From: an uncultured Ilumatobacter sp.
Lineage (GTDB): Bacteria > Actinomycetota > Acidimicrobiia > Acidimicrobiales > Ilumatobacteraceae
DNA: 51,033 nt
NCBI GenBank assembly: GCA_937919625.1
Contig: CALFRK010000090.1
Location: 1 to 51,033 of the forward strand
Reading direction: 5' to 3'
In this document: positions 1 through 51,033 of the stretch, in pieces
Numbering within the stretch: the first letter of the stretch is position 1
How the letters are laid out: each line of letters opens with the position of its first letter
The notes under the pieces: generated by a model
Told to the model about the DNA's origin: nothing
The model's database searches: none
What the model saw: the letters and a program-made list of their open reading frames with translations, nothing else
Program-made: the position numbers and the translations under genes

Positions 1-75
1 TGATTCCGCACGATCCCCCGCAACCATTGGTCGCAGTTCGCCTGGCGGCTCACGCCTCGGGCATGATGACTGGGC

Positions 76-810
76 GTGCAACAGCGACTCCCATCCTTGC
101 TCGGTACCCCGGTGCTGTTTGCCCACCGGGGAGCTCGTGCGCACGCGCCCGACAACACGATCGAGGCATTTCAACTGGCCTTGCGGCTGGGAGCGACGGG
201 TCTCGAAAGCGACGTTTGGATCACTAGCGACGGGATTGCGGTACTCGATCACGACGGAGAAGTGCGATCGGGACTCTTCAAGAAAAAGTCGATCGGACAG
301 ATCCGCCGCGACCAATTGCCCGAACACATCCCTGCCCTGCGAGAGCTGTTCGAGGCGTGTGGCACCGAGTACCACTTGTCACTCGACTTGAAGGGTCCCG
401 ACTCCGGGCAAGCGGTGATCGATCTCGTGCGGCAACACTGCCCCGACCTCATGGGTCGCTTGTGGTTATGCCACCCGGTTCTCGACCAGTTGATCACGCT
501 CCGCCCGGTCAACGACCAGGTCAAGCTTGTCGATTCAACCCGCCTCGAGCGGATCACGGAGGGGCCAGAGCGGCGCGCCGCCAGACTCGCCCACGAGGGC
601 ATCGACGGCATCAATCTTCGGAAGCAGGATTGGAACGGTGGTCTCGTTGCGCTGTTTCATCGATTCGAGCGCACGGCCTTTTCATGGGATCTCCAGCTCG
701 AGCACCAGCTCCAGTCAGCGTTCCGCATGGGCATCGACGCCGTTTACAGTGACTTCGTCGACCGCATGGTCGACGTCTTCGCAAACGACGTAGGTGCCCC
801 GAACAACTAA
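76..810 (+). CDS. Glycerophosphodiester phosphodiesterase family protein
   Basis: Predicted to hydrolyse glycerophosphodiesters to glycerol-3-phosphate and an alcohol. The N-terminus carries the family signature HRGARAHAPDNT (about residues 17-28), followed by the metal-binding pattern ESDVWITSDG and a conserved LDHD; the C-terminal VYSDFVDRM segment closes the TIM barrel. At 244 aa it has the length of cytoplasmic single-domain members, and no signal peptide is visible. The start is GTG at 76, because an in-frame stop lies just upstream at 67-69. It converges on the signal peptidase gene. Substrate specificity cannot be read from the sequence. Confidence 0.88.
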   Translation: MQQRLPSLLGTPVLFAHRGARAHAPDNTIEAFQLALRLGATGLESDVWITSDGIAVLDHDGEVRSGLFKKKSIGQIRRDQLPEHIPALRELFEACGTEYHLSLDLKGPDSGQAVIDLVRQHCPDLMGRLWLCHPVLDQLITLRPVNDQVKLVDSTRLERITEGPERRAARLAHEGIDGINLRKQDWNGGLVALFHRFERTAFSWDLQLEHQLQSAFRMGIDAVYSDFVDRMVDVFANDVGAPNN

Positions 811-886
811 CGCGACGCGCGAGATACCGGCCGAGTGGCAAGGCAAAATGCGCCGGCCGATGACGTCACTGCGAGCATTGCAAGAT

Positions 887-1531
887 CTACAGCCATTGCC
901 AGTCGCTTTTTGGCCAGAACACCACGAATGCGCGACCAACCAGGTCGTCGAATGGGATCGTGCCGAGCGCCCGACTGTCGTGTGAACCTGGGCGATTGTC
1001 GCCCATCACAAACACACGATCTTCAGGTATCACAGTTGGGGTAATGCCTTGGCCGCAACGGCCGGGCGTTACCACGGTCGGATCAAGGTATGGCTCCAGT
1101 AACACCTGACCGTTGATTCGGACTACGCAGTTGTCCATCTGGATCTCGTCACCAGGTAGACCGATGATGCGCTTGATCAGGTCGCGTTCGGTCACACCCG
1201 TGATCTCGTGCAATACCACCACATCGCCGCGACCGGGGTCGTGCAAATGGTACGACATCTTGTTGACGAACACCCGGTCGCCTGGCGACAGCGTGGAGTT
1301 CATCGACTCGCCCTCGACAATGAAGTGGGCGAGCAGAAACGTGCGAACCAGGATTGCGACCAGTAATGCCACACCTACGACGACTACCCAGTCGAAGAAG
1401 GCTCGCGCTCCGGGCGAAAGGCCGGCGTGCGGCACCTGCGGTTGCCCGTCGCCGAATAACTCAGACGACCCCGATGCGCCGGATGGGGCGGCGTCGTCGT
1501 TGTCGGTCGAATGGGTGGAGATGTTGGTCAC
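887..1531 (-). CDS. lepB: Signal peptidase I
   Basis: Membrane-bound serine protease that removes signal peptides from exported proteins. A 40-residue polar N-terminus precedes one membrane segment (about residues 46-68). The catalytic Ser76 lies in the box GESMNSTL and the general-base Lys120 in DLIKRIIGLPGDEI; the late box GDNRPGSHDSRALG is also intact. The length of 214 aa is normal for actinobacterial type I peptidases. It is the last gene of the minus-strand proteasome block, 58 bases after pafA, so it may be transcribed with it. A second, shorter S26-type protein in this window (near 26 kb) is the SodX homologue, not a housekeeping peptidase. Confidence 0.93.
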   Translation of the reverse strand: MTNISTHSTDNDDAAPSGASGSSELFGDGQPQVPHAGLSPGARAFFDWVVVVGVALLVAILVRTFLLAHFIVEGESMNSTLSPGDRVFVNKMSYHLHDPGRGDVVVLHEITGVTERDLIKRIIGLPGDEIQMDNCVVRINGQVLLEPYLDPTVVTPGRCGQGITPTVIPEDRVFVMGDNRPGSHDSRALGTIPFDDLVGRAFVVFWPKSDWQWL

Positions 1532-1589
1532 GCCTGATCCACCGTATCTGACAACCAGCGCGGCGTGGCGTCAAACGGCGAGTCAGTGT

Positions 1590-2948
1590 TCACAAGGATT
1601 CGATCAACTTCTCGACCCTCTCGTCGCGACTCTTGAACGGATCTTTGCACAGCACCGTGCGCTGGGCCTGATCGTTGAGTTTGAGATGAACCCAGTCGAC
1701 GGTGTAATCGCGGCGGCGTTCCTTGGCACGTTTGATGAACTCGCCCCGCAATCGAGCACGCGTCGTCTGGGGTGGTGTGTCGATCGCTGTCTCGATGTCG
1801 ACGTCGACACACACACGCTCGACGAGCCCTCGATCCTGCATCTTGAAAAATGGGCTACGCGAGCGCGACACGTCGTGATACTGCAGATCAAGCAGTTGCA
1901 CACGGGCGTGTCCAAGTGGCAAATCGTGGCGCTCCCTGAATGCCTCGAGCAGCTTGTACTTGATCACCCAGTCGACCTCGCGGTCGAGCTTGAGTGGGTC
2001 GTTTTCGAGCTGTGTCATGCAGTGTTCCCACATCTCGAGTGCACGCTGCTCGAGCGGCGGAAAGCCTTGGCTGTCGGCGTACCGCAACGCTCGATCAAGA
2101 TATTCGCGCTGGATATCGATAGCGCTGACCTCGCGCCCGTTGGCGAGCCGAACAGTTCGCCGGCACGTGATGTCGTGGCTGATCTCACGGATCGCCCTGA
2201 TCGGGTTCTCGAGCGTCATGTCGCGCAGCACGACATTGTTGTCCTCGATCATCCGCAGCATGCAGGCAGCGGCGCCGACCTTCAGAAATGTGGCGTACTC
2301 ACTCATATTCGAGTCGCCGACGATCACATGCAAGCGTCGGTACTTCTCGGCATCTGCGTGAGGTTCGTCTCGGGTGTTGATGATCGGACGACTGCGGGTC
2401 GTGGCCGAGCTGACCCCTTCCCAGATATGTTCGGCGCGCTGGGCGATCGAAAACGTTGCGCCGCGAGCGGTTTGCAGGATCTTGCCGGCACCCGCATAGA
2501 TCTGTCGACTGACGAAGAACGGAATCAGCACCTCGGAGTAGTGCGCCAAATCATCATCGCGACGCGTCAGATAGTTCTCGTGGCAGCCATAGCTGTTGCC
2601 CGCCGAGTCCGTATTGTTCTTGAACAGGTAGATCGTGCCCCGAATCGACTCTTCGGCCAGCCGTTGCTCGGCTGACTCGACCAACGATTCGAGGATCCGC
2701 TCACCCGCCTTGTCGTGTACGACAAGGTCGTACAGCGAGTCGCATTCAGGTGTGGCGTACTCGGGGTGTGATCCGACATCGAGGTACAGTCGTGCACCGT
2801 TTTGCAGAAACACATTCGACGAACGCCCCCAGGACACCACACGCCGAAACAGGTAGCGGGCAACTTCGTCGGGGCTGAGGCGGCGCTGGCCGCGCAGCGT
2901 GCAGGTAACCCCGTACTCGCTTTCCAGTCCGAAGATCCGGCGCTCCAT
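1590..2948 (-). CDS. pafA: Pup-protein ligase (proteasome accessory factor A)
   Basis: ATP-dependent ligase that joins the C-terminal glutamate of Pup to substrate lysines, marking proteins for the proteasome. It belongs to the carboxylate-amine ligase fold shared with Dop and glutamine synthetase. The start [13 protein letters not shown] supplies the Mg/ATP-binding Glu9, and [18 protein letters not shown] carries the catalytic Asp region. Length is 452 aa, the usual PafA length. The frame is open further upstream, but the family begins at MERRIFG, so ATG at 2948 is chosen. It is distinguished from Dop by the SEYG (not TEYG) motif and by lacking the long insertion after residue 40. It follows pxpC after 67 bases. 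Confidence 0.96.
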
Positions 2949-3015
2949 GGCCGCACGGTAACAGTGCCGAGGCACCCATCGAGGGGTGTCGTTTACCGCC
3001 GCCGCGGCGACATGG

Positions 3016-3834
3016 TCACGAACATGTTTGCAGCCGAAATCGGATCGTGGCACCAGCCGTGTGCTGAGCGACAGCCGCGACGTCGTCTTGGTGCACAACT
3101 GCAATAACGGGATAACCGCCGGTGGTCGGGTGATCGGCCAGCATCATCACCGGGTCACCGTCGGGGGGCACCTGGATCGCGCCTCGAACCAGGCCCTCGC
3201 TCGGCAACTCGGTGGTGATGGTGCGTCGCAGCGTCGTGCCGGTCAGCCGAACACCGACCCGACTCGAGGCGGTAACCGTCCATGTGCTCGAAGTAAGTCG
3301 CAGCAGAGACTCAGCTTCGAACCAGTCGACCCGGGGTCCGATTTCGACTCGAGCCGTGTCGATCACGGCTGCAAGCGGCGCAACGTCGGCGACGATCGGC
3401 TGATCGGGCTCAGCCCCGACCCCGTACCTGGCTCCCGGCTGGCACGGCGCTGGGCCAAGCCGCGAGAGAGTGTCGAACGACATCGAGCCAAGCACCGGTT
3501 CGACCTGCAATCCGCCCCGCACCGCGAGGTAGTGCCACAATCTTCCTTGAGCACCCGCGGGGATCGAGCATGTTTCCCCCGGCGACAGCGAGCGAGGCGC
3601 AAGCTCGGAGCTGCTGGCGACCAGCAGGTGGGTCAGGGCGCGAATCCTCAGACCGCCACACGTTTCGATCACTGTGGCGTCAGGCCGGTTGCCGACGAGC
3701 CGATTCACAACTCCCACGAGTGCAGCGTCGATGGCTCCCCCGGTCGGAACGCCGAGGTGGGCGTAGCCGGCCCGGCCCGGGTCTTGCAGCGTCGTCGACA
3801 TACCAGGCACGACGACCTCGACCGCATTCTTCAT
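3016..3834 (-). CDS. pxpC: 5-oxoprolinase subunit C (biotin-dependent carboxyltransferase family)
   Basis: Third subunit of the prokaryotic ATP-dependent 5-oxoprolinase (PxpABC), which opens 5-oxo-L-proline to L-glutamate. It begins [12 protein letters not shown], runs through [21 protein letters not shown], and has the AHS2-type domain with GTPVGT-like loops and a C-terminal [10 protein letters not shown] segment. Its 272 aa are somewhat shorter than the roughly 310 aa of the E. coli protein. The ATG at 3834 overlaps the pxpB stop by four bases (ATGA), so the two are translationally coupled. Location between the proteasome subunits and pafA is the notable feature. Confidence 0.9.
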
Positions 3835-4436
3835 TTCGGCTCGAACCGCACGATCGCCGAGGGGGCGAGCAGCGCCGGCGGCTCGCGGCGGACATCGAAC
3901 ATGGCGAGGTCGGTGGTGCCGAGCAGATGCCAGCCTCCGGGCGATTCGGACGGATAGACGGCGCTGAACTCGGAGGCGATCGCGACCGAACCGGCCGGCA
4001 CCCGAGTTCGGGGTGTGCTGCGTCGCGGATGTTGCAGTTGCAGGGGCACACCGCGTAGGTACCCGAAGCCCGGGGCGAAGCCGCAAAAGGCAACCTCGTA
4101 CACGGCTGAGGTGTGCAGCGAGATCACCTCATCGACGGTGCATCCCGCAAGCCCTGCGACCTGCTCGAGGTCGGGACCGTCATATCGAACCGGGATAACA
4201 ACCGGGGGCCGTTCTGACTGATCATCAGCCGCCACGGGTGTCACGTCACCAATCCGCGAGATCGCCGATCTGAGCGCCGATGCTGACTCGCACCGGATCA
4301 GCACGGTTCTGGCAGCCGGCACGATATCTACGACGCCGGCGAGGCCGAGCGCTCGAAAGCCCAAGCTCCACGCCGCCGGGTCGCTGGGCGGATCTTCGAC
4401 CAGCGCCGCCGTAGATCCCATCGGCAGTACGCGCAT
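3831..4436 (-). CDS. pxpB: 5-oxoprolinase subunit B (allophanate hydrolase subunit 1 family)
   Basis: Partner of PxpC and PxpA in ATP-dependent cleavage of 5-oxoproline. Recognised by the AHS1 pattern: PVRYDGPDLEQVAGLAG, then HTSAVYEVAFCGFAPGFGYLRGVP, then PRSTPRTRVPAGSVAIA and a final SPGGWHLLGTTDLAMFD. Length of 201 aa is close to the family norm. It starts two bases after the pxpA stop and ends in a 4-base overlap with pxpC, so the three genes form one translational unit. Annotation as an allophanate (urea) enzyme is less likely because pxpA is present and no urea carboxylase lies nearby. Confidence 0.91.
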   Translation of the reverse strand: MRVLPMGSTAALVEDPPSDPAAWSLGFRALGLAGVVDIVPAARTVLIRCESASALRSAISRIGDVTPVAADDQSERPPVVIPVRYDGPDLEQVAGLAGCTVDEVISLHTSAVYEVAFCGFAPGFGYLRGVPLQLQHPRRSTPRTRVPAGSVAIASEFSAVYPSESPGGWHLLGTTDLAMFDVRREPPALLAPSAIVRFEPK

Positions 4437-4438
4437 CG

Positions 4439-5200
4439 TTACAGCACAAACGAGTGCAGACGGACGGATGCGACCTCGAGCCCGGCCCGTACCGCACGGG
4501 CCAGAGCTATGGCACCGGGGCTGTCTCCATGGATACAGATCGAGCGAGCGCGAACGTCGACAGCACTTCCATCACTCGCCGTCACAAGATGGTCGACTGC
4601 GATCGAAACTGCCTGCGCGGCGACGATCGCCGGATCAGCGATAACCGCACCTGATTCAGATCGTGGCACGAGACCCCCGCCTGGCAAATAGGCGCGGTCG
4701 GCGAACGCCTCGGCGATCGGTTCCATGCCCATCGCTTCGGTGAATGCCAGCAGTGGCGAGCCGGGGGCACCGAGCACCGCCAGCGAGGGGTCGTACTCGT
4801 GGGCCGCCTCGACGACGGCCTGAGCCTGCACGGGGTGCGACGAGCAGGCGTGGTAGAGCGCACCGTGCGGTTTGACGTAGGCGACACCGGTGCCGGCGAC
4901 CTGCGCAAATCCGTCGAGCGCCCCGAGCTGATACAGCACCGCATCGCGCAGTTCTGCCGGGTCGATGTCGATAAAGCGTCGCCCGAATCCGAGCAGATCG
5001 GGGTACGAGACATGTCCTCCGATCGTGACGTTTCGGTCGGCCGCCGCCTGACACACGCGTCGCATCGTCGAAGGGTCCCCGGCATGGAAACCGCAGGCGA
5101 TATTGGCGCTTGTAACGAGATCGAGCATCGCCTCGTCGTCACCCAAAGTCCAGGTTCCGAACGACTCGCCGATGTCTGAGTTCAGGTCGATCGCTGCCAC
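4439..5200 (-). CDS. pxpA: 5-oxoprolinase subunit A (LamB/YcsF family)
   Basis: The subunit that, with PxpBC, hydrolyses 5-oxoproline. It shows the LamB/YcsF signature from its first residues: IDLNSDIGESFGTWTLGDDEAML, then SANIACGFHAGDPSTMR, VTIGGHVSYPDLLGFGRR, YVKPHGALYH and the C-terminal ICIHGDSPGA. Its 253 aa match the family. It lies 66 bases downstream of prcA on the same strand, and the gap shows no convincing terminator, so co-transcription with the proteasome genes is plausible but unproven. Confidence 0.93.
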   Translation of the reverse strand: MAAIDLNSDIGESFGTWTLGDDEAMLDLVTSANIACGFHAGDPSTMRRVCQAAADRNVTIGGHVSYPDLLGFGRRFIDIDPAELRDAVLYQLGALDGFAQVAGTGVAYVKPHGALYHACSSHPVQAQAVVEAAHEYDPSLAVLGAPGSPLLAFTEAMGMEPIAEAFADRAYLPGGGLVPRSESGAVIADPAIVAAQAVSIAVDHLVTASDGSAVDVRARSICIHGDSPGAIALARAVRAGLEVASVRLHSFVL

Positions 5201-5267
5201 GAGTCGAGCGTAGACCCGCAGCCGGGTGTGGCATCGGCATCACATGCGGCGGGCCAAACCAAGGGGT

Positions 5268-5951
5268 TCAGGACAGGATCTCCGCAACCCCGACATCGGT
5301 GACACGAAGGAAGCATCGTCGCCCGTTGCCGCGGGCCAGTACTGCCACCTCTAGCTCGCTGGTAGAAAGATCGCGGTCGGGACCAGCCAGGGCCGATACA
5401 CCTAGCTTCACCGCCGCCGCGAGATCAAGCTCGACCTCAGGCTCGAAGCTTGATCGAAGCCGTTCGCCGATCGTGTCGGCGTCGCCACCGAGCACGGCCA
5501 CGTTGCGTTGGTCCATCACCGTGCCGTCGTAGAGGATATGAAACATCTGGTCCGCGGCGGGTTCGAGCCCGACCTCGGCGACCAGAATCTCTACCTCCAT
5601 CGGTTTCATCTCATGGGTGAAGATGTTGCCAAGCATTTGGGCGTACTGGTTTGCCAACGCCCTGGCGTCGACATCGTCACGCGAGTACTGGAACCCCTTG
5701 AGATCTGCGGCGCGGATGCCGGCGACACGTAACTGGTCGAATTCGTTGTACTTGCCTACACCGGCAAACGCGATTCGATCGTAGATTTCACTGACCTTGC
5801 GCAGCGTTTCGGATGGGTTCTCGGCCACGATCGCGATGCCATCGACATAGCGGATCGCCACCAAAGCGCGGCCGCGAGCGATGCCCTTTCGGGCGTAATC
5901 CGCCCGATCCTTCATCACCTGCTCGGGTGCAACATAGAACGGTTGGCTCAT
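5268..5951 (-). CDS. prcA: 20S proteasome alpha subunit
   Basis: Forms the outer, gate-bearing rings of the bacterial 20S proteasome and docks the Mpa ring. The N-terminus MSQPFYVAPEQVMKDRADYARKG matches the actinobacterial alpha-subunit gate and H0 helix region; it has no N-terminal threonine nucleophile. The core includes KVSEIYDRIAFAGVGKYNEFD and later QRNVAVLGGDADTI. The protein has 227 aa, slightly short of the roughly 248 aa mycobacterial form. Its ATG overlaps the prcB stop in an ATGA, coupling translation of the two subunits, as in other actinobacteria. Confidence 0.96.
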   Translation of the reverse strand: MSQPFYVAPEQVMKDRADYARKGIARGRALVAIRYVDGIAIVAENPSETLRKVSEIYDRIAFAGVGKYNEFDQLRVAGIRAADLKGFQYSRDDVDARALANQYAQMLGNIFTHEMKPMEVEILVAEVGLEPAADQMFHILYDGTVMDQRNVAVLGGDADTIGERLRSSFEPEVELDLAAAVKLGVSALAGPDRDLSTSELEVAVLARGNGRRCFLRVTDVGVAEILS

Positions 5952-6727
5952 CGCGCTCTCACCTCGGATGCAATCGTTTCGAATCTCGGGGCAAGGTCGT
6001 GATCATCGACCGGTGTCCATCCGTCTGCAGTGACGGTGGCGACGATCGGGTAGATGCCCCTCAGGGCGTCGGGTCCGCCGGTAGCCGAATCGGCGTCGGC
6101 CGCCTCCCAGAGGCCGCGAACGGCGAGGTCGATCGCCTCGTCACGGGTCATCTCGGTGCGAAAGCCGACCTTGATGACAGTGCCGGCATGGAGGCTGCCC
6201 GACCCGGTGGCGATGTACTCACGCTCTTCGTATCGACCGCCCGTGATGTCGTAGGCGAACAACCTGCCGACCTCGCGACGCAGATCCCATCCGGCAAAGA
6301 GCGGCACGACAACCATGCCCTGCATCGCCGCCGGCAGATTTCCACGCACCATCATCGACAGTTGGTTGGCCTTGCCCTCCAGGCTGAGTGTGGTTCCCTC
6401 GACCTTTTCGTAATGTTCGAGCTGCAACTGAAAAAGCCGGATCATCTCCATTGCCGGACCAGCCGCGCCGGCGATCGCGACACCGCTGAAACGGTCGGCC
6501 TGAACGACCTTTTCCATCGAGCGGTGCGAGATCAGATTTCCAGAGGTAGCCCGGCGGTCGCCGGCCATCACCACGCCGTCGGCGTAACGTAACGCCACAC
6601 AGGTCGTGGCGTGAGGGACATCGATCGAACCGGGAGCAGCGGGATCGGTGCCAAAACCGAGTCGGCGCAAAAACTCTGGGAAGTTCGATCCGGGATCGTC
6701 ACCCGGCTCGAAGAACGGCATCGGCAC
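5948..6727 (-). CDS. prcB: 20S proteasome beta subunit
   Basis: Catalytic subunit of the 20S core. A propeptide of about 40 residues ends ...DVPHA, and self-cleavage is predicted to expose Thr41 of TTCVALRYADGVVMAGDRRA. Counting from that Thr as 1, the catalytic Asp17 and Lys33 are both in place. Total length is 259 aa. The gene begins three bases after pup and overlaps prcA by four bases, the standard pup-prcB-prcA order. A Cys at mature position 3 is a local detail whose effect is unknown. Confidence 0.96.
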   Translation of the reverse strand: MPMPFFEPGDDPGSNFPEFLRRLGFGTDPAAPGSIDVPHATTCVALRYADGVVMAGDRRATSGNLISHRSMEKVVQADRFSGVAIAGAAGPAMEMIRLFQLQLEHYEKVEGTTLSLEGKANQLSMMVRGNLPAAMQGMVVVPLFAGWDLRREVGRLFAYDITGGRYEEREYIATGSGSLHAGTVIKVGFRTEMTRDEAIDLAVRGLWEAADADSATGGPDALRGIYPIVATVTADGWTPVDDHDLAPRFETIASEVRAR

Positions 6728-6730
6728 GGC

Positions 6731-6928
6731 CTACTGACCGCCCTTCTGCACGTACGACTTAACAAAGTCCTCGGCGTTCGTTTCGAGAACCTCATCGATC
6801 TCGTCGAGCAGGTCGTCGAGTTCGGCCCTGAGCTTCTCGCCCGACTCGTTGACTGCCGGCGCAGCGTGTTCGACAACCTGATCGGCACGTTCAGGCGTCT
6901 GTTTTTGTTTCTGGGTTCGTTCCGCCAT
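6731..6928 (-). CDS. pup: Prokaryotic ubiquitin-like protein Pup
   Basis: Small, mostly disordered tag conjugated to lysines of proteins bound for the proteasome. The protein has 65 aa, with the conserved central helix ELDDLLDEIDEVLETNAEDF and the C-terminus YVQKGGQ. The final Gln means Dop must deamidate it to Glu before PafA can use it, which fits the dop gene 44 bases upstream. An AAGAAGGGA ribosome-binding sequence precedes the ATG. The N-terminal third is rich in Gln, Lys and Glu, as in other Pups. Confidence 0.97.
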   Translation of the reverse strand: MAERTQKQKQTPERADQVVEHAAPAVNESGEKLRAELDDLLDEIDEVLETNAEDFVKSYVQKGGQ

Positions 6929-6972
6929 ATTGGTCCCTTCTTGTTAGGTGCGTGCTCTATGTGCCCTCGACG

Positions 6973-8466
6973 CTATGGGTGTTGTGCGCCAAGTCGATCG
7001 AGCAGTTCGGATGCGGTAGCGCTCTCGTCGATCAAGTTAGCCACGTGTTCGGCGGTACCGCGCAGCGGCTCCATCATTGGTACACGCTTGAGCGGGTCAC
7101 TTCCGATGTCGAACACCAATGAGTCCCAGTTGGCGGCCACAATCTCGTTCGGGAACTTGTCGAGACAGCGACCTCGAAAGTAGGCCCGGGTCGTGGTTGG
7201 TGGGTTCGTCATCGCCCACTGGGCGTCGGCCGGTTCGACGATCGTATCGAGACCCACTCGCAGCGCCAGGCAACGATCGACACGCATGTCGTGATACTGC
7301 AGGTCGATCGCCTTCAGCTCGGCCGCATCGTGCGCTAGCCCGTGGCGTTGTCGATACCCGTCGACCAGGCGCCGCTTGGCAACCCAGTCGACCCAATCCG
7401 CAACCGAGTCAGGATCGGACTCCAACCCGCTCAAAACCTGTTCCCAGCGGGACAGCACGTCGGCGCCGACGGCTTCGCCAACCGCCATCAGCCCATGAGT
7501 TTGTTCGTACTTGCGAGCCTTCTCGAGCAGGCCCCACTGGATCTCGAGGGCGGTCGCCCTGCGCCCGTCACGCAAAAGGATCGCCCGTTGCAGCGATGGG
7601 TCGTGGCTGACCTGACGGATTGCCGGAACAGGGCTTCCAAGCAGGAACTCATCGCTGAACTGGTCGTCCTCGATCATCGCCAGCACGATTGAGGTAGTGC
7701 CGATTTTGAGGTAGGTGGCAACCTCACTCATGTTGGCGTCGCCGACGATCACGTGCAGCCGCCGATACTTCTGTGGATCACAATGCGGCTCGTCGCGGGT
7801 GTTGACGATCGGGCGCTTCAGCGTGGTCTCGAGCCCGACCTCCTCCTCAAAAAAGTCGGCTCGTTGGCTGAGCTGGTACGCCACATCGCCGGGCTGCCGA
7901 CCGGTTTGCTCGCAGCCGACCTTGCCAGCCCCACAGAAGATTTGGCGAGTGACGAAATGCGGCGTGATGTGGCTGACTATGCGACCGAACGGGGTCTCGC
8001 GATTGACGAGATAGTTCTCGTGGCAGCCATAGCTGTTGCCCTTGCCGTCGGAGTTGTTCTTATACACGATGAGTTCGGCACCGTTCTTGAGGACCTCGGC
8101 GGCGTAGCGCATCGAAGCGCGCACGATCTCGTCGGCAGCCCGGTCCCAGCGCACCGCCTCGGCAGCGGTGGTGACCTCCGGAGTCGAGATCTCCGGATGG
8201 GCGTGGTCGACGTAGTACCGGGCACCATTCGGAAGCACAGCGTTGACCAGCGACGTTTCGATCTCGGGTGGGAAGATGTCGTCAAGGTTGAAACCCCTGG
8301 CATCGTTGGCCGGTGTCTCGTCCTCGAAGTCCCAACCGATCTTGCGAGAGGTCGCGTTGACATAGGCGTTGATCAACAACGACGAGGCTGAAACGGGGTT
8401 ATTGTCACCGCCACGCACGACGATGCCGTACTCGGTCTCGATACCGCAGACCTTCGGGATCGCCAT
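6973..8466 (-). CDS. dop: Deamidase of Pup / depupylase
   Basis: Converts the C-terminal Gln of Pup to Glu and also removes Pup from conjugates. It is a homologue of PafA in the same window, separated from it by the motif GIETEYGIVVRG and by the Dop-specific insertion (about residues 44-65, GWDFEDETPANDARGFNLDD). The nucleophile region reads GARYYVDHAHPEISTPE. Its 497 aa fit Dop (about 500) rather than PafA (about 450). The start at MAIPKVCGIETEYG is the conserved family start. It is the first gene of the dop-pup-prcB-prcA cluster. Confidence 0.96.
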   Translation of the reverse strand: MAIPKVCGIETEYGIVVRGGDNNPVSASSLLINAYVNATSRKIGWDFEDETPANDARGFNLDDIFPPEIETSLVNAVLPNGARYYVDHAHPEISTPEVTTAAEAVRWDRAADEIVRASMRYAAEVLKNGAELIVYKNNSDGKGNSYGCHENYLVNRETPFGRIVSHITPHFVTRQIFCGAGKVGCEQTGRQPGDVAYQLSQRADFFEEEVGLETTLKRPIVNTRDEPHCDPQKYRRLHVIVGDANMSEVATYLKIGTTSIVLAMIEDDQFSDEFLLGSPVPAIRQVSHDPSLQRAILLRDGRRATALEIQWGLLEKARKYEQTHGLMAVGEAVGADVLSRWEQVLSGLESDPDSVADWVDWVAKRRLVDGYRQRHGLAHDAAELKAIDLQYHDMRVDRCLALRVGLDTIVEPADAQWAMTNPPTTTRAYFRGRCLDKFPNEIVAANWDSLVFDIGSDPLKRVPMMEPLRGTAEHVANLIDESATASELLDRLGAQHP

Positions 8467-8509
8467 CCGCGAACCCTAACCCTGAATCCAACTTGCCGCC
8501 GCGTCGCCC

Positions 8510-9739
8510 TCAGTCGGCGAGTAACGATCTGGCAATCGCTCGCGTCTGGATCTCATCGGTTCCCGCATAGATCTGGAGGACCTTGGCGTCGCGGGCCAGC
8601 TGCTCGACGTGATACTCGGCCATGTAGCCGTTGCCTCCGTGCAGTTGCACCGCCTCGAGGGCGCACGCCGTTGCCTGTTGAGCCGAGTAGAGCTTCATCG
8701 CCGAGGCTTCGGCAAACGTCATCGTCTTGCCATCGTTCGACAACTCGATTGTGCGGAACACCAGATTCTGGATGTTCATGCGGGCAACCTCCATCATCGC
8801 CAGCTTCTGTTGGATCAACTGGAACTCGCCGATCGGCTGACCAAACTGAACGCGTTCCTTGGAATACGCAACCGACAGTTCGAGACATTGCTCGATGATC
8901 CCAAGCGCCATCGCTGCCACCCCGGCGCGCTCTTGTTGAAAGGTCGCCTTGGCGCCGTCGCGTCCGCCCTTTGGTGGGTTCTCGTCCTCCCCGATCAGGC
9001 GGTCCATGCCAACCCGCACATCGTCGAGAAACAGCTCGCCCGTCGGCGACGAATGCATCCCCATCTTGCGCAGCGGTTTGCTCTGCGTGAGCCCCGGCAT
9101 GCCCGAATCGAGAACGAAGCTGAGGACCTTGCGCTGCTTCGGATCATTGCCCTCGTCAAGTTTGCAGATAAAGACGATCGTGTCGGCGTATGGGCCGTTC
9201 GTGATGAACGTCTTGTTGCCAGTCAGAATGTATTCGTCGCCGTCGCGGCGCGCTGTCGCCAACATCGACCCAAACGCGTCCGAACCTGAGTTGGGCTCGG
9301 TGATCGCCCACGCGCCAATCGTGCGCAGCGTCAGCAGATCGGGCACCCAGCGTTGCTTCTGTGCGATCGTGCCTTTGCCACTGATCGCCGAGGCAGTCAG
9401 GCCGGAGGAGACTCCGAGGGCAGTGATCAAACCTGGGCACTGTCGGCAGAGTTCGATCGTCGGGATCAAAGTCAAGCCAGCATCGCCGCCGGCGTGCCGA
9501 CTCGGTTTGTCGGTGTCGTTTGCCGTTCCGGCTGCGACCGCCTTCTCGTGCTCGATTCGCTTACGGAACGACGCCTCGGCCTGTTCGCCGATCCCAAATG
9601 TCTTGTACATCTTGCGCAACACGTCGTAGGGCGGCAGATCGCCGTGCTCGAGGTCGTCACGGATAGGGATGATCTCCTTGGCGATGAAATCCTTCATCGC
9701 TGCGCGAATCATCTCGTGCTCTTCGGACCACTCGTACAT
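8510..9739 (-). CDS. Acyl-CoA dehydrogenase
   Basis: FAD enzyme expected to introduce the alpha-beta double bond in acyl-CoA. The three-domain order is clear: N-terminal helical domain from MYEWSEEHEMIRAAMKDF, the FAD/beta domain GAWAITEPNSGSDAFGSM and LTGNKTFITNGPYAD, and the C-terminal helical domain with RVQFGQPIGEFQLIQQKLA and VQLHGGNGYMAEY ending YAGTDEIQTRAIARSLL. An unusual linker of about 30 residues near residue 75 (KRIEHEKAVAAGTANDTDKPSRH) extends the N-terminal domain. The start ATG at 9739 is chosen by family alignment although the frame is open upstream. A long palindrome lies just upstream. Confidence 0.92.
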   Translation of the reverse strand: MYEWSEEHEMIRAAMKDFIAKEIIPIRDDLEHGDLPPYDVLRKMYKTFGIGEQAEASFRKRIEHEKAVAAGTANDTDKPSRHAGGDAGLTLIPTIELCRQCPGLITALGVSSGLTASAISGKGTIAQKQRWVPDLLTLRTIGAWAITEPNSGSDAFGSMLATARRDGDEYILTGNKTFITNGPYADTIVFICKLDEGNDPKQRKVLSFVLDSGMPGLTQSKPLRKMGMHSSPTGELFLDDVRVGMDRLIGEDENPPKGGRDGAKATFQQERAGVAAMALGIIEQCLELSVAYSKERVQFGQPIGEFQLIQQKLAMMEVARMNIQNLVFRTIELSNDGKTMTFAEASAMKLYSAQQATACALEAVQLHGGNGYMAEYHVEQLARDAKVLQIYAGTDEIQTRAIARSLLAD

Positions 9740-9759
9740 GCCCTCAAGCGTAGAGTTGC

Positions 9760-9780
9760 GAGTTGTGCCTGGCACAACTC
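9760..9780. promoter_or_regulatory. Perfect 10-bp inverted repeat, candidate operator
   Basis: Arms GAGTTGTGCC and GGCACAACTC are perfect complements around a single T. It sits 21 bases upstream of the acyl-CoA dehydrogenase ATG and between this gene and the divergent luciferase-like oxidoreductase, a typical position for a dimeric repressor site. No regulator gene is adjacent. It could instead be a scattered palindromic repeat, because a related core (CCAGGCAC) recurs upstream of transketolase. Confidence 0.5.
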
Positions 9781-9794
9781 CCGACTCTCGAACA

Positions 9795-9809
9795 CCCCGC
9801 AACGCGGGG
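9795..9809. repeat. Short perfect hairpin CCCCGC-AAC-GCGGGG
   Basis: Six-base perfect arms with a 3-base loop, 15 bases beyond the longer palindrome, in the same divergent intergenic region. No T-run follows, so it is not an obvious terminator. It could be a leader hairpin if the oxidoreductase is transcribed from further upstream. Confidence 0.35.
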
Positions 9810-9865
9810 CTCAGCTCGTTCGGATGACGATCGTCAATTCGCGATCACCCACTACGTTGGTCGCT

Positions 9866-10858
9866 GTGATTCCACTCTCCGTGCTCGACCTGTCGGTGGT
9901 CCGCGACGGGGGAACGTCAGCCGACGCCCTGGCCGACACCACTCGCCTCGCTCAACACGCGGACCAACTCGGTTTCGCACGGTTCTGGGTGGCCGAGCAT
10001 CACAACATGACAACAGTTGCCAGCACCACCCCGAGCGTGCTGATCGCCCATCTGGCGGCGGAGACGGATCGCATCAGGGTCGGATCCGGCGGAGTGATGC
10101 TGCCGAACCATTCTCCGCTGGCGATCGCTGAACAGTTCGCCTTGCTCGAGGCGCTGCATCACAACCGGATTGATCTCGGGATCGGGCGTGCTCCCGGCAC
10201 CGACCCGATGACTGCATCGGCGTTCGGTCGACACCCCCACGAGAGCGTCGATAAGTTTCCTCAAGACCTGATCGACCTGATGGGAATGCTCGGCGACCGC
10301 CGCCGCGACGACGGCATGTGGACCCGCATCCGTGCCACCCCGGTCGCCACGTCCTCCCCGACGATCGCCCTGCTTGGATCATCGGCATACAGCGCCCAAT
10401 TGGCGGCACTGCTCGGGCTGCCATTTGCATATGCCCATCATTTCGATACCGGAGCCACCGACATCGCCTCCCGGTTGTACCTCGACGCCTTCGAGCCATC
10501 ACCGGTGCTCGATCAGCCACACCTGATCGTTGGCGTCGGGGCGCTCGCCGCCGAAACCGAACAGGAGGCGGCTCGGATCGGCCTGCCAGGGCGCATCCTG
10601 CGACTCGGCATCCGAACGAACCGCCGCCACCCGTTGTTGACACCAGAGGCCGCCGCCGCACACCCCGATGCGCAAAGCGCTCGCAGTATGGCCAGTGAAC
10701 AGCTGATCGGTAGCGTCGAGCGCGTCGTTGAGGGACTACGCCGCCTCGTTGAACGCACCCACGCCAACGAGTTGATGCTGACCGCCGCCACCTACGACGT
10801 CGACGACAAATTCCGCAGCCTCGACCTGATCAACGCCGCCTGGGCCGGGTGTCAATAG
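9866..10858 (+). CDS. LLM-class (luciferase-like) flavin-dependent oxidoreductase, MsnO8-type
   Basis: Predicted F420- or FMN-dependent TIM-barrel monooxygenase or dehydrogenase. It opens with IPLSVLDLSVVRDGGTSADAL, then ARFWVAEHHNM, LIAHLAAETDRIRVGSGGVMLPNHSPLAIAEQFALLEALH and RIDLGIGRAPGTDP, all typical of the family. Length is 330 aa from the GTG at 9866, where homologues usually begin; an in-frame ATG at 9824 would add 14 residues. It is the only plus-strand gene within the proteasome block, and substrate and cofactor are not decidable here. Confidence 0.82.
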   Translation: MIPLSVLDLSVVRDGGTSADALADTTRLAQHADQLGFARFWVAEHHNMTTVASTTPSVLIAHLAAETDRIRVGSGGVMLPNHSPLAIAEQFALLEALHHNRIDLGIGRAPGTDPMTASAFGRHPHESVDKFPQDLIDLMGMLGDRRRDDGMWTRIRATPVATSSPTIALLGSSAYSAQLAALLGLPFAYAHHFDTGATDIASRLYLDAFEPSPVLDQPHLIVGVGALAAETEQEAARIGLPGRILRLGIRTNRRHPLLTPEAAAAHPDAQSARSMASEQLIGSVERVVEGLRRLVERTHANELMLTAATYDVDDKFRSLDLINAAWAGCQ

Positions 10859-10876
10859 ACGAACTGCGATCGGGCG

Positions 10877-11311
10877 TCATAGGGCGCCGCTGCTGCGCCG
10901 CGCCTCATTGATCAGGTGCAGCCACTGCATCACGTCAGAGCGGGCGACCATCAGGTTAGGGGTCACTCGTTCGCTGCCCTCGTGGGTATTGCAGACGAAC
11001 ATCGAGTCGCGAATTCCGACATCGTTCATGTCGGGGTTCCACATCGCGGAGACTCCGACCGAGCGCCTCGGCGACCAGGCCCTCGGCACCTGAAGTTGTT
11101 GCCCGGCAAGCCGCCAGCGCCGCGTGAACACGGCGAAATCCGAGCCGGCGACGACAGCCAGGGCGACGAATCCGAGTCCGATTATGCGAAGTGCGCCAGA
11201 TGAGCCGACGACCGCCCCAACTCCGAACACGAACAACATCCCCGTAAAGAACCCGGCCCGCGCGTACGACCTCCACGACAATGGCAGCTCAATAGGGTCG
11301 CCGTCGGTCAC
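10877..11311 (-). CDS. Small membrane protein, translationally coupled to mpa
   Basis: Unrecognised 144-aa protein. Residues about 15-62 form two adjacent membrane segments ([18 protein letters not shown] and [20 protein letters not shown]), followed by a basic, soluble C-terminal half with [18 protein letters not shown] and [24 protein letters not shown], loosely reminiscent of bacterial PH-like membrane proteins. The GTG at 11311 overlaps the mpa stop as GTGA, which decides the start even though the frame is open upstream. The coupling suggests its dose is tied to that of the proteasomal ATPase. Function unknown. Confidence 0.65.
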
Positions 11312-13068
11312 AGGTACTGGCCTGTTTGTGTCCGCTCGATACTGCGTCCACCCATCGGATCCTCGTCTAGGGCCTCCGATACGAGCGTGCGGATAAACAC
11401 GATCCGCTCGCCCTTCTTGCCCGAAATCTTTGCCCAATCGTCGGGATTGGTGGTGTTGGGCAGGTCTTCGTGTTCTTTGTACTCCTGCTTGATCGAGGCG
11501 ATCAAGTCGGCCGTGCTGACGCCCCGCTCTCCCCCGCCGATCACACGCTTGATCGCCAGCTTCTTGGCGCGTCGCACGATGTTTTCGATCATTGCACCCG
11601 AGGCGAAGTCTTTGAAGTACAGAACCTCCTTGTCGCCGGTCTGGTACGTGACCTCGAGGAACCGGTTGGCGTCATCGTCGCGATACATCTCGGCGACGGT
11701 CGCGGTGATCATGTCAGGCACCTGCTCGGCGGCGGCGATCGGGATCTCATCGGTGAGATACCTGGCGAAGATCTGAGCGGCGGCTGCAGCCTGCGGTCGC
11801 TCGATTTTGATCTTCACGTCGAGCCGGCCAGGTCGCAGGATTGCAGGATCGATCAGGTCCTCGCGGTTCGTTGCCCCGATCACGATCACGTTCTTGAGAC
11901 CTTCGACGCCGTCGATCTCGGCCAGCAGCTGCGGCACGATCGTCGACTCCATATCCGAGCTGATACCCGAACCTCGGGTGCGGAACATCGAGTCCATCTC
12001 GTCGAAGAACACGATCACCGGCCAACCCTCTTCGCTCTTCTCGCGAGCGCGCTGGAACACGAGTCGGATCTGACGTTCGGTCTCGCCGACGTACTTGTTG
12101 AGTAGTTCGGGGCCCTTGATGTTGATGAAGTACGAGCGCCCCTTGCCCTCGCCCATCGTCTCGGCGACCTTCTTGGCCAGACTGTTGGCGACCGCTTTGG
12201 CGATCAACGTCTTGCCGCAGCCGGGCGGGCCATACAACAGGATCCCCTTCGGGGCCGGAAGACGGTGCTCGGCAAACAGTTCGTGGTGCAGGAACGGCAG
12301 CTCGACGGCGTCGGCGATCGCCTCGATCTGGGCGTCGAGGCCACCGATGTCGTCGTACGAGATGTCGGGCACCTCCTCCAACAACAGGTCTTCGACTTCG
12401 GGTCTCGGGAGGTGCTCGAGCAGCATGTTCGAACGCGGGTCGAGACGCAGCATGTCGCCGTTGCGCAGGCGAATGCCGCGCAGCGGGCTGGCCAACTCGC
12501 ACACGCGCTCCTCGTCGGCGCGGCCGATCACGATCGCCCGAATGCCATCCGCCAACACATCCTTGAGAGTGACCACCTCTCCGACCGTTTCGGGACGACG
12601 GGCCGAGATCACACTGAAGCTCTCGTTGAGGGCGACCTCGGCGCCAAGATCGAGCAGCTCGAAATCGACGTCAGGATGTAGCTCGACCTTCATTTTGCGA
12701 CCGCTTGTCAGCACGTCAACGGTGCAGTCGTCGTTTTTGCCGACCACTACGCCATACGCGTTGGGCGGCTGTGTGAGCTTGTCGACCTCGTCGCGCAGCG
12801 ACGCAATATGCTCGCGGGCTTCGCGAAGCATGTAGCTAAGTTTCTCGTTTTGGGCGGTCGCCTGCGCCAACTGGCCCTTGGTCTCGAGCAACCGTTCTTC
12901 AAGTGCTCGGACCCGATTGGGGGTGTCGGCGAGTCGCGAACGCAGATGGGCGTTTTCGTCGCTCAGCGCAGCTACCTGTGCAGCCACCTGTGCAGCGAGC
13001 GGCGCCCGATCGTCGAACGGCGCGTCGCCGTCTCGGTCGGGTTGGCTCTGTTCAACTGATTCAGCCAC
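11308..13068 (-). CDS. mpa: Mycobacterial proteasome ATPase (Mpa/ARC)
   Basis: AAA+ ring unfoldase that binds Pup and threads pupylated proteins into the 20S core. The N-terminal coiled coil (about residues 25-100) captures Pup; two OB-fold regions follow (about 100-225), then the AAA module with Walker A GPPGCGKT at 280-287 and Walker [12 protein letters not shown]. It ends GQYL, the penultimate-Tyr motif needed to dock into the alpha ring. From the GTG at 13068, preceded by GGGAGG at good spacing, it is 586 aa. It is divergent from the ferredoxin gene. The frame continues upstream but without family similarity. Confidence 0.95.
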
Positions 13069-13207
13069 GGGCACCTCCCACGGTCGTGCTGCGGTCGATG
13101 GGAACTTACACCGTGACCCTTGTCCCAACCCATCATGTTCGTTTCGACGAGCCGCCCCGGCTAAAGTGCACGAGTACAAACACCCCTCCCAAGGAGACAC
13201 GAATCAC

Positions 13208-13453
13208 ATGAAGGTCTGGATCGACCAGGATCTCTGCACAGGCGACGGCTTGTGTGAGGAAATCGCCCCCGATGTGTTTGCCCTGCTCGACGATGGTCTC
13301 GCCTACGTGAAAGAGGGCGACAAGATCTTCGCAGCGGCGAAGGGCAATTCCGAGGGAGCCGAGGGACTCGCCGAGTTCCCCGACAGCCAACTCGACTCGG
13401 TGATCGAGTCCGCCGAAGAATGCCCCGGCGAGTGCATCTTCATCGAGCCTTGA
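13208..13453 (+). CDS. Single-cluster ferredoxin
   Basis: 81-aa acidic electron carrier. Cysteines fall in CTGDGLC (residues 10-16) and in the C-terminal CPGEC, the arrangement of actinobacterial [3Fe-4S]/[4Fe-4S] ferredoxins that serve cytochromes P450 and other oxygenases. A 20-residue insert (KEGDKIFAAAKGNSEGAEG) lies before the last helix. The ATG at 13208 follows AAGGAG at rather long spacing. No P450 or reductase lies in the window, so its partner is unknown. A strong hairpin follows the stop. Confidence 0.85.
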   Translation: MKVWIDQDLCTGDGLCEEIAPDVFALLDDGLAYVKEGDKIFAAAKGNSEGAEGLAEFPDSQLDSVIESAEECPGECIFIEP

Positions 13454-13478
13454 TCCGCTCGAACAACTGAACGCAATG

Positions 13479-13510
13479 AACGACCCGGCAGTTTGCGTTG
13501 CCGGGTCGTT
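13479..13510 (+). terminator. Hairpin terminator after the ferredoxin gene
   Basis: Perfect 12-bp arms AACGACCCGGCA and TGCCGGGTCGTT with an 8-base loop, beginning 25 bases after the ferredoxin stop. No long T-run follows, which is common in GC-rich actinobacteria. It would separate the ferredoxin from selO. Confidence 0.7.
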
Positions 13511-13567
13511 GCGCGTCAATGCCCGCCCAGTGCGACTATGCGAGCCCCACGTGCGGTTGCTGAATTC

Positions 13568-15064
13568 GTGAGTGACATTCGCACAGCGACTTCGGATGTA
13601 TTCGAGTTCGACAACACATACGCCAACGAGTTGGCGGGCTTCTCGGCACCTTGGCAGGCGGTCGGTGTACCTGCTCCGCGCCTCGTTCGGCTCAACCACG
13701 CTCTGGCCCTTTCACTCGGCATCGATCCACAACCGCTCGACGGGCCACTAGGCGCGGCGATCTTCTCGGGCAACACAACGCCCAACGGAGCACAGCCGAT
13801 CGCCCAGGCGTACGCCGGTCATCAGTTCGGGGGATTCGCGGCGCAGCTCGGAGACGGTCGGGCTTTGTTGTTGGGCGAGGTCGTCGACCCCAACGGCGTC
13901 CGCCACGACATCGCCTTGAAGGGCTCTGGCCGCACGCCATTTTCACGCGGCGGCGACGGTCGGGCGTCACTCGGGCCGGTGTTACGGGAGTACTTGATGG
14001 GCGAGGCGATGTATGCGCTCGGCGTTCCGACTACCCGTGCCCTGGCAGCGGTAACCACGGGCGAACCAGTATTGCGAGACCGGGCGCTACCGGGGGCCGT
14101 GCTGACCAGGGTCGCTTCGAGTCATCTGCGGGTTGGCACGTTTCAGTTCTTTGCCTCACGCGATCAGGTCGAGATGGTTCGCACGCTCGTCGACTACGCC
14201 CTCGCCCGTCACGACCCCGAACTCGTCGACGACCCCAACCCAGCGTTGGCACTGCTCGATGCCGTGATCCTGCGCCAGGCCACATTGATCGCAGCCTGGA
14301 TGAATGTCGGCTTCATCCACGGTGTGATGAACACCGACAACGTCACCGTGTCAGGCGAAACGATCGACTTTGGACCGTGTGCATTCATCGAGGGTTTCGA
14401 TTCGCGCGCTGTGTTCAGTTCGATCGACGAGGGTGGCCGCTACGCCTACGGCAATCAGCCTTCGATCGGCAAATGGAACATGGCTCGCCTGGCCGACGCG
14501 CTCGTGCCGCTGATCCACGACGACGCCGACCAGGCGATCGCGAAGGCGACACACGCTGTCGATGCCTACGACACCATCTTCGAAGACCACTGGTTGGCGG
14601 GGGCTCGTCGCAAACTTGGTCTGGCCACCGATCTCGATGACGATCTGTCACTCGCCAAAGACTGGCTCGCACAGCTTGCGGCGCAGCACGTCGATTTCAC
14701 GCTCGCGTGGCGCAGGCTCGCCGACTTCGCGGGCGGGGATCCCGAGCCGCTTCGGGAGTTGTTCGCCGACCGAACGGGCCTAGACACCTGGCTGGTTCGC
14801 TGGCGCGAGCGGATCACGCGTGAGGAAGGCGACCCGGCCGAACGGGCTGCCGAGATGCGTCAGATCAATCCGATCTATATCGCCCGCAACCACCTGGTAG
14901 AAGAAGCTTTGGCGGCCGCTGTCGACCACGACAACCTCGAACCGTTCGATCGGTTGTTGGCGGTCGTCAGTCGCCCATTCGATGAGCGCGTCGCAGACGA
15001 GCGGTATGCGCGGCCGGCTCCGCCCGAGTACACCGCTGGTTACCGAACTTTCTGTGGCACCTGA
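13568..15064 (+). CDS. selO: Protein adenylyltransferase SelO (YdiU/UPF0061 family)
   Basis: Pseudokinase-fold enzyme that transfers AMP from ATP to hydroxyl side chains of proteins. Family blocks visible: AQAYAGHQFGGFAAQLGDGRA, ALKGSGRTPFSRGGDGRASLGPVLREYLMGEAM, GFIHGVMNTDNVTVSGETIDFGPCAF and NPIYIARNHLVEEAL, ending YRTFCGT. This protein lacks the C-terminal selenocysteine/Cys extension seen in some members apart from the Cys near its end. The start is uncertain: GTG at 13568 gives 498 aa, ATG at 13538 gives 508. It converges on trmI. Confidence 0.9.
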   Translation: MSDIRTATSDVFEFDNTYANELAGFSAPWQAVGVPAPRLVRLNHALALSLGIDPQPLDGPLGAAIFSGNTTPNGAQPIAQAYAGHQFGGFAAQLGDGRALLLGEVVDPNGVRHDIALKGSGRTPFSRGGDGRASLGPVLREYLMGEAMYALGVPTTRALAAVTTGEPVLRDRALPGAVLTRVASSHLRVGTFQFFASRDQVEMVRTLVDYALARHDPELVDDPNPALALLDAVILRQATLIAAWMNVGFIHGVMNTDNVTVSGETIDFGPCAFIEGFDSRAVFSSIDEGGRYAYGNQPSIGKWNMARLADALVPLIHDDADQAIAKATHAVDAYDTIFEDHWLAGARRKLGLATDLDDDLSLAKDWLAQLAAQHVDFTLAWRRLADFAGGDPEPLRELFADRTGLDTWLVRWRERITREEGDPAERAAEMRQINPIYIARNHLVEEALAAAVDHDNLEPFDRLLAVVSRPFDERVADERYARPAPPEYTAGYRTFCGT

Positions 15065-15092
15065 CGGCTGTCGGTTCGGCGATTGATCGGCG

Positions 15093-15917
15093 TCAGCGGA
15101 CGCGTTCGATCTTGCGGTCCGTGCGCATCGCCCGATTGCCCTGGCCGAGAAACCGGGAGACAGTAAGAAATGCTGTGTGGGCCACCATACGGTGGTCGGG
15201 GCGTACGGCTTGGCCCTCGATGTGCCAACCGCGGTGGAGCACCTCGAGTGTTCGCGAGTCGATCCAGCGGCCTTTGAATTGTTCGCGAACCTGCATCGCC
15301 TGCGTGATCGATGGCGTGTACACGACACATACACCACCTGGGTGCAACACCGATTCGAGGTGCGGGATGACCTGCCAAGGCTCGGGAAGGTCGAGCACCG
15401 CCCGATCAAACGGACCGTGCTCGTTAGAGATTCCCTCATAGCTGTCGGCGATATGCACGTCGTACCGATCGAGCACACCCTCACCGAGGAACTCGCGCAC
15501 ATTGGCGCGGGCACGGTTGGCGAAGTCTTCGCGGATCTCATAGCCAACGATCTCTGCGCCCCAACGCAGCATCGTCATCGACAATGCCGCCGAACCAACG
15601 CCTGTCTCGAACACCTTCATTCCGGGTCCGATGTCGGCCAACATGCAGATCGGGGCAAGGTCCTTGGGGTAGATCACCTGGGCACCGCGCGGCATCTCGA
15701 GTACATAGTCCTCGAGCGTCGGGCGCAGCACGGTGTATTCAGCTCCCTTGGTGCTGCTGACAATCACGCCCTCCGATTGGCCGATCACATTGTTGTGCTC
15801 GACGAAACCGGCGTGAGTGTGGAACTCGTCGCCCGCTTCGAGCGTCAGCAAATAGCGACGCTTTTTGGCGTCTAGCAGCATCACCCGGTCGCCCGGTCCC
15901 AGATTGTTCACGTTCAC
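15093..15917 (-). CDS. trmI: tRNA (adenine-58-N1)-methyltransferase
   Basis: Methylates N1 of A58 in the tRNA T-loop. The N-terminal beta domain (residues about 1-75) is followed by the Rossmann domain with PKDLAPICMLADIGPGMKVFETGVGSAALSM, the catalytic-region LDLPEPWQVIPHLESVLHPGG, and a C-terminal HRGWHIEGQAVRPDHRMVAHTAFL typical of TrmI. Length is 274 aa. Its GTG start overlaps the ttuA stop as GTGA. The linkage to the thiolase is meaningful, since m1A58 promotes 2-thiolation of residue 54 in Thermus. Confidence 0.94.
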   Translation of the reverse strand: MNVNNLGPGDRVMLLDAKKRRYLLTLEAGDEFHTHAGFVEHNNVIGQSEGVIVSSTKGAEYTVLRPTLEDYVLEMPRGAQVIYPKDLAPICMLADIGPGMKVFETGVGSAALSMTMLRWGAEIVGYEIREDFANRARANVREFLGEGVLDRYDVHIADSYEGISNEHGPFDRAVLDLPEPWQVIPHLESVLHPGGVCVVYTPSITQAMQVREQFKGRWIDSRTLEVLHRGWHIEGQAVRPDHRMVAHTAFLTVSRFLGQGNRAMRTDRKIERVR

Positions 15918-16903
15918 TCCCCTACCGCTTGTGCGGCCAGATATGCCTTGCGGGCTTTCTTGTTCAGCACTAACTCAACAGGCACCGGGTGATTTCCCGA
16001 CACGCGTTCTTGTAACCGGCAGAACGCGCACACCTCACCGGTCGTGGGTGCACCACACGTCTCGCAATCGCGTAGATCGCCGGCTGCCGCCTGGTTGAGA
16101 CCCGCCAACAGCGGCGCCATCTTGTCGACGAAATTGAGGTAAAACGCCGACTTTGAGCCGGGTGATTGCCGTTCGATCGCGTTCAGCGCTGCCTTGTAGG
16201 CGAGATGCTTGTTGCCGAGCGCCATCGGGCATTCCTCGACCTGATAGTCGATGCCGCGCACGATGCACCAGGCGGCCATCTCGCGTTCGGTTAGACGTAT
16301 CAGTGGCTTGACCTTCTTCGGAAACCCATCGCGGGCGGGCAAAACGGGGTACTGCCTGGCGAGATATTCAATGTCCCAGCGCAGCGTGTTGCCGAACAGC
16401 ACGGCCGCCTCATCGTCGAGGTTGTGGCCGGTGACGACCACGTCATAGCCGCCGTCGAGGGCGGCCTTGTCGAACAGATGCCGCTTGGAGAGTCCGCACG
16501 CCGAGCAGGGCACCCGCTTGGTGACTTTGGCGGCAGTCGGCACGTCATAGCCGTACTCGCCCCGCAGGTCGATGGTGATCAGCTGTAACCCACGCTCGTC
16601 GGCAAACGTTTGCGCATAGTCGAGACTGACATCGCTGTACTCGCCGATTCCGAGCCCGATATACAGGCCGTCAGCCTGGTAACCGAGCTCGATCAGGATG
16701 TCCCACACGGCCAGAGAGTCTTTGCCTCCGCTGACGGCCACGAGGATCTTGTCGTCGGTCGCCAGCATCTCGTGATCGTGGATCGCCTTCTCGACCTGAC
16801 GACGGCACAGCTGTAGCAGGTGTTCGGCGCAGAAGTTGGCGTTGTGGCGCGGCAGATCGATGATCGCCGGTTGACGGCAAACACGACACTTCGAGTAGGT
16901 CAT
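15914..16903 (-). CDS. ttuA: TtuA-type tRNA 2-thiolation enzyme
   Basis: PP-loop ATPase that adenylates a tRNA base and replaces its 2-oxygen with sulfur. Visible parts: an N-terminal zinc finger (Cys6, Cys9, Cys25, His28), the PP-loop SGGKDS at 58-63, Cys133 and Cys136 in VPCSACG plus Cys225 in EECPMA, which match the [4Fe-4S] ligands of TtuA, and a second zinc finger near the C-terminus (CETCG...CAFC). The two zinc fingers favour TtuA over TtcA (s2C32). At 329 aa it is slightly long. It overlaps trmI by four bases and lies 58 bases after a sulfur-carrier gene, the expected sulfur donor. Confidence 0.85.
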   Translation of the reverse strand: MTYSKCRVCRQPAIIDLPRHNANFCAEHLLQLCRRQVEKAIHDHEMLATDDKILVAVSGGKDSLAVWDILIELGYQADGLYIGLGIGEYSDVSLDYAQTFADERGLQLITIDLRGEYGYDVPTAAKVTKRVPCSACGLSKRHLFDKAALDGGYDVVVTGHNLDDEAAVLFGNTLRWDIEYLARQYPVLPARDGFPKKVKPLIRLTEREMAAWCIVRGIDYQVEECPMALGNKHLAYKAALNAIERQSPGSKSAFYLNFVDKMAPLLAGLNQAAAGDLRDCETCGAPTTGEVCAFCRLQERVSGNHPVPVELVLNKKARKAYLAAQAVGE

Positions 16904-16961
16904 CGATCCTTCTTAACACCAGAATCGGCGCCACCGGTGGCCGGGCCGGGTGACACTCTGG

Positions 16962-17156
16962 TCACCCTCCGGAGATGACCGGCCGCACCTCGATCGTGTC
17001 GTCGGGCTGGAGACGACCATCGCCGGGCACCAGTGTGCCGTTGCGGATCACCAGGAACGACTCACGATTCAGATCAAGCTGATCTAGCAACTGATTGACG
17101 GTATGTGCCCCATCGACGGTGATCTCGCGTTTGGGCTGTCGGAGACGGACGATCAC
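16962..17156 (-). CDS. Ubiquitin-like sulfur carrier (MoaD/ThiS/TtuB-like)
   Basis: A 64-aa beta-grasp protein ending VISGG. The diglycine tail is the site that E1-like enzymes thiocarboxylate in ThiS, MoaD and TtuB. Further support comes from HTVNQLLDQLDLNRESFLVIRNGTLVPGD and QPDDTIEVRPVISGG, the usual ThiS-like ending. The GTG at 17156 overlaps the upstream stop as GTGA, so this start is preferred to one 30 bases further upstream. Its position directly before ttuA suggests a TtuB-like role in tRNA thiolation; thiamine genes are absent nearby. An E1-like TtuC is not in this window. Confidence 0.82.
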   Translation of the reverse strand: MIVRLRQPKREITVDGAHTVNQLLDQLDLNRESFLVIRNGTLVPGDGRLQPDDTIEVRPVISGG

Positions 17157-17485
17157 GAGGCACTGCGGGACTTCGACTCGGCCCAAAGTTGGGCGAGTGC
17201 CCGATCACCTTTGATGGTCCGCGGCGTGACACCGTCTCGCACCATCTTTTTGCGCGAACGGCGCGACAACGGCTTGGAAGTGGTGAGCTGCATGACCCGG
17301 CCCGAGCCAAGGCTGGAGACGTCGATCACCTCAGGGTTCTTGCCGAAGAACTTCTTGATGGTGCTCCTGCCGAACACGAGGACTCCGATCAGTTTCCAGA
17401 GCATGCTTGGGCCTAGGAAGCCAGTGTTGATCGCCTTGCGCCGGATCAGCGCAGAGGGCCGCAACATCCGCGGAATCAGGGCCAT
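17153..17485 (-). CDS. Small basic protein of unknown function
   Basis: Unrecognised 110-aa protein. A hydrophobic stretch near residues 25-40 (FLGPSMLWKLIGVLVFG) is followed by a basic tail with KPLSRRSRKKMVRDGVTPRTIKGDR. It is tightly packed: three bases after the preceding membrane protein and overlapping the sulfur-carrier gene by four bases (GTGA). The packing is the main reason to believe it is real. No function is proposed. Confidence 0.6.
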   Translation of the reverse strand: MALIPRMLRPSALIRRKAINTGFLGPSMLWKLIGVLVFGRSTIKKFFGKNPEVIDVSSLGSGRVMQLTTSKPLSRRSRKKMVRDGVTPRTIKGDRALAQLWAESKSRSAS

Positions 17486-17488
17486 CGG

Positions 17489-17707
17489 TCAGATGCGCCT
17501 GATCTCGACCAGAGTCGTCTTCTTCTTGCCGCTGCGCTTTCCCATCAGGAAGAAGATGATCAGTAGCAGTGTGACGCCGGCGGCGCCAATCGCGAGCATC
17601 GTGTTCTTCTTGCTCTCGATCTTGCCCTGAACGTCGCCCTGAAAGGCGCGCAGCTTACCCTCGAGGTCTTCGGGCGTAATCTTCGGGGAGGATTCGGTCT
17701 TGCTCAT
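17489..17707 (-). CDS. Small single-pass membrane protein
   Basis: 72-aa protein: a charged N-terminal half that may form a short coiled coil (PEDLEGKLRAFQGDVQGKIESKK), one membrane helix (MLAIGAAGVTLLLIIFFLMG) and a strongly basic end KRSGKKKTT. Its ATG overlaps the stop of the holin-like gene as ATGA. It probably works with that protein at the membrane, but no family was recognised with certainty. Confidence 0.65.
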   Translation of the reverse strand: MSKTESSPKITPEDLEGKLRAFQGDVQGKIESKKNTMLAIGAAGVTLLLIIFFLMGKRSGKKKTTLVEIRRI

Positions 17708-18045
17708 TTCTGCTCCTTGTCGAGGAACGTCTTGTTGATCCGTGTGATCGTGAAGACGAGGAGGGCGATACATGCGGCCATCACGATCAGATACGACAAC
17801 CAGGACAACCGTCCAGTCGCCGAACGATCCCATTCGCTCTGCAGCAGACGCAACAGACCGAGCAGTAGTAATGACAAACCGATGCCGAGCGATATCGCCC
17901 CGGCCGCACCGAAAGCGATCCAACGACCAGCGCCCTTGAGCGGGCCGACGGTCTCCTGCTTGGCGTACGTCTTGACATAGTCGATCACCTCGCCAATCGA
18001 GGCTTGTTCGCTGCGCGAGGGAGTGTCCGGCGTGTCGTCAACCAT
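17704..18045 (-). CDS. Holin-X-like (phage holin superfamily) membrane protein
   Basis: 113-aa protein resembling the chromosomal actinobacterial Holin-X family: an N-terminal amphipathic part (IGEVIDYVKTYAKQETVGPLKGAGRW), then two membrane helices (IAFGAAGAISLGIGLSLLLLG and SWLSYLIVMAACIALLVFT) and a short charged tail. Despite the name these are usually housekeeping genes, and no phage gene is nearby. It is coupled by ATGA to the next small membrane protein and starts 12 bases after the LON-domain gene. Confidence 0.65.
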   Translation of the reverse strand: MVDDTPDTPSRSEQASIGEVIDYVKTYAKQETVGPLKGAGRWIAFGAAGAISLGIGLSLLLLGLLRLLQSEWDRSATGRLSWLSYLIVMAACIALLVFTITRINKTFLDKEQK

Positions 18046-18057
18046 GACATGTTTCTA

Positions 18058-18678
18058 TCACGGCGAACGGAATTCCAGCACAGCCGCCGCGTCATCAAGC
18101 ACCTCGGTCAGCACCTCGATGCGCTCGGTGAGGCCGGGGGCGGCAAGCAGACGATGCCGATCTGCTGCTCCCAGCGGTGACAGCGATCCAAGGTGGTACA
18201 CAGCGATCCGCGGGTCAATTCCGATCTCGGCGTCGGGCGGCGGCGTGATCTCGCCAAGAGAGCGAACGATTTCGTTGAGTTCTCGAACACGTCGATGAAG
18301 TGCCTCAATTTCGGCCAGTGCCACGTTCGAGTCGTTCTCGTCTGGCCACAAGTCGAGGTCGGCGAGCGGGTAAGGATCGTCGGGCAACCAGCTATTGACC
18401 CGAATTCGCTCCGTGCCCACAGCGGCCAAGACATAACGACCGTCAGGCGTGACCTGCATGTCGATGATCCGGGCGATCGTGCCGATCGTGGCGCGTTTGT
18501 CGCCACCACCGACCTCGTTCCCACGTTCGATCATCGTCACCCCGAACTCGGGTGGGTTCACGTCGTCACGCAGGATGTCCTGAATCATCTGGCGATAGCG
18601 AGGCTCGAACACCTGCAACGGAAGCACGGCACCGGGTAGCAGGGTGGTCCCCAGAGGAAACATCGGCATCACCGCCAT
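18058..18678 (-). CDS. LON substrate-binding domain protein (no ATPase or protease domain)
   Basis: 206-aa protein consisting only of the Lon N-terminal domain: MPMFPLGTTLLPGAVLPLQVFEPRYRQMIQDIL is the diagnostic start, followed by FGVTMIERGNEVGGGD, GTIARIIDMQVTPDGRYVLAAVGTERIRV and a helical C-terminus. The AAA and Ser-Lys protease parts of Lon are absent, and this is a known stand-alone arrangement. It may act in protein quality control, perhaps as an adaptor, but its partners are unknown. Confidence 0.85.
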   Translation of the reverse strand: MAVMPMFPLGTTLLPGAVLPLQVFEPRYRQMIQDILRDDVNPPEFGVTMIERGNEVGGGDKRATIGTIARIIDMQVTPDGRYVLAAVGTERIRVNSWLPDDPYPLADLDLWPDENDSNVALAEIEALHRRVRELNEIVRSLGEITPPPDAEIGIDPRIAVYHLGSLSPLGAADRHRLLAAPGLTERIEVLTEVLDDAAAVLEFRSP

Positions 18679-18707
18679 TTGAGAGACACTACAAACGTCG
18701 GTCGGGC

Positions 18708-20162
18708 TCAGCGCGGCGCAAACGCGTCGATGTCGGGTTCGATTACGATCGGGAAGTCGTCGATCAGGGCCACAACACCTGACCAGACCGGCCCGTACAC
18801 CGCCAGATGATCGACCCCTTCGCCGTTCAACACAAGCGAGAAATCGATCTGGACGTTGCTTTCTGACGGCTGCGAACCCGTCAGCGATTTGACGTCGGTC
18901 AGGGTTCCTGTCTTGGCCTGAAGGCGACCTTCAGCCTTGGTTCCGAGCAACTGCGGGGCGAGCGTGCCGTCGCGACCCGCCACGGGGAGCAGATCTCTGA
19001 GCTGGTCGGAGACCGGCGTCGACGCCACGATCGCCGCCAGAGCCGCGCAAGTAGCCCGATTGTCACGGCTGAGCCCCGATCCGTCCTGAAGTTCGACACC
19101 GTCGAGCGGCACGTCCCAGGCCGCCAGCGTGGCACGGATCGCACCAAGACCCGCCGTCCGTGTGCCCTGCCCGGCTGCGACATAGCCGATCTCCTTGACC
19201 AGCATCTCGGCGGTGTTGTTATCGCTGGTGTGCAGCATCTCGACCAGTACTTCGGTCAACGGGTGCGACTCGATCAGTGCGAGGGTGGTGAACCCGGCGT
19301 CGACCGGTCGCGACTGGTTGGCTGGCGATCCAGTGATCGTGATGCCCCTGGCGATCAGCATGTCATAGAAAATCCGAGCGGCCGATCGGCTGGGGTTGAG
19401 TCCATAGTCGCCGTTGTCTATCAGCCCGTCGTTGATCAATAACGCGTCGTATGGGCCAGCATCCCTGTTGGTGATCTCGCTTCCCCAGCTCGGGGCCCGG
19501 AACTCGTCGTCGTAGCGGCTGCCGTCGCCGACGACGTCGCCTTCGATCGTCGTGATTCCGAGAATTTCGATCTGGTTGACGAGCGTGTCGAGAGCGGTCG
19601 TATTGAACGCCGGATACCTCAGAGGGTCGGGCACGTCCGCGGTTCGAAGCACCGGATCACCACCGCCGACCAGAAAGACATCTCCGGCGATCACCCCGCC
19701 CGCTGGGGGCGGTGACTGCAGCTCGGTCCGGAATCGATAGTCAGGGCCCAAAATGTCGAGCGCCACGGCAGCCACGAACAACTTCTGGTTGCTGGCGGGC
19801 ACGACTGGCAGCTCAGCGTTCAGTTCGGCGATCACCTCGCCATCATCGAGCAGCCGAACACAGCTCGCTTCGCCAATCTCGTCGGCCAGCGCCTCGACTC
19901 GTTCGGCGAAGGCAAGGTTCGACGCGACTTCGGCGACGAGTTTGGCGAGCGGCGACGGGTGCCGCCGATACGACAGCAGTGCCGTGTCGAGCACACCGAC
20001 TGGGGGCGGAGGCAGCGTCGTGGTGGTTGTCGTGGTCGGCGGCGGAACATTCGCCTCGGCGTACTGCCAAACCCCCGCCAAACCGATCGCCGGCACGGCG
20101 GCCAGGGCAGTCAACATTGCAATGGGTAATGCCCGTCGAGATGACCGGCCGGTGCGGGTCAT
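18708..20162 (-). CDS. dacB: D-alanyl-D-alanine carboxypeptidase/endopeptidase (PBP4 family), copy 2
   Basis: Periplasmic or extracytoplasmic serine peptidase trimming cell-wall peptides. After an N-terminal membrane anchor (about residues 11-32) comes a Thr/Pro linker (PPPTTTTTTTLPPPP). The active-site motifs are SNQK (Ser124, Lys127), SDNNTAE and KTGTLTDVKSL. The 484-aa size and the insert with GDGSRYDDEFRAPSWG fit class C PBP4. The ATG at 20162 overlaps the stop of the first copy as ATGA, so the two are coupled tandem paralogues. Confidence 0.9.
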   Translation of the reverse strand: MTRTGRSSRRALPIAMLTALAAVPAIGLAGVWQYAEANVPPPTTTTTTTLPPPPVGVLDTALLSYRRHPSPLAKLVAEVASNLAFAERVEALADEIGEASCVRLLDDGEVIAELNAELPVVPASNQKLFVAAVALDILGPDYRFRTELQSPPPAGGVIAGDVFLVGGGDPVLRTADVPDPLRYPAFNTTALDTLVNQIEILGITTIEGDVVGDGSRYDDEFRAPSWGSEITNRDAGPYDALLINDGLIDNGDYGLNPSRSAARIFYDMLIARGITITGSPANQSRPVDAGFTTLALIESHPLTEVLVEMLHTSDNNTAEMLVKEIGYVAAGQGTRTAGLGAIRATLAAWDVPLDGVELQDGSGLSRDNRATCAALAAIVASTPVSDQLRDLLPVAGRDGTLAPQLLGTKAEGRLQAKTGTLTDVKSLTGSQPSESNVQIDFSLVLNGEGVDHLAVYGPVWSGVVALIDDFPIVIEPDIDAFAPR

Positions 20163-21634
20163 CGTGGGCCGAGTACCAGCGGGCTGGCGACGGCAGGGAA
20201 CGAGTTCAACCCGTTCACTAGATCGACCCACAGCGGCCGGTATTCGCTCTGGTCCGAGATCGTCGGACCGTTGAGGATCAGGGTGTACTCGATAGCTCCC
20301 CCGCCGTCGACCGGCAGATAACCCGAGAGTGCTTTCACGGCAGGCGGATCTTCGTTGAATGGTGGGTTGTTCAGCGTGCCAGTCTTTCCCCGCAATCTTC
20401 CGACGACCGGGGTGTCACCGAAGATGTCGGTCAGGGTGCCGGTCTGACCGGCGATCGCCATTCCGCCCCCAACCGGGCTGTCAAACCCCACGTGCTGGAG
20501 CACCCCCAACAAGGTGTTGCAAGTGATCCGGTTGTCGAGGCTGAGACCGCTACCGTCGCCCAACTGCAGACCTGTGGTGTCGATACCCCAGGAGGCGACG
20601 GTGGCACCGATCGCGTCGAGGCCGGCCTGTCGTGTGCCAACGCCCGCCGTGGCCAGCCCGATTTCTTTGACCATCAACTCTGCGGTGTTGTTGTCGCTGT
20701 TTGTCAACATCTCCTCGATCACGTCGGTGATCGGCAACGACTCGATCGAGGCCAACTCTGGTGCGCCAGCGGGAGCGACCCCTGTACCCGAGCCGCCCGT
20801 GACAGTGATCCCCTGCTCGGACAGTATCCGTGCGAACTCGCGTGCCCCAGTTTCGTTTGGGTCGGCACCGCGCTGGTCGTCACCCAACACCCGCGAGTCG
20901 TTGACCAGCAATGCGTCATAGGGCCCCGCCTCGAGGCCGGCGACGCCGCCGCCCCAGCCGGGGGCGTAGAACTCGTCGTCGTATCGGCTGCCGTCGCCAC
21001 GCACCACGCCCTCAATCTGCGTAACCCCGGCAGCCGCGACGTCGCGGGCCAGTTGATCGAGCGACGTGATGTTGAATGCCCGAAACCGGTCGAGGCCCGA
21101 GTCGGAATACCACTCGCCCGACAGCACCGGGTCACCTCCGCCGACGAGATACACGTCGCCGTTGATCACTCCGCCCGACGGCGCTGGTCCGACCACCTTG
21201 GTGGTGTACCGAAACGAGTCGCCGAGCGCATCGAGCGCAACCGCAGCGACCAAAATCTTCATGTTGCTGGCGGGAATTACAGCCAGGTCAAGATTTGACG
21301 CACCGACCAGCCGACCGTCGAGTGAAACAGCAGCGCACGAACGCTCATTGACCGCAGTCATCAACGGCCGCAAAGCAGTCTCGAACGATGTCACGTTCAG
21401 CCGCCGAGACAGTTCGCCGGCCGAGCGGCGAAACGACAACAAGCCGGTGCTCAACGCCGGCTCGGGTGTCGGAACCGCGATCGGCGTCTCGAGTTGCGCA
21501 GGCACGGCATCCTGGCCGTTCTGATGGCGACCGTCTGCCCAACGCCAAACCCCCCACAGCAGCACTGCAGGGACCAGCAGCACCATCGTAAGCACGATGA
21601 TCGGGCCGACCCGGGCGTTGTTGCGTGTCGTCAC
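20159..21634 (-). CDS. dacB: D-alanyl-D-alanine carboxypeptidase/endopeptidase (PBP4 family), copy 1
   Basis: First of two tandem PBP4-type enzymes. Membrane anchor at about residues 11-30, a Pro-rich linker, then SNMK (Ser123, Lys126), SDNNTAELMVKEIG and KTGTLNNPPFNED. Shared blocks with copy 2 (VYLVGGGDPVL, GDGSRYDDEF, GPYDALL.N, AARI-like helix) show they arose by duplication, but they have diverged clearly. The stop-start overlaps on both sides (with the CoA ligase upstream and copy 2 downstream) place it in the middle of an operon. Length 491 aa. Confidence 0.9.
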   Translation of the reverse strand: MTTRNNARVGPIIVLTMVLLVPAVLLWGVWRWADGRHQNGQDAVPAQLETPIAVPTPEPALSTGLLSFRRSAGELSRRLNVTSFETALRPLMTAVNERSCAAVSLDGRLVGASNLDLAVIPASNMKILVAAVALDALGDSFRYTTKVVGPAPSGGVINGDVYLVGGGDPVLSGEWYSDSGLDRFRAFNITSLDQLARDVAAAGVTQIEGVVRGDGSRYDDEFYAPGWGGGVAGLEAGPYDALLVNDSRVLGDDQRGADPNETGAREFARILSEQGITVTGGSGTGVAPAGAPELASIESLPITDVIEEMLTNSDNNTAELMVKEIGLATAGVGTRQAGLDAIGATVASWGIDTTGLQLGDGSGLSLDNRITCNTLLGVLQHVGFDSPVGGGMAIAGQTGTLTDIFGDTPVVGRLRGKTGTLNNPPFNEDPPAVKALSGYLPVDGGGAIEYTLILNGPTISDQSEYRPLWVDLVNGLNSFPAVASPLVLGPR

Positions 21635-23787
21635 TTCGAGCGCCGCTCCCAGTGGCGGGCGTACCGGTACATGTGTCCGAGGGCGACAACAGCACGATCG
21701 CCACTGGGATAGCAGAGCCGACCGGTCTCTCGCAGCGCAGTTGGCCCAGGATTATCTGGATCCGCAACGGCCAGCTCCGTGGCGAGCAGGATCGGTTTGC
21801 CGGTGCGCTCGCTCAGTTCGGCGGCAGCCTCAGCGAATCGACGGTCTTGCCGCTCGTGATACTCGACGATCCGATCCAGACCGTGATCAGGGAAGAACCC
21901 ACCTTCACGCATCATGCGAGCCTGGTTTGATTGGATCCCGAGCCCGATGAAGACGATCGCATCGACAGCGGGATAGTCGGCGATCAGGCCCATAACGGTC
22001 GGGATCGTGTCCCGTGTTTCGCCCCCGGCACAGTCGACCGGGTTGTTGCGACTCCAACGTGCGGGCAGGTGTTCGTCGATTGCTGCCAACAGGTCGGCGG
22101 GAAGTTCGAGCAGCTGCAGATCAGGGTCGCGGGTGATCGCGTCGGCGGTGATGACGCCCCACCCGCCGGCCGTGGTCAGAACAACTACGTTCGGGCCATT
22201 CGGCAACGGTTGTGTGGCAAATGTGGCGGCAGTTTCGAAGGCCTCATCAACGCTCATTGCCCGCGTGATTCCGTTGGCTCGGCAGGCGCCGTCGAACACC
22301 TTGTCGTCGGCTGCCAGGGCGCCGGTATGGCTGGCGGCCGCACGGGCACCGCCGGCCGTGGCGCCTCCCTTCAAGAGCACAAGCGGCTTCTGCGCCGCCG
22401 CCTGACCTAGCCGTCGCATCAGGCCTTCGCCATCGGTGATGCCCTCGACATAGGCCAACCCGACCGACGTGGCGTCGTCGGCTGCGTAGAAGCCGAGATA
22501 GTCGGCAACATCGACAGCCGCCGCGTTGCCGGCGGAAACCGCTCGGCTTATCCCGACCCCCGACGCCCGCGCCAGGTTGAGGAAGCTCGACACGAAGTTG
22601 CCCGACTGGCTGGCAACACCGATTCGGCCGACGGGAGGAAACGGCGCCACGATCTGTGCGCACAACTTGGCGGGGGTCGATACGACTCCTTGTCCGTTGG
22701 GACCCGCCAACAAAATCCCCAGCTCGTCGGCCAGGGCGACCAGCTCGCGCTCGGCGATTCTCCCGGCTTCGCCGGCTTCTCCATAACCGGCGGAGGTCAG
22801 AAATGCGGCCCGTATACCCTTGGCTGCGCACGCCCGAAGGATGTCGGGGTTGGTCGAGGCCGGTGTGCAGACGAACACCAAGTCGATCGAGTCGTCGGGC
22901 AGGACGGAGATATCGGCGACCGTTTGAACTCCGAGCACCACTTCGCTGTTCAGGTTGGTGGCGTACACGCCACCTTCGTAGCCGGAGGCGAGCAGATTGT
23001 GGAGCGACACAAAACCAAACTTGCCGGGGTGTGTGGAGGCGCCGGTGATCAAGACGCCCTTCGGGTCGAACAGCGCCCGGAATGCCTCGTCGGTCGGCCG
23101 CCGACGAACGGCCGCATCGACTGCGGCAGCCGGATTGCCGATCTCGACCAATGCGTCGACAGCCACGGGGACACCGGACGGCGTGACGATCAATGGGTTT
23201 ACGTCGACGCTGATGACATCGGGACGATCAACCGCGAGTTGGCCCAGCCCGACCAGCAGCGCTGCCACCGCGTTGCGGTCGACGGCAGCCTCGCCGCGAA
23301 ACTCGCCCAACAACATCTGGGTTGCCAAACCATCGATCATCTCGTGGGCGGTGACCTCGTCGAGCGGCGCCGGGCGGAACACGACATCGGCGATCGCTTC
23401 GGCCAGGATGCCACCGAGACCGAGCATCACGGTCGGTCCGAACTGCTGGTCGCGCAGCAAGCCGACGATCAGCTCGCGGTTGCCAGCGATCATCTGAGCG
23501 ACCAGCACTCTGACCTCGCCGTCGTCAGAGGTAGCAGCAGCCAGCAGCTCCGAGGCGGCAGCTTTGACATTGGCGGCGTCGACCAGGTTGAGCCGCACCA
23601 GCCCCCGCTCGGTTTTGTGAGCGATCGCCTCGCCCTCGAGCTTGGCGACCACCGGGTAGCCGATCTTGTCAGCTGCCGCCACAGCGTCGGCAACCGTGGC
23701 GACGACGCGTTCGTCGACGGTAGGTAGCCCGTACCGAACCAGCAAGACCTTCGACTCAGATTCAGAGAGCGTGGTGCCGGTAGTCAT
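21631..23787 (-). CDS. Acetate/acyl-CoA ligase (ADP-forming) family protein, fused beta-alpha
   Basis: 718-aa NDP-forming CoA ligase related to succinyl-CoA synthetase. The ATP-grasp (beta) part comes first (residues about 5-225, with YPVVAKLEGEAIAHKTERGLVRLNL and VMLGLGGILAE), followed by the CoA-binding fold (DPKGVLITGASTHPGKFGFVSLHNLL) and ligase domains with the phosphohistidine motif ASHTGALA. It would interconvert acyl-CoA, ADP and phosphate with acid and ATP; the substrate is unknown. It heads a minus-strand operon with the two PBP4 genes, which it overlaps by four bases. Confidence 0.88.
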   Translation of the reverse strand: MTTGTTLSESESKVLLVRYGLPTVDERVVATVADAVAAADKIGYPVVAKLEGEAIAHKTERGLVRLNLVDAANVKAAASELLAAATSDDGEVRVLVAQMIAGNRELIVGLLRDQQFGPTVMLGLGGILAEAIADVVFRPAPLDEVTAHEMIDGLATQMLLGEFRGEAAVDRNAVAALLVGLGQLAVDRPDVISVDVNPLIVTPSGVPVAVDALVEIGNPAAAVDAAVRRRPTDEAFRALFDPKGVLITGASTHPGKFGFVSLHNLLASGYEGGVYATNLNSEVVLGVQTVADISVLPDDSIDLVFVCTPASTNPDILRACAAKGIRAAFLTSAGYGEAGEAGRIAERELVALADELGILLAGPNGQGVVSTPAKLCAQIVAPFPPVGRIGVASQSGNFVSSFLNLARASGVGISRAVSAGNAAAVDVADYLGFYAADDATSVGLAYVEGITDGEGLMRRLGQAAAQKPLVLLKGGATAGGARAAASHTGALAADDKVFDGACRANGITRAMSVDEAFETAATFATQPLPNGPNVVVLTTAGGWGVITADAITRDPDLQLLELPADLLAAIDEHLPARWSRNNPVDCAGGETRDTIPTVMGLIADYPAVDAIVFIGLGIQSNQARMMREGGFFPDHGLDRIVEYHERQDRRFAEAAAELSERTGKPILLATELAVADPDNPGPTALRETGRLCYPSGDRAVVALGHMYRYARHWERRSK

Positions 23788-23846
23788 GCGCAGCCCACGG
23801 TAACCACCCCGCCGACCCGGATCTCGGCAATCGCCTCCGAAATCGA

Positions 23847-24488
23847 TCAGGGCACAAGAGCAGCGTGGAAGAACGCCACGATGTGCTCTTCACGTGCCGA
23901 AAGTGCCGACTCGGAGAGTGGCGCCACGTCGAGTAGCCCCTCGAGGAACGGCTCGTCGGAGAAGTAGCTGAGAAGTGCGCCGTAACCAGTGATCAGGAGT
24001 TGACGAGCATCCTGCGGAACGAAGTTGCCCGACTCCATCTCGCGCTCGAAGTAGTCGGCGGCGAGATCGAACATCGGACGCAAAACGCTGGCAAGGTCAA
24101 TCGCAAGATGTTGACCTCCGTCGATCGCTTCACGACGCACCATCCGTACATAGCTCGGGTTGTCGGCGAAGAAGCGAAACCCCGCCCGCAAGACCAGCTC
24201 GACCTTGTCCCAGCCGCGCCCGGGGGCACCGATCGCGCTCGCCAGACGTTCGAACCAATCGGACAAAAGGTGCTCGAAAACTTCCTGGTACAACGCCTCT
24301 TTCGACCCAAAATGGTGCAGCAAACTGGGGCGTCTGATCCCGACGCCGGCAGCGATGTCATTGAGCGATGTGCCCTCGTATCCCGATTGGGCGAAGCACG
24401 CCAGTGCCTCGCCAAGGATCTGTTCACGAGTCGATCTGTGTGCTGGTTCGGCGGCATCGGTTGCCGAAGCTGGCGATGGGGTGGACAT
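23847..24488 (-). CDS. TetR-family transcriptional regulator, probable desaturase repressor
   Basis: 213-aa regulator. The helix-turn-helix lies at about residues 20-65 (REQILGEALACFAQSGYEGTSLNDIAAGVGIRRPSLLHHFGSKEALYQEVF), followed by the helical ligand-binding domain. The ATG at 24488 is preferred to upstream in-frame starts that would overlap the divergent promoter. It is divergent from a fatty-acid desaturase, with a 16- to 18-bp palindrome between them, so it probably represses both itself and the desaturase in response to acyl-CoA, as DesT-like regulators do. Confidence 0.88.
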   Translation of the reverse strand: MSTPSPASATDAAEPAHRSTREQILGEALACFAQSGYEGTSLNDIAAGVGIRRPSLLHHFGSKEALYQEVFEHLLSDWFERLASAIGAPGRGWDKVELVLRAGFRFFADNPSYVRMVRREAIDGGQHLAIDLASVLRPMFDLAADYFEREMESGNFVPQDARQLLITGYGALLSYFSDEPFLEGLLDVAPLSESALSAREEHIVAFFHAALVP

Positions 24489-24525
24489 GCGAGTTGCCAG
24501 GCTAACAGGATCCGCAGCTGTCTGC

Positions 24526-24543
24526 CTACCGACCAGTAGGTAG
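24526..24543. promoter_or_regulatory. Palindromic operator for the TetR/desaturase pair
   Basis: CTACCGACCAGTAGGTAG fits the symmetric pattern TACCnACnnGTnGGTA, with weaker symmetry extending outward (CTG...CAG). It lies 38 bases upstream of the TetR ATG and 23 bases upstream of the desaturase ATG, overlapping the likely -35 region of the latter. Confidence 0.75.
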
Positions 24544-24547
24544 ACAG

Positions 24548-24556
24548 TGCTACACT
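24548..24556 (+). promoter_or_regulatory. Extended -10 element of the desaturase promoter
   Basis: TGCTACACT matches an extended -10 (TGn plus TACACT). Transcription would then start about 24563, almost at the ATG at 24566, implying a leaderless or very short-leader mRNA. The operator lies directly upstream, where a bound repressor would block polymerase. Confidence 0.45.
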
Positions 24557-24565
24557 CTGGGAGCA

Positions 24566-25327
24566 ATGCGCTACATACTGCTCGCACTGCTCGTCGGAGT
24601 CGGGGTCACCAACCTTGCCAATGTGTGCACCACGGTGTACTTACACCGAGGCCTCTCACATCGGGCGATCACATTCTCGAAGCCCACCCACGCCGTCTTC
24701 AAGATCCTGATCTGGCTCAGCGCCGGAATCAAGGTGCGTGAATGGGTTGCTGTGCACCGCAAACATCACGCCCACACCGATACGCCCGACGACCCGCACT
24801 CGCCCGCCATCAGTGGCTGGAAGACGGTGCAAATCAAGAATCTGGCGATGTACCGCAAAGCCGCACACGATCAGGTCAACGTCGACAAGTACGCCAAAGA
24901 CCTCGCCCCCACCAAGTGGGATCGGTACCTATTCGACTATTCGGCGCTCGGTCTGCTTCTCGGCGCAGCCTTGTTGATGCTGCTCTTCGGCTGGCGGGTG
25001 GGGCTACTGGCGGCGTTCATCCACGTCAACTACTACCTGGCCGGATCGGCCGCCGTGAATGCGATCGGTCATCATTTCGGCAGACGCCCTTACGCCAACT
25101 CGGGGACGAACCTCCAGTGGCTGGCATTCGTCACGGCCGGCGAGGGATTGCACAACAATCACCACGCCGCCCCCACGTCGGCCAAGCTTGCCCACCGCTG
25201 GTACGAGATCGATCCAGGCTGGTTCGTGATCAAGCCACTCACTTGGATGCGGCTGGCCAAGGTTCGGTTGAGCGAGCTGCGGCTCGCCCCCTCACAAACA
25301 CCAAACACGCCGGCCAACGCCGCCTGA
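24566..25327 (+). CDS. Fatty-acid desaturase (acyl-CoA Delta9-type)
   Basis: Membrane di-iron enzyme that adds a double bond to acyl chains. The three His boxes are HRGLSH (27-32), HRKHHAH (64-70) and HNNHH in the C-terminal half, set between hydrophobic helices at the N-terminus and around residues 130-160. Length is 253 aa, which suits the short bacterial stearoyl-CoA-type desaturases without a fused cytochrome b5. It is probably repressed by the divergent TetR protein through the palindrome at 24526-24543. It converges on sodN. Confidence 0.92.
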   Translation: MRYILLALLVGVGVTNLANVCTTVYLHRGLSHRAITFSKPTHAVFKILIWLSAGIKVREWVAVHRKHHAHTDTPDDPHSPAISGWKTVQIKNLAMYRKAAHDQVNVDKYAKDLAPTKWDRYLFDYSALGLLLGAALLMLLFGWRVGLLAAFIHVNYYLAGSAAVNAIGHHFGRRPYANSGTNLQWLAFVTAGEGLHNNHHAAPTSAKLAHRWYEIDPGWFVIKPLTWMRLAKVRLSELRLAPSQTPNTPANAA

Positions 25328-25382
25328 ACCCGTGTGAGTCGGCGGCGCCTACCGGCGTCGATGGAATCAGAGTATTGGTGGA

Positions 25383-25805
25383 TCAGTTTGGCGGATAGAC
25401 GCCCATCGCCTTGGCCTTCTCGGTCTGCCAGAACACGTCGGCGATGCCGTCGATCATGTCGAGCAGCTTCTGACCGGCAGCCGGCTCGGTCGACTTCTTG
25501 ACCTCACCAGCCTGATGGATGGCATCCCAGAACATCTGGTGCAAGTTGGGGAACTGAGCGAAGTGATCGGGGGCGAAGAAGTCGGCCCAGAGCACCATCA
25601 GGTGATGCTTGACCTCCTCGGCGCGCTGTTCTTTGACCACTATGCAGCGGGTACGGAAGTGATCATCATCGGAATCCTGGTACTTCTGGGCCGTCTTCAT
25701 ACACGACAGCGCCTCGATCTTGGCCTGGGCGGGGTCGTACACGCCGCAATACAGGTCACAGTGGGCATGGGCCACGGTCGCGTTTGCGAACAGGTGGTTC
25801 AACAT
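25383..25805 (-). CDS. sodN: Nickel superoxide dismutase, variant nickel hook
   Basis: Disproportionates superoxide using a nickel ion held by the first residues of the mature chain. A 14-residue propeptide (MLNHLFANATVAHA) precedes HCDLYCGVYDPAQAKIEA. His1, Cys2 and Cys6 of the mature protein are present, but position 5, usually Pro (HCDLPCG), is Tyr here; the codon TAT at 25749-25751 is unambiguous. The rest is a normal 4-helix NiSOD, including KEQRAEEVKHH and LWADFFAP. The AAGGAG site is well placed. The maturation protease SodX is encoded divergently. Confidence 0.92.
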   Translation of the reverse strand: MLNHLFANATVAHAHCDLYCGVYDPAQAKIEALSCMKTAQKYQDSDDDHFRTRCIVVKEQRAEEVKHHLMVLWADFFAPDHFAQFPNLHQMFWDAIHQAGEVKKSTEPAAGQKLLDMIDGIADVFWQTEKAKAMGVYPPN

Positions 25806-25830
25806 CGGTGGTTCTCCTTTATGAGATCAA

Positions 25831-25852
25831 TACGTACTTGAATCAGTACGTA
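25831..25852. promoter_or_regulatory. Perfect inverted repeat between sodN and sodX
   Basis: TACGTACT and AGTACGTA are perfect 8-bp arms separated by 6 bases (TGAATC). It lies 26 bases upstream of the sodN ATG and 38 upstream of the sodX start, so one bound dimer could control both. It does not resemble the Streptomyces Nur (nickel) box TTGCA-N5-TGCAA, so the regulator is unknown. Confidence 0.6.
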
Positions 25853-25889
25853 AGGCGTCGGAACAGACCGCGAACATACACTTCCCATC

Positions 25890-26225
25890 GTGACAGGTGG
25901 GAAACCTAAGGTGAAGCGGTTTGTCGTATCTGAGAACTCAATGCTACCCACGCTGAAACCGGGCGACGGGTTGGTCGCCCTCAGGTCTTTACGTCTGCGC
26001 CGTGGGCAGATCCGATGCTTCGAACATCCACATCGACCTGGCTTCTGGCTGGTCAAACGGGTCGGGGGCGTGAGCGGTGACAGCTTCGAGGCCTGCTCCG
26101 ACAATGATTCCGCTGGCGCCACCGACTCGCGATGGTTCGGATTCGTGCCCTCACAAGGCAGCTACCGGTTGCTCTTCCGCATTCCTCGGCGCCTGATCGG
26201 TGGCAAGCCCGGTTCGGCCTCGTGA
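25890..26225 (+). CDS. sodX: Nickel-type superoxide dismutase maturation protease
   Basis: Small S26/S24-type serine protease expected to remove the SodN propeptide so that His1 can bind nickel. Catalytic Ser is in SENSMLPTLKPGDGLVAL and catalytic Lys in WLVKRVGGVSGD. It lacks the membrane anchor of signal peptidase I, as SodX proteins do. Length is 111 aa from GTG at 25890; a GTG at 25911 would give a shorter form beginning VKRFVV, which matches the usual SodX start more closely. Its position opposite sodN supports the function. Confidence 0.86.
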   Translation: MTGGKPKVKRFVVSENSMLPTLKPGDGLVALRSLRLRRGQIRCFEHPHRPGFWLVKRVGGVSGDSFEACSDNDSAGATDSRWFGFVPSQGSYRLLFRIPRRLIGGKPGSAS

Positions 26226-26332
26226 TCGGCCTTGTACCGAACACCGCGCCGTCGTGCAGGATCACCATCACCAAAATTGCGGGCACAAGGCGCGATGACC
26301 GTCGCGTTCGTTCTGAGCCCGCCGACTGAGCC

Positions 26333-26887
26333 TTAGGTGAGGTGCCGACGGGCGACCAACGTCGATTCGCCGTCGGCTTCGAGCGAGCGGACGATGTCCA
26401 CGTCGAGGTCGCGAAATGCATCGACCAGCTCGCCAGGCGGGGCGTGGAACCGCCTCGACTGGCCTTGCCGGCCAACCTGCGACAGGACGGTAATCACGAG
26501 CACACCACCAGGCTGCAGCATGTAGACCATTTGATCGTAGAGCGCCGGGTCGCGGAACCTTTGGCAGATCACCATCGCGCATTCGCCCCCCAAGTCGGCC
26601 GGCAGGCCGTCGTCGAGGTCGTGGACTCGCGTGTCGATGCGGTCGCGGACACCAAGATTGAGGGCGGCCGAGTTGAGAGCGGTGATCGCCACTTCGGAAC
26701 CGTCGAGGGCCACCACCGAGAAACCTTGCTGGGCAGCCCACAGCGATTGTTCGCCGAGTCCACAGGCGACATCGAGGCACCGACCGCCGCGCCGTAACTC
26801 GAGACCCCCGAGCCCCTTCGGCATCGACGGCGTACCGGCCAGCCGCCCGCGAAAGCGGGCATCCCACCGGTCGATGTCGTCACGCAT
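26333..26887 (-). CDS. Class I SAM-dependent methyltransferase
   Basis: 184-aa methyltransferase of unknown substrate. It begins MRDDIDRWDARFRGRL and carries motif I in CLDVACGLGEQSLWAAQ, the acidic loop VVALDGSEVAITAL and a late LQPGGVLVITVL strand. It is similar to TehB/UbiE-type small methyltransferases. The frame continues upstream, but the ATG at 26887 matches the family start and leaves a 31-base divergent region to the next gene. Neighbours give no clue to the substrate. Confidence 0.85.
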   Translation of the reverse strand: MRDDIDRWDARFRGRLAGTPSMPKGLGGLELRRGGRCLDVACGLGEQSLWAAQQGFSVVALDGSEVAITALNSAALNLGVRDRIDTRVHDLDDGLPADLGGECAMVICQRFRDPALYDQMVYMLQPGGVLVITVLSQVGRQGQSRRFHAPPGELVDAFRDLDVDIVRSLEADGESTLVARRHLT

Positions 26888-26918
26888 GAGTCGGATCTTT
26901 GCAGGTACCCTCGCTGAC

Positions 26919-27332
26919 ATGCAGATCGTGTCGGCCCTCTTCGTCGAGAACTTCGAGATGCGCCAGGCCCCCGGTCCGTCGACACGCATCGATCTCACCG
27001 GCGCCATGTTCTCGATGGCGGCGCCGTCGCCTGTCCCGGTCACCATCGGCCCCCATTTTGTCGGCCTCATCTTCTGCCCCTCCAACGAGTCGGGTCAAGG
27101 CGTGTTCGAGGTTGTCTTTCGCACCGAGATGGGCGATCCCGAGGCACCCGACGCCGTCGCCGATCTGGCCCGCAACGTCAGCCCTTTCAGCGTCGAGCCG
27201 GGAAAGTTCACCTATCGGCTGGTGCGTGGCGAGCTCGAGTTCACTGAGTACCAGCAGATCTTCGCCTATTGCCGCGTCGATCTCAGCCCGTGGCACATCG
27301 TGCCATTCACGCTGCTACCACCCGTCGAATAG
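26919..27332 (+). CDS. Conserved beta-rich protein, DUF6941-like
   Basis: 137-aa protein beginning MQIVSALFVENFEMRQ and rich in predicted beta strands (TIGPHFVGLIFCPS, GVFEVVFRTEMG, FTYRLVRGELEF), ending with WHIVPFTLLPP. The pattern resembles the small DUF6941-type beta-sandwich proteins of actinobacteria, but I could not confirm this. It is divergent from the methyltransferase and upstream of transketolase. No function assigned. Confidence 0.6.
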   Translation: MQIVSALFVENFEMRQAPGPSTRIDLTGAMFSMAAPSPVPVTIGPHFVGLIFCPSNESGQGVFEVVFRTEMGDPEAPDAVADLARNVSPFSVEPGKFTYRLVRGELEFTEYQQIFAYCRVDLSPWHIVPFTLLPPVE

Positions 27333-27356
27333 TCGGCCTGTAACGAAACGGGCCGA
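27333..27356 (+). terminator. Possible hairpin after the DUF6941-like gene
   Basis: TCGGCC and GGCCGA pair across 12 bases starting right after the stop codon. No T-run follows. It may end the upstream transcript or be part of the leader of transketolase. Confidence 0.35.
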
Positions 27357-27360
27357 ACGC

Positions 27361-27380
27361 AAAGGTGTCCAGGCACCTTT
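27361..27380. repeat. Inverted repeat AAAGGTG-N6-CACCTTT upstream of transketolase
   Basis: Perfect 7-bp arms around TCCAGG, 34 bases before the transketolase ATG. It could be an operator or a dispersed palindromic element; its centre shares CCAGGCAC with the palindrome at 9760-9780. Confidence 0.4.
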
Positions 27381-27413
27381 CCGTCGCGGGTCGGGCCGCT
27401 AACCTCGACTGTG

Positions 27414-29369
27414 ATGACCACTCTCTCCGCCGAGCTCGACCACGACGCCGTCAATCTGATCCGTGGGTTCGCGATGGATGGTCCGCTCAATGCCAACAGT
27501 GGCCATCAGGGCACAGCGATGGCGCTCGCGCCGCTGGCTCACGTGCTGTACAGCCGCCTGCTGAAGTTCGATCCGGCCAACCCGACGTGGGCCGATCGCG
27601 ATCGTTTCATCCTCTCGGCTGGGCATGCGTCGATCCTGCAGTACTCAATGCTGTATCTCACCGGCCACGGGCTGGGACTCGACGACCTCAAAGCATTCCG
27701 CCAGTGGGAGTCGGCCACCCCTGGACATCCCGAGGCCGGTCACACAGCCGGCGTCGAGGTCACAACGGGTCCGCTTGGCCAAGGTTTTGCCAACGCCGTC
27801 GGAATGGCCGTCGCCGAACGGATCCTCGGTGCACGTTTCGGCACCGAGGCAATCGATCACCACACGTTTGTGATTGCCGGCGACGGCTGCCTGATGGAGG
27901 GAGTGTCGCATGAGGCCGCATCGCTTGCTGGTCATCTCGGGCTCGGCAAGCTCGTCGCCGTCTACGACGACAATCACATCACGATCGACGGCAAGACCGA
28001 AATTGCCTACACCGACGACGCACCGGCCAGGTTTCGCAGCTACGGCTGGCATGTGATCGAACTCGGCGAGGTCGCCAATGATCTCGACGCTCTCGAGTCG
28101 GCCCTGCTCGAAGGCAAGTCCGTCACCGACCGACCCAGCCTGCTCGTGCTGCGCTCACACATCGGCTATCCCTCTCCCAATCACACCGATTCACCCGCCG
28201 CCCACGGTTTGGCTTTCAAGCCCGACGATGTCACCCGCACCAAGGCGGTCATGGGTATCCCCGACGAACCATTCTGGGCACCGGCCAATGTGGTCGACGC
28301 CTATCGATCGCATGCCTCGCAACGCGGCGCGGCCGCCAATCAAGAGTGGACCGCACGCAATGCCGATCTCATTAAATCACCAGGGTGGATCGCCTGTTGG
28401 AACAGCACCGGGGTCGAGGGTTGGTCCGATGGTCTTCCGGTCTACGAGCAGGGCGCCAAGGTGGCGACCCGTAAGGCGATCAACGCCGCCCTCGATGCGA
28501 CTGTCGAGGCGATTCCCGGTTTGGTTGCCGGATCCGCCGACCTGACCGGAAACACCGGCACCAAACTGGCAGGCCAGTCAGCACAGTCGGCAGCCAATCC
28601 CGGCGGTCGGCAGATCTACTTCGGTGTCCGCGAGCACGGCATGGGTTCGGCGATGGTCGGCATGGCTCTGCACGGCGGTGTGATCCCGGTCGGCGGCACC
28701 TTCTTCGTGTTCGTCGACTACATGCGCCCTGCCGTTCGGCTCGCAGCGCTCTCTAGCGCCAAGGCGTGCTTCGTCTTCACCCATGACTCGGTCGGTGTCG
28801 GCGAAGACGGCCCCACACACCAACCGGTCGAACAGCTTGCCACGATTCGGGCAATCCCTGACCTGCACGTCATTCGCCCGGCCGACGCCAATGAAACGGT
28901 TGCCGCCTGGAAGGACGCCGTCGGTCACGATGGGCCGACCGCACTGGTACTCAGCCGGCAAGACATCCCTGTCGTCACAGACGGCTCGGCGGTCGAGTTT
29001 GGCGCCGGCATCGTAAGGGGCGACGGCGATCCCGACATCGTGCTTGTCGCAACCGGCAGCGAGGTCGCCGTCTGCGTCGAAGCTTTCGAACAGCTGGCGG
29101 CCACCGGCACCTCGGCACGCGTCGTCAGCATGCCCTCCTGGGATCGGTTCGACCTGCAGAACACCGGCTTCCAACGCGGGATCTTCCCACCAAATGTGCC
29201 GGTGCTGTCGGTCGAGGCGGCAACCACTCTCGGCTGGCACAAGTACGCCGATGACGTGATCGGCATCGATCGCTTCGGCGCCAGCGCACCCGGGGATGTC
29301 GTTCTCCACAACCTCGGCATCAATGTCGACCACGTTGTCGAGCGGGCAATCGCCCTGCTCGCCAACTGA
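27414..29369 (+). CDS. tkt: Transketolase
   Basis: Thiamine-diphosphate enzyme of the pentose phosphate and Calvin-type pathways, moving two-carbon units between sugar phosphates. Domains: ThDP-binding N-terminal domain with AMDGPLNANSGHQGTAMALAP, GPLGQGFANAVGMAVAE and the GDGCLMEGVSHEAASLAGHLGLGKL motif with YDDNHITIDG; the pyrimidine-binding domain with FGVREHGMGSAMVGMALHGG and HDSVGVGEDGPTHQPVEQL; and a C-terminal domain. Length is 651 aa. Either the GTG at 27411 or the ATG at 27414 can start it. Transaldolase follows after 22 bases. Confidence 0.96.
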   Translation: MTTLSAELDHDAVNLIRGFAMDGPLNANSGHQGTAMALAPLAHVLYSRLLKFDPANPTWADRDRFILSAGHASILQYSMLYLTGHGLGLDDLKAFRQWESATPGHPEAGHTAGVEVTTGPLGQGFANAVGMAVAERILGARFGTEAIDHHTFVIAGDGCLMEGVSHEAASLAGHLGLGKLVAVYDDNHITIDGKTEIAYTDDAPARFRSYGWHVIELGEVANDLDALESALLEGKSVTDRPSLLVLRSHIGYPSPNHTDSPAAHGLAFKPDDVTRTKAVMGIPDEPFWAPANVVDAYRSHASQRGAAANQEWTARNADLIKSPGWIACWNSTGVEGWSDGLPVYEQGAKVATRKAINAALDATVEAIPGLVAGSADLTGNTGTKLAGQSAQSAANPGGRQIYFGVREHGMGSAMVGMALHGGVIPVGGTFFVFVDYMRPAVRLAALSSAKACFVFTHDSVGVGEDGPTHQPVEQLATIRAIPDLHVIRPADANETVAAWKDAVGHDGPTALVLSRQDIPVVTDGSAVEFGAGIVRGDGDPDIVLVATGSEVAVCVEAFEQLAATGTSARVVSMPSWDRFDLQNTGFQRGIFPPNVPVLSVEAATTLGWHKYADDVIGIDRFGASAPGDVVLHNLGINVDHVVERAIALLAN

Positions 29370-29391
29370 ACTCACTGCTCAAGGAGCATCC

Positions 29392-30501
29392 ATGAACCGT
29401 CTCGCCGCCCTCTCACAGCAGTACGGTCAGAGCCCCTGGCTCGACAATCTCAAGCGCAGCTATCTCACCTCTGGCGAGTTGGCGGCGATACGCGATCGTG
29501 GCGTGCGAGGTCTCACGTCGAACCCTTCGATCTTCCAAAAGGCGATTCAGGGCTCGCCTGACTACGACGAGCAGTTCCGGGTGCTGGCAGCCGACGAACA
29601 CCCCGTCATCGACGACTATTGGGCGATGGTGTTGGCAGACATCCACGGCGCCTGCGACGTATTCTCCCGGGTCTACGACGAGAGCGACGCGCTCGACGGT
29701 TACGTGTCGGTAGAAGTCGACCCCGGTCTCGCGCACGATGGCCCGGGCACCGAGACCGCCGCCCGTCAGCTGCACGAGCGCTTGCGGCGTCGCAATCTGA
29801 TGGTCAAGATTCCTGCCACCCTCGAAGGTCTCCCGCCAATCCAGCGGATGATCGCCGAGGGTCGCAGTATCAATGTCACTCTGATCTTCTCGCTCGAGCG
29901 CTACCAGGCCGTGATCGACGCCTACATCGAAGGGATCGAAGAACTCGCTGGCGACCCCTCGGCGGATTTGACGCGGGTGGCCAGCGTGGCCAGCTTCTTC
30001 ATCAGCCGCGTCGACGTCGAGGTCGATCGGCAACTCGAGGCGATCGGCACCGCCGAGGCGTTGGCGTTGCGCGGCAAAGCAGCCGTCGCCCAGGGCCAAC
30101 TCGCTTACGAGCAGTTCACCGAGGCTTTCGGTGGCAGTCGTTGGAAGCCGCTCGCCCTTCGCGGCGCGCGAGTGCAACGACCACTGTGGGCCAGCACCGG
30201 CACCAAGAACCCTGAGTACTCAGATGTTCTGTATGTCGACAGCTTGATCGGGCCGCACACGGTGAACACACTGCCCGAACCAACACTCGAGGCGTTTGCC
30301 GACCACGGCGTGTTGGCCCGCACGGTCGATGCCGAGATAGACGACGCCCACGAGATCTGGAATGGCCTCGCCAATGTCGGGGTCGACATGGATGCCGTCT
30401 CCGACAAGCTCGAGCGCGAAGGCGTCGACGCCTTCGCCAAAAGCTTTGACGAACTGCTCGAGGCCCTCGAAGCGAAGGCTGCCGAATTGAGAGCAGGCTA
30501 A
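29392..30501 (+). CDS. tal: Transaldolase
   Basis: Transfers dihydroxyacetone units in the non-oxidative pentose phosphate pathway through a Schiff base on Lys139 (NLMVKIPATLEGL). Other family blocks are RGVRGLTSNPSIFQKAI, GRSINVTLIFSLERYQAVI, VASFFISRVDVEVD and LWASTGTKNPEYSDV. At 369 aa it is of the actinobacterial long type. A good AAGGAG precedes the ATG at 29392. Its TAA stop is completed by the first two bases of the adjacent insertion element; the uninterrupted gene would have ended one codon identical with TGA. Confidence 0.95.
   Translation: MNRLAALSQQYGQSPWLDNLKRSYLTSGELAAIRDRGVRGLTSNPSIFQKAIQGSPDYDEQFRVLAADEHPVIDDYWAMVLADIHGACDVFSRVYDESDALDGYVSVEVDPGLAHDGPGTETAARQLHERLRRRNLMVKIPATLEGLPPIQRMIAEGRSINVTLIFSLERYQAVIDAYIEGIEELAGDPSADLTRVASVASFFISRVDVEVDRQLEAIGTAEALALRGKAAVAQGQLAYEQFTEAFGGSRWKPLALRGARVQRPLWASTGTKNPEYSDVLYVDSLIGPHTVNTLPEPTLEAFADHGVLARTVDAEIDDAHEIWNGLANVGVDMDAVSDKLEREGVDAFAKSFDELLEALEAKAAELRAG
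30490..30499. repeat. Direct repeat AGAGCAGGCT, left copy (target-site duplication candidate)
   Basis: Matches 32130-32139 exactly. It is the last ten bases of the transaldolase coding sequence, ending in the T of the stop codon. Two bases separate it from the terminal inverted repeat. Confidence 0.75.
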
Positions 30502-30534
30502 GTTCGGCAGCAAGGTGACATGATTGGTAGGAAA
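30502..30534. repeat. Terminal inverted repeat, right end relative to tnpB
   Basis: 33 bases, perfect reverse complement of 32095-32127. It starts one base after the transaldolase stop codon and ends GGTAGGAAA; beyond it the two ends still share TCC and then diverge. Confidence 0.9.
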
Positions 30535-30542
30535 ATCCTGCC
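30526..30542 (-). ncRNA. Hairpin at the 3' end of the tnpB transcript, part of a candidate omega RNA
   Basis: GGTAGGA and TCCTGCC pair (one G-T) around AAA, inside and just beyond the terminal repeat. TnpB guide RNAs lie at and beyond the 3' end of tnpB and run to the element end, so the 94 bases from 30595 down to 30502 are the expected scaffold region; the guide would then be read from flanking DNA. This is inferred from position only. Confidence 0.35.
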
Positions 30543-30595
30543 GTTCGGTGCTCACTGTCGATACTGGTCGCCGTTACCGGCGGCCCGTCCAGGTC

Positions 30596-32062
30596 TCATG
30601 CCACACGAAGGTGTGACTGCCTGGTTCTGGCATCAACAGACACTGCCGCCCCGGCCGTGGCCGGTTCGGTCTTGTGTGTCCTCAGCGCAGCGTTTCGAGT
30701 CTCCGGTCGTAGCCCGGCGACATCCAACCCTGACGGGTCGGCTTGTTGCTGAGCGTGAAGCCGGACGGCTTCACGCTCGATGTTGCGTGCAGCGTTCACA
30801 TCACGATCGATGTGGGTGCCGCACGTGGTGCAGTCGAAGGTTCTCTGGCTGAGGGACAGCTTGGCTGTCACCGTCCCACAGTTCGAGCAGGTCTTCGACG
30901 ACGGATACCACCGGTCGACAGCAACCAAGTTGGTGCCACGGTCGGTGCATTCGGTGGTGATGATCGTGCGCAACTGGCCGAGCCCTGCGTCGGCGAGCGC
31001 ACGCGCCAGCGGCCGGTTGTGTGTCATCCCGCGCACGTTGAGGTCCTCGACACCGACGAGATCGAATCGGGCGGCGAGCTGGTTGGCCAGCTGATGATGA
31101 GCGATGGCTCGAGTCTTGGTGACCCGCCCGTGGAGCCGTGCCCGTCTGCGGACGAGCTTGGCCCGGTTCTTCGAGCCGTCGCTGCAGCGGGCGATGCGCC
31201 GGTCGAGGTCCTTCAATCGTTCGAGTTGTCCGGCGAGTGGTCGCGGGTTGTGAACATGCCCGTCCTCATCGGTGACATCCGGGACCGGCCATGACAAGGT
31301 GGCCAGATGCGTGAGGCCGACATCGACACCGACCGAACCCGCGATGCGGGTATGGCCGCGCTTTTGTGGTCGGGCCGCAAGCTGGTAACGAACCATGAAC
31401 GACGCCTGCCACCGGCCACCCGTGTACGAGATCGTCACCTTCTGGACCGTCGCCTTGTCCTGCTCGACCAACCGGTACAGCCGACGCGTCGACTCGACGG
31501 TGTGCAACCAGACGAGCTGTTGCATCTTCGCCCGCACATGCAGGTTCTTCGACTGCAACAGCGTCTGGGGGAGCATCAACCGGATCGCATGGCGTGACGG
31601 ATGGAACCAAGAGAGCTGATGGTTCAACTCGACGAACGACACGGAAAGCTTCGCCGTCTTGCGTGACTTGAACCCCGGGAACCCAACCCGCACACCGGCC
31701 CGTTCCCCGTTACGCGACGCCGACCAGTTCTTGAACGCCTCCGCAGCCTGGATGATCCCAGTGTCGAAGCAATGCTTGGCCACCTCACCGGACCATGACG
31801 CCACCTCAGGCTTCACCTGGTTGAACTGCTTGCGCAACGAGTACGCCGACCACGACTGCGACGGCGTCAACGCCTCCTCAGCGACCCCAGCCGCGCGCTC
31901 ACCGGCGCGCACCTCGAGGTTCTCGACGATCGTCCGGCGGGCCCAGTTGTACGCAAAGCGTGCTGCACCAGAATAGCTGCGCAACATCCGATCCTGGGCC
32001 GGCGACGTGTCGAGCGTGAACACCACCGCACGCGTCACGAAACCCTCATCCGCCGCACCCAT
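30596..32062 (-). CDS. tnpB: RNA-guided endonuclease TnpB (IS200/IS605 OrfB family)
   Basis: 488-aa transposon-encoded nuclease, ancestor family of Cas12. The RuvC catalytic residues are all present: Asp in GVDVGLTHLA, Glu in GVEDLNVRGM and Asp in HIDRDVNAARN. The zinc ribbon CSNCG...CTTCG sits between the second and third. The N-terminal helix-turn-helix region (YSGAARFAYNWARRT) is typical. A 40-residue Gly/Ala-poor tail after the last Asp is longer than in minimal TnpBs. The start ATG at 32062 is chosen; six more residues are possible upstream. It looks intact, so activity is plausible. Confidence 0.92.
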   Translation of the reverse strand: MGAADEGFVTRAVVFTLDTSPAQDRMLRSYSGAARFAYNWARRTIVENLEVRAGERAAGVAEEALTPSQSWSAYSLRKQFNQVKPEVASWSGEVAKHCFDTGIIQAAEAFKNWSASRNGERAGVRVGFPGFKSRKTAKLSVSFVELNHQLSWFHPSRHAIRLMLPQTLLQSKNLHVRAKMQQLVWLHTVESTRRLYRLVEQDKATVQKVTISYTGGRWQASFMVRYQLAARPQKRGHTRIAGSVGVDVGLTHLATLSWPVPDVTDEDGHVHNPRPLAGQLERLKDLDRRIARCSDGSKNRAKLVRRRARLHGRVTKTRAIAHHQLANQLAARFDLVGVEDLNVRGMTHNRPLARALADAGLGQLRTIITTECTDRGTNLVAVDRWYPSSKTCSNCGTVTAKLSLSQRTFDCTTCGTHIDRDVNAARNIEREAVRLHAQQQADPSGLDVAGLRPETRNAALRTHKTEPATAGAAVSVDARTRQSHLRVA

Positions 32063-32074
32063 GCTTGACAGTGT

Positions 32075-32091
32075 CGTCACAGGGTGTGACG
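32075..32091. repeat. Subterminal hairpin CGTCACA-GGG-TGTGACG
   Basis: Perfect 7-bp arms, three-base loop, located 4 bases inside the terminal repeat on the tnpB promoter side. It may be a transposase or regulator binding site or a structure in the tnpB leader. Confidence 0.55.
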
Positions 32092-32094
32092 GAG

Positions 32095-32127
32095 TTTCCT
32101 ACCAATCATGTCACCTTGCTGCCGAAC
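32095..32127. repeat. Terminal inverted repeat, left end relative to tnpB
   Basis: 33 bases, perfect reverse complement of 30502-30534; it ends GCTGCCGAAC and is followed by CC and the direct repeat. Confidence 0.9.
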
Positions 32128-32129
32128 CC

Positions 32130-32139
32130 AGAGCAGGCT
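32130..32139. repeat. Direct repeat AGAGCAGGCT, right copy
   Basis: Identical to 30490-30499. The bases that follow (GACGG) would restore a TGA stop to the transaldolase frame if the element were removed. Confidence 0.75.
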
Positions 32140-32160
32140 GACGGCGACTGGCGTCAGCCA

Positions 32161-32652
32161 TCAGCGGTCGGAGGCACGCCGGGCGTAATAGTCGAGCAAC
32201 CGCTGGCCGTCGAGGTCACGAACATACGGAAGCGGGTCGATTCCCTCGGAAATGATGTAGTCGGTCACGGCCGCTACCGATATCGAGATGAGCTCGTGCG
32301 GATCCCACGGTTTGGCGATGTAGCGGTCGAGGCGCGCCTCGTTGACAGCGCGGATCGTGTCGGCATGATCGGCCTGACCGGTGACCAGCACCTTTCGCGT
32401 CGCCGCCGTGGCGGGATCGGCGTTGAGCTCGACAAGAAAGTCGACCCCGGTGGCACCCGGCAGACGATGGTCTGCGAGTACGAGCGCCAGCCGGCCGCCG
32501 CCGGCGACGATGTCGGCCAAAGCGGCCCGGGCGTCGACGACATCATCAGCGGTCTCCACTTGAAGCGAGCCGGCGAGCGGCTCGAGGTCGCGGACAAGGG
32601 CCTCGCGTACCTCGGCCTCGTCCTCGACGATCAATACCGCGAGTCGGTTCAT
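32161..32652 (-). CDS. Single-domain response regulator (receiver)
   Basis: 163-aa protein with one receiver domain and no DNA-binding output. The acidic pair is in IVEDE, the phosphoacceptor Asp61 in VLADHRLPGATG, Thr in KVLVTGQ and Lys in DRYIAKPWDP, all canonical. About 25 residues follow the receiver (IDPLPYVRDLDGQRLLDYYARR). Its ATG overlaps the stop of the histidine kinase gene (ATGA), so it is the likely partner of that kinase. It probably acts by protein-protein contact. Confidence 0.9.
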   Translation of the reverse strand: MNRLAVLIVEDEAEVREALVRDLEPLAGSLQVETADDVVDARAALADIVAGGGRLALVLADHRLPGATGVDFLVELNADPATAATRKVLVTGQADHADTIRAVNEARLDRYIAKPWDPHELISISVAAVTDYIISEGIDPLPYVRDLDGQRLLDYYARRASDR

Positions 32653-34637
32653 GTTGATTCCTCTCGAGTTGGGACGGTAGCGCCGATCGGCAAGATGACG
32701 GTAGCAACGGTCTGGCCGTCACCTGAGGCAAGGTCGATGGTGCCGTTGTGGCTCTCGACGATTTGACGGCAGACCGACAGACCGAGCCCGACTCCGAAGC
32801 TGACACGCCCATGTTTCGTCGTGAAATGTGGCGTGAACAGGTGATCGGCGACGTCCGGATCGATTCCTGGCCCGTCGTCACAGATGCGGACACGAACGTG
32901 GCTCGGATCGGGGGCGTCGACGAACACACCGAGGTGGGCACCCGGCCCGGCGGCCTCGAGGGCATTCGACACCAGATTCGTCCAGAGCTGCTGAAGCTGC
33001 CCTGGGCGAACCCAGGCATGTGGCACCGGTTGATAGTCGCGTTCGACGGTGGCAACCGCGAGCCGATGACCGAGCAGTCGTAGTGCGTCGTCAACAGTGT
33101 CGGTGACGTCTATCCCGGCGATCGTCGGGCTGTCCTCGCCGCCACGCAGGTACGACCTGAGACTCGAGACCAGATCGGACACGCGCGCCGATGCAGTGGC
33201 GATATTGCGCAGCTCCGAGCCGAGTTGATGGGCGGCGGCGAGACGATCGATCGACGCCGGCGACTCGGCGAGCTCAGCGGCCCGGTCAGGGTCGGTTACG
33301 CCCGCCGCGACAAGCCGCTCGGCGATCGACCGATCTCCCAGTCGTTTGGTGATGGCGTGGCGCGCTGACCGAAGATCGGCCGATCGAACCGGACTGGCGT
33401 GGCGCGCGCGCTCGACGTGCTCGGCGGCAGCATCGCCGGCGAGCAGTTCGTCGACATCGGTCGCGACATGTTCGGCGGCACGGGTCAGAGCAGCCACAGG
33501 ATTGTTGAGTTCGTGGGCGATTCCGGCCGCCAGCTCGCCCAACGTCGCCATCCGAGCCTGCTGGATCAGAGTGGTCTGCGCTTGTTCGAGCGCAGCCAAC
33601 GCCTCGGCCAGCTGATCACGCTCGTCGGCGAGGTTGGCATTGAGAACATCGATCCGGACCTGCAAGTCATCTGCGTCGCGAAGCCGGTTGGCGAGTGCAT
33701 TCACGAGCGTGCGAGTCAGCAGCGGTCCGACGTCAGACTCGGCGGCGATCGCTTGCGCCAGTTGGCCGAGTGTGATCGGCAGAGCGCGCACCTCGGTGAC
33801 CGCCCTGACTTCGAGAAAGGCTCGGCGCTGGCTGGCGAGCGACAACAACCCAATGATCGGGCCGGTGCCCTCGCGATGAACCGTTCGCTCTCCTGCCTCG
33901 GTGCGGCGCCGCAGTTCGACCTCACCGTCGAGGATCACATAGATGCCGCCGACATCAGCGCCTTGTTCGAGCAAGATCGAGCCGGGGCTGACGCGCAGGC
34001 GCGGCGGGTGACCGAGCGCCTGATCCAACGCTGTGACCAAACGTGAGACGACCTCCGCGTCATCGATCTGTGGTTCGAGCAACACGTGACGCGCATCGTC
34101 GCCGGAATGATGCGGAGCATGCCTGCGCTGATCGATCCGAAGTTGCGCCCGCCCACGGTCGTCAGCCTGGATCAGATCGCCGTAGATGTCGAGCCGGTCG
34201 GGGTCGTACGCAACGTGATATGTCGAGAGTTGGGCCCGCAGCTGTTCGCTTAACGCAAACGTCGACCAAGGCCGCGTGAGCATGCCGTGGATTGCGCCGC
34301 GTGACAGCGCGGCGTCGACATTGCTGAGCGAGGTCGCCTTCGTCATGAGTACCCGACGTGTTCGTCGGAGCAACTGATCGTCGTGCATAGCGAGTGCCAG
34401 TTCGGCCCCGCTCATGCCTGGCAGGGTGCGCTCGATAAAGGCAACTGGCAAACTGCTGCCGGCAGTCACCAGCTGGCGGGCGGCCTGCAAACCGTCTTCG
34501 CCTGACGCCACGGCGATGATCTCCGCCGACGATCCGATCAGGTCGACAAGATCGTTCGCCAGTGTCAGCCGCAGTTGATCATCGCCCTCGACGATCAGCA
34601 CACGAGGGCGATGATCATCGACTGTTGGATCGCTCAT
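32649..34637 (-). CDS. Hybrid sensor histidine kinase with pseudo-receiver and cyclic-nucleotide-binding domains
   Basis: 662-aa cytoplasmic kinase with no membrane segment. Domains: an N-terminal receiver-like domain (about 10-135), a CRP-type cyclic-nucleotide-binding domain (about 212-310), a coiled coil (about 320-360), HisKA with phospho-His375 in GIAHELNNPVAAL, and an HATPase domain with NLVSNALEAA, DDGPGID and GVGLGLSVCRQIV. In the receiver the phosphoacceptor Asp is Glu69 (FIERTLPG) and the conserved Lys is Arg (LTRPW), so it should not accept phosphate normally. The architecture resembles kinases that respond to CRP-like input. The gene lies 10 bases after the transporter gene. Confidence 0.88.
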   Translation of the reverse strand: MSDPTVDDHRPRVLIVEGDDQLRLTLANDLVDLIGSSAEIIAVASGEDGLQAARQLVTAGSSLPVAFIERTLPGMSGAELALAMHDDQLLRRTRRVLMTKATSLSNVDAALSRGAIHGMLTRPWSTFALSEQLRAQLSTYHVAYDPDRLDIYGDLIQADDRGRAQLRIDQRRHAPHHSGDDARHVLLEPQIDDAEVVSRLVTALDQALGHPPRLRVSPGSILLEQGADVGGIYVILDGEVELRRRTEAGERTVHREGTGPIIGLLSLASQRRAFLEVRAVTEVRALPITLGQLAQAIAAESDVGPLLTRTLVNALANRLRDADDLQVRIDVLNANLADERDQLAEALAALEQAQTTLIQQARMATLGELAAGIAHELNNPVAALTRAAEHVATDVDELLAGDAAAEHVERARHASPVRSADLRSARHAITKRLGDRSIAERLVAAGVTDPDRAAELAESPASIDRLAAAHQLGSELRNIATASARVSDLVSSLRSYLRGGEDSPTIAGIDVTDTVDDALRLLGHRLAVATVERDYQPVPHAWVRPGQLQQLWTNLVSNALEAAGPGAHLGVFVDAPDPSHVRVRICDDGPGIDPDVADHLFTPHFTTKHGRVSFGVGLGLSVCRQIVESHNGTIDLASGDGQTVATVILPIGATVPTREEST

Positions 34638-34647
34638 CGCAAGTGCC

Positions 34648-36099
34648 TCATGGTAGAAGTCCGAGTGCATCCCAGACGGGCGGGGCGACAAATGCCACCA
34701 ACACCAGACCGAGCGCACCGAGCACGAGACCGGTGCGGGCAAGGTCTCGTGTGGCGACATCGCCCGTCGCGAAGGCGATCGCGTTCGGCGGTGTACTCAC
34801 TGGCAACGACATCGCCAGTGAACAGGCAACGGCGATCACGACGGCAGCCATCGCCGGATCGAGATCGATCGTCGAGGCGGTTGCCAAACTGACCCCGATC
34901 GGAATCAATAGGTTGGCCGCCGCCGAATGCGAGATCACCGTGCTCAGCGCCAGCGAGAAAAGCACCAAGCCGAACAGCAGGCCAATCCGCGGCAAACTCG
35001 ACCAATCGACGAGGCCTACCATCCAGACATCGAGTCCGGCAGCCGAGACGCCCGTACCCAACGCGATGCCCCCGCCGACCAACCACAGTACGTGCCAGTT
35101 GATGTTTCGAAGATCGTCTGAATCCATCACCCCGAAAGTGAGCAGAACTACGACCGGAACAAAGCCGACGATCGTCGAGGGCACACCATGGATCGGCTCG
35201 GTCATCCAAAGCGACACGGTGACAGTGAACGTTGCGTACAAGACGATTGCTGGTCGAGACCGATCGAAGGCACCGCCAATCTGCACGTCGACCTGATCCG
35301 CTTCGGCGGGGTACCAGCGCACGATCAGGACCCAAGCGACCAACAAGACCACGATCACAATCGGGACCGCCAACGCCATCCAGGTCAGAAAGTCGATCCT
35401 GATGCCCTCGTCGGCAAGCCGCCCGAGGGCGATCGCGTTGGGAGGTGTGCCGACCGGTGTGCCGAGCCCGCCGATATTGGCAGCGACCGGAATCGACAGC
35501 GCCAAGCCGGTCCGGAGTGGATCGGACGCACTTAGCGAGGCCGAAACCGGAAGTACGACGGCCATCATCGCAGCGGTCGTCGCGGTGTTCGACATAAACA
35601 TCGACAGCAGCGCTGTGATCGCCATCAACCCACCGAGGATCGCTGCGGGCGAACGGCCGAACGGCCTCAGCATCACCCCGGCAAGGTTGCGGTCGAGCCG
35701 ATACTTGGCTGCTGCGTCGGCTAGAAAGAATCCGCCCAGAAACAGCATCAAGACCGGGTGGGCAAGAGCCCCATAGAACGATGCGTACTTGGGCGCATCA
35801 AATCCGTCCGAGAGATGCACGATCGCCTCATCCGACACCAGCACGATCTCGGCCAGGATGATCAAGACGGCCGTGGCGTAGAGCGGGATCGCCTCGGTCA
35901 CCCACAACACCACGGCGGCGCCGAAGATCGCCAGCATTCGGCGCCCCTCGATCGACAGATCGCCGATCGGGAAAACGAGCGGAATGATCGCCCATACGAT
36001 CGCCAGAGTCACGCCGATAGTCCCCTTGTGGCGAGTCAACATCCAACCTCCCTCGCGACCGGAGTTCGTGGTAGGCGACATATTTGCGAGGGTACTCAT
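34648..36099 (-). CDS. SLC13/DASS-family anion transporter
   Basis: 483-aa polytopic protein with about 11-12 hydrophobic segments. It is a Na+-coupled dicarboxylate/sulfate-type carrier of the DASS family: the first repeat has LFLGGFFLADAAAKYRLDRNLA and SMFMSNTATTAAMM, and the second repeat has SHSAAANLLIPIGVS and SLPVSTPPNAIAF. The substrate cannot be read. It starts the transporter-kinase-regulator unit on the minus strand and is divergent from the M14 peptidase, so both may share control. A shorter form starting at 36042 is possible. Confidence 0.88.
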   Translation of the reverse strand: MSTLANMSPTTNSGREGGWMLTRHKGTIGVTLAIVWAIIPLVFPIGDLSIEGRRMLAIFGAAVVLWVTEAIPLYATAVLIILAEIVLVSDEAIVHLSDGFDAPKYASFYGALAHPVLMLFLGGFFLADAAAKYRLDRNLAGVMLRPFGRSPAAILGGLMAITALLSMFMSNTATTAAMMAVVLPVSASLSASDPLRTGLALSIPVAANIGGLGTPVGTPPNAIALGRLADEGIRIDFLTWMALAVPIVIVVLLVAWVLIVRWYPAEADQVDVQIGGAFDRSRPAIVLYATFTVTVSLWMTEPIHGVPSTIVGFVPVVVLLTFGVMDSDDLRNINWHVLWLVGGGIALGTGVSAAGLDVWMVGLVDWSSLPRIGLLFGLVLFSLALSTVISHSAAANLLIPIGVSLATASTIDLDPAMAAVVIAVACSLAMSLPVSTPPNAIAFATGDVATRDLARTGLVLGALGLVLVAFVAPPVWDALGLLP

Positions 36100-36148
36100 G
36101 GCTGCCGCCGACCGGGCTGGTTTACAACCGAGGTTCTAGTCTGTGGAC

Positions 36149-37843
36149 ATGGCTGAGATTCGATTTGACCGCGCCCCTCGATTTGTCGAGATGACCGAGT
36201 GGTTGCAGCAACTGGCCTCCGACTATCCGTCGCTCGTCACGCTCGAGGTGTTGGGCACGTCGTACGAGGGCCGCGAACTGTGGATCGCGACGGTCACCAA
36301 CACAGCGACCGGTCCTCATCATGAGAAGCCGGCCGTCTGGCTTGACGGAAACATCCATGCGACCGAAACGACGGCTTCGGTGGCGCTGATCCACCTGCTA
36401 CATCGACTGTGCACGGCTTACGGCGGCGACGAGAAGGTAACCCGCGCACTCGATTCGCGCACGTTCTACATCGTCCCGCGGGTCAACCCCGATGGCGCCG
36501 AGTTGGCACTTGGCGAGGTGCCGTTCATGGTTCGTTCGACAGTCCGCGAATGGCCGCGGGCCGACCAGGCTGACGGACTGATCGTGAGCGACGTCGACCA
36601 CGACGGCAGGATCCTGCAGATGCGCACGGGCGACGACAACGGCACCTGGAAGGCGTCGTCGGCCGACCCCCGCCTGCTGGTGCCACGCGAGCCCGACGAG
36701 GATGGCGCCGGTCCTTACTACCGGGTCTTCCGCGAGGGGCGCGTTCAGAACTATGACGGCGTCAACGTACCCGTCGCACCCCCGGTCGCCGGCATCGACG
36801 CCAACCGCAACTTCCCGTACGACTGGGAACGTTTCCCCGGTGCGGCGCCAACGGGTGCCGGAGATCACCCGATCAGCGAACCGGAAGTTCGGGCCGTCGT
36901 CGAGGGTGTCATTGCTCGCCCCAATATCACCGCCTACTTCGCCTATCACACGTTCTCTGGCGTGCACCTGCGGCCGTACGGCAACAAGTCACAAGACGCG
37001 TACCCCAGCATCGATCTGTGGACCTTCAAGGATCTCGGCGAGCGCTACACGGCGTTCACCGGTTACCCGTCGATCTCGATCCTCGAAGACTTCCGGTACG
37101 ACCCCAAGTCGACAATCGGCGGCAGCGGCAGCGACTGGGCCTACGACCAAGTCGGCGTGATCTCGTGGACGACCGAGTTCTGGAACCCCATGAAGGCAGC
37201 AGGTATCGAGAACTCGCATCCGATCGAGTGGTTCCGCAAGCACCCACTCGACGACGAGTTTAAACTGCTGGCGTGGGTCGACGAAAACGTCACCGATGGT
37301 TTCGTCGACTGGTACGAGTTCGACCATCCCGAACTGGGCAAGGTTGAGCTGGGCGGCTGGAACAGCTCGGCTGTGTTCCGCAATCCACCTGGACACCTGC
37401 TCGAAGCCGAGGTCGCCCCACATACCGAGCTGGCGATCTTCCAAGCGCTGACAGCGCCTGAACTGCGGTTGCGCGAGACACTGGTCGAGCCAGCGGGCGA
37501 TGGGGTATGGCGAGTTCGCGTGGTGGTCGAAAACGCCGGCTGGCTGCCGACAAACGTCACACAACTCGCTCTCGAACGCCGGTCTGTACTGCCGCTACGG
37601 GCTGACATCGAGCTTCCCGAGGGTGCCTCGTTGGTGACCGGCGTGCCGAAACAGGATCTCGGTCAGCTCGGTGGCCGTGCTCTCAAGACCAGTGGGATCG
37701 GCATGTTCGCGTTCGGTACCGACGACACCAGCGATCGCGCCGCCGCTGAGTGGATCATCGAGGCCCCGCCCGGCACCGACTGCAAGGTCGCGATCCGCCA
37801 CGACCGAGCCGGCATCGTCCGCACCACGGTCACGCTTGCCTGA
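36149..37843 (+). CDS. M14-family zinc carboxypeptidase
   Basis: 564-aa metallopeptidase without a recognisable signal peptide. Zinc ligands His70 and Glu73 are in LDGNIHATET, a further His in AYHTFSGVHLRPYG, and the catalytic Glu in ISWTTEFWNP. The core (about residues 10-350) is followed by a C-terminal beta-rich part of about 150 residues (from LRLRETLVEPAGDG). Starts MAEIRFDRAPRFVEM with ATG at 36149; a GTG two codons earlier is equally open. It probably trims C-terminal amino acids of peptides, possibly linked to the neighbouring transporter. Confidence 0.86.
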   Translation: MAEIRFDRAPRFVEMTEWLQQLASDYPSLVTLEVLGTSYEGRELWIATVTNTATGPHHEKPAVWLDGNIHATETTASVALIHLLHRLCTAYGGDEKVTRALDSRTFYIVPRVNPDGAELALGEVPFMVRSTVREWPRADQADGLIVSDVDHDGRILQMRTGDDNGTWKASSADPRLLVPREPDEDGAGPYYRVFREGRVQNYDGVNVPVAPPVAGIDANRNFPYDWERFPGAAPTGAGDHPISEPEVRAVVEGVIARPNITAYFAYHTFSGVHLRPYGNKSQDAYPSIDLWTFKDLGERYTAFTGYPSISILEDFRYDPKSTIGGSGSDWAYDQVGVISWTTEFWNPMKAAGIENSHPIEWFRKHPLDDEFKLLAWVDENVTDGFVDWYEFDHPELGKVELGGWNSSAVFRNPPGHLLEAEVAPHTELAIFQALTAPELRLRETLVEPAGDGVWRVRVVVENAGWLPTNVTQLALERRSVLPLRADIELPEGASLVTGVPKQDLGQLGGRALKTSGIGMFAFGTDDTSDRAAAEWIIEAPPGTDCKVAIRHDRAGIVRTTVTLA

Positions 37844-37941
37844 TGGCTGGGCTCGGATATGGCTCCGAACAGATCGCGGCAGTGTCAGACCAGATTATGT
37901 TCCGTCCGCACTTTTGAAGTAGCACAGCGGTCCAGTTCGGT

Positions 37942-39615
37942 TCAGACGGCTTCGACCTTGAACTCGACGCGGTGGTAGCCCTGAGCGCCGTCGGGGCCGA
38001 CACCCTTGGGTTCTTCGGGCTGGGGGACGCCGGCACCGTCATAAGCGCGGGCCCGCACGCTGTGTTTACCTGGCGTCGCCTTGTCCCACTGATAACGCCA
38101 TTGGCGCCAGGTGTCATCACTGGCAACACCCGCCACCTCGCACTCGCGCCACTCGCCATCGTCGATCGAGACCTCGACCTTGGAGATACCACGGTGCACG
38201 GCCCACGCCAACCCTGCGATGTCGACCACGCCGTCGGCATTGTCGCTGTAGCCACGTCCACCCTTCGGGCGATCGATGCGGGCCATGGTCTTGATCGGGC
38301 CTTCTTTCGACCAATTGCGCTTGATCCAGTACCCGTCGAAATCTTCCCAGCGAGTCAGCTCGATCTCGGTGACCCACTTGGTCGCTGACACGTAGCCGTA
38401 TAGGCCGGGAACCACCATCCGAACCGGGTATCCGTGCTCGGCCGGCAGCGGCTCGCCGTTCATGGCGATCGCCAGCATCGCATCGCGCCCATCCATGATC
38501 GCCGACGTTGGCGACCCACAGTTCCAGCCGTCGATCGAGCGACTGACGACCTGGGTCGCCCCGGGCTGCACGCCTGCCTCGTCGAGGAGATCCTTGAGGC
38601 GCACACCCTGCCACTTGGCGTTGCCGACCAGATCTCCACCGATTTGGTTCGACACGCACGAAAGCGTGATGTAGCGCTCGATCATGTCACGTTCGAGCAG
38701 GTCGGCAAAGGTGAACTCGAGCTCGCGGTCGACCATGCCGTAAACGCGCAGCTTCCACGAGTCCTTCGGCACCTGGGGCACCACCAGCGCCGTGTCGATC
38801 CGATAAAACTCGTCGTTTGGAACGACCCATCGCTCGACCCCGGCAATCCCGAAGTCCATCATTGCCGCCGGAGTTGACTGCGTACCAGAATCGACAGCCA
38901 GATCGGGCAAGGAAACCACAGGCGCCAAGGTGTCGACGGGCGGTGGGAGCTCAAGGGCGGCACGTTCGCCGCCGACATCGAAGCGCCCCTTCAGTATCCG
39001 GCCGATACCACCAGCCATCACCGATACCAGGCCGACGGTGCTGGCCCCGTGTAGGAAGTTGCGGCGCTGTAAAGGCATAGTGAACAACGAGCCAACGGTG
39101 GGTGCCGCAACCGACTCGTCTGTTTGACGTACGACAGGATCTGTCGTCTCGCCGTCGATCGGTCGCGCCGCCCAGACATCGCGTGGCGAGAGCCACCAGA
39201 TCACCAGTATCGAAACCAAAGTCCCGACGATCGGCGGAAGCATCTTGCCGAACGTCGGTGCCGGCCGCATCTGCACAGCGAATACACCGATCAAACCGAC
39301 CACAGCAGTCACCGCGTAAGCAGAGGCACGATTGCCCTTGACGGCGAGGGTGCCGACGATCGACCCGACCACAGCAAGCGACAACAAGGTGCCCATAATC
39401 AGCACAGCCTTGTCAGCGGTGCCGAACCACTCGATAGCCAAGTCCTTGACGGCGGGCGGCACGATGTCGATCACTTCCTGGCCGACAGGCACCACGGGCG
39501 AGTTGGCGCCGCGCACCAAACCGACGATCAACTCGGCAGCGGCAAGCCCGGCGAATGTCGACAGCAGGCCGATCGCCACGCCGTGCATGCGTGAGCCGTA
39601 GAGTTTGTTCGTCAT
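37942..39615 (-). CDS. Membrane-anchored sulfite oxidase-family molybdopterin oxidoreductase
   Basis: 557-aa protein. The first 150 residues hold four or five membrane helices, followed by a twin-arginine-like motif (QRRNFLHGASTVGLVS, about residues 183-200). The catalytic domain includes LSCVSNQIGGDLVGNAKWQGVRL, where the Cys should bind molybdenum, and a C-terminal dimerisation domain with GISKVEVSIDDGEWRECEVA and HSVRARAYDGAG. Sulfite oxidation or another reaction on small sulfur or nitrogen compounds is possible. The start overlaps that of the divergent LOG gene; a later start at 39588 would avoid this. Confidence 0.87.
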   Translation of the reverse strand: MTNKLYGSRMHGVAIGLLSTFAGLAAAELIVGLVRGANSPVVPVGQEVIDIVPPAVKDLAIEWFGTADKAVLIMGTLLSLAVVGSIVGTLAVKGNRASAYAVTAVVGLIGVFAVQMRPAPTFGKMLPPIVGTLVSILVIWWLSPRDVWAARPIDGETTDPVVRQTDESVAAPTVGSLFTMPLQRRNFLHGASTVGLVSVMAGGIGRILKGRFDVGGERAALELPPPVDTLAPVVSLPDLAVDSGTQSTPAAMMDFGIAGVERWVVPNDEFYRIDTALVVPQVPKDSWKLRVYGMVDRELEFTFADLLERDMIERYITLSCVSNQIGGDLVGNAKWQGVRLKDLLDEAGVQPGATQVVSRSIDGWNCGSPTSAIMDGRDAMLAIAMNGEPLPAEHGYPVRMVVPGLYGYVSATKWVTEIELTRWEDFDGYWIKRNWSKEGPIKTMARIDRPKGGRGYSDNADGVVDIAGLAWAVHRGISKVEVSIDDGEWRECEVAGVASDDTWRQWRYQWDKATPGKHSVRARAYDGAGVPQPEEPKGVGPDGAQGYHRVEFKVEAV

Positions 39616-40636
39616 GAATGCAAGTCTGCCCAATATTGGCGAGCAACGCATCGCAGAACTGCTCCGCGACCTCGGAGTTTCGAAGGACTTTCGAATCTCG
39701 GAAGCATTCGTTTCTGAAGTGCTGGGTTTGATCACCGACGAACCGCACCCGCTCGACCTCAAGATCGCCAGCGCGGCTGTCACCGAGATGCGCGATGCGT
39801 TCGCGATGTTCGCCCCATACAGGGGCATTCCAAAGGTCTCGATTTTCGGATCCGCACGCACCAAACCCGACGATCCGCTCTACGCCCAAACCCGACGCGT
39901 CGCACGGCAACTGGCTGACGCCGGTTGGATGGTCGTCACCGGTGCCGGGCCGGGAATTATGGAAGCAGGAATGGAGGGTGCCGGCGTCGAGCGCAGCATC
40001 GGTGTATCAATCCGACTTCCGTTCGAGGCGGGCGCCAACTCGATCATCGCCGACGACAACAAGCATGTCAGCATGAAGTACTTCTTCACGCGCAAGCTGA
40101 TGTTGGTCAAAGAGAGCGCCGCCTTCATCTGCCTGCCAGGAGGGTTCGGCACACTTGACGAGACATTCGAGTTGCTGACGCTGACCCAGACTGGCAAGGG
40201 CATCCCGGTTCCGATCGTGTTTCTCGACACTCCCGGCGACATGTACTGGGAGGGAGTACACGATTTTGTGCAGCAGCACCTGGTACGCCGCGGGCTCGTG
40301 TCCGGCACCGATACGGCGCTGTATCGGATCACCGATTCGTCTGACGATGCGGTGCAAGAGATCACCCGGTTCTACGCCAACTATCACAGCGTTCGCAGCG
40401 TCGGCAACGACCTGATCATCCGTTTACGCCAGGCACCGACCGACGAGCAGCTGTCAGAGCTGAACAATCGATTCGCCCATCTGGTGAAGTCAGGCGACAT
40501 CCACCGAACCGAGCCATATTCGATCGAACGTCGCCACGAGGATCATCTCGAACTCGACCGGATTGCGCTCGAGTTCGACCGCCATGGCTACGCCGAACTG
40601 CGTGCCATGATCGACGTTCTCAACACCTACGTATAG
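39614..40636 (+). CDS. LOG-family protein (Rossmann-fold nucleotide-binding)
   Basis: 340-aa protein with a core LOG domain (about residues 75-255): VSIFGSARTKPDDPLYAQ, VVTGAGPGIMEAGMEGA and the signature PGGFGTLDETFELLTLTQTGK. Such proteins are nucleotide or cytokinin riboside 5'-monophosphate phosphoribohydrolases. An N-terminal helical part of about 70 residues and a C-terminal part of about 85 residues extend it. It may be closer to the nucleotide-salvage PpnN type than to plant LOG. The ATG at 39614-39616 shares bases with the start of the divergent oxidoreductase. Confidence 0.87.
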   Translation: MNASLPNIGEQRIAELLRDLGVSKDFRISEAFVSEVLGLITDEPHPLDLKIASAAVTEMRDAFAMFAPYRGIPKVSIFGSARTKPDDPLYAQTRRVARQLADAGWMVVTGAGPGIMEAGMEGAGVERSIGVSIRLPFEAGANSIIADDNKHVSMKYFFTRKLMLVKESAAFICLPGGFGTLDETFELLTLTQTGKGIPVPIVFLDTPGDMYWEGVHDFVQQHLVRRGLVSGTDTALYRITDSSDDAVQEITRFYANYHSVRSVGNDLIIRLRQAPTDEQLSELNNRFAHLVKSGDIHRTEPYSIERRHEDHLELDRIALEFDRHGYAELRAMIDVLNTYV

Positions 40637-40645
40637 CGAAACGGC

Positions 40646-40685
40646 GCGACGAACCTCAGTGGAGAGGTCGCACCGCCCCCTTTTT
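40646..40685 (+). terminator. Probable terminator after the LOG gene
   Basis: GCGAC/GTCGC arms with further partial pairing (ACCTC with GAGAGGT) are followed by a C-run and TTTTT, starting 10 bases after the stop. Confidence 0.5.
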
Positions 40686-40752
40686 CGCACACCTATTCCG
40701 AGTTTCGATCGGCCGCAGCTGGCCTCTTGGCCACGCTCCGGGCATCTTGCAG

Positions 40753-40944
40753 TTATTGGTCGAGGACTCTCAGGATGTGGGCCGCCTTTTCGGCCGCCCG
40801 TCTGGCCTTGGTGAGCTCTTTGTCGGTCTGGGGGCGTTGGGTTGCCCCGTCGGCGACCGCTTCACGGAGCTTGCTCAAGGCCAGTTCGTCGAGATCTTCG
40901 ACAATCGATTCGAGTCGATCGGCGAGCGAGCCGAATTCGCTCAT
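40753..40944 (-). CDS. Small acidic helical protein downstream of glcF
   Basis: Unrecognised 63-aa protein, MSEFGSLADRLESIVEDLDELALSKLREAV..., ending AAEKAAHILRVLDQ; it looks mostly alpha-helical and acidic. Its ATG overlaps the glcF stop as ATGA, which supports reality and translational coupling. A role as a small partner of the glycolate oxidase is a guess. Confidence 0.6.
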   Translation of the reverse strand: MSEFGSLADRLESIVEDLDELALSKLREAVADGATQRPQTDKELTKARRAAEKAAHILRVLDQ

Positions 40945-42107
40945 GTCAACGCCTCGGCAAGCAGGTCGATCGGGTGTCGCACAACGATGCCACGGTCGTC
41001 GAGCATCTGTTGAAGGTGCATGCTGCACCCGGGATTGGCGCTGGCCAACGTCGTTGCCCCGCTGCGCTCGATCGCCCGATCGATAGCCATCATCTTGCGA
41101 TCGCGGATCTGGCCGGCAAGCTTCGGTTCGAGCGCCGAATAGGCGCCGCCGGCGCCACAACACAGACCCTCGTCATCGAGCTCGACCACATCAGCGAATC
41201 GACTGATCACCGACCGAACGGGTTGGTGGGCACGCTGCACGTGGCGCAGGTGGCATGGGTCCTGGACGATCACCGAATCCGAACGTCGGCTCAGCTTTGG
41301 CAGATCGTCGAGTCGCCCGGCGATCCATTCGTGCACGTCGAACACCCGCTCAGAGAAGCGACGCGCCTCGACCGTGCCGACCATGTGGCCGTACTCTTTC
41401 ATGGCCGCACCGCAACCAGCGGAGTTAACCAAAATTGGAGCCTCACCAGGCATTGAGGCAATCGTCGCCACCGCCAGTTTCACCGTTTCGTCGTGCAAGC
41501 CGGCGTGGGCGTGCAGGGCACCACAACAGCCGCCGCCTGCGCCCGGCACCGAGTACCTGACGCCGAGAGCGTCGAGCACCTTTGCCGTCGAGCGATGCGT
41601 ATCGCGCAGCCAAGCATCCATCACACAACCGGTGAAGAGCCAAGCGTCCTCACCCGTGGCCTTTACCGCTGCCCCCCGGCGAACCGGCAAACGCCCGAGC
41701 CCAAGTCGTTTCGGCACGAGTCGAGCCCGCTGAGCAACGGCGAGCGCCGTCGATCCGACCAGCAGCATTCGGTGGCGAGGCAGCATAGAGAAGACGACCC
41801 TCTGCCAACGAGGGGTGATCTTTCTTTGGGCTGCGAGCTGGACGCGGGTGCCCTCGATCAGGTTGCCATACTGCACGCCACTTGGGCATGCCGGCTCACA
41901 ACCGCGACATTGAACGCAGGTCGACATGAAGTTGACGAAGTCGTCGTCGATTGGCGCGCCGCGGAGTTGCACGGCCCGCATCGCTTCGATGCGGCCACGA
42001 GGCGAGAGCGCCTCTTGCCCTGTCACCCGATATGTCGGGCAGTGCGGAAGGCACAGTCCGCAGGCGACACAAGTGTTCAGTTGTTCAGCGTCGAGGTGAA
42101 GCGTCAT
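40941..42107 (-). CDS. glcF: Glycolate oxidase iron-sulfur subunit
   Basis: Transfers electrons from the flavin subunit of glycolate (or D-lactate) oxidase. The first 80 residues hold two [4Fe-4S] motifs, CVACGLCLPHCP and CVQCRGCEPACP, followed by two CCG domains (GGGCCGALHAHAG and EGLCCGAGGAYSAL). From the ATG at 42107 it is 388 aa; four more residues are possible. Its usual partners glcD and glcE lie about 3.5 kb away, across two other genes. A coupled 63-aa gene follows. Confidence 0.9.
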   Translation of the reverse strand: MTLHLDAEQLNTCVACGLCLPHCPTYRVTGQEALSPRGRIEAMRAVQLRGAPIDDDFVNFMSTCVQCRGCEPACPSGVQYGNLIEGTRVQLAAQRKITPRWQRVVFSMLPRHRMLLVGSTALAVAQRARLVPKRLGLGRLPVRRGAAVKATGEDAWLFTGCVMDAWLRDTHRSTAKVLDALGVRYSVPGAGGGCCGALHAHAGLHDETVKLAVATIASMPGEAPILVNSAGCGAAMKEYGHMVGTVEARRFSERVFDVHEWIAGRLDDLPKLSRRSDSVIVQDPCHLRHVQRAHQPVRSVISRFADVVELDDEGLCCGAGGAYSALEPKLAGQIRDRKMMAIDRAIERSGATTLASANPGCSMHLQQMLDDRGIVVRHPIDLLAEALT

Positions 42108-42202
42108 GTGGCCCCTCATGGTAGAGCGTCACCACACCGAGCGGCGCTGTTCGGAGTGCGCCTGACACACTCCGGACGCTGACTCGGTCGTAGCCTTATG
42201 TC

Positions 42203-43609
42203 ATGGGCATCACCGCCGAAACTGCTGCTTCGAACGAGATCCATGACAAGCTCGACAAGGTGCGCGGCGGGTTCCGAGCCGGGACTCTGCGTGATGTCAA
42301 CGATCGTGTCACGCAACTGCGCCAGCTCAAGCGCTTCCTCGCTGAGGAGGAAACCGCCATCGCCCGGGCGCTGCGGGTCGATCTCGGCAAGTCTGCGACC
42401 GAGGCGTACGCCACCGAGATCGGGTTCGTGATCAGCGAGGTTGATCACGTGCTCTCGAACATCGAGAAGTGGACCAGCCCCCGCAAGGTCGGCGTTCCAC
42501 TACACCAGCGGCCCGGATCGGGACGCGTCGTGCCCGAACCGCTCGGCACTGTGTTGATCATCTCGCCATGGAACTACCCGCTGCAGCTGCTGCTCGCCCC
42601 GCTCGTGCCCGCCATCGCGGCCGGCAACACCGCCATATTGAAGCCGTCGGAGATCGCACCAGCGACGGCGGCGGTCATCGAAGATCTGCTCCTCAACTAT
42701 CTCGACGGCCGCGTCGTACAGGTTGTGTCTGGCGGCGTCGAAGAGACCACCGAACTGCTCGCCGAGCAGTGGGATCACATCTTTTACACCGGCAACGGAA
42801 CCGTCGGAAAGATCGTGATGCGGGCTGCTGCCGAGCATCTGACGCCGGTCACACTCGAGCTGGGTGGCAAGAGTCCGGCGATCGTCACCGCTAGCGCTGA
42901 CGTCACGGTCAGCGCTCGCCGCATCGCGTGGGGCAAGTGCATCAATGCCGGTCAGACGTGTGTCGCTCCCGACTATGTGCTGGCCCACGATTCGATCGCT
43001 GATCAGTTTGTTGCCGACCTGGGCACCGCGATCACAGAGTTCTACGGCGAGGACATCGCATCGTCGCCCGACTACGGACGGATTGTGTCCGATCGCCATT
43101 TCGACCGTGTCAGCGCCCTGCTCGACAGTGGAGGCTACGACGAGCTGGCCTTCGGTGGCTTCGCTGATCGTTCGACCAAGTTCATCTCACCCACCGTGGT
43201 CACAGGTGTCGACCCCACCTCGCGGCTGATGAGCGAGGAGATCTTCGGGCCGATCCTCCCGGTGTTGACGTATCGCGACCTCGGCGAGGCGATCGACTTC
43301 GTCAACGCCCGACCCAAGCCACTCGCGCTGTACGTGTTCGCCAGCAACGATCGTGATGCCAATCGGGTTATCTCGCACACGTCGTCTGGCGGCGTGACGG
43401 TCAATCACACCTTGCTGCATCTGGCAATCCCCGACTTTCCGTTCGGCGGCGTCGGCCCGAGCGGCATGGGCAGCTATCACGGTGAGGCCGGCTTCAACGT
43501 GTTCTCACACCTCAAGCCCGTACTTCGACGTGGCACAAAGCCCGATCCGAAGCTCGCCTATCCCCCGTACACAGACTTCAAACAGAAGCTGATCCGCAAG
43601 TTTCTCTGA
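42203..43609 (+). CDS. Aldehyde dehydrogenase (class 3, fatty-aldehyde type)
   Basis: 468-aa NAD(P)-dependent enzyme oxidising aldehydes to acids. Catalytic Cys is in NAGQTCVAPDY, Glu in TLELGGKSP, and the short size and C-terminal KLIRKFL fit class 3 (coniferyl/fatty) aldehyde dehydrogenases rather than the 500-aa class. It is the only plus-strand gene among the glc genes, and divergent from glcF with 95 bases between. It might oxidise glycolaldehyde or another two-carbon aldehyde, but that is speculation from position. Confidence 0.92.
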   Translation: MGITAETAASNEIHDKLDKVRGGFRAGTLRDVNDRVTQLRQLKRFLAEEETAIARALRVDLGKSATEAYATEIGFVISEVDHVLSNIEKWTSPRKVGVPLHQRPGSGRVVPEPLGTVLIISPWNYPLQLLLAPLVPAIAAGNTAILKPSEIAPATAAVIEDLLLNYLDGRVVQVVSGGVEETTELLAEQWDHIFYTGNGTVGKIVMRAAAEHLTPVTLELGGKSPAIVTASADVTVSARRIAWGKCINAGQTCVAPDYVLAHDSIADQFVADLGTAITEFYGEDIASSPDYGRIVSDRHFDRVSALLDSGGYDELAFGGFADRSTKFISPTVVTGVDPTSRLMSEEIFGPILPVLTYRDLGEAIDFVNARPKPLALYVFASNDRDANRVISHTSSGGVTVNHTLLHLAIPDFPFGGVGPSGMGSYHGEAGFNVFSHLKPVLRRGTKPDPKLAYPPYTDFKQKLIRKFL

Positions 43610-43628
43610 GCGTCGCCGCTCCCCAAGG

Positions 43629-44528
43629 TCACTGGGCGGTCCAGGTCGGGGCATCGCGACAACCGCGCCAATACCGCAGGCGACGATCGGCCTCGGCGCG
43701 GGCGGCGTCGTTCGAGCGCCCGGCTCGTACCCGCATCAGTGTCGCAGCAACGTTGCGAAGGTCTGCAAGAGCGACCGTCAAGGGGTCGTCGGCCAGATTT
43801 GTTCCATAGCCATCGGCAAAGGCCGGATACACAGCTGGATTACCACCCCAACGCTCCGCGTACGAGGTCAGCATGGCGTGGTCCCAGGCCCGGTTGGCCG
43901 TGCACAGCAGGTCCCAATCGAGCAGCAGCGGACCCTCTGGCGACATCAGCACATTGCCGGGATGTACATCACCGTGGCAGACCACTCGATCCTCGCCGAT
44001 CGCCCGTTGCCAGCCGTCGTGCCGACGAAGCGTGTCCTCGATCCCCCGGCGAGCCGGCTCGTCGAGCAGATCGGCAACGTCTCCCAACAGCGAGCCGAAG
44101 TTCCACCATGGGAAGGCTGTCGGGGACGGAACGGGGTAGCCATCGGGAACCTCGCAGGGTTCCAGGTCATGAACGAGTCGAACGGCAACACCAATCGCCG
44201 TCCAATCGACCGCCGAGTCCGTCACAGGCACCCGTTTCCAGGCCGTCACCGAGACCTCATCGAACTCGCCGGCGAGGCCACTGATCGGTGGTGCGGTCGG
44301 GACACCGCGCGACAACATCACGTCGACCAGTTGGTGGCCCAGCCGGGCGGGCGCTGTGGTGTGCCCGACCCGAAGTACGACGTCGCCACAGGCATACAGC
44401 GCGTTCATCCCCCTGCGGATCAGCACCGGCGTTGTCAGGCCCCAAGAGTCAGCGGCAAGAGCCGCAGATCGATCAGCGGACTCGACCTCGGTCATCGCCC
44501 TGTCGACGAACGGCCTGTCCACCGGCAT
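43629..44528 (-). CDS. Aminoglycoside phosphotransferase-family (APH) kinase-like protein
   Basis: 299-aa protein of the APH/choline kinase fold. It has an N-lobe with a VLIRRGMNALYACGDVVLRVGH nucleotide region, the catalytic loop VCHGDVHPGNVLMSPEG and the metal-binding LLDWDLLCTANRAWD. The family phosphorylates many small molecules, so antibiotic resistance cannot be assumed. It begins six bases after glcE and is likely in its operon. An alternative start is ATG at 44495. Confidence 0.8.
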   Translation of the reverse strand: MPVDRPFVDRAMTEVESADRSAALAADSWGLTTPVLIRRGMNALYACGDVVLRVGHTTAPARLGHQLVDVMLSRGVPTAPPISGLAGEFDEVSVTAWKRVPVTDSAVDWTAIGVAVRLVHDLEPCEVPDGYPVPSPTAFPWWNFGSLLGDVADLLDEPARRGIEDTLRRHDGWQRAIGEDRVVCHGDVHPGNVLMSPEGPLLLDWDLLCTANRAWDHAMLTSYAERWGGNPAVYPAFADGYGTNLADDPLTVALADLRNVAATLMRVRAGRSNDAARAEADRRLRYWRGCRDAPTWTAQ

Positions 44529-44534
44529 ACAGCG

Positions 44535-45407
44535 TCAGCCGAGCGCCAACACGTCGACACCGGGGTTCATACGACCCTCGGGATCGAACTCGAACTTCAG
44601 GCGACGGTGCAGTTCGGCAATCGGCGGATCGATCGGACGCGGCGACTGAGGGTGCTCGTGATGCACGATCCCCACGCCGATCTCGGCGATGAATCGGCCG
44701 GTGCCGATCAAATTCGGCAACTCGGACGGAGCCACTGACCAGCGCCCACCGGTTGGAACGTCATCGGGCGGATCTGCCCGCCCGAGTTTGGCGTTGTCTG
44801 CCTGGGTCTCGACATCGCGCCGGTCGCCCTCCAACAGCACCCATGTCGACGTGCCATCCCACAACACCGACGTGGGCCGATATAGCTGGGCGACGACCGA
44901 CTCGGGGTCGTCGGTGGTGGTGAACCACTGCTCGTGCTGCGCCCTGGGACGCGTGCGCAAGATCACGTCACCAAGGAACCCGAGTGTCCCGTGCGAACCA
45001 ACCAACAGCCGACACAGGTCGAACCCGCTTACATTCTTGACCGTCGGCCCACCGGCCTTCACGATCTCGCCGCGAGCGTTCACATAATTGGTCTGCAACA
45101 GGGTGTCGCGCACAGGCCCGTAGCCGAGCCGCCGCAATCCACTGTGCCCGACTACGAGTGCTCCCCCGACCGTGCCCGTCGGAGGAATCGCTACCGATTG
45201 TCCGTGCGCCGCAAGTGCCGCGTCGAGCTCTTCAACCGGTGTTCCGGCGCCGCAGCAGACAGTCATCTCGGCCGGTTGCACCCACTCGATTCCGACCGGC
45301 GCCATGACAGGGCGAACACCTTCGACCGGCCCGCCCCGAGTCGCCAACCCAGCGATCGTGACGGGTCCGGTCGAGCCGATCTCCTCGGCGAACTCGTTCA
45401 GATCCAT
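44535..45407 (-). CDS. glcE: Glycolate oxidase FAD-binding subunit
   Basis: 290-aa second FAD-binding subunit of glycolate oxidase. The FAD-binding PCMH-type motifs are PPTGTVGGALVVGHSGLRRLGYGPVRDTLLQ and GGPTVKNVSGFDLCRLLVGSHGTLGFLGDVILR. It starts MDLNEFAEEIGS, with ATG at 45407 inside the last bases of glcD (10-base overlap). Acts with GlcD and GlcF at the membrane to oxidise glycolate to glyoxylate. Confidence 0.9.
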   Translation of the reverse strand: MDLNEFAEEIGSTGPVTIAGLATRGGPVEGVRPVMAPVGIEWVQPAEMTVCCGAGTPVEELDAALAAHGQSVAIPPTGTVGGALVVGHSGLRRLGYGPVRDTLLQTNYVNARGEIVKAGGPTVKNVSGFDLCRLLVGSHGTLGFLGDVILRTRPRAQHEQWFTTTDDPESVVAQLYRPTSVLWDGTSTWVLLEGDRRDVETQADNAKLGRADPPDDVPTGGRWSVAPSELPNLIGTGRFIAEIGVGIVHHEHPQSPRPIDPPIAELHRRLKFEFDPEGRMNPGVDVLALG

Positions 45408-46816
45408 ACGCCCTCCGGTACGGAGTGGATATCGCCGCACGAGGCCGGGCTCGGCAGCACCTTGCCCGGATTGGCGACGCCCAGAGGGTCGAACGCACAT
45501 CGCAGCGATCGTTGGGCGGCAAGATCGATCTCGGAGAACATCAACGGCATGTAGTCCCGCTTTTCGAGCCCGATCCCATGTTCGCCACTCAGCACCCCGC
45601 CTGCCTCGACGGACACGCGCACGATCTCCTCACCGGCTAGCCGAACGCGCTCGATGGTGCCTGGCTCACGTGCGTCGTACACGAGCAACGGATGTAGGTT
45701 GCCGTCACCGGCGTGGAAAACATTGAGCACCTGCAACTCGTACCGGTCGGCGATCTCGTAGATTTTGGCGAGCACCTCCGGCAGCTTCGTGCGGGGAACA
45801 ACGGTGTCGTGCAGGTAGTAGTTCGGTTTGATGCGAGCGATCGCCCCGAAGGCCGATTTGCGGCCCTTCCACAGCAGCGCCCGCTCGTCTTCGTTCTGGG
45901 CTACCCGCACGGTCTTGACGTTGTGTTCGTGGGCGATCGCCACAATCCGGTCGACGTCAGCCGCTAGGCCGTGAGGCAGTCCAACGACCTCGACCAGCAG
46001 CGCAGCAGCCGAATCGACGGGAAGATCGGCATGGATGTATGCCTCGACCGCTTGCAGACACAGCTGGTCCATCATCTCGACTGCGGCTGGAACCATGCCG
46101 GCGGCGATGATGCCGCTCACGGTCTCTGCCCCGTCCTCGACCGAGGCAAAATCGAGCAGCATCGTCATCACTCCGGGCGGGTTCTGCGTCAGACGCACAC
46201 ACACCGCGGTGGCGACACCGAGCATCCCCTCACTGCCGACGAAGCAACCGCGAAGGTCGTAGCCGACCGGCTCGGGTTCTTCTCCCGCCAACGTGGTGAC
46301 AGTTCCGTCGGGCAACACGACCTGAACGGCCAGGATGTGTGATGCGGTGACGCCGTCGGCAAGGCAGTGTGGCCCACCGGCATTGTTGGCGACATTGCCG
46401 CCGATCGAGCACGTCTGCTGGCTGCTGGGATCGGGGGCGAAGTGCAGGCCGAGGTGCTGAAGCCGGTTCGATAGATCGAGGTTCAGCAGGCCGGGCTGCA
46501 CCCAAGCCAAACGGTTGAGCTGGTCGACACTCAGGATCTGATCCATGCGTGTCGTGGCGATCACCACCGCTCCGTCAAGCGGCACCGCCCCACCGGAGAG
46601 CCCGGTGCCAGAGCCACGCGGAACGAAGGCGACGCCGTGCCGGTTGGCGATCCGGACACAACTCTGCACCTCGGCGGTGGTTTCCGGAAGGCAGACGACC
46701 GCCGTCGAACCCTCCATGTTGGACGCGTCCTTGCGGTACAGCGACAGCTCGCTGGGTCCGGAACGAACCCGTTCAGACCCGAGTTCGACCGTCAGATCTT
46801 GGATCAGCGAGCCCAT
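45398..46816 (-). CDS. glcD: Glycolate oxidase catalytic subunit
   Basis: 472-aa FAD-linked oxidase (FAD_binding_4 and FAD-oxidase C domains). FAD binding is by FVPRGSGTGLSGGAVPLDG and IGGNVANNAGGPHCLADGVT, and the C-terminal domain has NVFHAGDGNLHPLLVYD and GEHGIGLEKRDYM, the substrate-site His and Asp/Glu. Oxidises glycolate or D-2-hydroxy acids. It abuts the preceding small membrane-protein gene directly and overlaps glcE. D-lactate dehydrogenase is an alternative, but glcE and glcF favour glycolate. Confidence 0.93.
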   Translation of the reverse strand: MGSLIQDLTVELGSERVRSGPSELSLYRKDASNMEGSTAVVCLPETTAEVQSCVRIANRHGVAFVPRGSGTGLSGGAVPLDGAVVIATTRMDQILSVDQLNRLAWVQPGLLNLDLSNRLQHLGLHFAPDPSSQQTCSIGGNVANNAGGPHCLADGVTASHILAVQVVLPDGTVTTLAGEEPEPVGYDLRGCFVGSEGMLGVATAVCVRLTQNPPGVMTMLLDFASVEDGAETVSGIIAAGMVPAAVEMMDQLCLQAVEAYIHADLPVDSAAALLVEVVGLPHGLAADVDRIVAIAHEHNVKTVRVAQNEDERALLWKGRKSAFGAIARIKPNYYLHDTVVPRTKLPEVLAKIYEIADRYELQVLNVFHAGDGNLHPLLVYDAREPGTIERVRLAGEEIVRVSVEAGGVLSGEHGIGLEKRDYMPLMFSEIDLAAQRSLRCAFDPLGVANPGKVLPSPASCGDIHSVPEGVWI

Positions 46817-47149
46817 CTACCGCCTCTGCTTGAGCACGATGACACGCCCGGTATCGACCGGCTGTCCGTCGACGAGCAGTTGGTCGCCCGGCTCGAGGTG
46901 CTCGTCGAGTGTTTCGACCCGGGCGTCGCGCCGGACCTTCAGCTCGTCCTCGCGGGCGTGCATCGCCGCACGCCCTTCCTTGACGGCGGCGACAACCTTA
47001 CGCCCGCCCTGCTTGGCGCGGCTGGCCGCACCCTTGGCGACATTGACGGGCGCCAGCTGCGACGCCGTGCGCTTGATCTTTTTCGTTGCGTAACTGGCGC
47101 TGGTGACGCCGGCTGCGACGCCGGTTACAAACCAGGTGATGCGCTTCAT
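46817..47149 (-). CDS. Small membrane protein of the rarA/DUF948 cluster
   Basis: 110-aa protein: one membrane segment at the N-terminus (ITWFVTGVAAGVTSASYA), then a basic helical region (KKIKRTASQLAPVNVAKG, GGRKVVAAVKEGRAAMHARED), ending with a PVDTGRVIVLKQRR tail. Similar proteins commonly lie between DUF948 and alaS in actinobacteria. Here alaS is missing and glcD follows directly. Its ATG overlaps the DUF948-like stop (ATGA). Confidence 0.65.
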   Translation of the reverse strand: MKRITWFVTGVAAGVTSASYATKKIKRTASQLAPVNVAKGAASRAKQGGRKVVAAVKEGRAAMHAREDELKVRRDARVETLDEHLEPGDQLLVDGQPVDTGRVIVLKQRR

Positions 47150-47574
47150 GCTCGTCTCCTTTGGCGTTGATTGGGAACATGCACCAGCGACGCGCCGGTG
47201 TCGCGCCCCCGCAGACGTCGCACTGCCCGGGAGGTACCGGTGGCGATGCCGGCAATCTTGATCGCGGGCACCGAGAACGCCGTGCGGGCAATCCGGCTGC
47301 CGCCCCCGACGGCGTCGCTGATCGCCTCGGCCGAGCCGAGCACGCGATCAAATCTCTCAAGATCGGAGCGAGCCGTGTTCATCGCAGTACGTGCCTCAGC
47401 CGTACTATCGCGCATCTCGGCCAGCAACGGCCGGGTTTCGCCACGCAACGATTCGACCTCACCGCTCAGTGCCTTGAGCGAGTCGAGTACACGTACGAGC
47501 ACGACGATCAGCGCCGCAAATCCGATCGTGCACAGCACAGCGGCAAGCGTGACGGCGAGGTCACCGGCGGTCAC
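47146..47574 (-). CDS. DUF948-like membrane protein
   Basis: 142-aa protein with one N-terminal membrane helix (LAVTLAAVLCTIGFAALIVVLVRVLD) and a long coiled-coil-like region (LKALSGEVESLRGETRPLLAEMRDSTAEARTAMNT), the DUF948 pattern. A C-terminal basic tail ends RQRRRA. The GTG at 47574 overlaps the rarA stop as GTGA. Function is unknown; related proteins are general-stress associated in Firmicutes. Confidence 0.75.
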   Translation of the reverse strand: MTAGDLAVTLAAVLCTIGFAALIVVLVRVLDSLKALSGEVESLRGETRPLLAEMRDSTAEARTAMNTARSDLERFDRVLGSAEAISDAVGGGSRIARTAFSVPAIKIAGIATGTSRAVRRLRGRDTGASLVHVPNQRQRRRA

Positions 47575-48878
47575 GTCGGGCCCCCATCTCCTGCTTTGGG
47601 GTGTGGCTGTCGCTCGTTCATGCGGGCCGCGATCTCCTGTTCGAATCCGTAATCACTCGGTTTGTACCAACGCCGGTCGGTCATGCCATCTGGCTGGTAC
47701 TGCTGCTCGACCCATCCGTCGGTGTGAGCATGAGGGTACTCGTAGCCGACGCCGTGGCCCAGAGTCGACGCCCCCTTATAGTGCCCGTCGCGCAGATGTG
47801 CAGGTACTTCGCCAACGAGGCCGTCGCCAACCGCAGCGCGAGCGTCCCAAATCGCCACAGCTGATCGATTGCTCTTTGGCGCGGTCGCCAAGTACACGGC
47901 AGCCTGCGAAAGGTTGAGCTGCGCTTCAGGCAACCCCACATGCTCGACCGCATGAGCAGCAGCGACCGCCACAAGCAGCGCCTGAGGATCGGCCATGCCG
48001 ACATCTTCGCTGGCGAAGATCACCAATCGGCGAGCGATAAAGCGAGCATCCTCGCCGGCCTCGAGCATCCGCGCCAACCAGTACACGGAGGCATTCGGGT
48101 CTGAGCCACGCATCGACTTGATGAACGCACTCACCACGTCGTAGTGATCGTCGCGACCGTAGCGCAGCGCACTCGTGCCCAACGCCGACTCGGCGTGTTC
48201 GAGTGTGACCTGACCGGGGTGTGCGAGAGCGCACGCCACCTCGAGCGATGTCAACACCTGTCGACCGTCGCCTCCGGCCCGGTCGACGAGCAGCGATATC
48301 GCCTCTGGTGTCGCTGCCATGGCTTCAGCTTGGAGGCCGCGTTCGACCAGCACGCGCATCGCGTCCGAGTCGAGTGGCTCGAGTCGGAACAGCGTCGAGC
48401 GGCTGCGCAACGGCGGGTTCACCTCGAAGAACGGATTCTCGGTCGTGGCACCGATCAAAGTCAGAGTGCCGTCCTCGACGGCCGGGAGCAGGGCGTCTTG
48501 CTGGGCCTTGCTGAACCGGTGAATCTCGTCTAGGAACAGGATCGTCCCCTGGCCACGCTCGCCCAACCTTTGGCGGGCGCGCTCGATCACCTCCCGGACG
48601 TCTTTGACACCTGCCGTGACCGCAGACATCTGTTCGAAGGCACGCGCTGTCGTGCCGGCAACGGCCAACGCCAAGGTCGTCTTGCCGGTGCCAGGAGGGC
48701 CCCAAAAGATGGCCGATGTGAGGCGGTCTTGCTCGACCAGGCGGCGCAGCGGCTTGTTCGGGCCGACCAGGTGCACCTGGCCAACCACGTCGGCCAGGCT
48801 GCGTGGCCGCAACCGGGCGGCCAATGGCGCCGTGGCACGTAGATGCTGCTCGACGGCGGCACTGAAGAGATCAGCCAC
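47571..48878 (-). CDS. rarA: Replication-associated recombination protein A (MgsA/RarA)
   Basis: 435-aa AAA+ ATPase related to clamp loaders, acting at stalled replication forks. Walker A is GPPGTGKTTLAL, Walker B LFLDEIHRFSKAQQD, and the arginine-finger region PLRSRSTLFRLEPL. The C-terminal MgsA domain has YDVVSAFIKSMRGSDPNASVYWLARML and GHGVGYEYPHAHTDGWV. Start is GTG at 48878, overlapping the NUDIX stop by eight bases; an ATG at 48902 would add eight residues. Confidence 0.94.
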   Translation of the reverse strand: MADLFSAAVEQHLRATAPLAARLRPRSLADVVGQVHLVGPNKPLRRLVEQDRLTSAIFWGPPGTGKTTLALAVAGTTARAFEQMSAVTAGVKDVREVIERARQRLGERGQGTILFLDEIHRFSKAQQDALLPAVEDGTLTLIGATTENPFFEVNPPLRSRSTLFRLEPLDSDAMRVLVERGLQAEAMAATPEAISLLVDRAGGDGRQVLTSLEVACALAHPGQVTLEHAESALGTSALRYGRDDHYDVVSAFIKSMRGSDPNASVYWLARMLEAGEDARFIARRLVIFASEDVGMADPQALLVAVAAAHAVEHVGLPEAQLNLSQAAVYLATAPKSNRSAVAIWDARAAVGDGLVGEVPAHLRDGHYKGASTLGHGVGYEYPHAHTDGWVEQQYQPDGMTDRRWYKPSDYGFEQEIAARMNERQPHPKAGDGGPT

Positions 48879-49302
48879 CGAGCACCTGCTGATAGGAACC
48901 ACGTCGAAACTCGACCACCTGGTCGATCAGGTCTTTCGGCTTCATCCAGCGCCAATTCGTGAACTCGCCGCCATCTGGGTGTGGCTCGACGTCGAGGCCG
49001 CGCCACTCGAAAAAGAACCAGCGGTGCACCTGCCCGAGCCGCTCGCCGGGGCGCATCGACTTCGGCCACGTGTATACGGTCAAGTCGTCGTGTTCACCCA
49101 CCAGGCGTACGTGGCGTTCGTCGAGCCCGGTCTCTTCGGTGAGCTCGCGCCATGCGGCCTGGGTGGGTGACTCGCCACTCTCGATGCCCCCTTGGGGCAG
49201 CTGCCATTGGCCACTCGTGTCACTGCGTTCGAACGCCAGCAGCTTGCCGTCGGATCGGCGCACGACAGTGACGACGCCGGCGCGAAAATGTGGTTTCGCC
49301 AT
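48871..49302 (-). CDS. NUDIX hydrolase (RppH/ApaH-like)
   Basis: 143-aa hydrolase of nucleoside-diphosphate-linked substrates. The Nudix box is complete: GGIESGESPTQAAWRELTEETGL. The pattern GQWQLPQGGIE and the later RWFFFEWRG resemble RppH, which removes pyrophosphate from mRNA 5' ends or cleaves dinucleoside polyphosphates. Start at ATG 49302. It overlaps rarA by eight bases, so the two are co-translated. Confidence 0.9.
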   Translation of the reverse strand: MAKPHFRAGVVTVVRRSDGKLLAFERSDTSGQWQLPQGGIESGESPTQAAWRELTEETGLDERHVRLVGEHDDLTVYTWPKSMRPGERLGQVHRWFFFEWRGLDVEPHPDGGEFTNWRWMKPKDLIDQVVEFRRGSYQQVLGG

Positions 49303-49331
49303 CAGCTCGGAGCGTAGCGACCGCCTGAGGG

Positions 49332-50501
49332 TCAGCGCCCCAGACTGCGCAAACGGTCGCGAACGTCGGAGAAGGCGGGGTCGTGCTGGGCGATCTCGCG
49401 GAACCAGCGGGAAGCAGCGACAGTATCGCCCGCTCGGTCGTAAAGGTCGGCAAGTACATACCATTGCCGGAGATGGTGATCGCGAACTCGTTTGGGCGGC
49501 TTGGCAGCTGCGCTCATCAACTCGATCGCCTGTTTCAGCTCGCCACGGTCAGCGAGTGAACTCGCGACCACGATCCGGCCCTCAGCCATAATTTCATGGG
49601 GCGGGGACGAGGCGCGGATGTCGGCCCACACGGTGTCGACGTCCTTCCACTGCTTGAGAGCTCGGTAGCAATCGGCCAGCACGGGGAGCAGCGACGGGTC
49701 AGGACGGAGTTGGCGCGCCAACTCGAGCGACTGGGCGGCCTGCTTCCAACGATCGGTTCGGTATGAAGCCAGGCCACTGACCTCGTGCACGGCAGCGACC
49801 CGCGGCAACTCGCGCACCAACGGGGCGACCATCCGCCGCGCCTCGTCGAATCGTTCTCGGTCGAGTGCCGCCGCCGCCGAGGCGAGCCTCTCACTCAATC
49901 GTGCAGCTCGGCCCGGATCGACCGCGTCGTGGATCTCTGCGACGACTTCGGGGTCGACCTCAGGAGTCAAACGATCGCGCCCGCCGCCGGCCGAGCGGTT
50001 AGTGGTCAGCTCGTCCTCGAAGTTGGTCGATCCCTCGTCGACCCACTGCTCGGTCTGGCGACCCTCGATCTTGGCCTGCTCACCCTCTGGCGTGATGGGT
50101 GTGCGGCGGGGCCCACGGCGGGCACGAACATCGGCAGCACGGCGCTCGGCCTCGTTGCGTGGTTCGGGACGCCCATAGGCGGGCCGATCGCCACTTCCGC
50201 CGCGAGCGCCGCGAGTGTCGCCGTCTCGGCGTGGCCGACCTGGGCCCGAACCTGGCCGACCTCCGCTGCGCCCGCCCGTGGAACGTGATCCGCCGCCGCT
50301 GCTGCCACCGCGTCCGTCTGGGCGCCCTGCGGGCCGTCCTGAACCGCCGCCGGTTCCTGGACCCGACCGCCCGCCGCTCTTCTTGGCGGGGCCCGAGCCA
50401 GGGCGGCCACCTGTTCCACCGGATCGGCCGGAGCCGCCACCCGCCCGATTGCCGGAGGATGATCCGCCGGGACGTTGGCTGCGGGAGCGATCATCGGACA
50501 T
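49332..50501 (-). CDS. TPR protein with Gly/Ser/Arg-rich N-terminal tail
   Basis: 389-aa protein. Residues 1-115 are low-complexity, made of GGxR, GSGPGRP and SGGR-like units with almost no hydrophobic residues, and are probably disordered. Residues about 200-385 contain four or five TPR-like helical hairpins (for example ARRMVAPLVRELPRVAAVHEVSGLASYR, WKQAAQSLELARQLRPDPSLLPVLADCYRALKQW and HLRQWYVLADLYDRAGDTVAASRWFREIAQHDPAF). Such RGG-like tails often bind RNA. The ATG at 50501 is chosen. It sits directly downstream of the rRNA operon terminator on the same strand. Confidence 0.8.
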   Translation of the reverse strand: MSDDRSRSQRPGGSSSGNRAGGGSGRSGGTGGRPGSGPAKKSGGRSGPGTGGGSGRPAGRPDGRGGSSGGGSRSTGGRSGGRPGSGPGRPRRDGDTRGARGGSGDRPAYGRPEPRNEAERRAADVRARRGPRRTPITPEGEQAKIEGRQTEQWVDEGSTNFEDELTTNRSAGGGRDRLTPEVDPEVVAEIHDAVDPGRAARLSERLASAAAALDRERFDEARRMVAPLVRELPRVAAVHEVSGLASYRTDRWKQAAQSLELARQLRPDPSLLPVLADCYRALKQWKDVDTVWADIRASSPPHEIMAEGRIVVASSLADRGELKQAIELMSAAAKPPKRVRDHHLRQWYVLADLYDRAGDTVAASRWFREIAQHDPAFSDVRDRLRSLGR

Positions 50502-50550
50502 GGGCACCAATCCTACGGGCGCCACACGCGCTATCGGCTGACGAAAACGA

Positions 50551-50583
50551 CGAAGAGCGCCACCCATTGGGCGGCGCTCTTCG
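50551..50583 (-). terminator. rRNA operon terminator
   Basis: A 16-bp stem (one mismatch) from CGAAGAGCGCCACCCA paired with TGGGCGGCGCTCTTCG, 10 bases downstream of 5S in the direction of transcription, followed on the minus strand by a T-rich TCGTTTTCG. Strong intrinsic terminator for the rrn operon. Confidence 0.85.
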
Positions 50584-50593
50584 AGCGTACAAT

Positions 50594-50711
<118 letters not shown>

Positions 50712-50769
50712 CCTTTTGTCAATTGGGGTGCACCCAAAGGACTCCAGAGCAAGCACGAGCGATCGTATA

Positions 50770-51033
50770 AAATCCAAGCCCTCGGCCGATTAGTACCGGT
50801 CGGCTGAATGTGTTACCACACTTACACCTCCGGCCTATCAACGTGGTGGTCTTGCCACGGGCCTTACTACCTTAACGGTATGGGAACACTCATCTTCGAA
50901 CGGGTTTCCCACTTAGATGCTTTCAGCGGTTATCCCTTCCGGAGGTGGCTAATCTGCAATGCCCTTGGCAGGACAACAGACACACCAGAGCTCCGTCCGT
51001 CCCGGTCCTCTCGTACTAGGGACAGCCTTCCTC
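50770..51033 (-). rRNA. 23S ribosomal RNA, 3' end (partial)
   Basis: Minus-strand 3' portion of 23S rRNA running off the window end. Read from the plus strand it includes GGCCGATTAGTACCGGTC, CACCTCCGGCCTATCAACG, TTAGATGCTTTCAGCGG and CCTCTCGTACTAGGGACAG, all conserved reverse-complement 23S landmarks. The exact 3' end is uncertain by a few bases. Confidence 0.95.

Follow-up and report, generated by a model that had tools for sequence, protein, structure and literature searches.

The analysed stretch of DNA, hereafter the window (51,033 nucleotides), carries a compact element with terminal inverted repeats (TIRs), one tnpB gene and a target-site duplication (TSD), located at the 3' end of a transaldolase gene. 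The features were as follows.

29296-30501, plus strand: transaldolase gene, whose stop codon TAA (30499-30501) comes from the element
30499-32130, minus strand: whole element of 1632 bp, with borders set by comparison with eight other contiguous tnpB elements
32091-32127, minus strand: left-end TIR (5' of tnpB), GTTCGGCAGCAAGGTGACATGATTGGTAGGAAA..., with related ends in other elements
30502-30538, minus strand: right-end TIR (3' of tnpB), with an outer part that is predicted to base-pair within the omega-RNA as well
30491-30498, no strand: target duplication copy 1, GAGCAGGC, from sequence and comparison
32131-32138, no strand: target duplication copy 2, GAGCAGGC, from sequence and comparison
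30596-32080, minus strand: tnpB, 494 aa, IS607-like, from Pfam/NCBIfam matches with RuvC D-E-D motifs in place
30499-30681, minus strand: predicted omega-RNA (reRNA) scaffold, from covariation in ten elements, overlapping the tnpB 3' end and the right TIR
30562-30634, minus strand: Rfam match RF03015, Transposase-2 RNA, 46.5 bits (gathering 42.7)
30479-30498, minus strand: putative guide segment (20 nt assumed), TSD plus target flank directly after the right end, from the anatomy
32138-32141, minus strand: putative TAM TCAG (TCA plus the first TSD base), from left-flank counts

Read in the tnpB sense, the element runs from 32130 to 30499. Its inverted arms reach 37 nt at 97% identity, and the first 33 nt are perfect, in agreement with the initial annotation. 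The arms scored 34 in a blind test of the flanks, and four shuffles gave 8-10. The intact tnpB was the only gene recognised in a Pfam/ORF survey, again as first described, and all other ORFs of at least 80 aa overlap it on either strand. The identical 10-bp direct repeats (AGAGCAGGCT, at 30490-30499 and 32130-32139) also exist. However, a 10-bp target duplication was rejected, since comparison of thirteen tnpB insertions gave 8 bp; the two outer bases probably match the element-terminal bases by chance. Because the duplication is 8 bp, the element spans 30499-32130 rather than 30500-32129, and each border shifts by 1 nt.

No other copy was found in the window genome, and related tnpB elements were found in other genomes of the same order. 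At the joined, element-free site the transaldolase stop would read TGA. When eight transaldolase loci of the same genus were aligned to this joined site, four extended 3-7 bases beyond the junction and four ended before it; the alignments therefore support the empty site weakly.

The TnpB protein matched three Pfam domains, OrfB_IS605 (8.8e-19), Cas12f1-like_TNB (3.6e-21) and HTH_OrfB_IS605 (2.2e-5). The best named NCBIfam model was IS607_TnpB, which fell short of its cutoff (328.9 against 350 bits), and the general guided_TnpB model was passed (212.5 bits, cutoff 100). The RuvC D-E-D motifs VGVDVG, VEDLN and DRDVNAARN were intact in 9/9 aligned TnpBs, an alignment that left out the split G511 copy. 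These domains and motifs are those of a TnpB/OMEGA nuclease. The Fanzor E_alt/DPG active-site signature was absent: the glutamate sits in the canonical motif VEDLN, and the first aspartate is in a D-V-G context. Relatives occurred in 46 plasmid records, of which five were examined; the named ones belong to the IS607 family at about 35-40% identity. Peptide-pattern searches of genome_contigs and viral_contigs gave no TnpB relatives. In a FastTree analysis, the nine TIR-borne TnpBs separated from seven others with a support of 0.83. Given this value, the TIR-borne TnpBs likely, though not firmly, stem from a single capture.

The common layout was found in nine contiguous tnpB elements, the window element included, from eight genomes of one order. 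All nine carry TIRs and a target duplication of fixed length, as DDE TIR transposons do. Their TSDs matched at 8/8 positions in six elements and 7/8 in three. With four further insertions whose ends were paired across G364 contigs, all matching at 8/8, thirteen insertions showed the 8-bp duplication (ten at 8/8, three at 7/8). The terminus GTTCGGCAGCAAGGTG was present at both ends in the window, G049 and G437, and with a single change in G023 (right end) and G511 (left end); G334, G598 (two elements) and G737 carried a GCAAAT-type variant. Short elements of 322, 344 and 681 bp without tnpB displayed such ends and 8-bp repeats (GGCCCAGC, ACGCGTCA and CGACAGTC). In the blind flank test five relatives scored 13-20, between the shuffles (8-12) and the window; for G737 the test picked a different pair that was not the TIR.

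Some loci were kept outside the element count. The G507 tnpB element, whose left end was not found, entered right-end counts only, and the G364 ends L056/L065 (6/8 bp, probably not one element) entered flank counts only. Weak or broken matches (G004, G094, G121), tnpB fragments (G437 C110 and G364) and single or contig-edge ends (G503, G471, G709, G776, G636, G751, G567) were excluded. One TIR pattern scan matched 43 of 397 genomes, with 13 genomes matching the reversed control pattern, and another matched 27 of 395 with none in the control. Many single matches look like chance; counts were restricted to inverted pairs and to flanks consistent with the layout. Scanning viral_contigs and genome_contigs for the exact TIR gave 0 matches in each. 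A shorter pattern matched two viral contigs, and the one examined held a single end. Conserved borders falling elsewhere, or a lack of any related element with these ends, would have told against the initial annotation; both were looked for, and neither was found.

The 3' end of tnpB was analyzed for a guide RNA. In an alignment of ten 3' ends, 91.5% of cells were paired compared to 79.1% in shuffled alignments, and 20 of 39 pairs had changed on both sides. Control structures slid along the alignment gave 26-40% pairing. The last predicted stem uses the right TIR, in which GAACC pairs with an upstream GGTTC. A structured RNA at the tnpB 3' end reaching the right end, as in TnpB/OMEGA systems, is thus predicted with the backing of covariation. 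The RF03015 threshold was missed by eight of nine other tnpB loci.

The flanks of the insertions were not symmetrical. TCA lies on the left flank in 8/9 contiguous tnpB elements. Across all countable ends, TCAG was found on the left flank in 12/14 and its equivalent CTGA on the right flank in 0/15 (Fisher p 1.8e-6), an asymmetry noticed after the fact. The right terminus was YTA in 15/15. We infer TCA(G) as the target motif of TnpB, with the YTA terminus protecting the element. The asymmetry might instead come from the transposase. TCAG also stood on one side of 3/5 insertions without tnpB (present in G685, G635 and L105; absent in L101 and G507), so this motif may be one that the transposase itself favours. 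Insertion orientation is governed by unequal repeats in prokaryotic Mutator-like elements (PMC3942029).

The initial annotation had suggested a search for elements with the same ends that carry a transposase, and such elements were found with related TIRs. The related ends bound elements of 4.1-5.7 kb encoding an unclassified protein, the candidate transposase. Both ends were located in four of these partner elements (G635, G507, G727 and G598 C95). Two of the four, G635 (4442 bp, TSD CCTCGGCC) and G507 (TSD GCCGCAGC), encode the transposase within 8-bp duplications; at the expected offset, no such duplication was seen in G727 (5/8 bp) or G598 C95 (none). The transposase loci G598 C78 and C159 showed one end each, and no ends were found for those of G238 and G208. 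The ends of tnpB and transposase elements gave similarity scores of 21-37 of 45, compared to a shuffled mean of 19.4 and maximum of 23.8. The best pair lies within G598 (37 of 45). The G507 transposase ends scored 23 and 26 of 45 against the tnpB right end of the same genome, near the shuffled maximum, as did several cross-genome comparisons. On sequence comparison, related TIRs and 8-bp duplications are common to tnpB elements, short elements without tnpB and transposase-coding elements.

The G727 protein matched none of the transposase models of Pfam or NCBIfam at E up to 1, and the single sub-cutoff line was an NTPase at 0.074. The transposase gene lies next to, or is fused with, a gene for a DEDDh exonuclease. 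The predicted fold has a DDE core with D280/281 in strand 1, D354 after strand 4 and E504 where the last core helix begins, and a helical insert at 378-494, between the second D and the E as in IS256/p-MULT transposases. In a VIA structure comparison the best match was ISCth4 of the IS256 family (Z 16.1, rmsd 4.4, 276 aligned residues), followed by Hermes (Z 12.0-13.7) and the P element (Z 9.3-9.4). The model had a mean pLDDT of 70 and was built from 8 sequences, and Foldseek TM-scores of the transposase rows were at most 0.24 of the query. Alignment A1 held one weak fragment, G520, as a row and did not include G635. From alignment and fold prediction, the partner protein would be an RNase H-type DDE transposase with a helical insert; this family, with its linked exonuclease, is apparently undescribed. 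A TSD of about 8 bp is typical of hAT, P and IS256 elements.

A transposase profile search of 18 genomes, selected because they had tnpB elements or TIR matches, detected the gene in two (G598 and G507). None was detected in the window genome or in G364, the latter despite about five element copies; collapsed repeats could hide the gene there. Weak transposase fragments were seen in G483, G628 and G458. A search of 72,556 plasmid records gave no match at 1e-5, and a transposase peptide-pattern search of viral_contigs gave no relatives. Because no partner was detected in its genome, the window element looks like a non-autonomous passenger.

Therefore, the window element is, with a probability of about 0.83, a non-autonomous transposon in which the one gene recognised codes for an IS607-like RNA-guided nuclease, and a DDE transposase acting in trans mobilises it. 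This supports the initial proposal of a tnpB within such an element, in that larger elements with related TIRs encode a protein of predicted DDE fold; mobilisation in trans is suggested by the shared ends. The transposase would bind the TIRs of the tnpB element and move it, staggering the target by 8 bp. The omega-RNA scaffold would run through the right TIR, with the TSD and right flank as guide. TnpB guided by this RNA would cut the empty donor site beside TCA(G), and repair using the sister copy would then restore the element; the element would be spared because its own right end is YTA instead of TCA. Such donor-site cleavage is suggested by the anatomy.

An ordinary IS607-type or IS1341-like tnpB-only element, with its serine recombinase lost and incidental inverted repeats, would agree with the best named NCBIfam model, though below cutoff, with the name of RF03015, given to RNA near transposase genes, and with four actinobacterial plasmid relatives in whose incomplete gene table no tnpA is listed beside tnpB. 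However, IS607 elements with their serine recombinase TnpA lack TIRs and TSDs (PMC6188088; PMC3627910), and the TIRs recur in nine contiguous tnpB elements with TSDs of 7-8 of 8 bp, as well as in elements without tnpB. The five plasmid relatives, in contrast, gave flanking-repeat scores of 9, 9, 10, 10 and 13, compared to 8-12 in shuffles. This explanation was rejected on the TIR and TSD and is very improbable. The window element likewise does not fit IS200/IS605, defined by a Y1/HUH transposase or by subterminal palindromes without TIR or TSD, as it has a 37-nt TIR and a TSD.

The least probable reading is a tyrosine-type site-specific recombinase, with the 8-bp repeat as a crossover core between half-sites rather than a duplication. 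In its favour are a loose palindrome in the target (TCA-N8-NGA) and the likeness between the TCA of the target and the right terminus YTA. However, the repeats vary between insertions yet agree across the two ends of any one element, a pattern that duplication explains, and on this ground the core site was set aside; moreover, the fold predicted for the partner protein is DDE-like and no Pfam match to such an enzyme was found among the element proteins run. It is also conceivable, although unlikely, that the anatomy is right and TnpB has a role other than donor-site cutting, such as TldR-like repression or host regulation, with TCA as the target choice of the transposase. The support for cutting is anatomical, and the TCAG beside insertions without tnpB fits such a target choice. 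Against it, the RuvC triad is intact in every aligned TnpB and TCAG in tnpB elements is limited to the left flank.

Several known systems resemble the window element in part. MITEs and other non-autonomous IS derivatives consist of ends without a transposase gene that are mobilised in trans, as would be the case here; the window element differs in its conserved nuclease gene and guide-RNA-like 3' region. The predicted DDE core with helical insert is shared with IS256/p-MULT and hAT (Hermes), from which the partner differs in the missing transposase-model match of the G727 protein and in the DEDDh exonuclease. For the eukaryotic KolobokD, a DDE transposase is described together with a DEDDh exonuclease (PMC9587614); the likeness is drawn from that description. 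The closest named TnpB model and plasmid relatives are of the IS607 family, which differs in its serine recombinase and in lacking the TIRs and 8-bp duplications. In the IS607 family the TAM is GGG for ISXfa1 (PMC10711439) and either AGGAG or GAGGG for 23 further elements (PMC11061315), whereas the window type would use TCA(G).

Eukaryotic Fanzors form the known parallel, as the initial annotation had recognised from the layout; here a TnpB-only TIR/TSD element and a candidate partner class were both found. According to PMC3627910 and PMC10711439, Fanzors reside in Mariner, hAT, MuDr and IS4-like DDE transposons, with Fanzor2* in molluscs and Chloropicon. As here, the TnpB-family nuclease lies in TIR/TSD elements, some of which lack a transposase of their own, and the TIR is predicted within the reRNA scaffold (PMC10711439). 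The window element differs in being bacterial and in its IS607-like TnpB with the canonical glutamate, not of the pro-Fanzor type. The TSD of Fanzor1s and Fanzor2*s is predicted as scaffold, whereas in window-type elements it would be guide because it varies. Among the literature matches listed, partial texts with most subscription journals outside the coverage, no precedent was found for a bacterial TnpB in a DDE/TIR element.

We lean, with some reserve, towards a joint reading. One IS607-like TnpB clade would have left its serine recombinase and joined an undescribed DDE family (hAT/IS256-like transposase plus DEDDh exonuclease) as a passenger, a bacterial counterpart of Fanzors. The right TIR would be both bound by the transposase and the last guide-RNA stem, the preferred site of the transposase would be the TnpB target motif, and a C-to-T difference at the right terminus (TCA to YTA) would protect against the element's own nuclease.

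Given the likeness of its ends to those of larger elements that encode a predicted DDE transposase, TnpB therefore seems to have changed its transposon partner in bacteria. If so, bacterial RNA-guided TnpB nucleases would not be bound to Y1 or serine recombinases, and the transposase switch proposed for eukaryotic Fanzors would also occur in prokaryotes. The elements bring to light a transposase family that appears to be undescribed and is linked to a DEDDh exonuclease. They would also offer a simple system for asking whether donor-site cutting by TnpB rescues a cut-and-paste DDE transposon, and for following the co-evolution of guide-RNA scaffold, target motif and transposase ends.

The element between window positions 30499 and 32130 is read, with a probability of about 0.83, as an IS607-like TnpB passenger that would be moved in trans by a DDE-type transposase, a reading based on sequence comparison and a predicted fold. 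The probability was set slightly lower on account of the limited end similarity outside G598 and the weak empty-site alignment. The features of the element were as follows (G, C and L numbers below denote genomes, their contigs and loci).

30596-32080, minus strand: tnpB, 494 aa, the one such gene in the window
30502-30538 and 32091-32127: inverted ends of 37 nt, 97% identical and perfect over the first 33 nt

The single tnpB and the perfect 33-bp ends described in the initial annotation were confirmed, the latter as part of longer arms. In a blind flank test, the window ends scored 34 versus 8-10 in four shuffles. The element was inserted in a transaldolase gene, at its 3' end; when joined across the insertion, the frame ends in ...GCAGGC TGA. 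This stop was replaced by an element-borne TAA (30499-30501), and the protein was unchanged. The joined site was compared with eight same-genus transaldolase loci, and four (G007, 150 bp, 77%; G002, 145 bp, 76%; G004; G009) ran gap-free 3-7 bases beyond the junction. The other four aligned loci end before the junction, so the proposed empty site at the transaldolase 3' end is weakly supported.

A search for copies and relatives, as the initial annotation had suggested, found one copy in its own genome and related tnpB elements with such ends elsewhere. TnpB relatives in G023 and G049 (68% and 62% identity) both carried similar ends. The family-level TnpB search matched 6 of 150 genomes, including the window's own, and a search of 397 genomes matched five at E <= 1e-60. 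TIR pattern scans matched 27/395 genomes at class level and 43/397 at order level. The scans and the TnpB search added G437, G511, G507, G334, G737, two G598 loci and ten contig-edge ends in G364, where four of five left ends had the tnpB start at the contig edge. Both ends lay in one contig for nine tnpB elements from eight genomes (1597-1750 bp). The G511 tnpB (L055) was split over two reading frames, and some copies may be decaying. Related tnpB fragments without recognised ends in G437 C110 (L112) and G094 C176 (L019) are possibly older decayed copies. In G503, three contig ends (contigs C4 and C8; L052-L054) entered the family TIR 150-354 bp from the edge, which suggests a repeated element; tnpB and transposase searches of that genome gave no match.

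In the tnpB sense, the layout was TCA / N8 / NNN GTTCGGC ... GCCGAAC YTA / N8 / target; G511 and G737 carry base changes in the left-end GTTCGGC. The left-flank TCA was present in eight of the nine contiguous elements, G598b having TCC. The N8 repeats agreed at 8/8 positions in the window, G049, G437, G511, G334 and G598a, and at 7/8 in G023, G737 and G598b. Four G364 pairs joined across contigs also agreed at 8/8; these pairs were selected by comparing five left and five right ends for matches, and the fifth combination (6/8) was left out of the count. Since N8 varies among insertions, it was read as duplicated target DNA. Comparison across insertions brought the 10-bp duplication of the initial annotation down to 8 bp, the two extra bases matching by coincidence. 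Elements with such ends and flanking repeats (read from the flanks) also occurred without tnpB, for which no match was found in L101-L110 and L143.

G023 L105, 3584-3905: 322-bp element, two changes in the right end, flanked by GGCCCAGC
G023 L101, 2109-2452: 344-bp element, two changes in the left end, flanked by ACGCGTCA
G685 L143, 2827-3507: 681-bp element, flanked by CGACAGTC

A second partial copy adjoins the 344-bp element.

The left flanks carried TCA in 13/14 and TCAG in 12/14 cases; their right-side mirror images occurred in 6/15 (TGA) and 0/15 (CTGA). The Fisher p-values (0.005 and 1.8e-6) are a guide only, as the motif was spotted before counting and insertions that are related cannot be treated as fully independent. 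The right terminus was YTA in 15/15. A symmetric transposase preference predicts equal sides; a nuclease reading the empty site via its left flank does not. In prokaryotic Mutator-like elements, however, unequal TIRs orient insertion (excerpts of PMC3942029), and for this reason TCA(G) is only somewhat favoured as the TnpB target motif (TAM). TCAG also flanked tnpB-free insertions on one side in three of five cases, which may mean that the transposase has the same preference.

Rfam RF03015 (Transposase-2 RNA) matched window 30562-30634 (46.5 bits) and G023 (47.4 bits); the remaining eight tnpB loci gave no match at its gathering score. Ten 3' ends co-folded into 39 pairs, 20 of them changed on both sides. 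Paired cells reached 91.5%, compared to 79.1% in shuffles and 26-40% in slid versions. The contrast with shuffles can be inflated by relatedness, and the alignment tested is also the one from which the structure was predicted. In the last helix, GGTTC is predicted to base-pair with the right-TIR GAACC (90% of cells); this helix is less informative because its pairs vary little. In Fanzors, the TIR and TSD belong to the predicted scaffold (excerpts of PMC10711439). Because the TSD is variable here, it should be the guide portion of the predicted RNA.

Relatives of the candidate transposase, a G727 protein, occurred in 10/397 genomes, four with short partial matches only. Substantial loci were found in G727, G635, G598 (three), G238, G507 and G208. 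The protein matched no transposase model in Pfam or NCBIfam (one sub-cutoff Pfam NTPase line at 0.074), no PDB sequence, and nothing convincing in PHROG (one line at 0.11). D280, D281, D354 and E504 (G727 numbering) were invariant in an eight-protein alignment lacking G635. In the AlphaFold model (mean pLDDT 70, pTM 0.59), D280 and D281 lie in strand 1, D354 directly follows strand 4, and E504 opens the last core helix; a helical insert separates the last two residues. The best structural match was ISCth4 of the IS256 family (Z 16.1, rmsd 4.4, 276 residues), followed by Hermes (Z 12.0-13.7), the P element (Z 9.3-9.4) and retroviral integrases (Z ~8.5-10.5); Foldseek alone put Hermes at the top (E 4.4e-4), at low TM-scores.

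A DEDDh (RNase_T) exonuclease frame lay directly 3' of the transposase, co-oriented, in G727, G208, G598 (three, two cut off by contig ends), G238 and G507, that is, in 7/8 substantial loci. In the eighth, G635, the two were fused in one 1065-aa frame. The linkage loci were:

L142 (G727), 6353-7960
L171 (G635), 3716-6913
L170, L166-L169 and L149

Eukaryotic KolobokD likewise pairs a DDE transposase with a DEDDh exonuclease (excerpts of PMC9587614).

Transposase elements with related ends, which the initial annotation had proposed to look for, were found in G635, G507, G727 and G598 C95, their DDE type being assigned by predicted fold. The cleanest was the 4442-bp G635 element, with GTTCGGCAGCAAGATG at each end and the TSD CCTCGGCC; the G507 element (~4.2 kb) had the TSD GCCGCAGC. 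Both ends were also found in G727, with 5/8 bp at the TSD position, and in G598 C95 (4.1 kb); in neither did the flanks repeat at the position expected. One end was found for each of G598 C78 and C159, and no TIR ends were found at the G238 and G208 loci. The G727 ends enclose 5.75 kb, and a 577-codon frame begins beside one TIR; an IS3-like rve transposase region also lies inside (L142 4837-6326). G507 had an additional TIR, of the type seen in tnpB elements, at L149 7684, 158 bp inward of the transposase element's right end.

Over the first 45 nt, the tnpB and transposase-element ends scored 21-37 against each other, compared to 19.4 on average and at most 23.8 in shuffles. The top score, 37, was reached within a single genome, G598, where the best-matching tnpB and transposase ends are alike through GGGGTGCCTGA. 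GCAAAT, versus GCAGCA in most other ends, occurred there in 2/4 tnpB and 3/4 transposase ends. The window ends scored 32-33 versus G727 and 26-32 versus G635. However, the G507 transposase ends scored only 23 and 26 against the right end of the tnpB element there, and 2/18 genomes picked for tnpB elements or TIR matches contained a transposase match; both findings count against the link. The window genome (98.7% complete) gave no transposase match at E <= 0.001, so the window element is probably stranded.

Membership of IS607 or IS605 was rejected on the TIR and TSD. Among five plasmid TnpB relatives, one of which adjoins an annotated IS607 transposase, flanking inverted repeats scored 9, 9, 10, 10 and 13, at or just above shuffles. 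Seven family tnpB elements scored 13-34 in this test, the best G737 pair not being the TIR. A pro-Fanzor type was rejected because the glutamate sits in the canonical motif (excerpts of PMC10711439). In the literature excerpts consulted, bacterial TnpB is placed in IS200/IS605 and IS607 and capture by DDE-type TIR elements is reported for eukaryotes; no bacterial tnpB in such an element appeared there. The element would be a recombination of known parts; the transposase may represent a new family.
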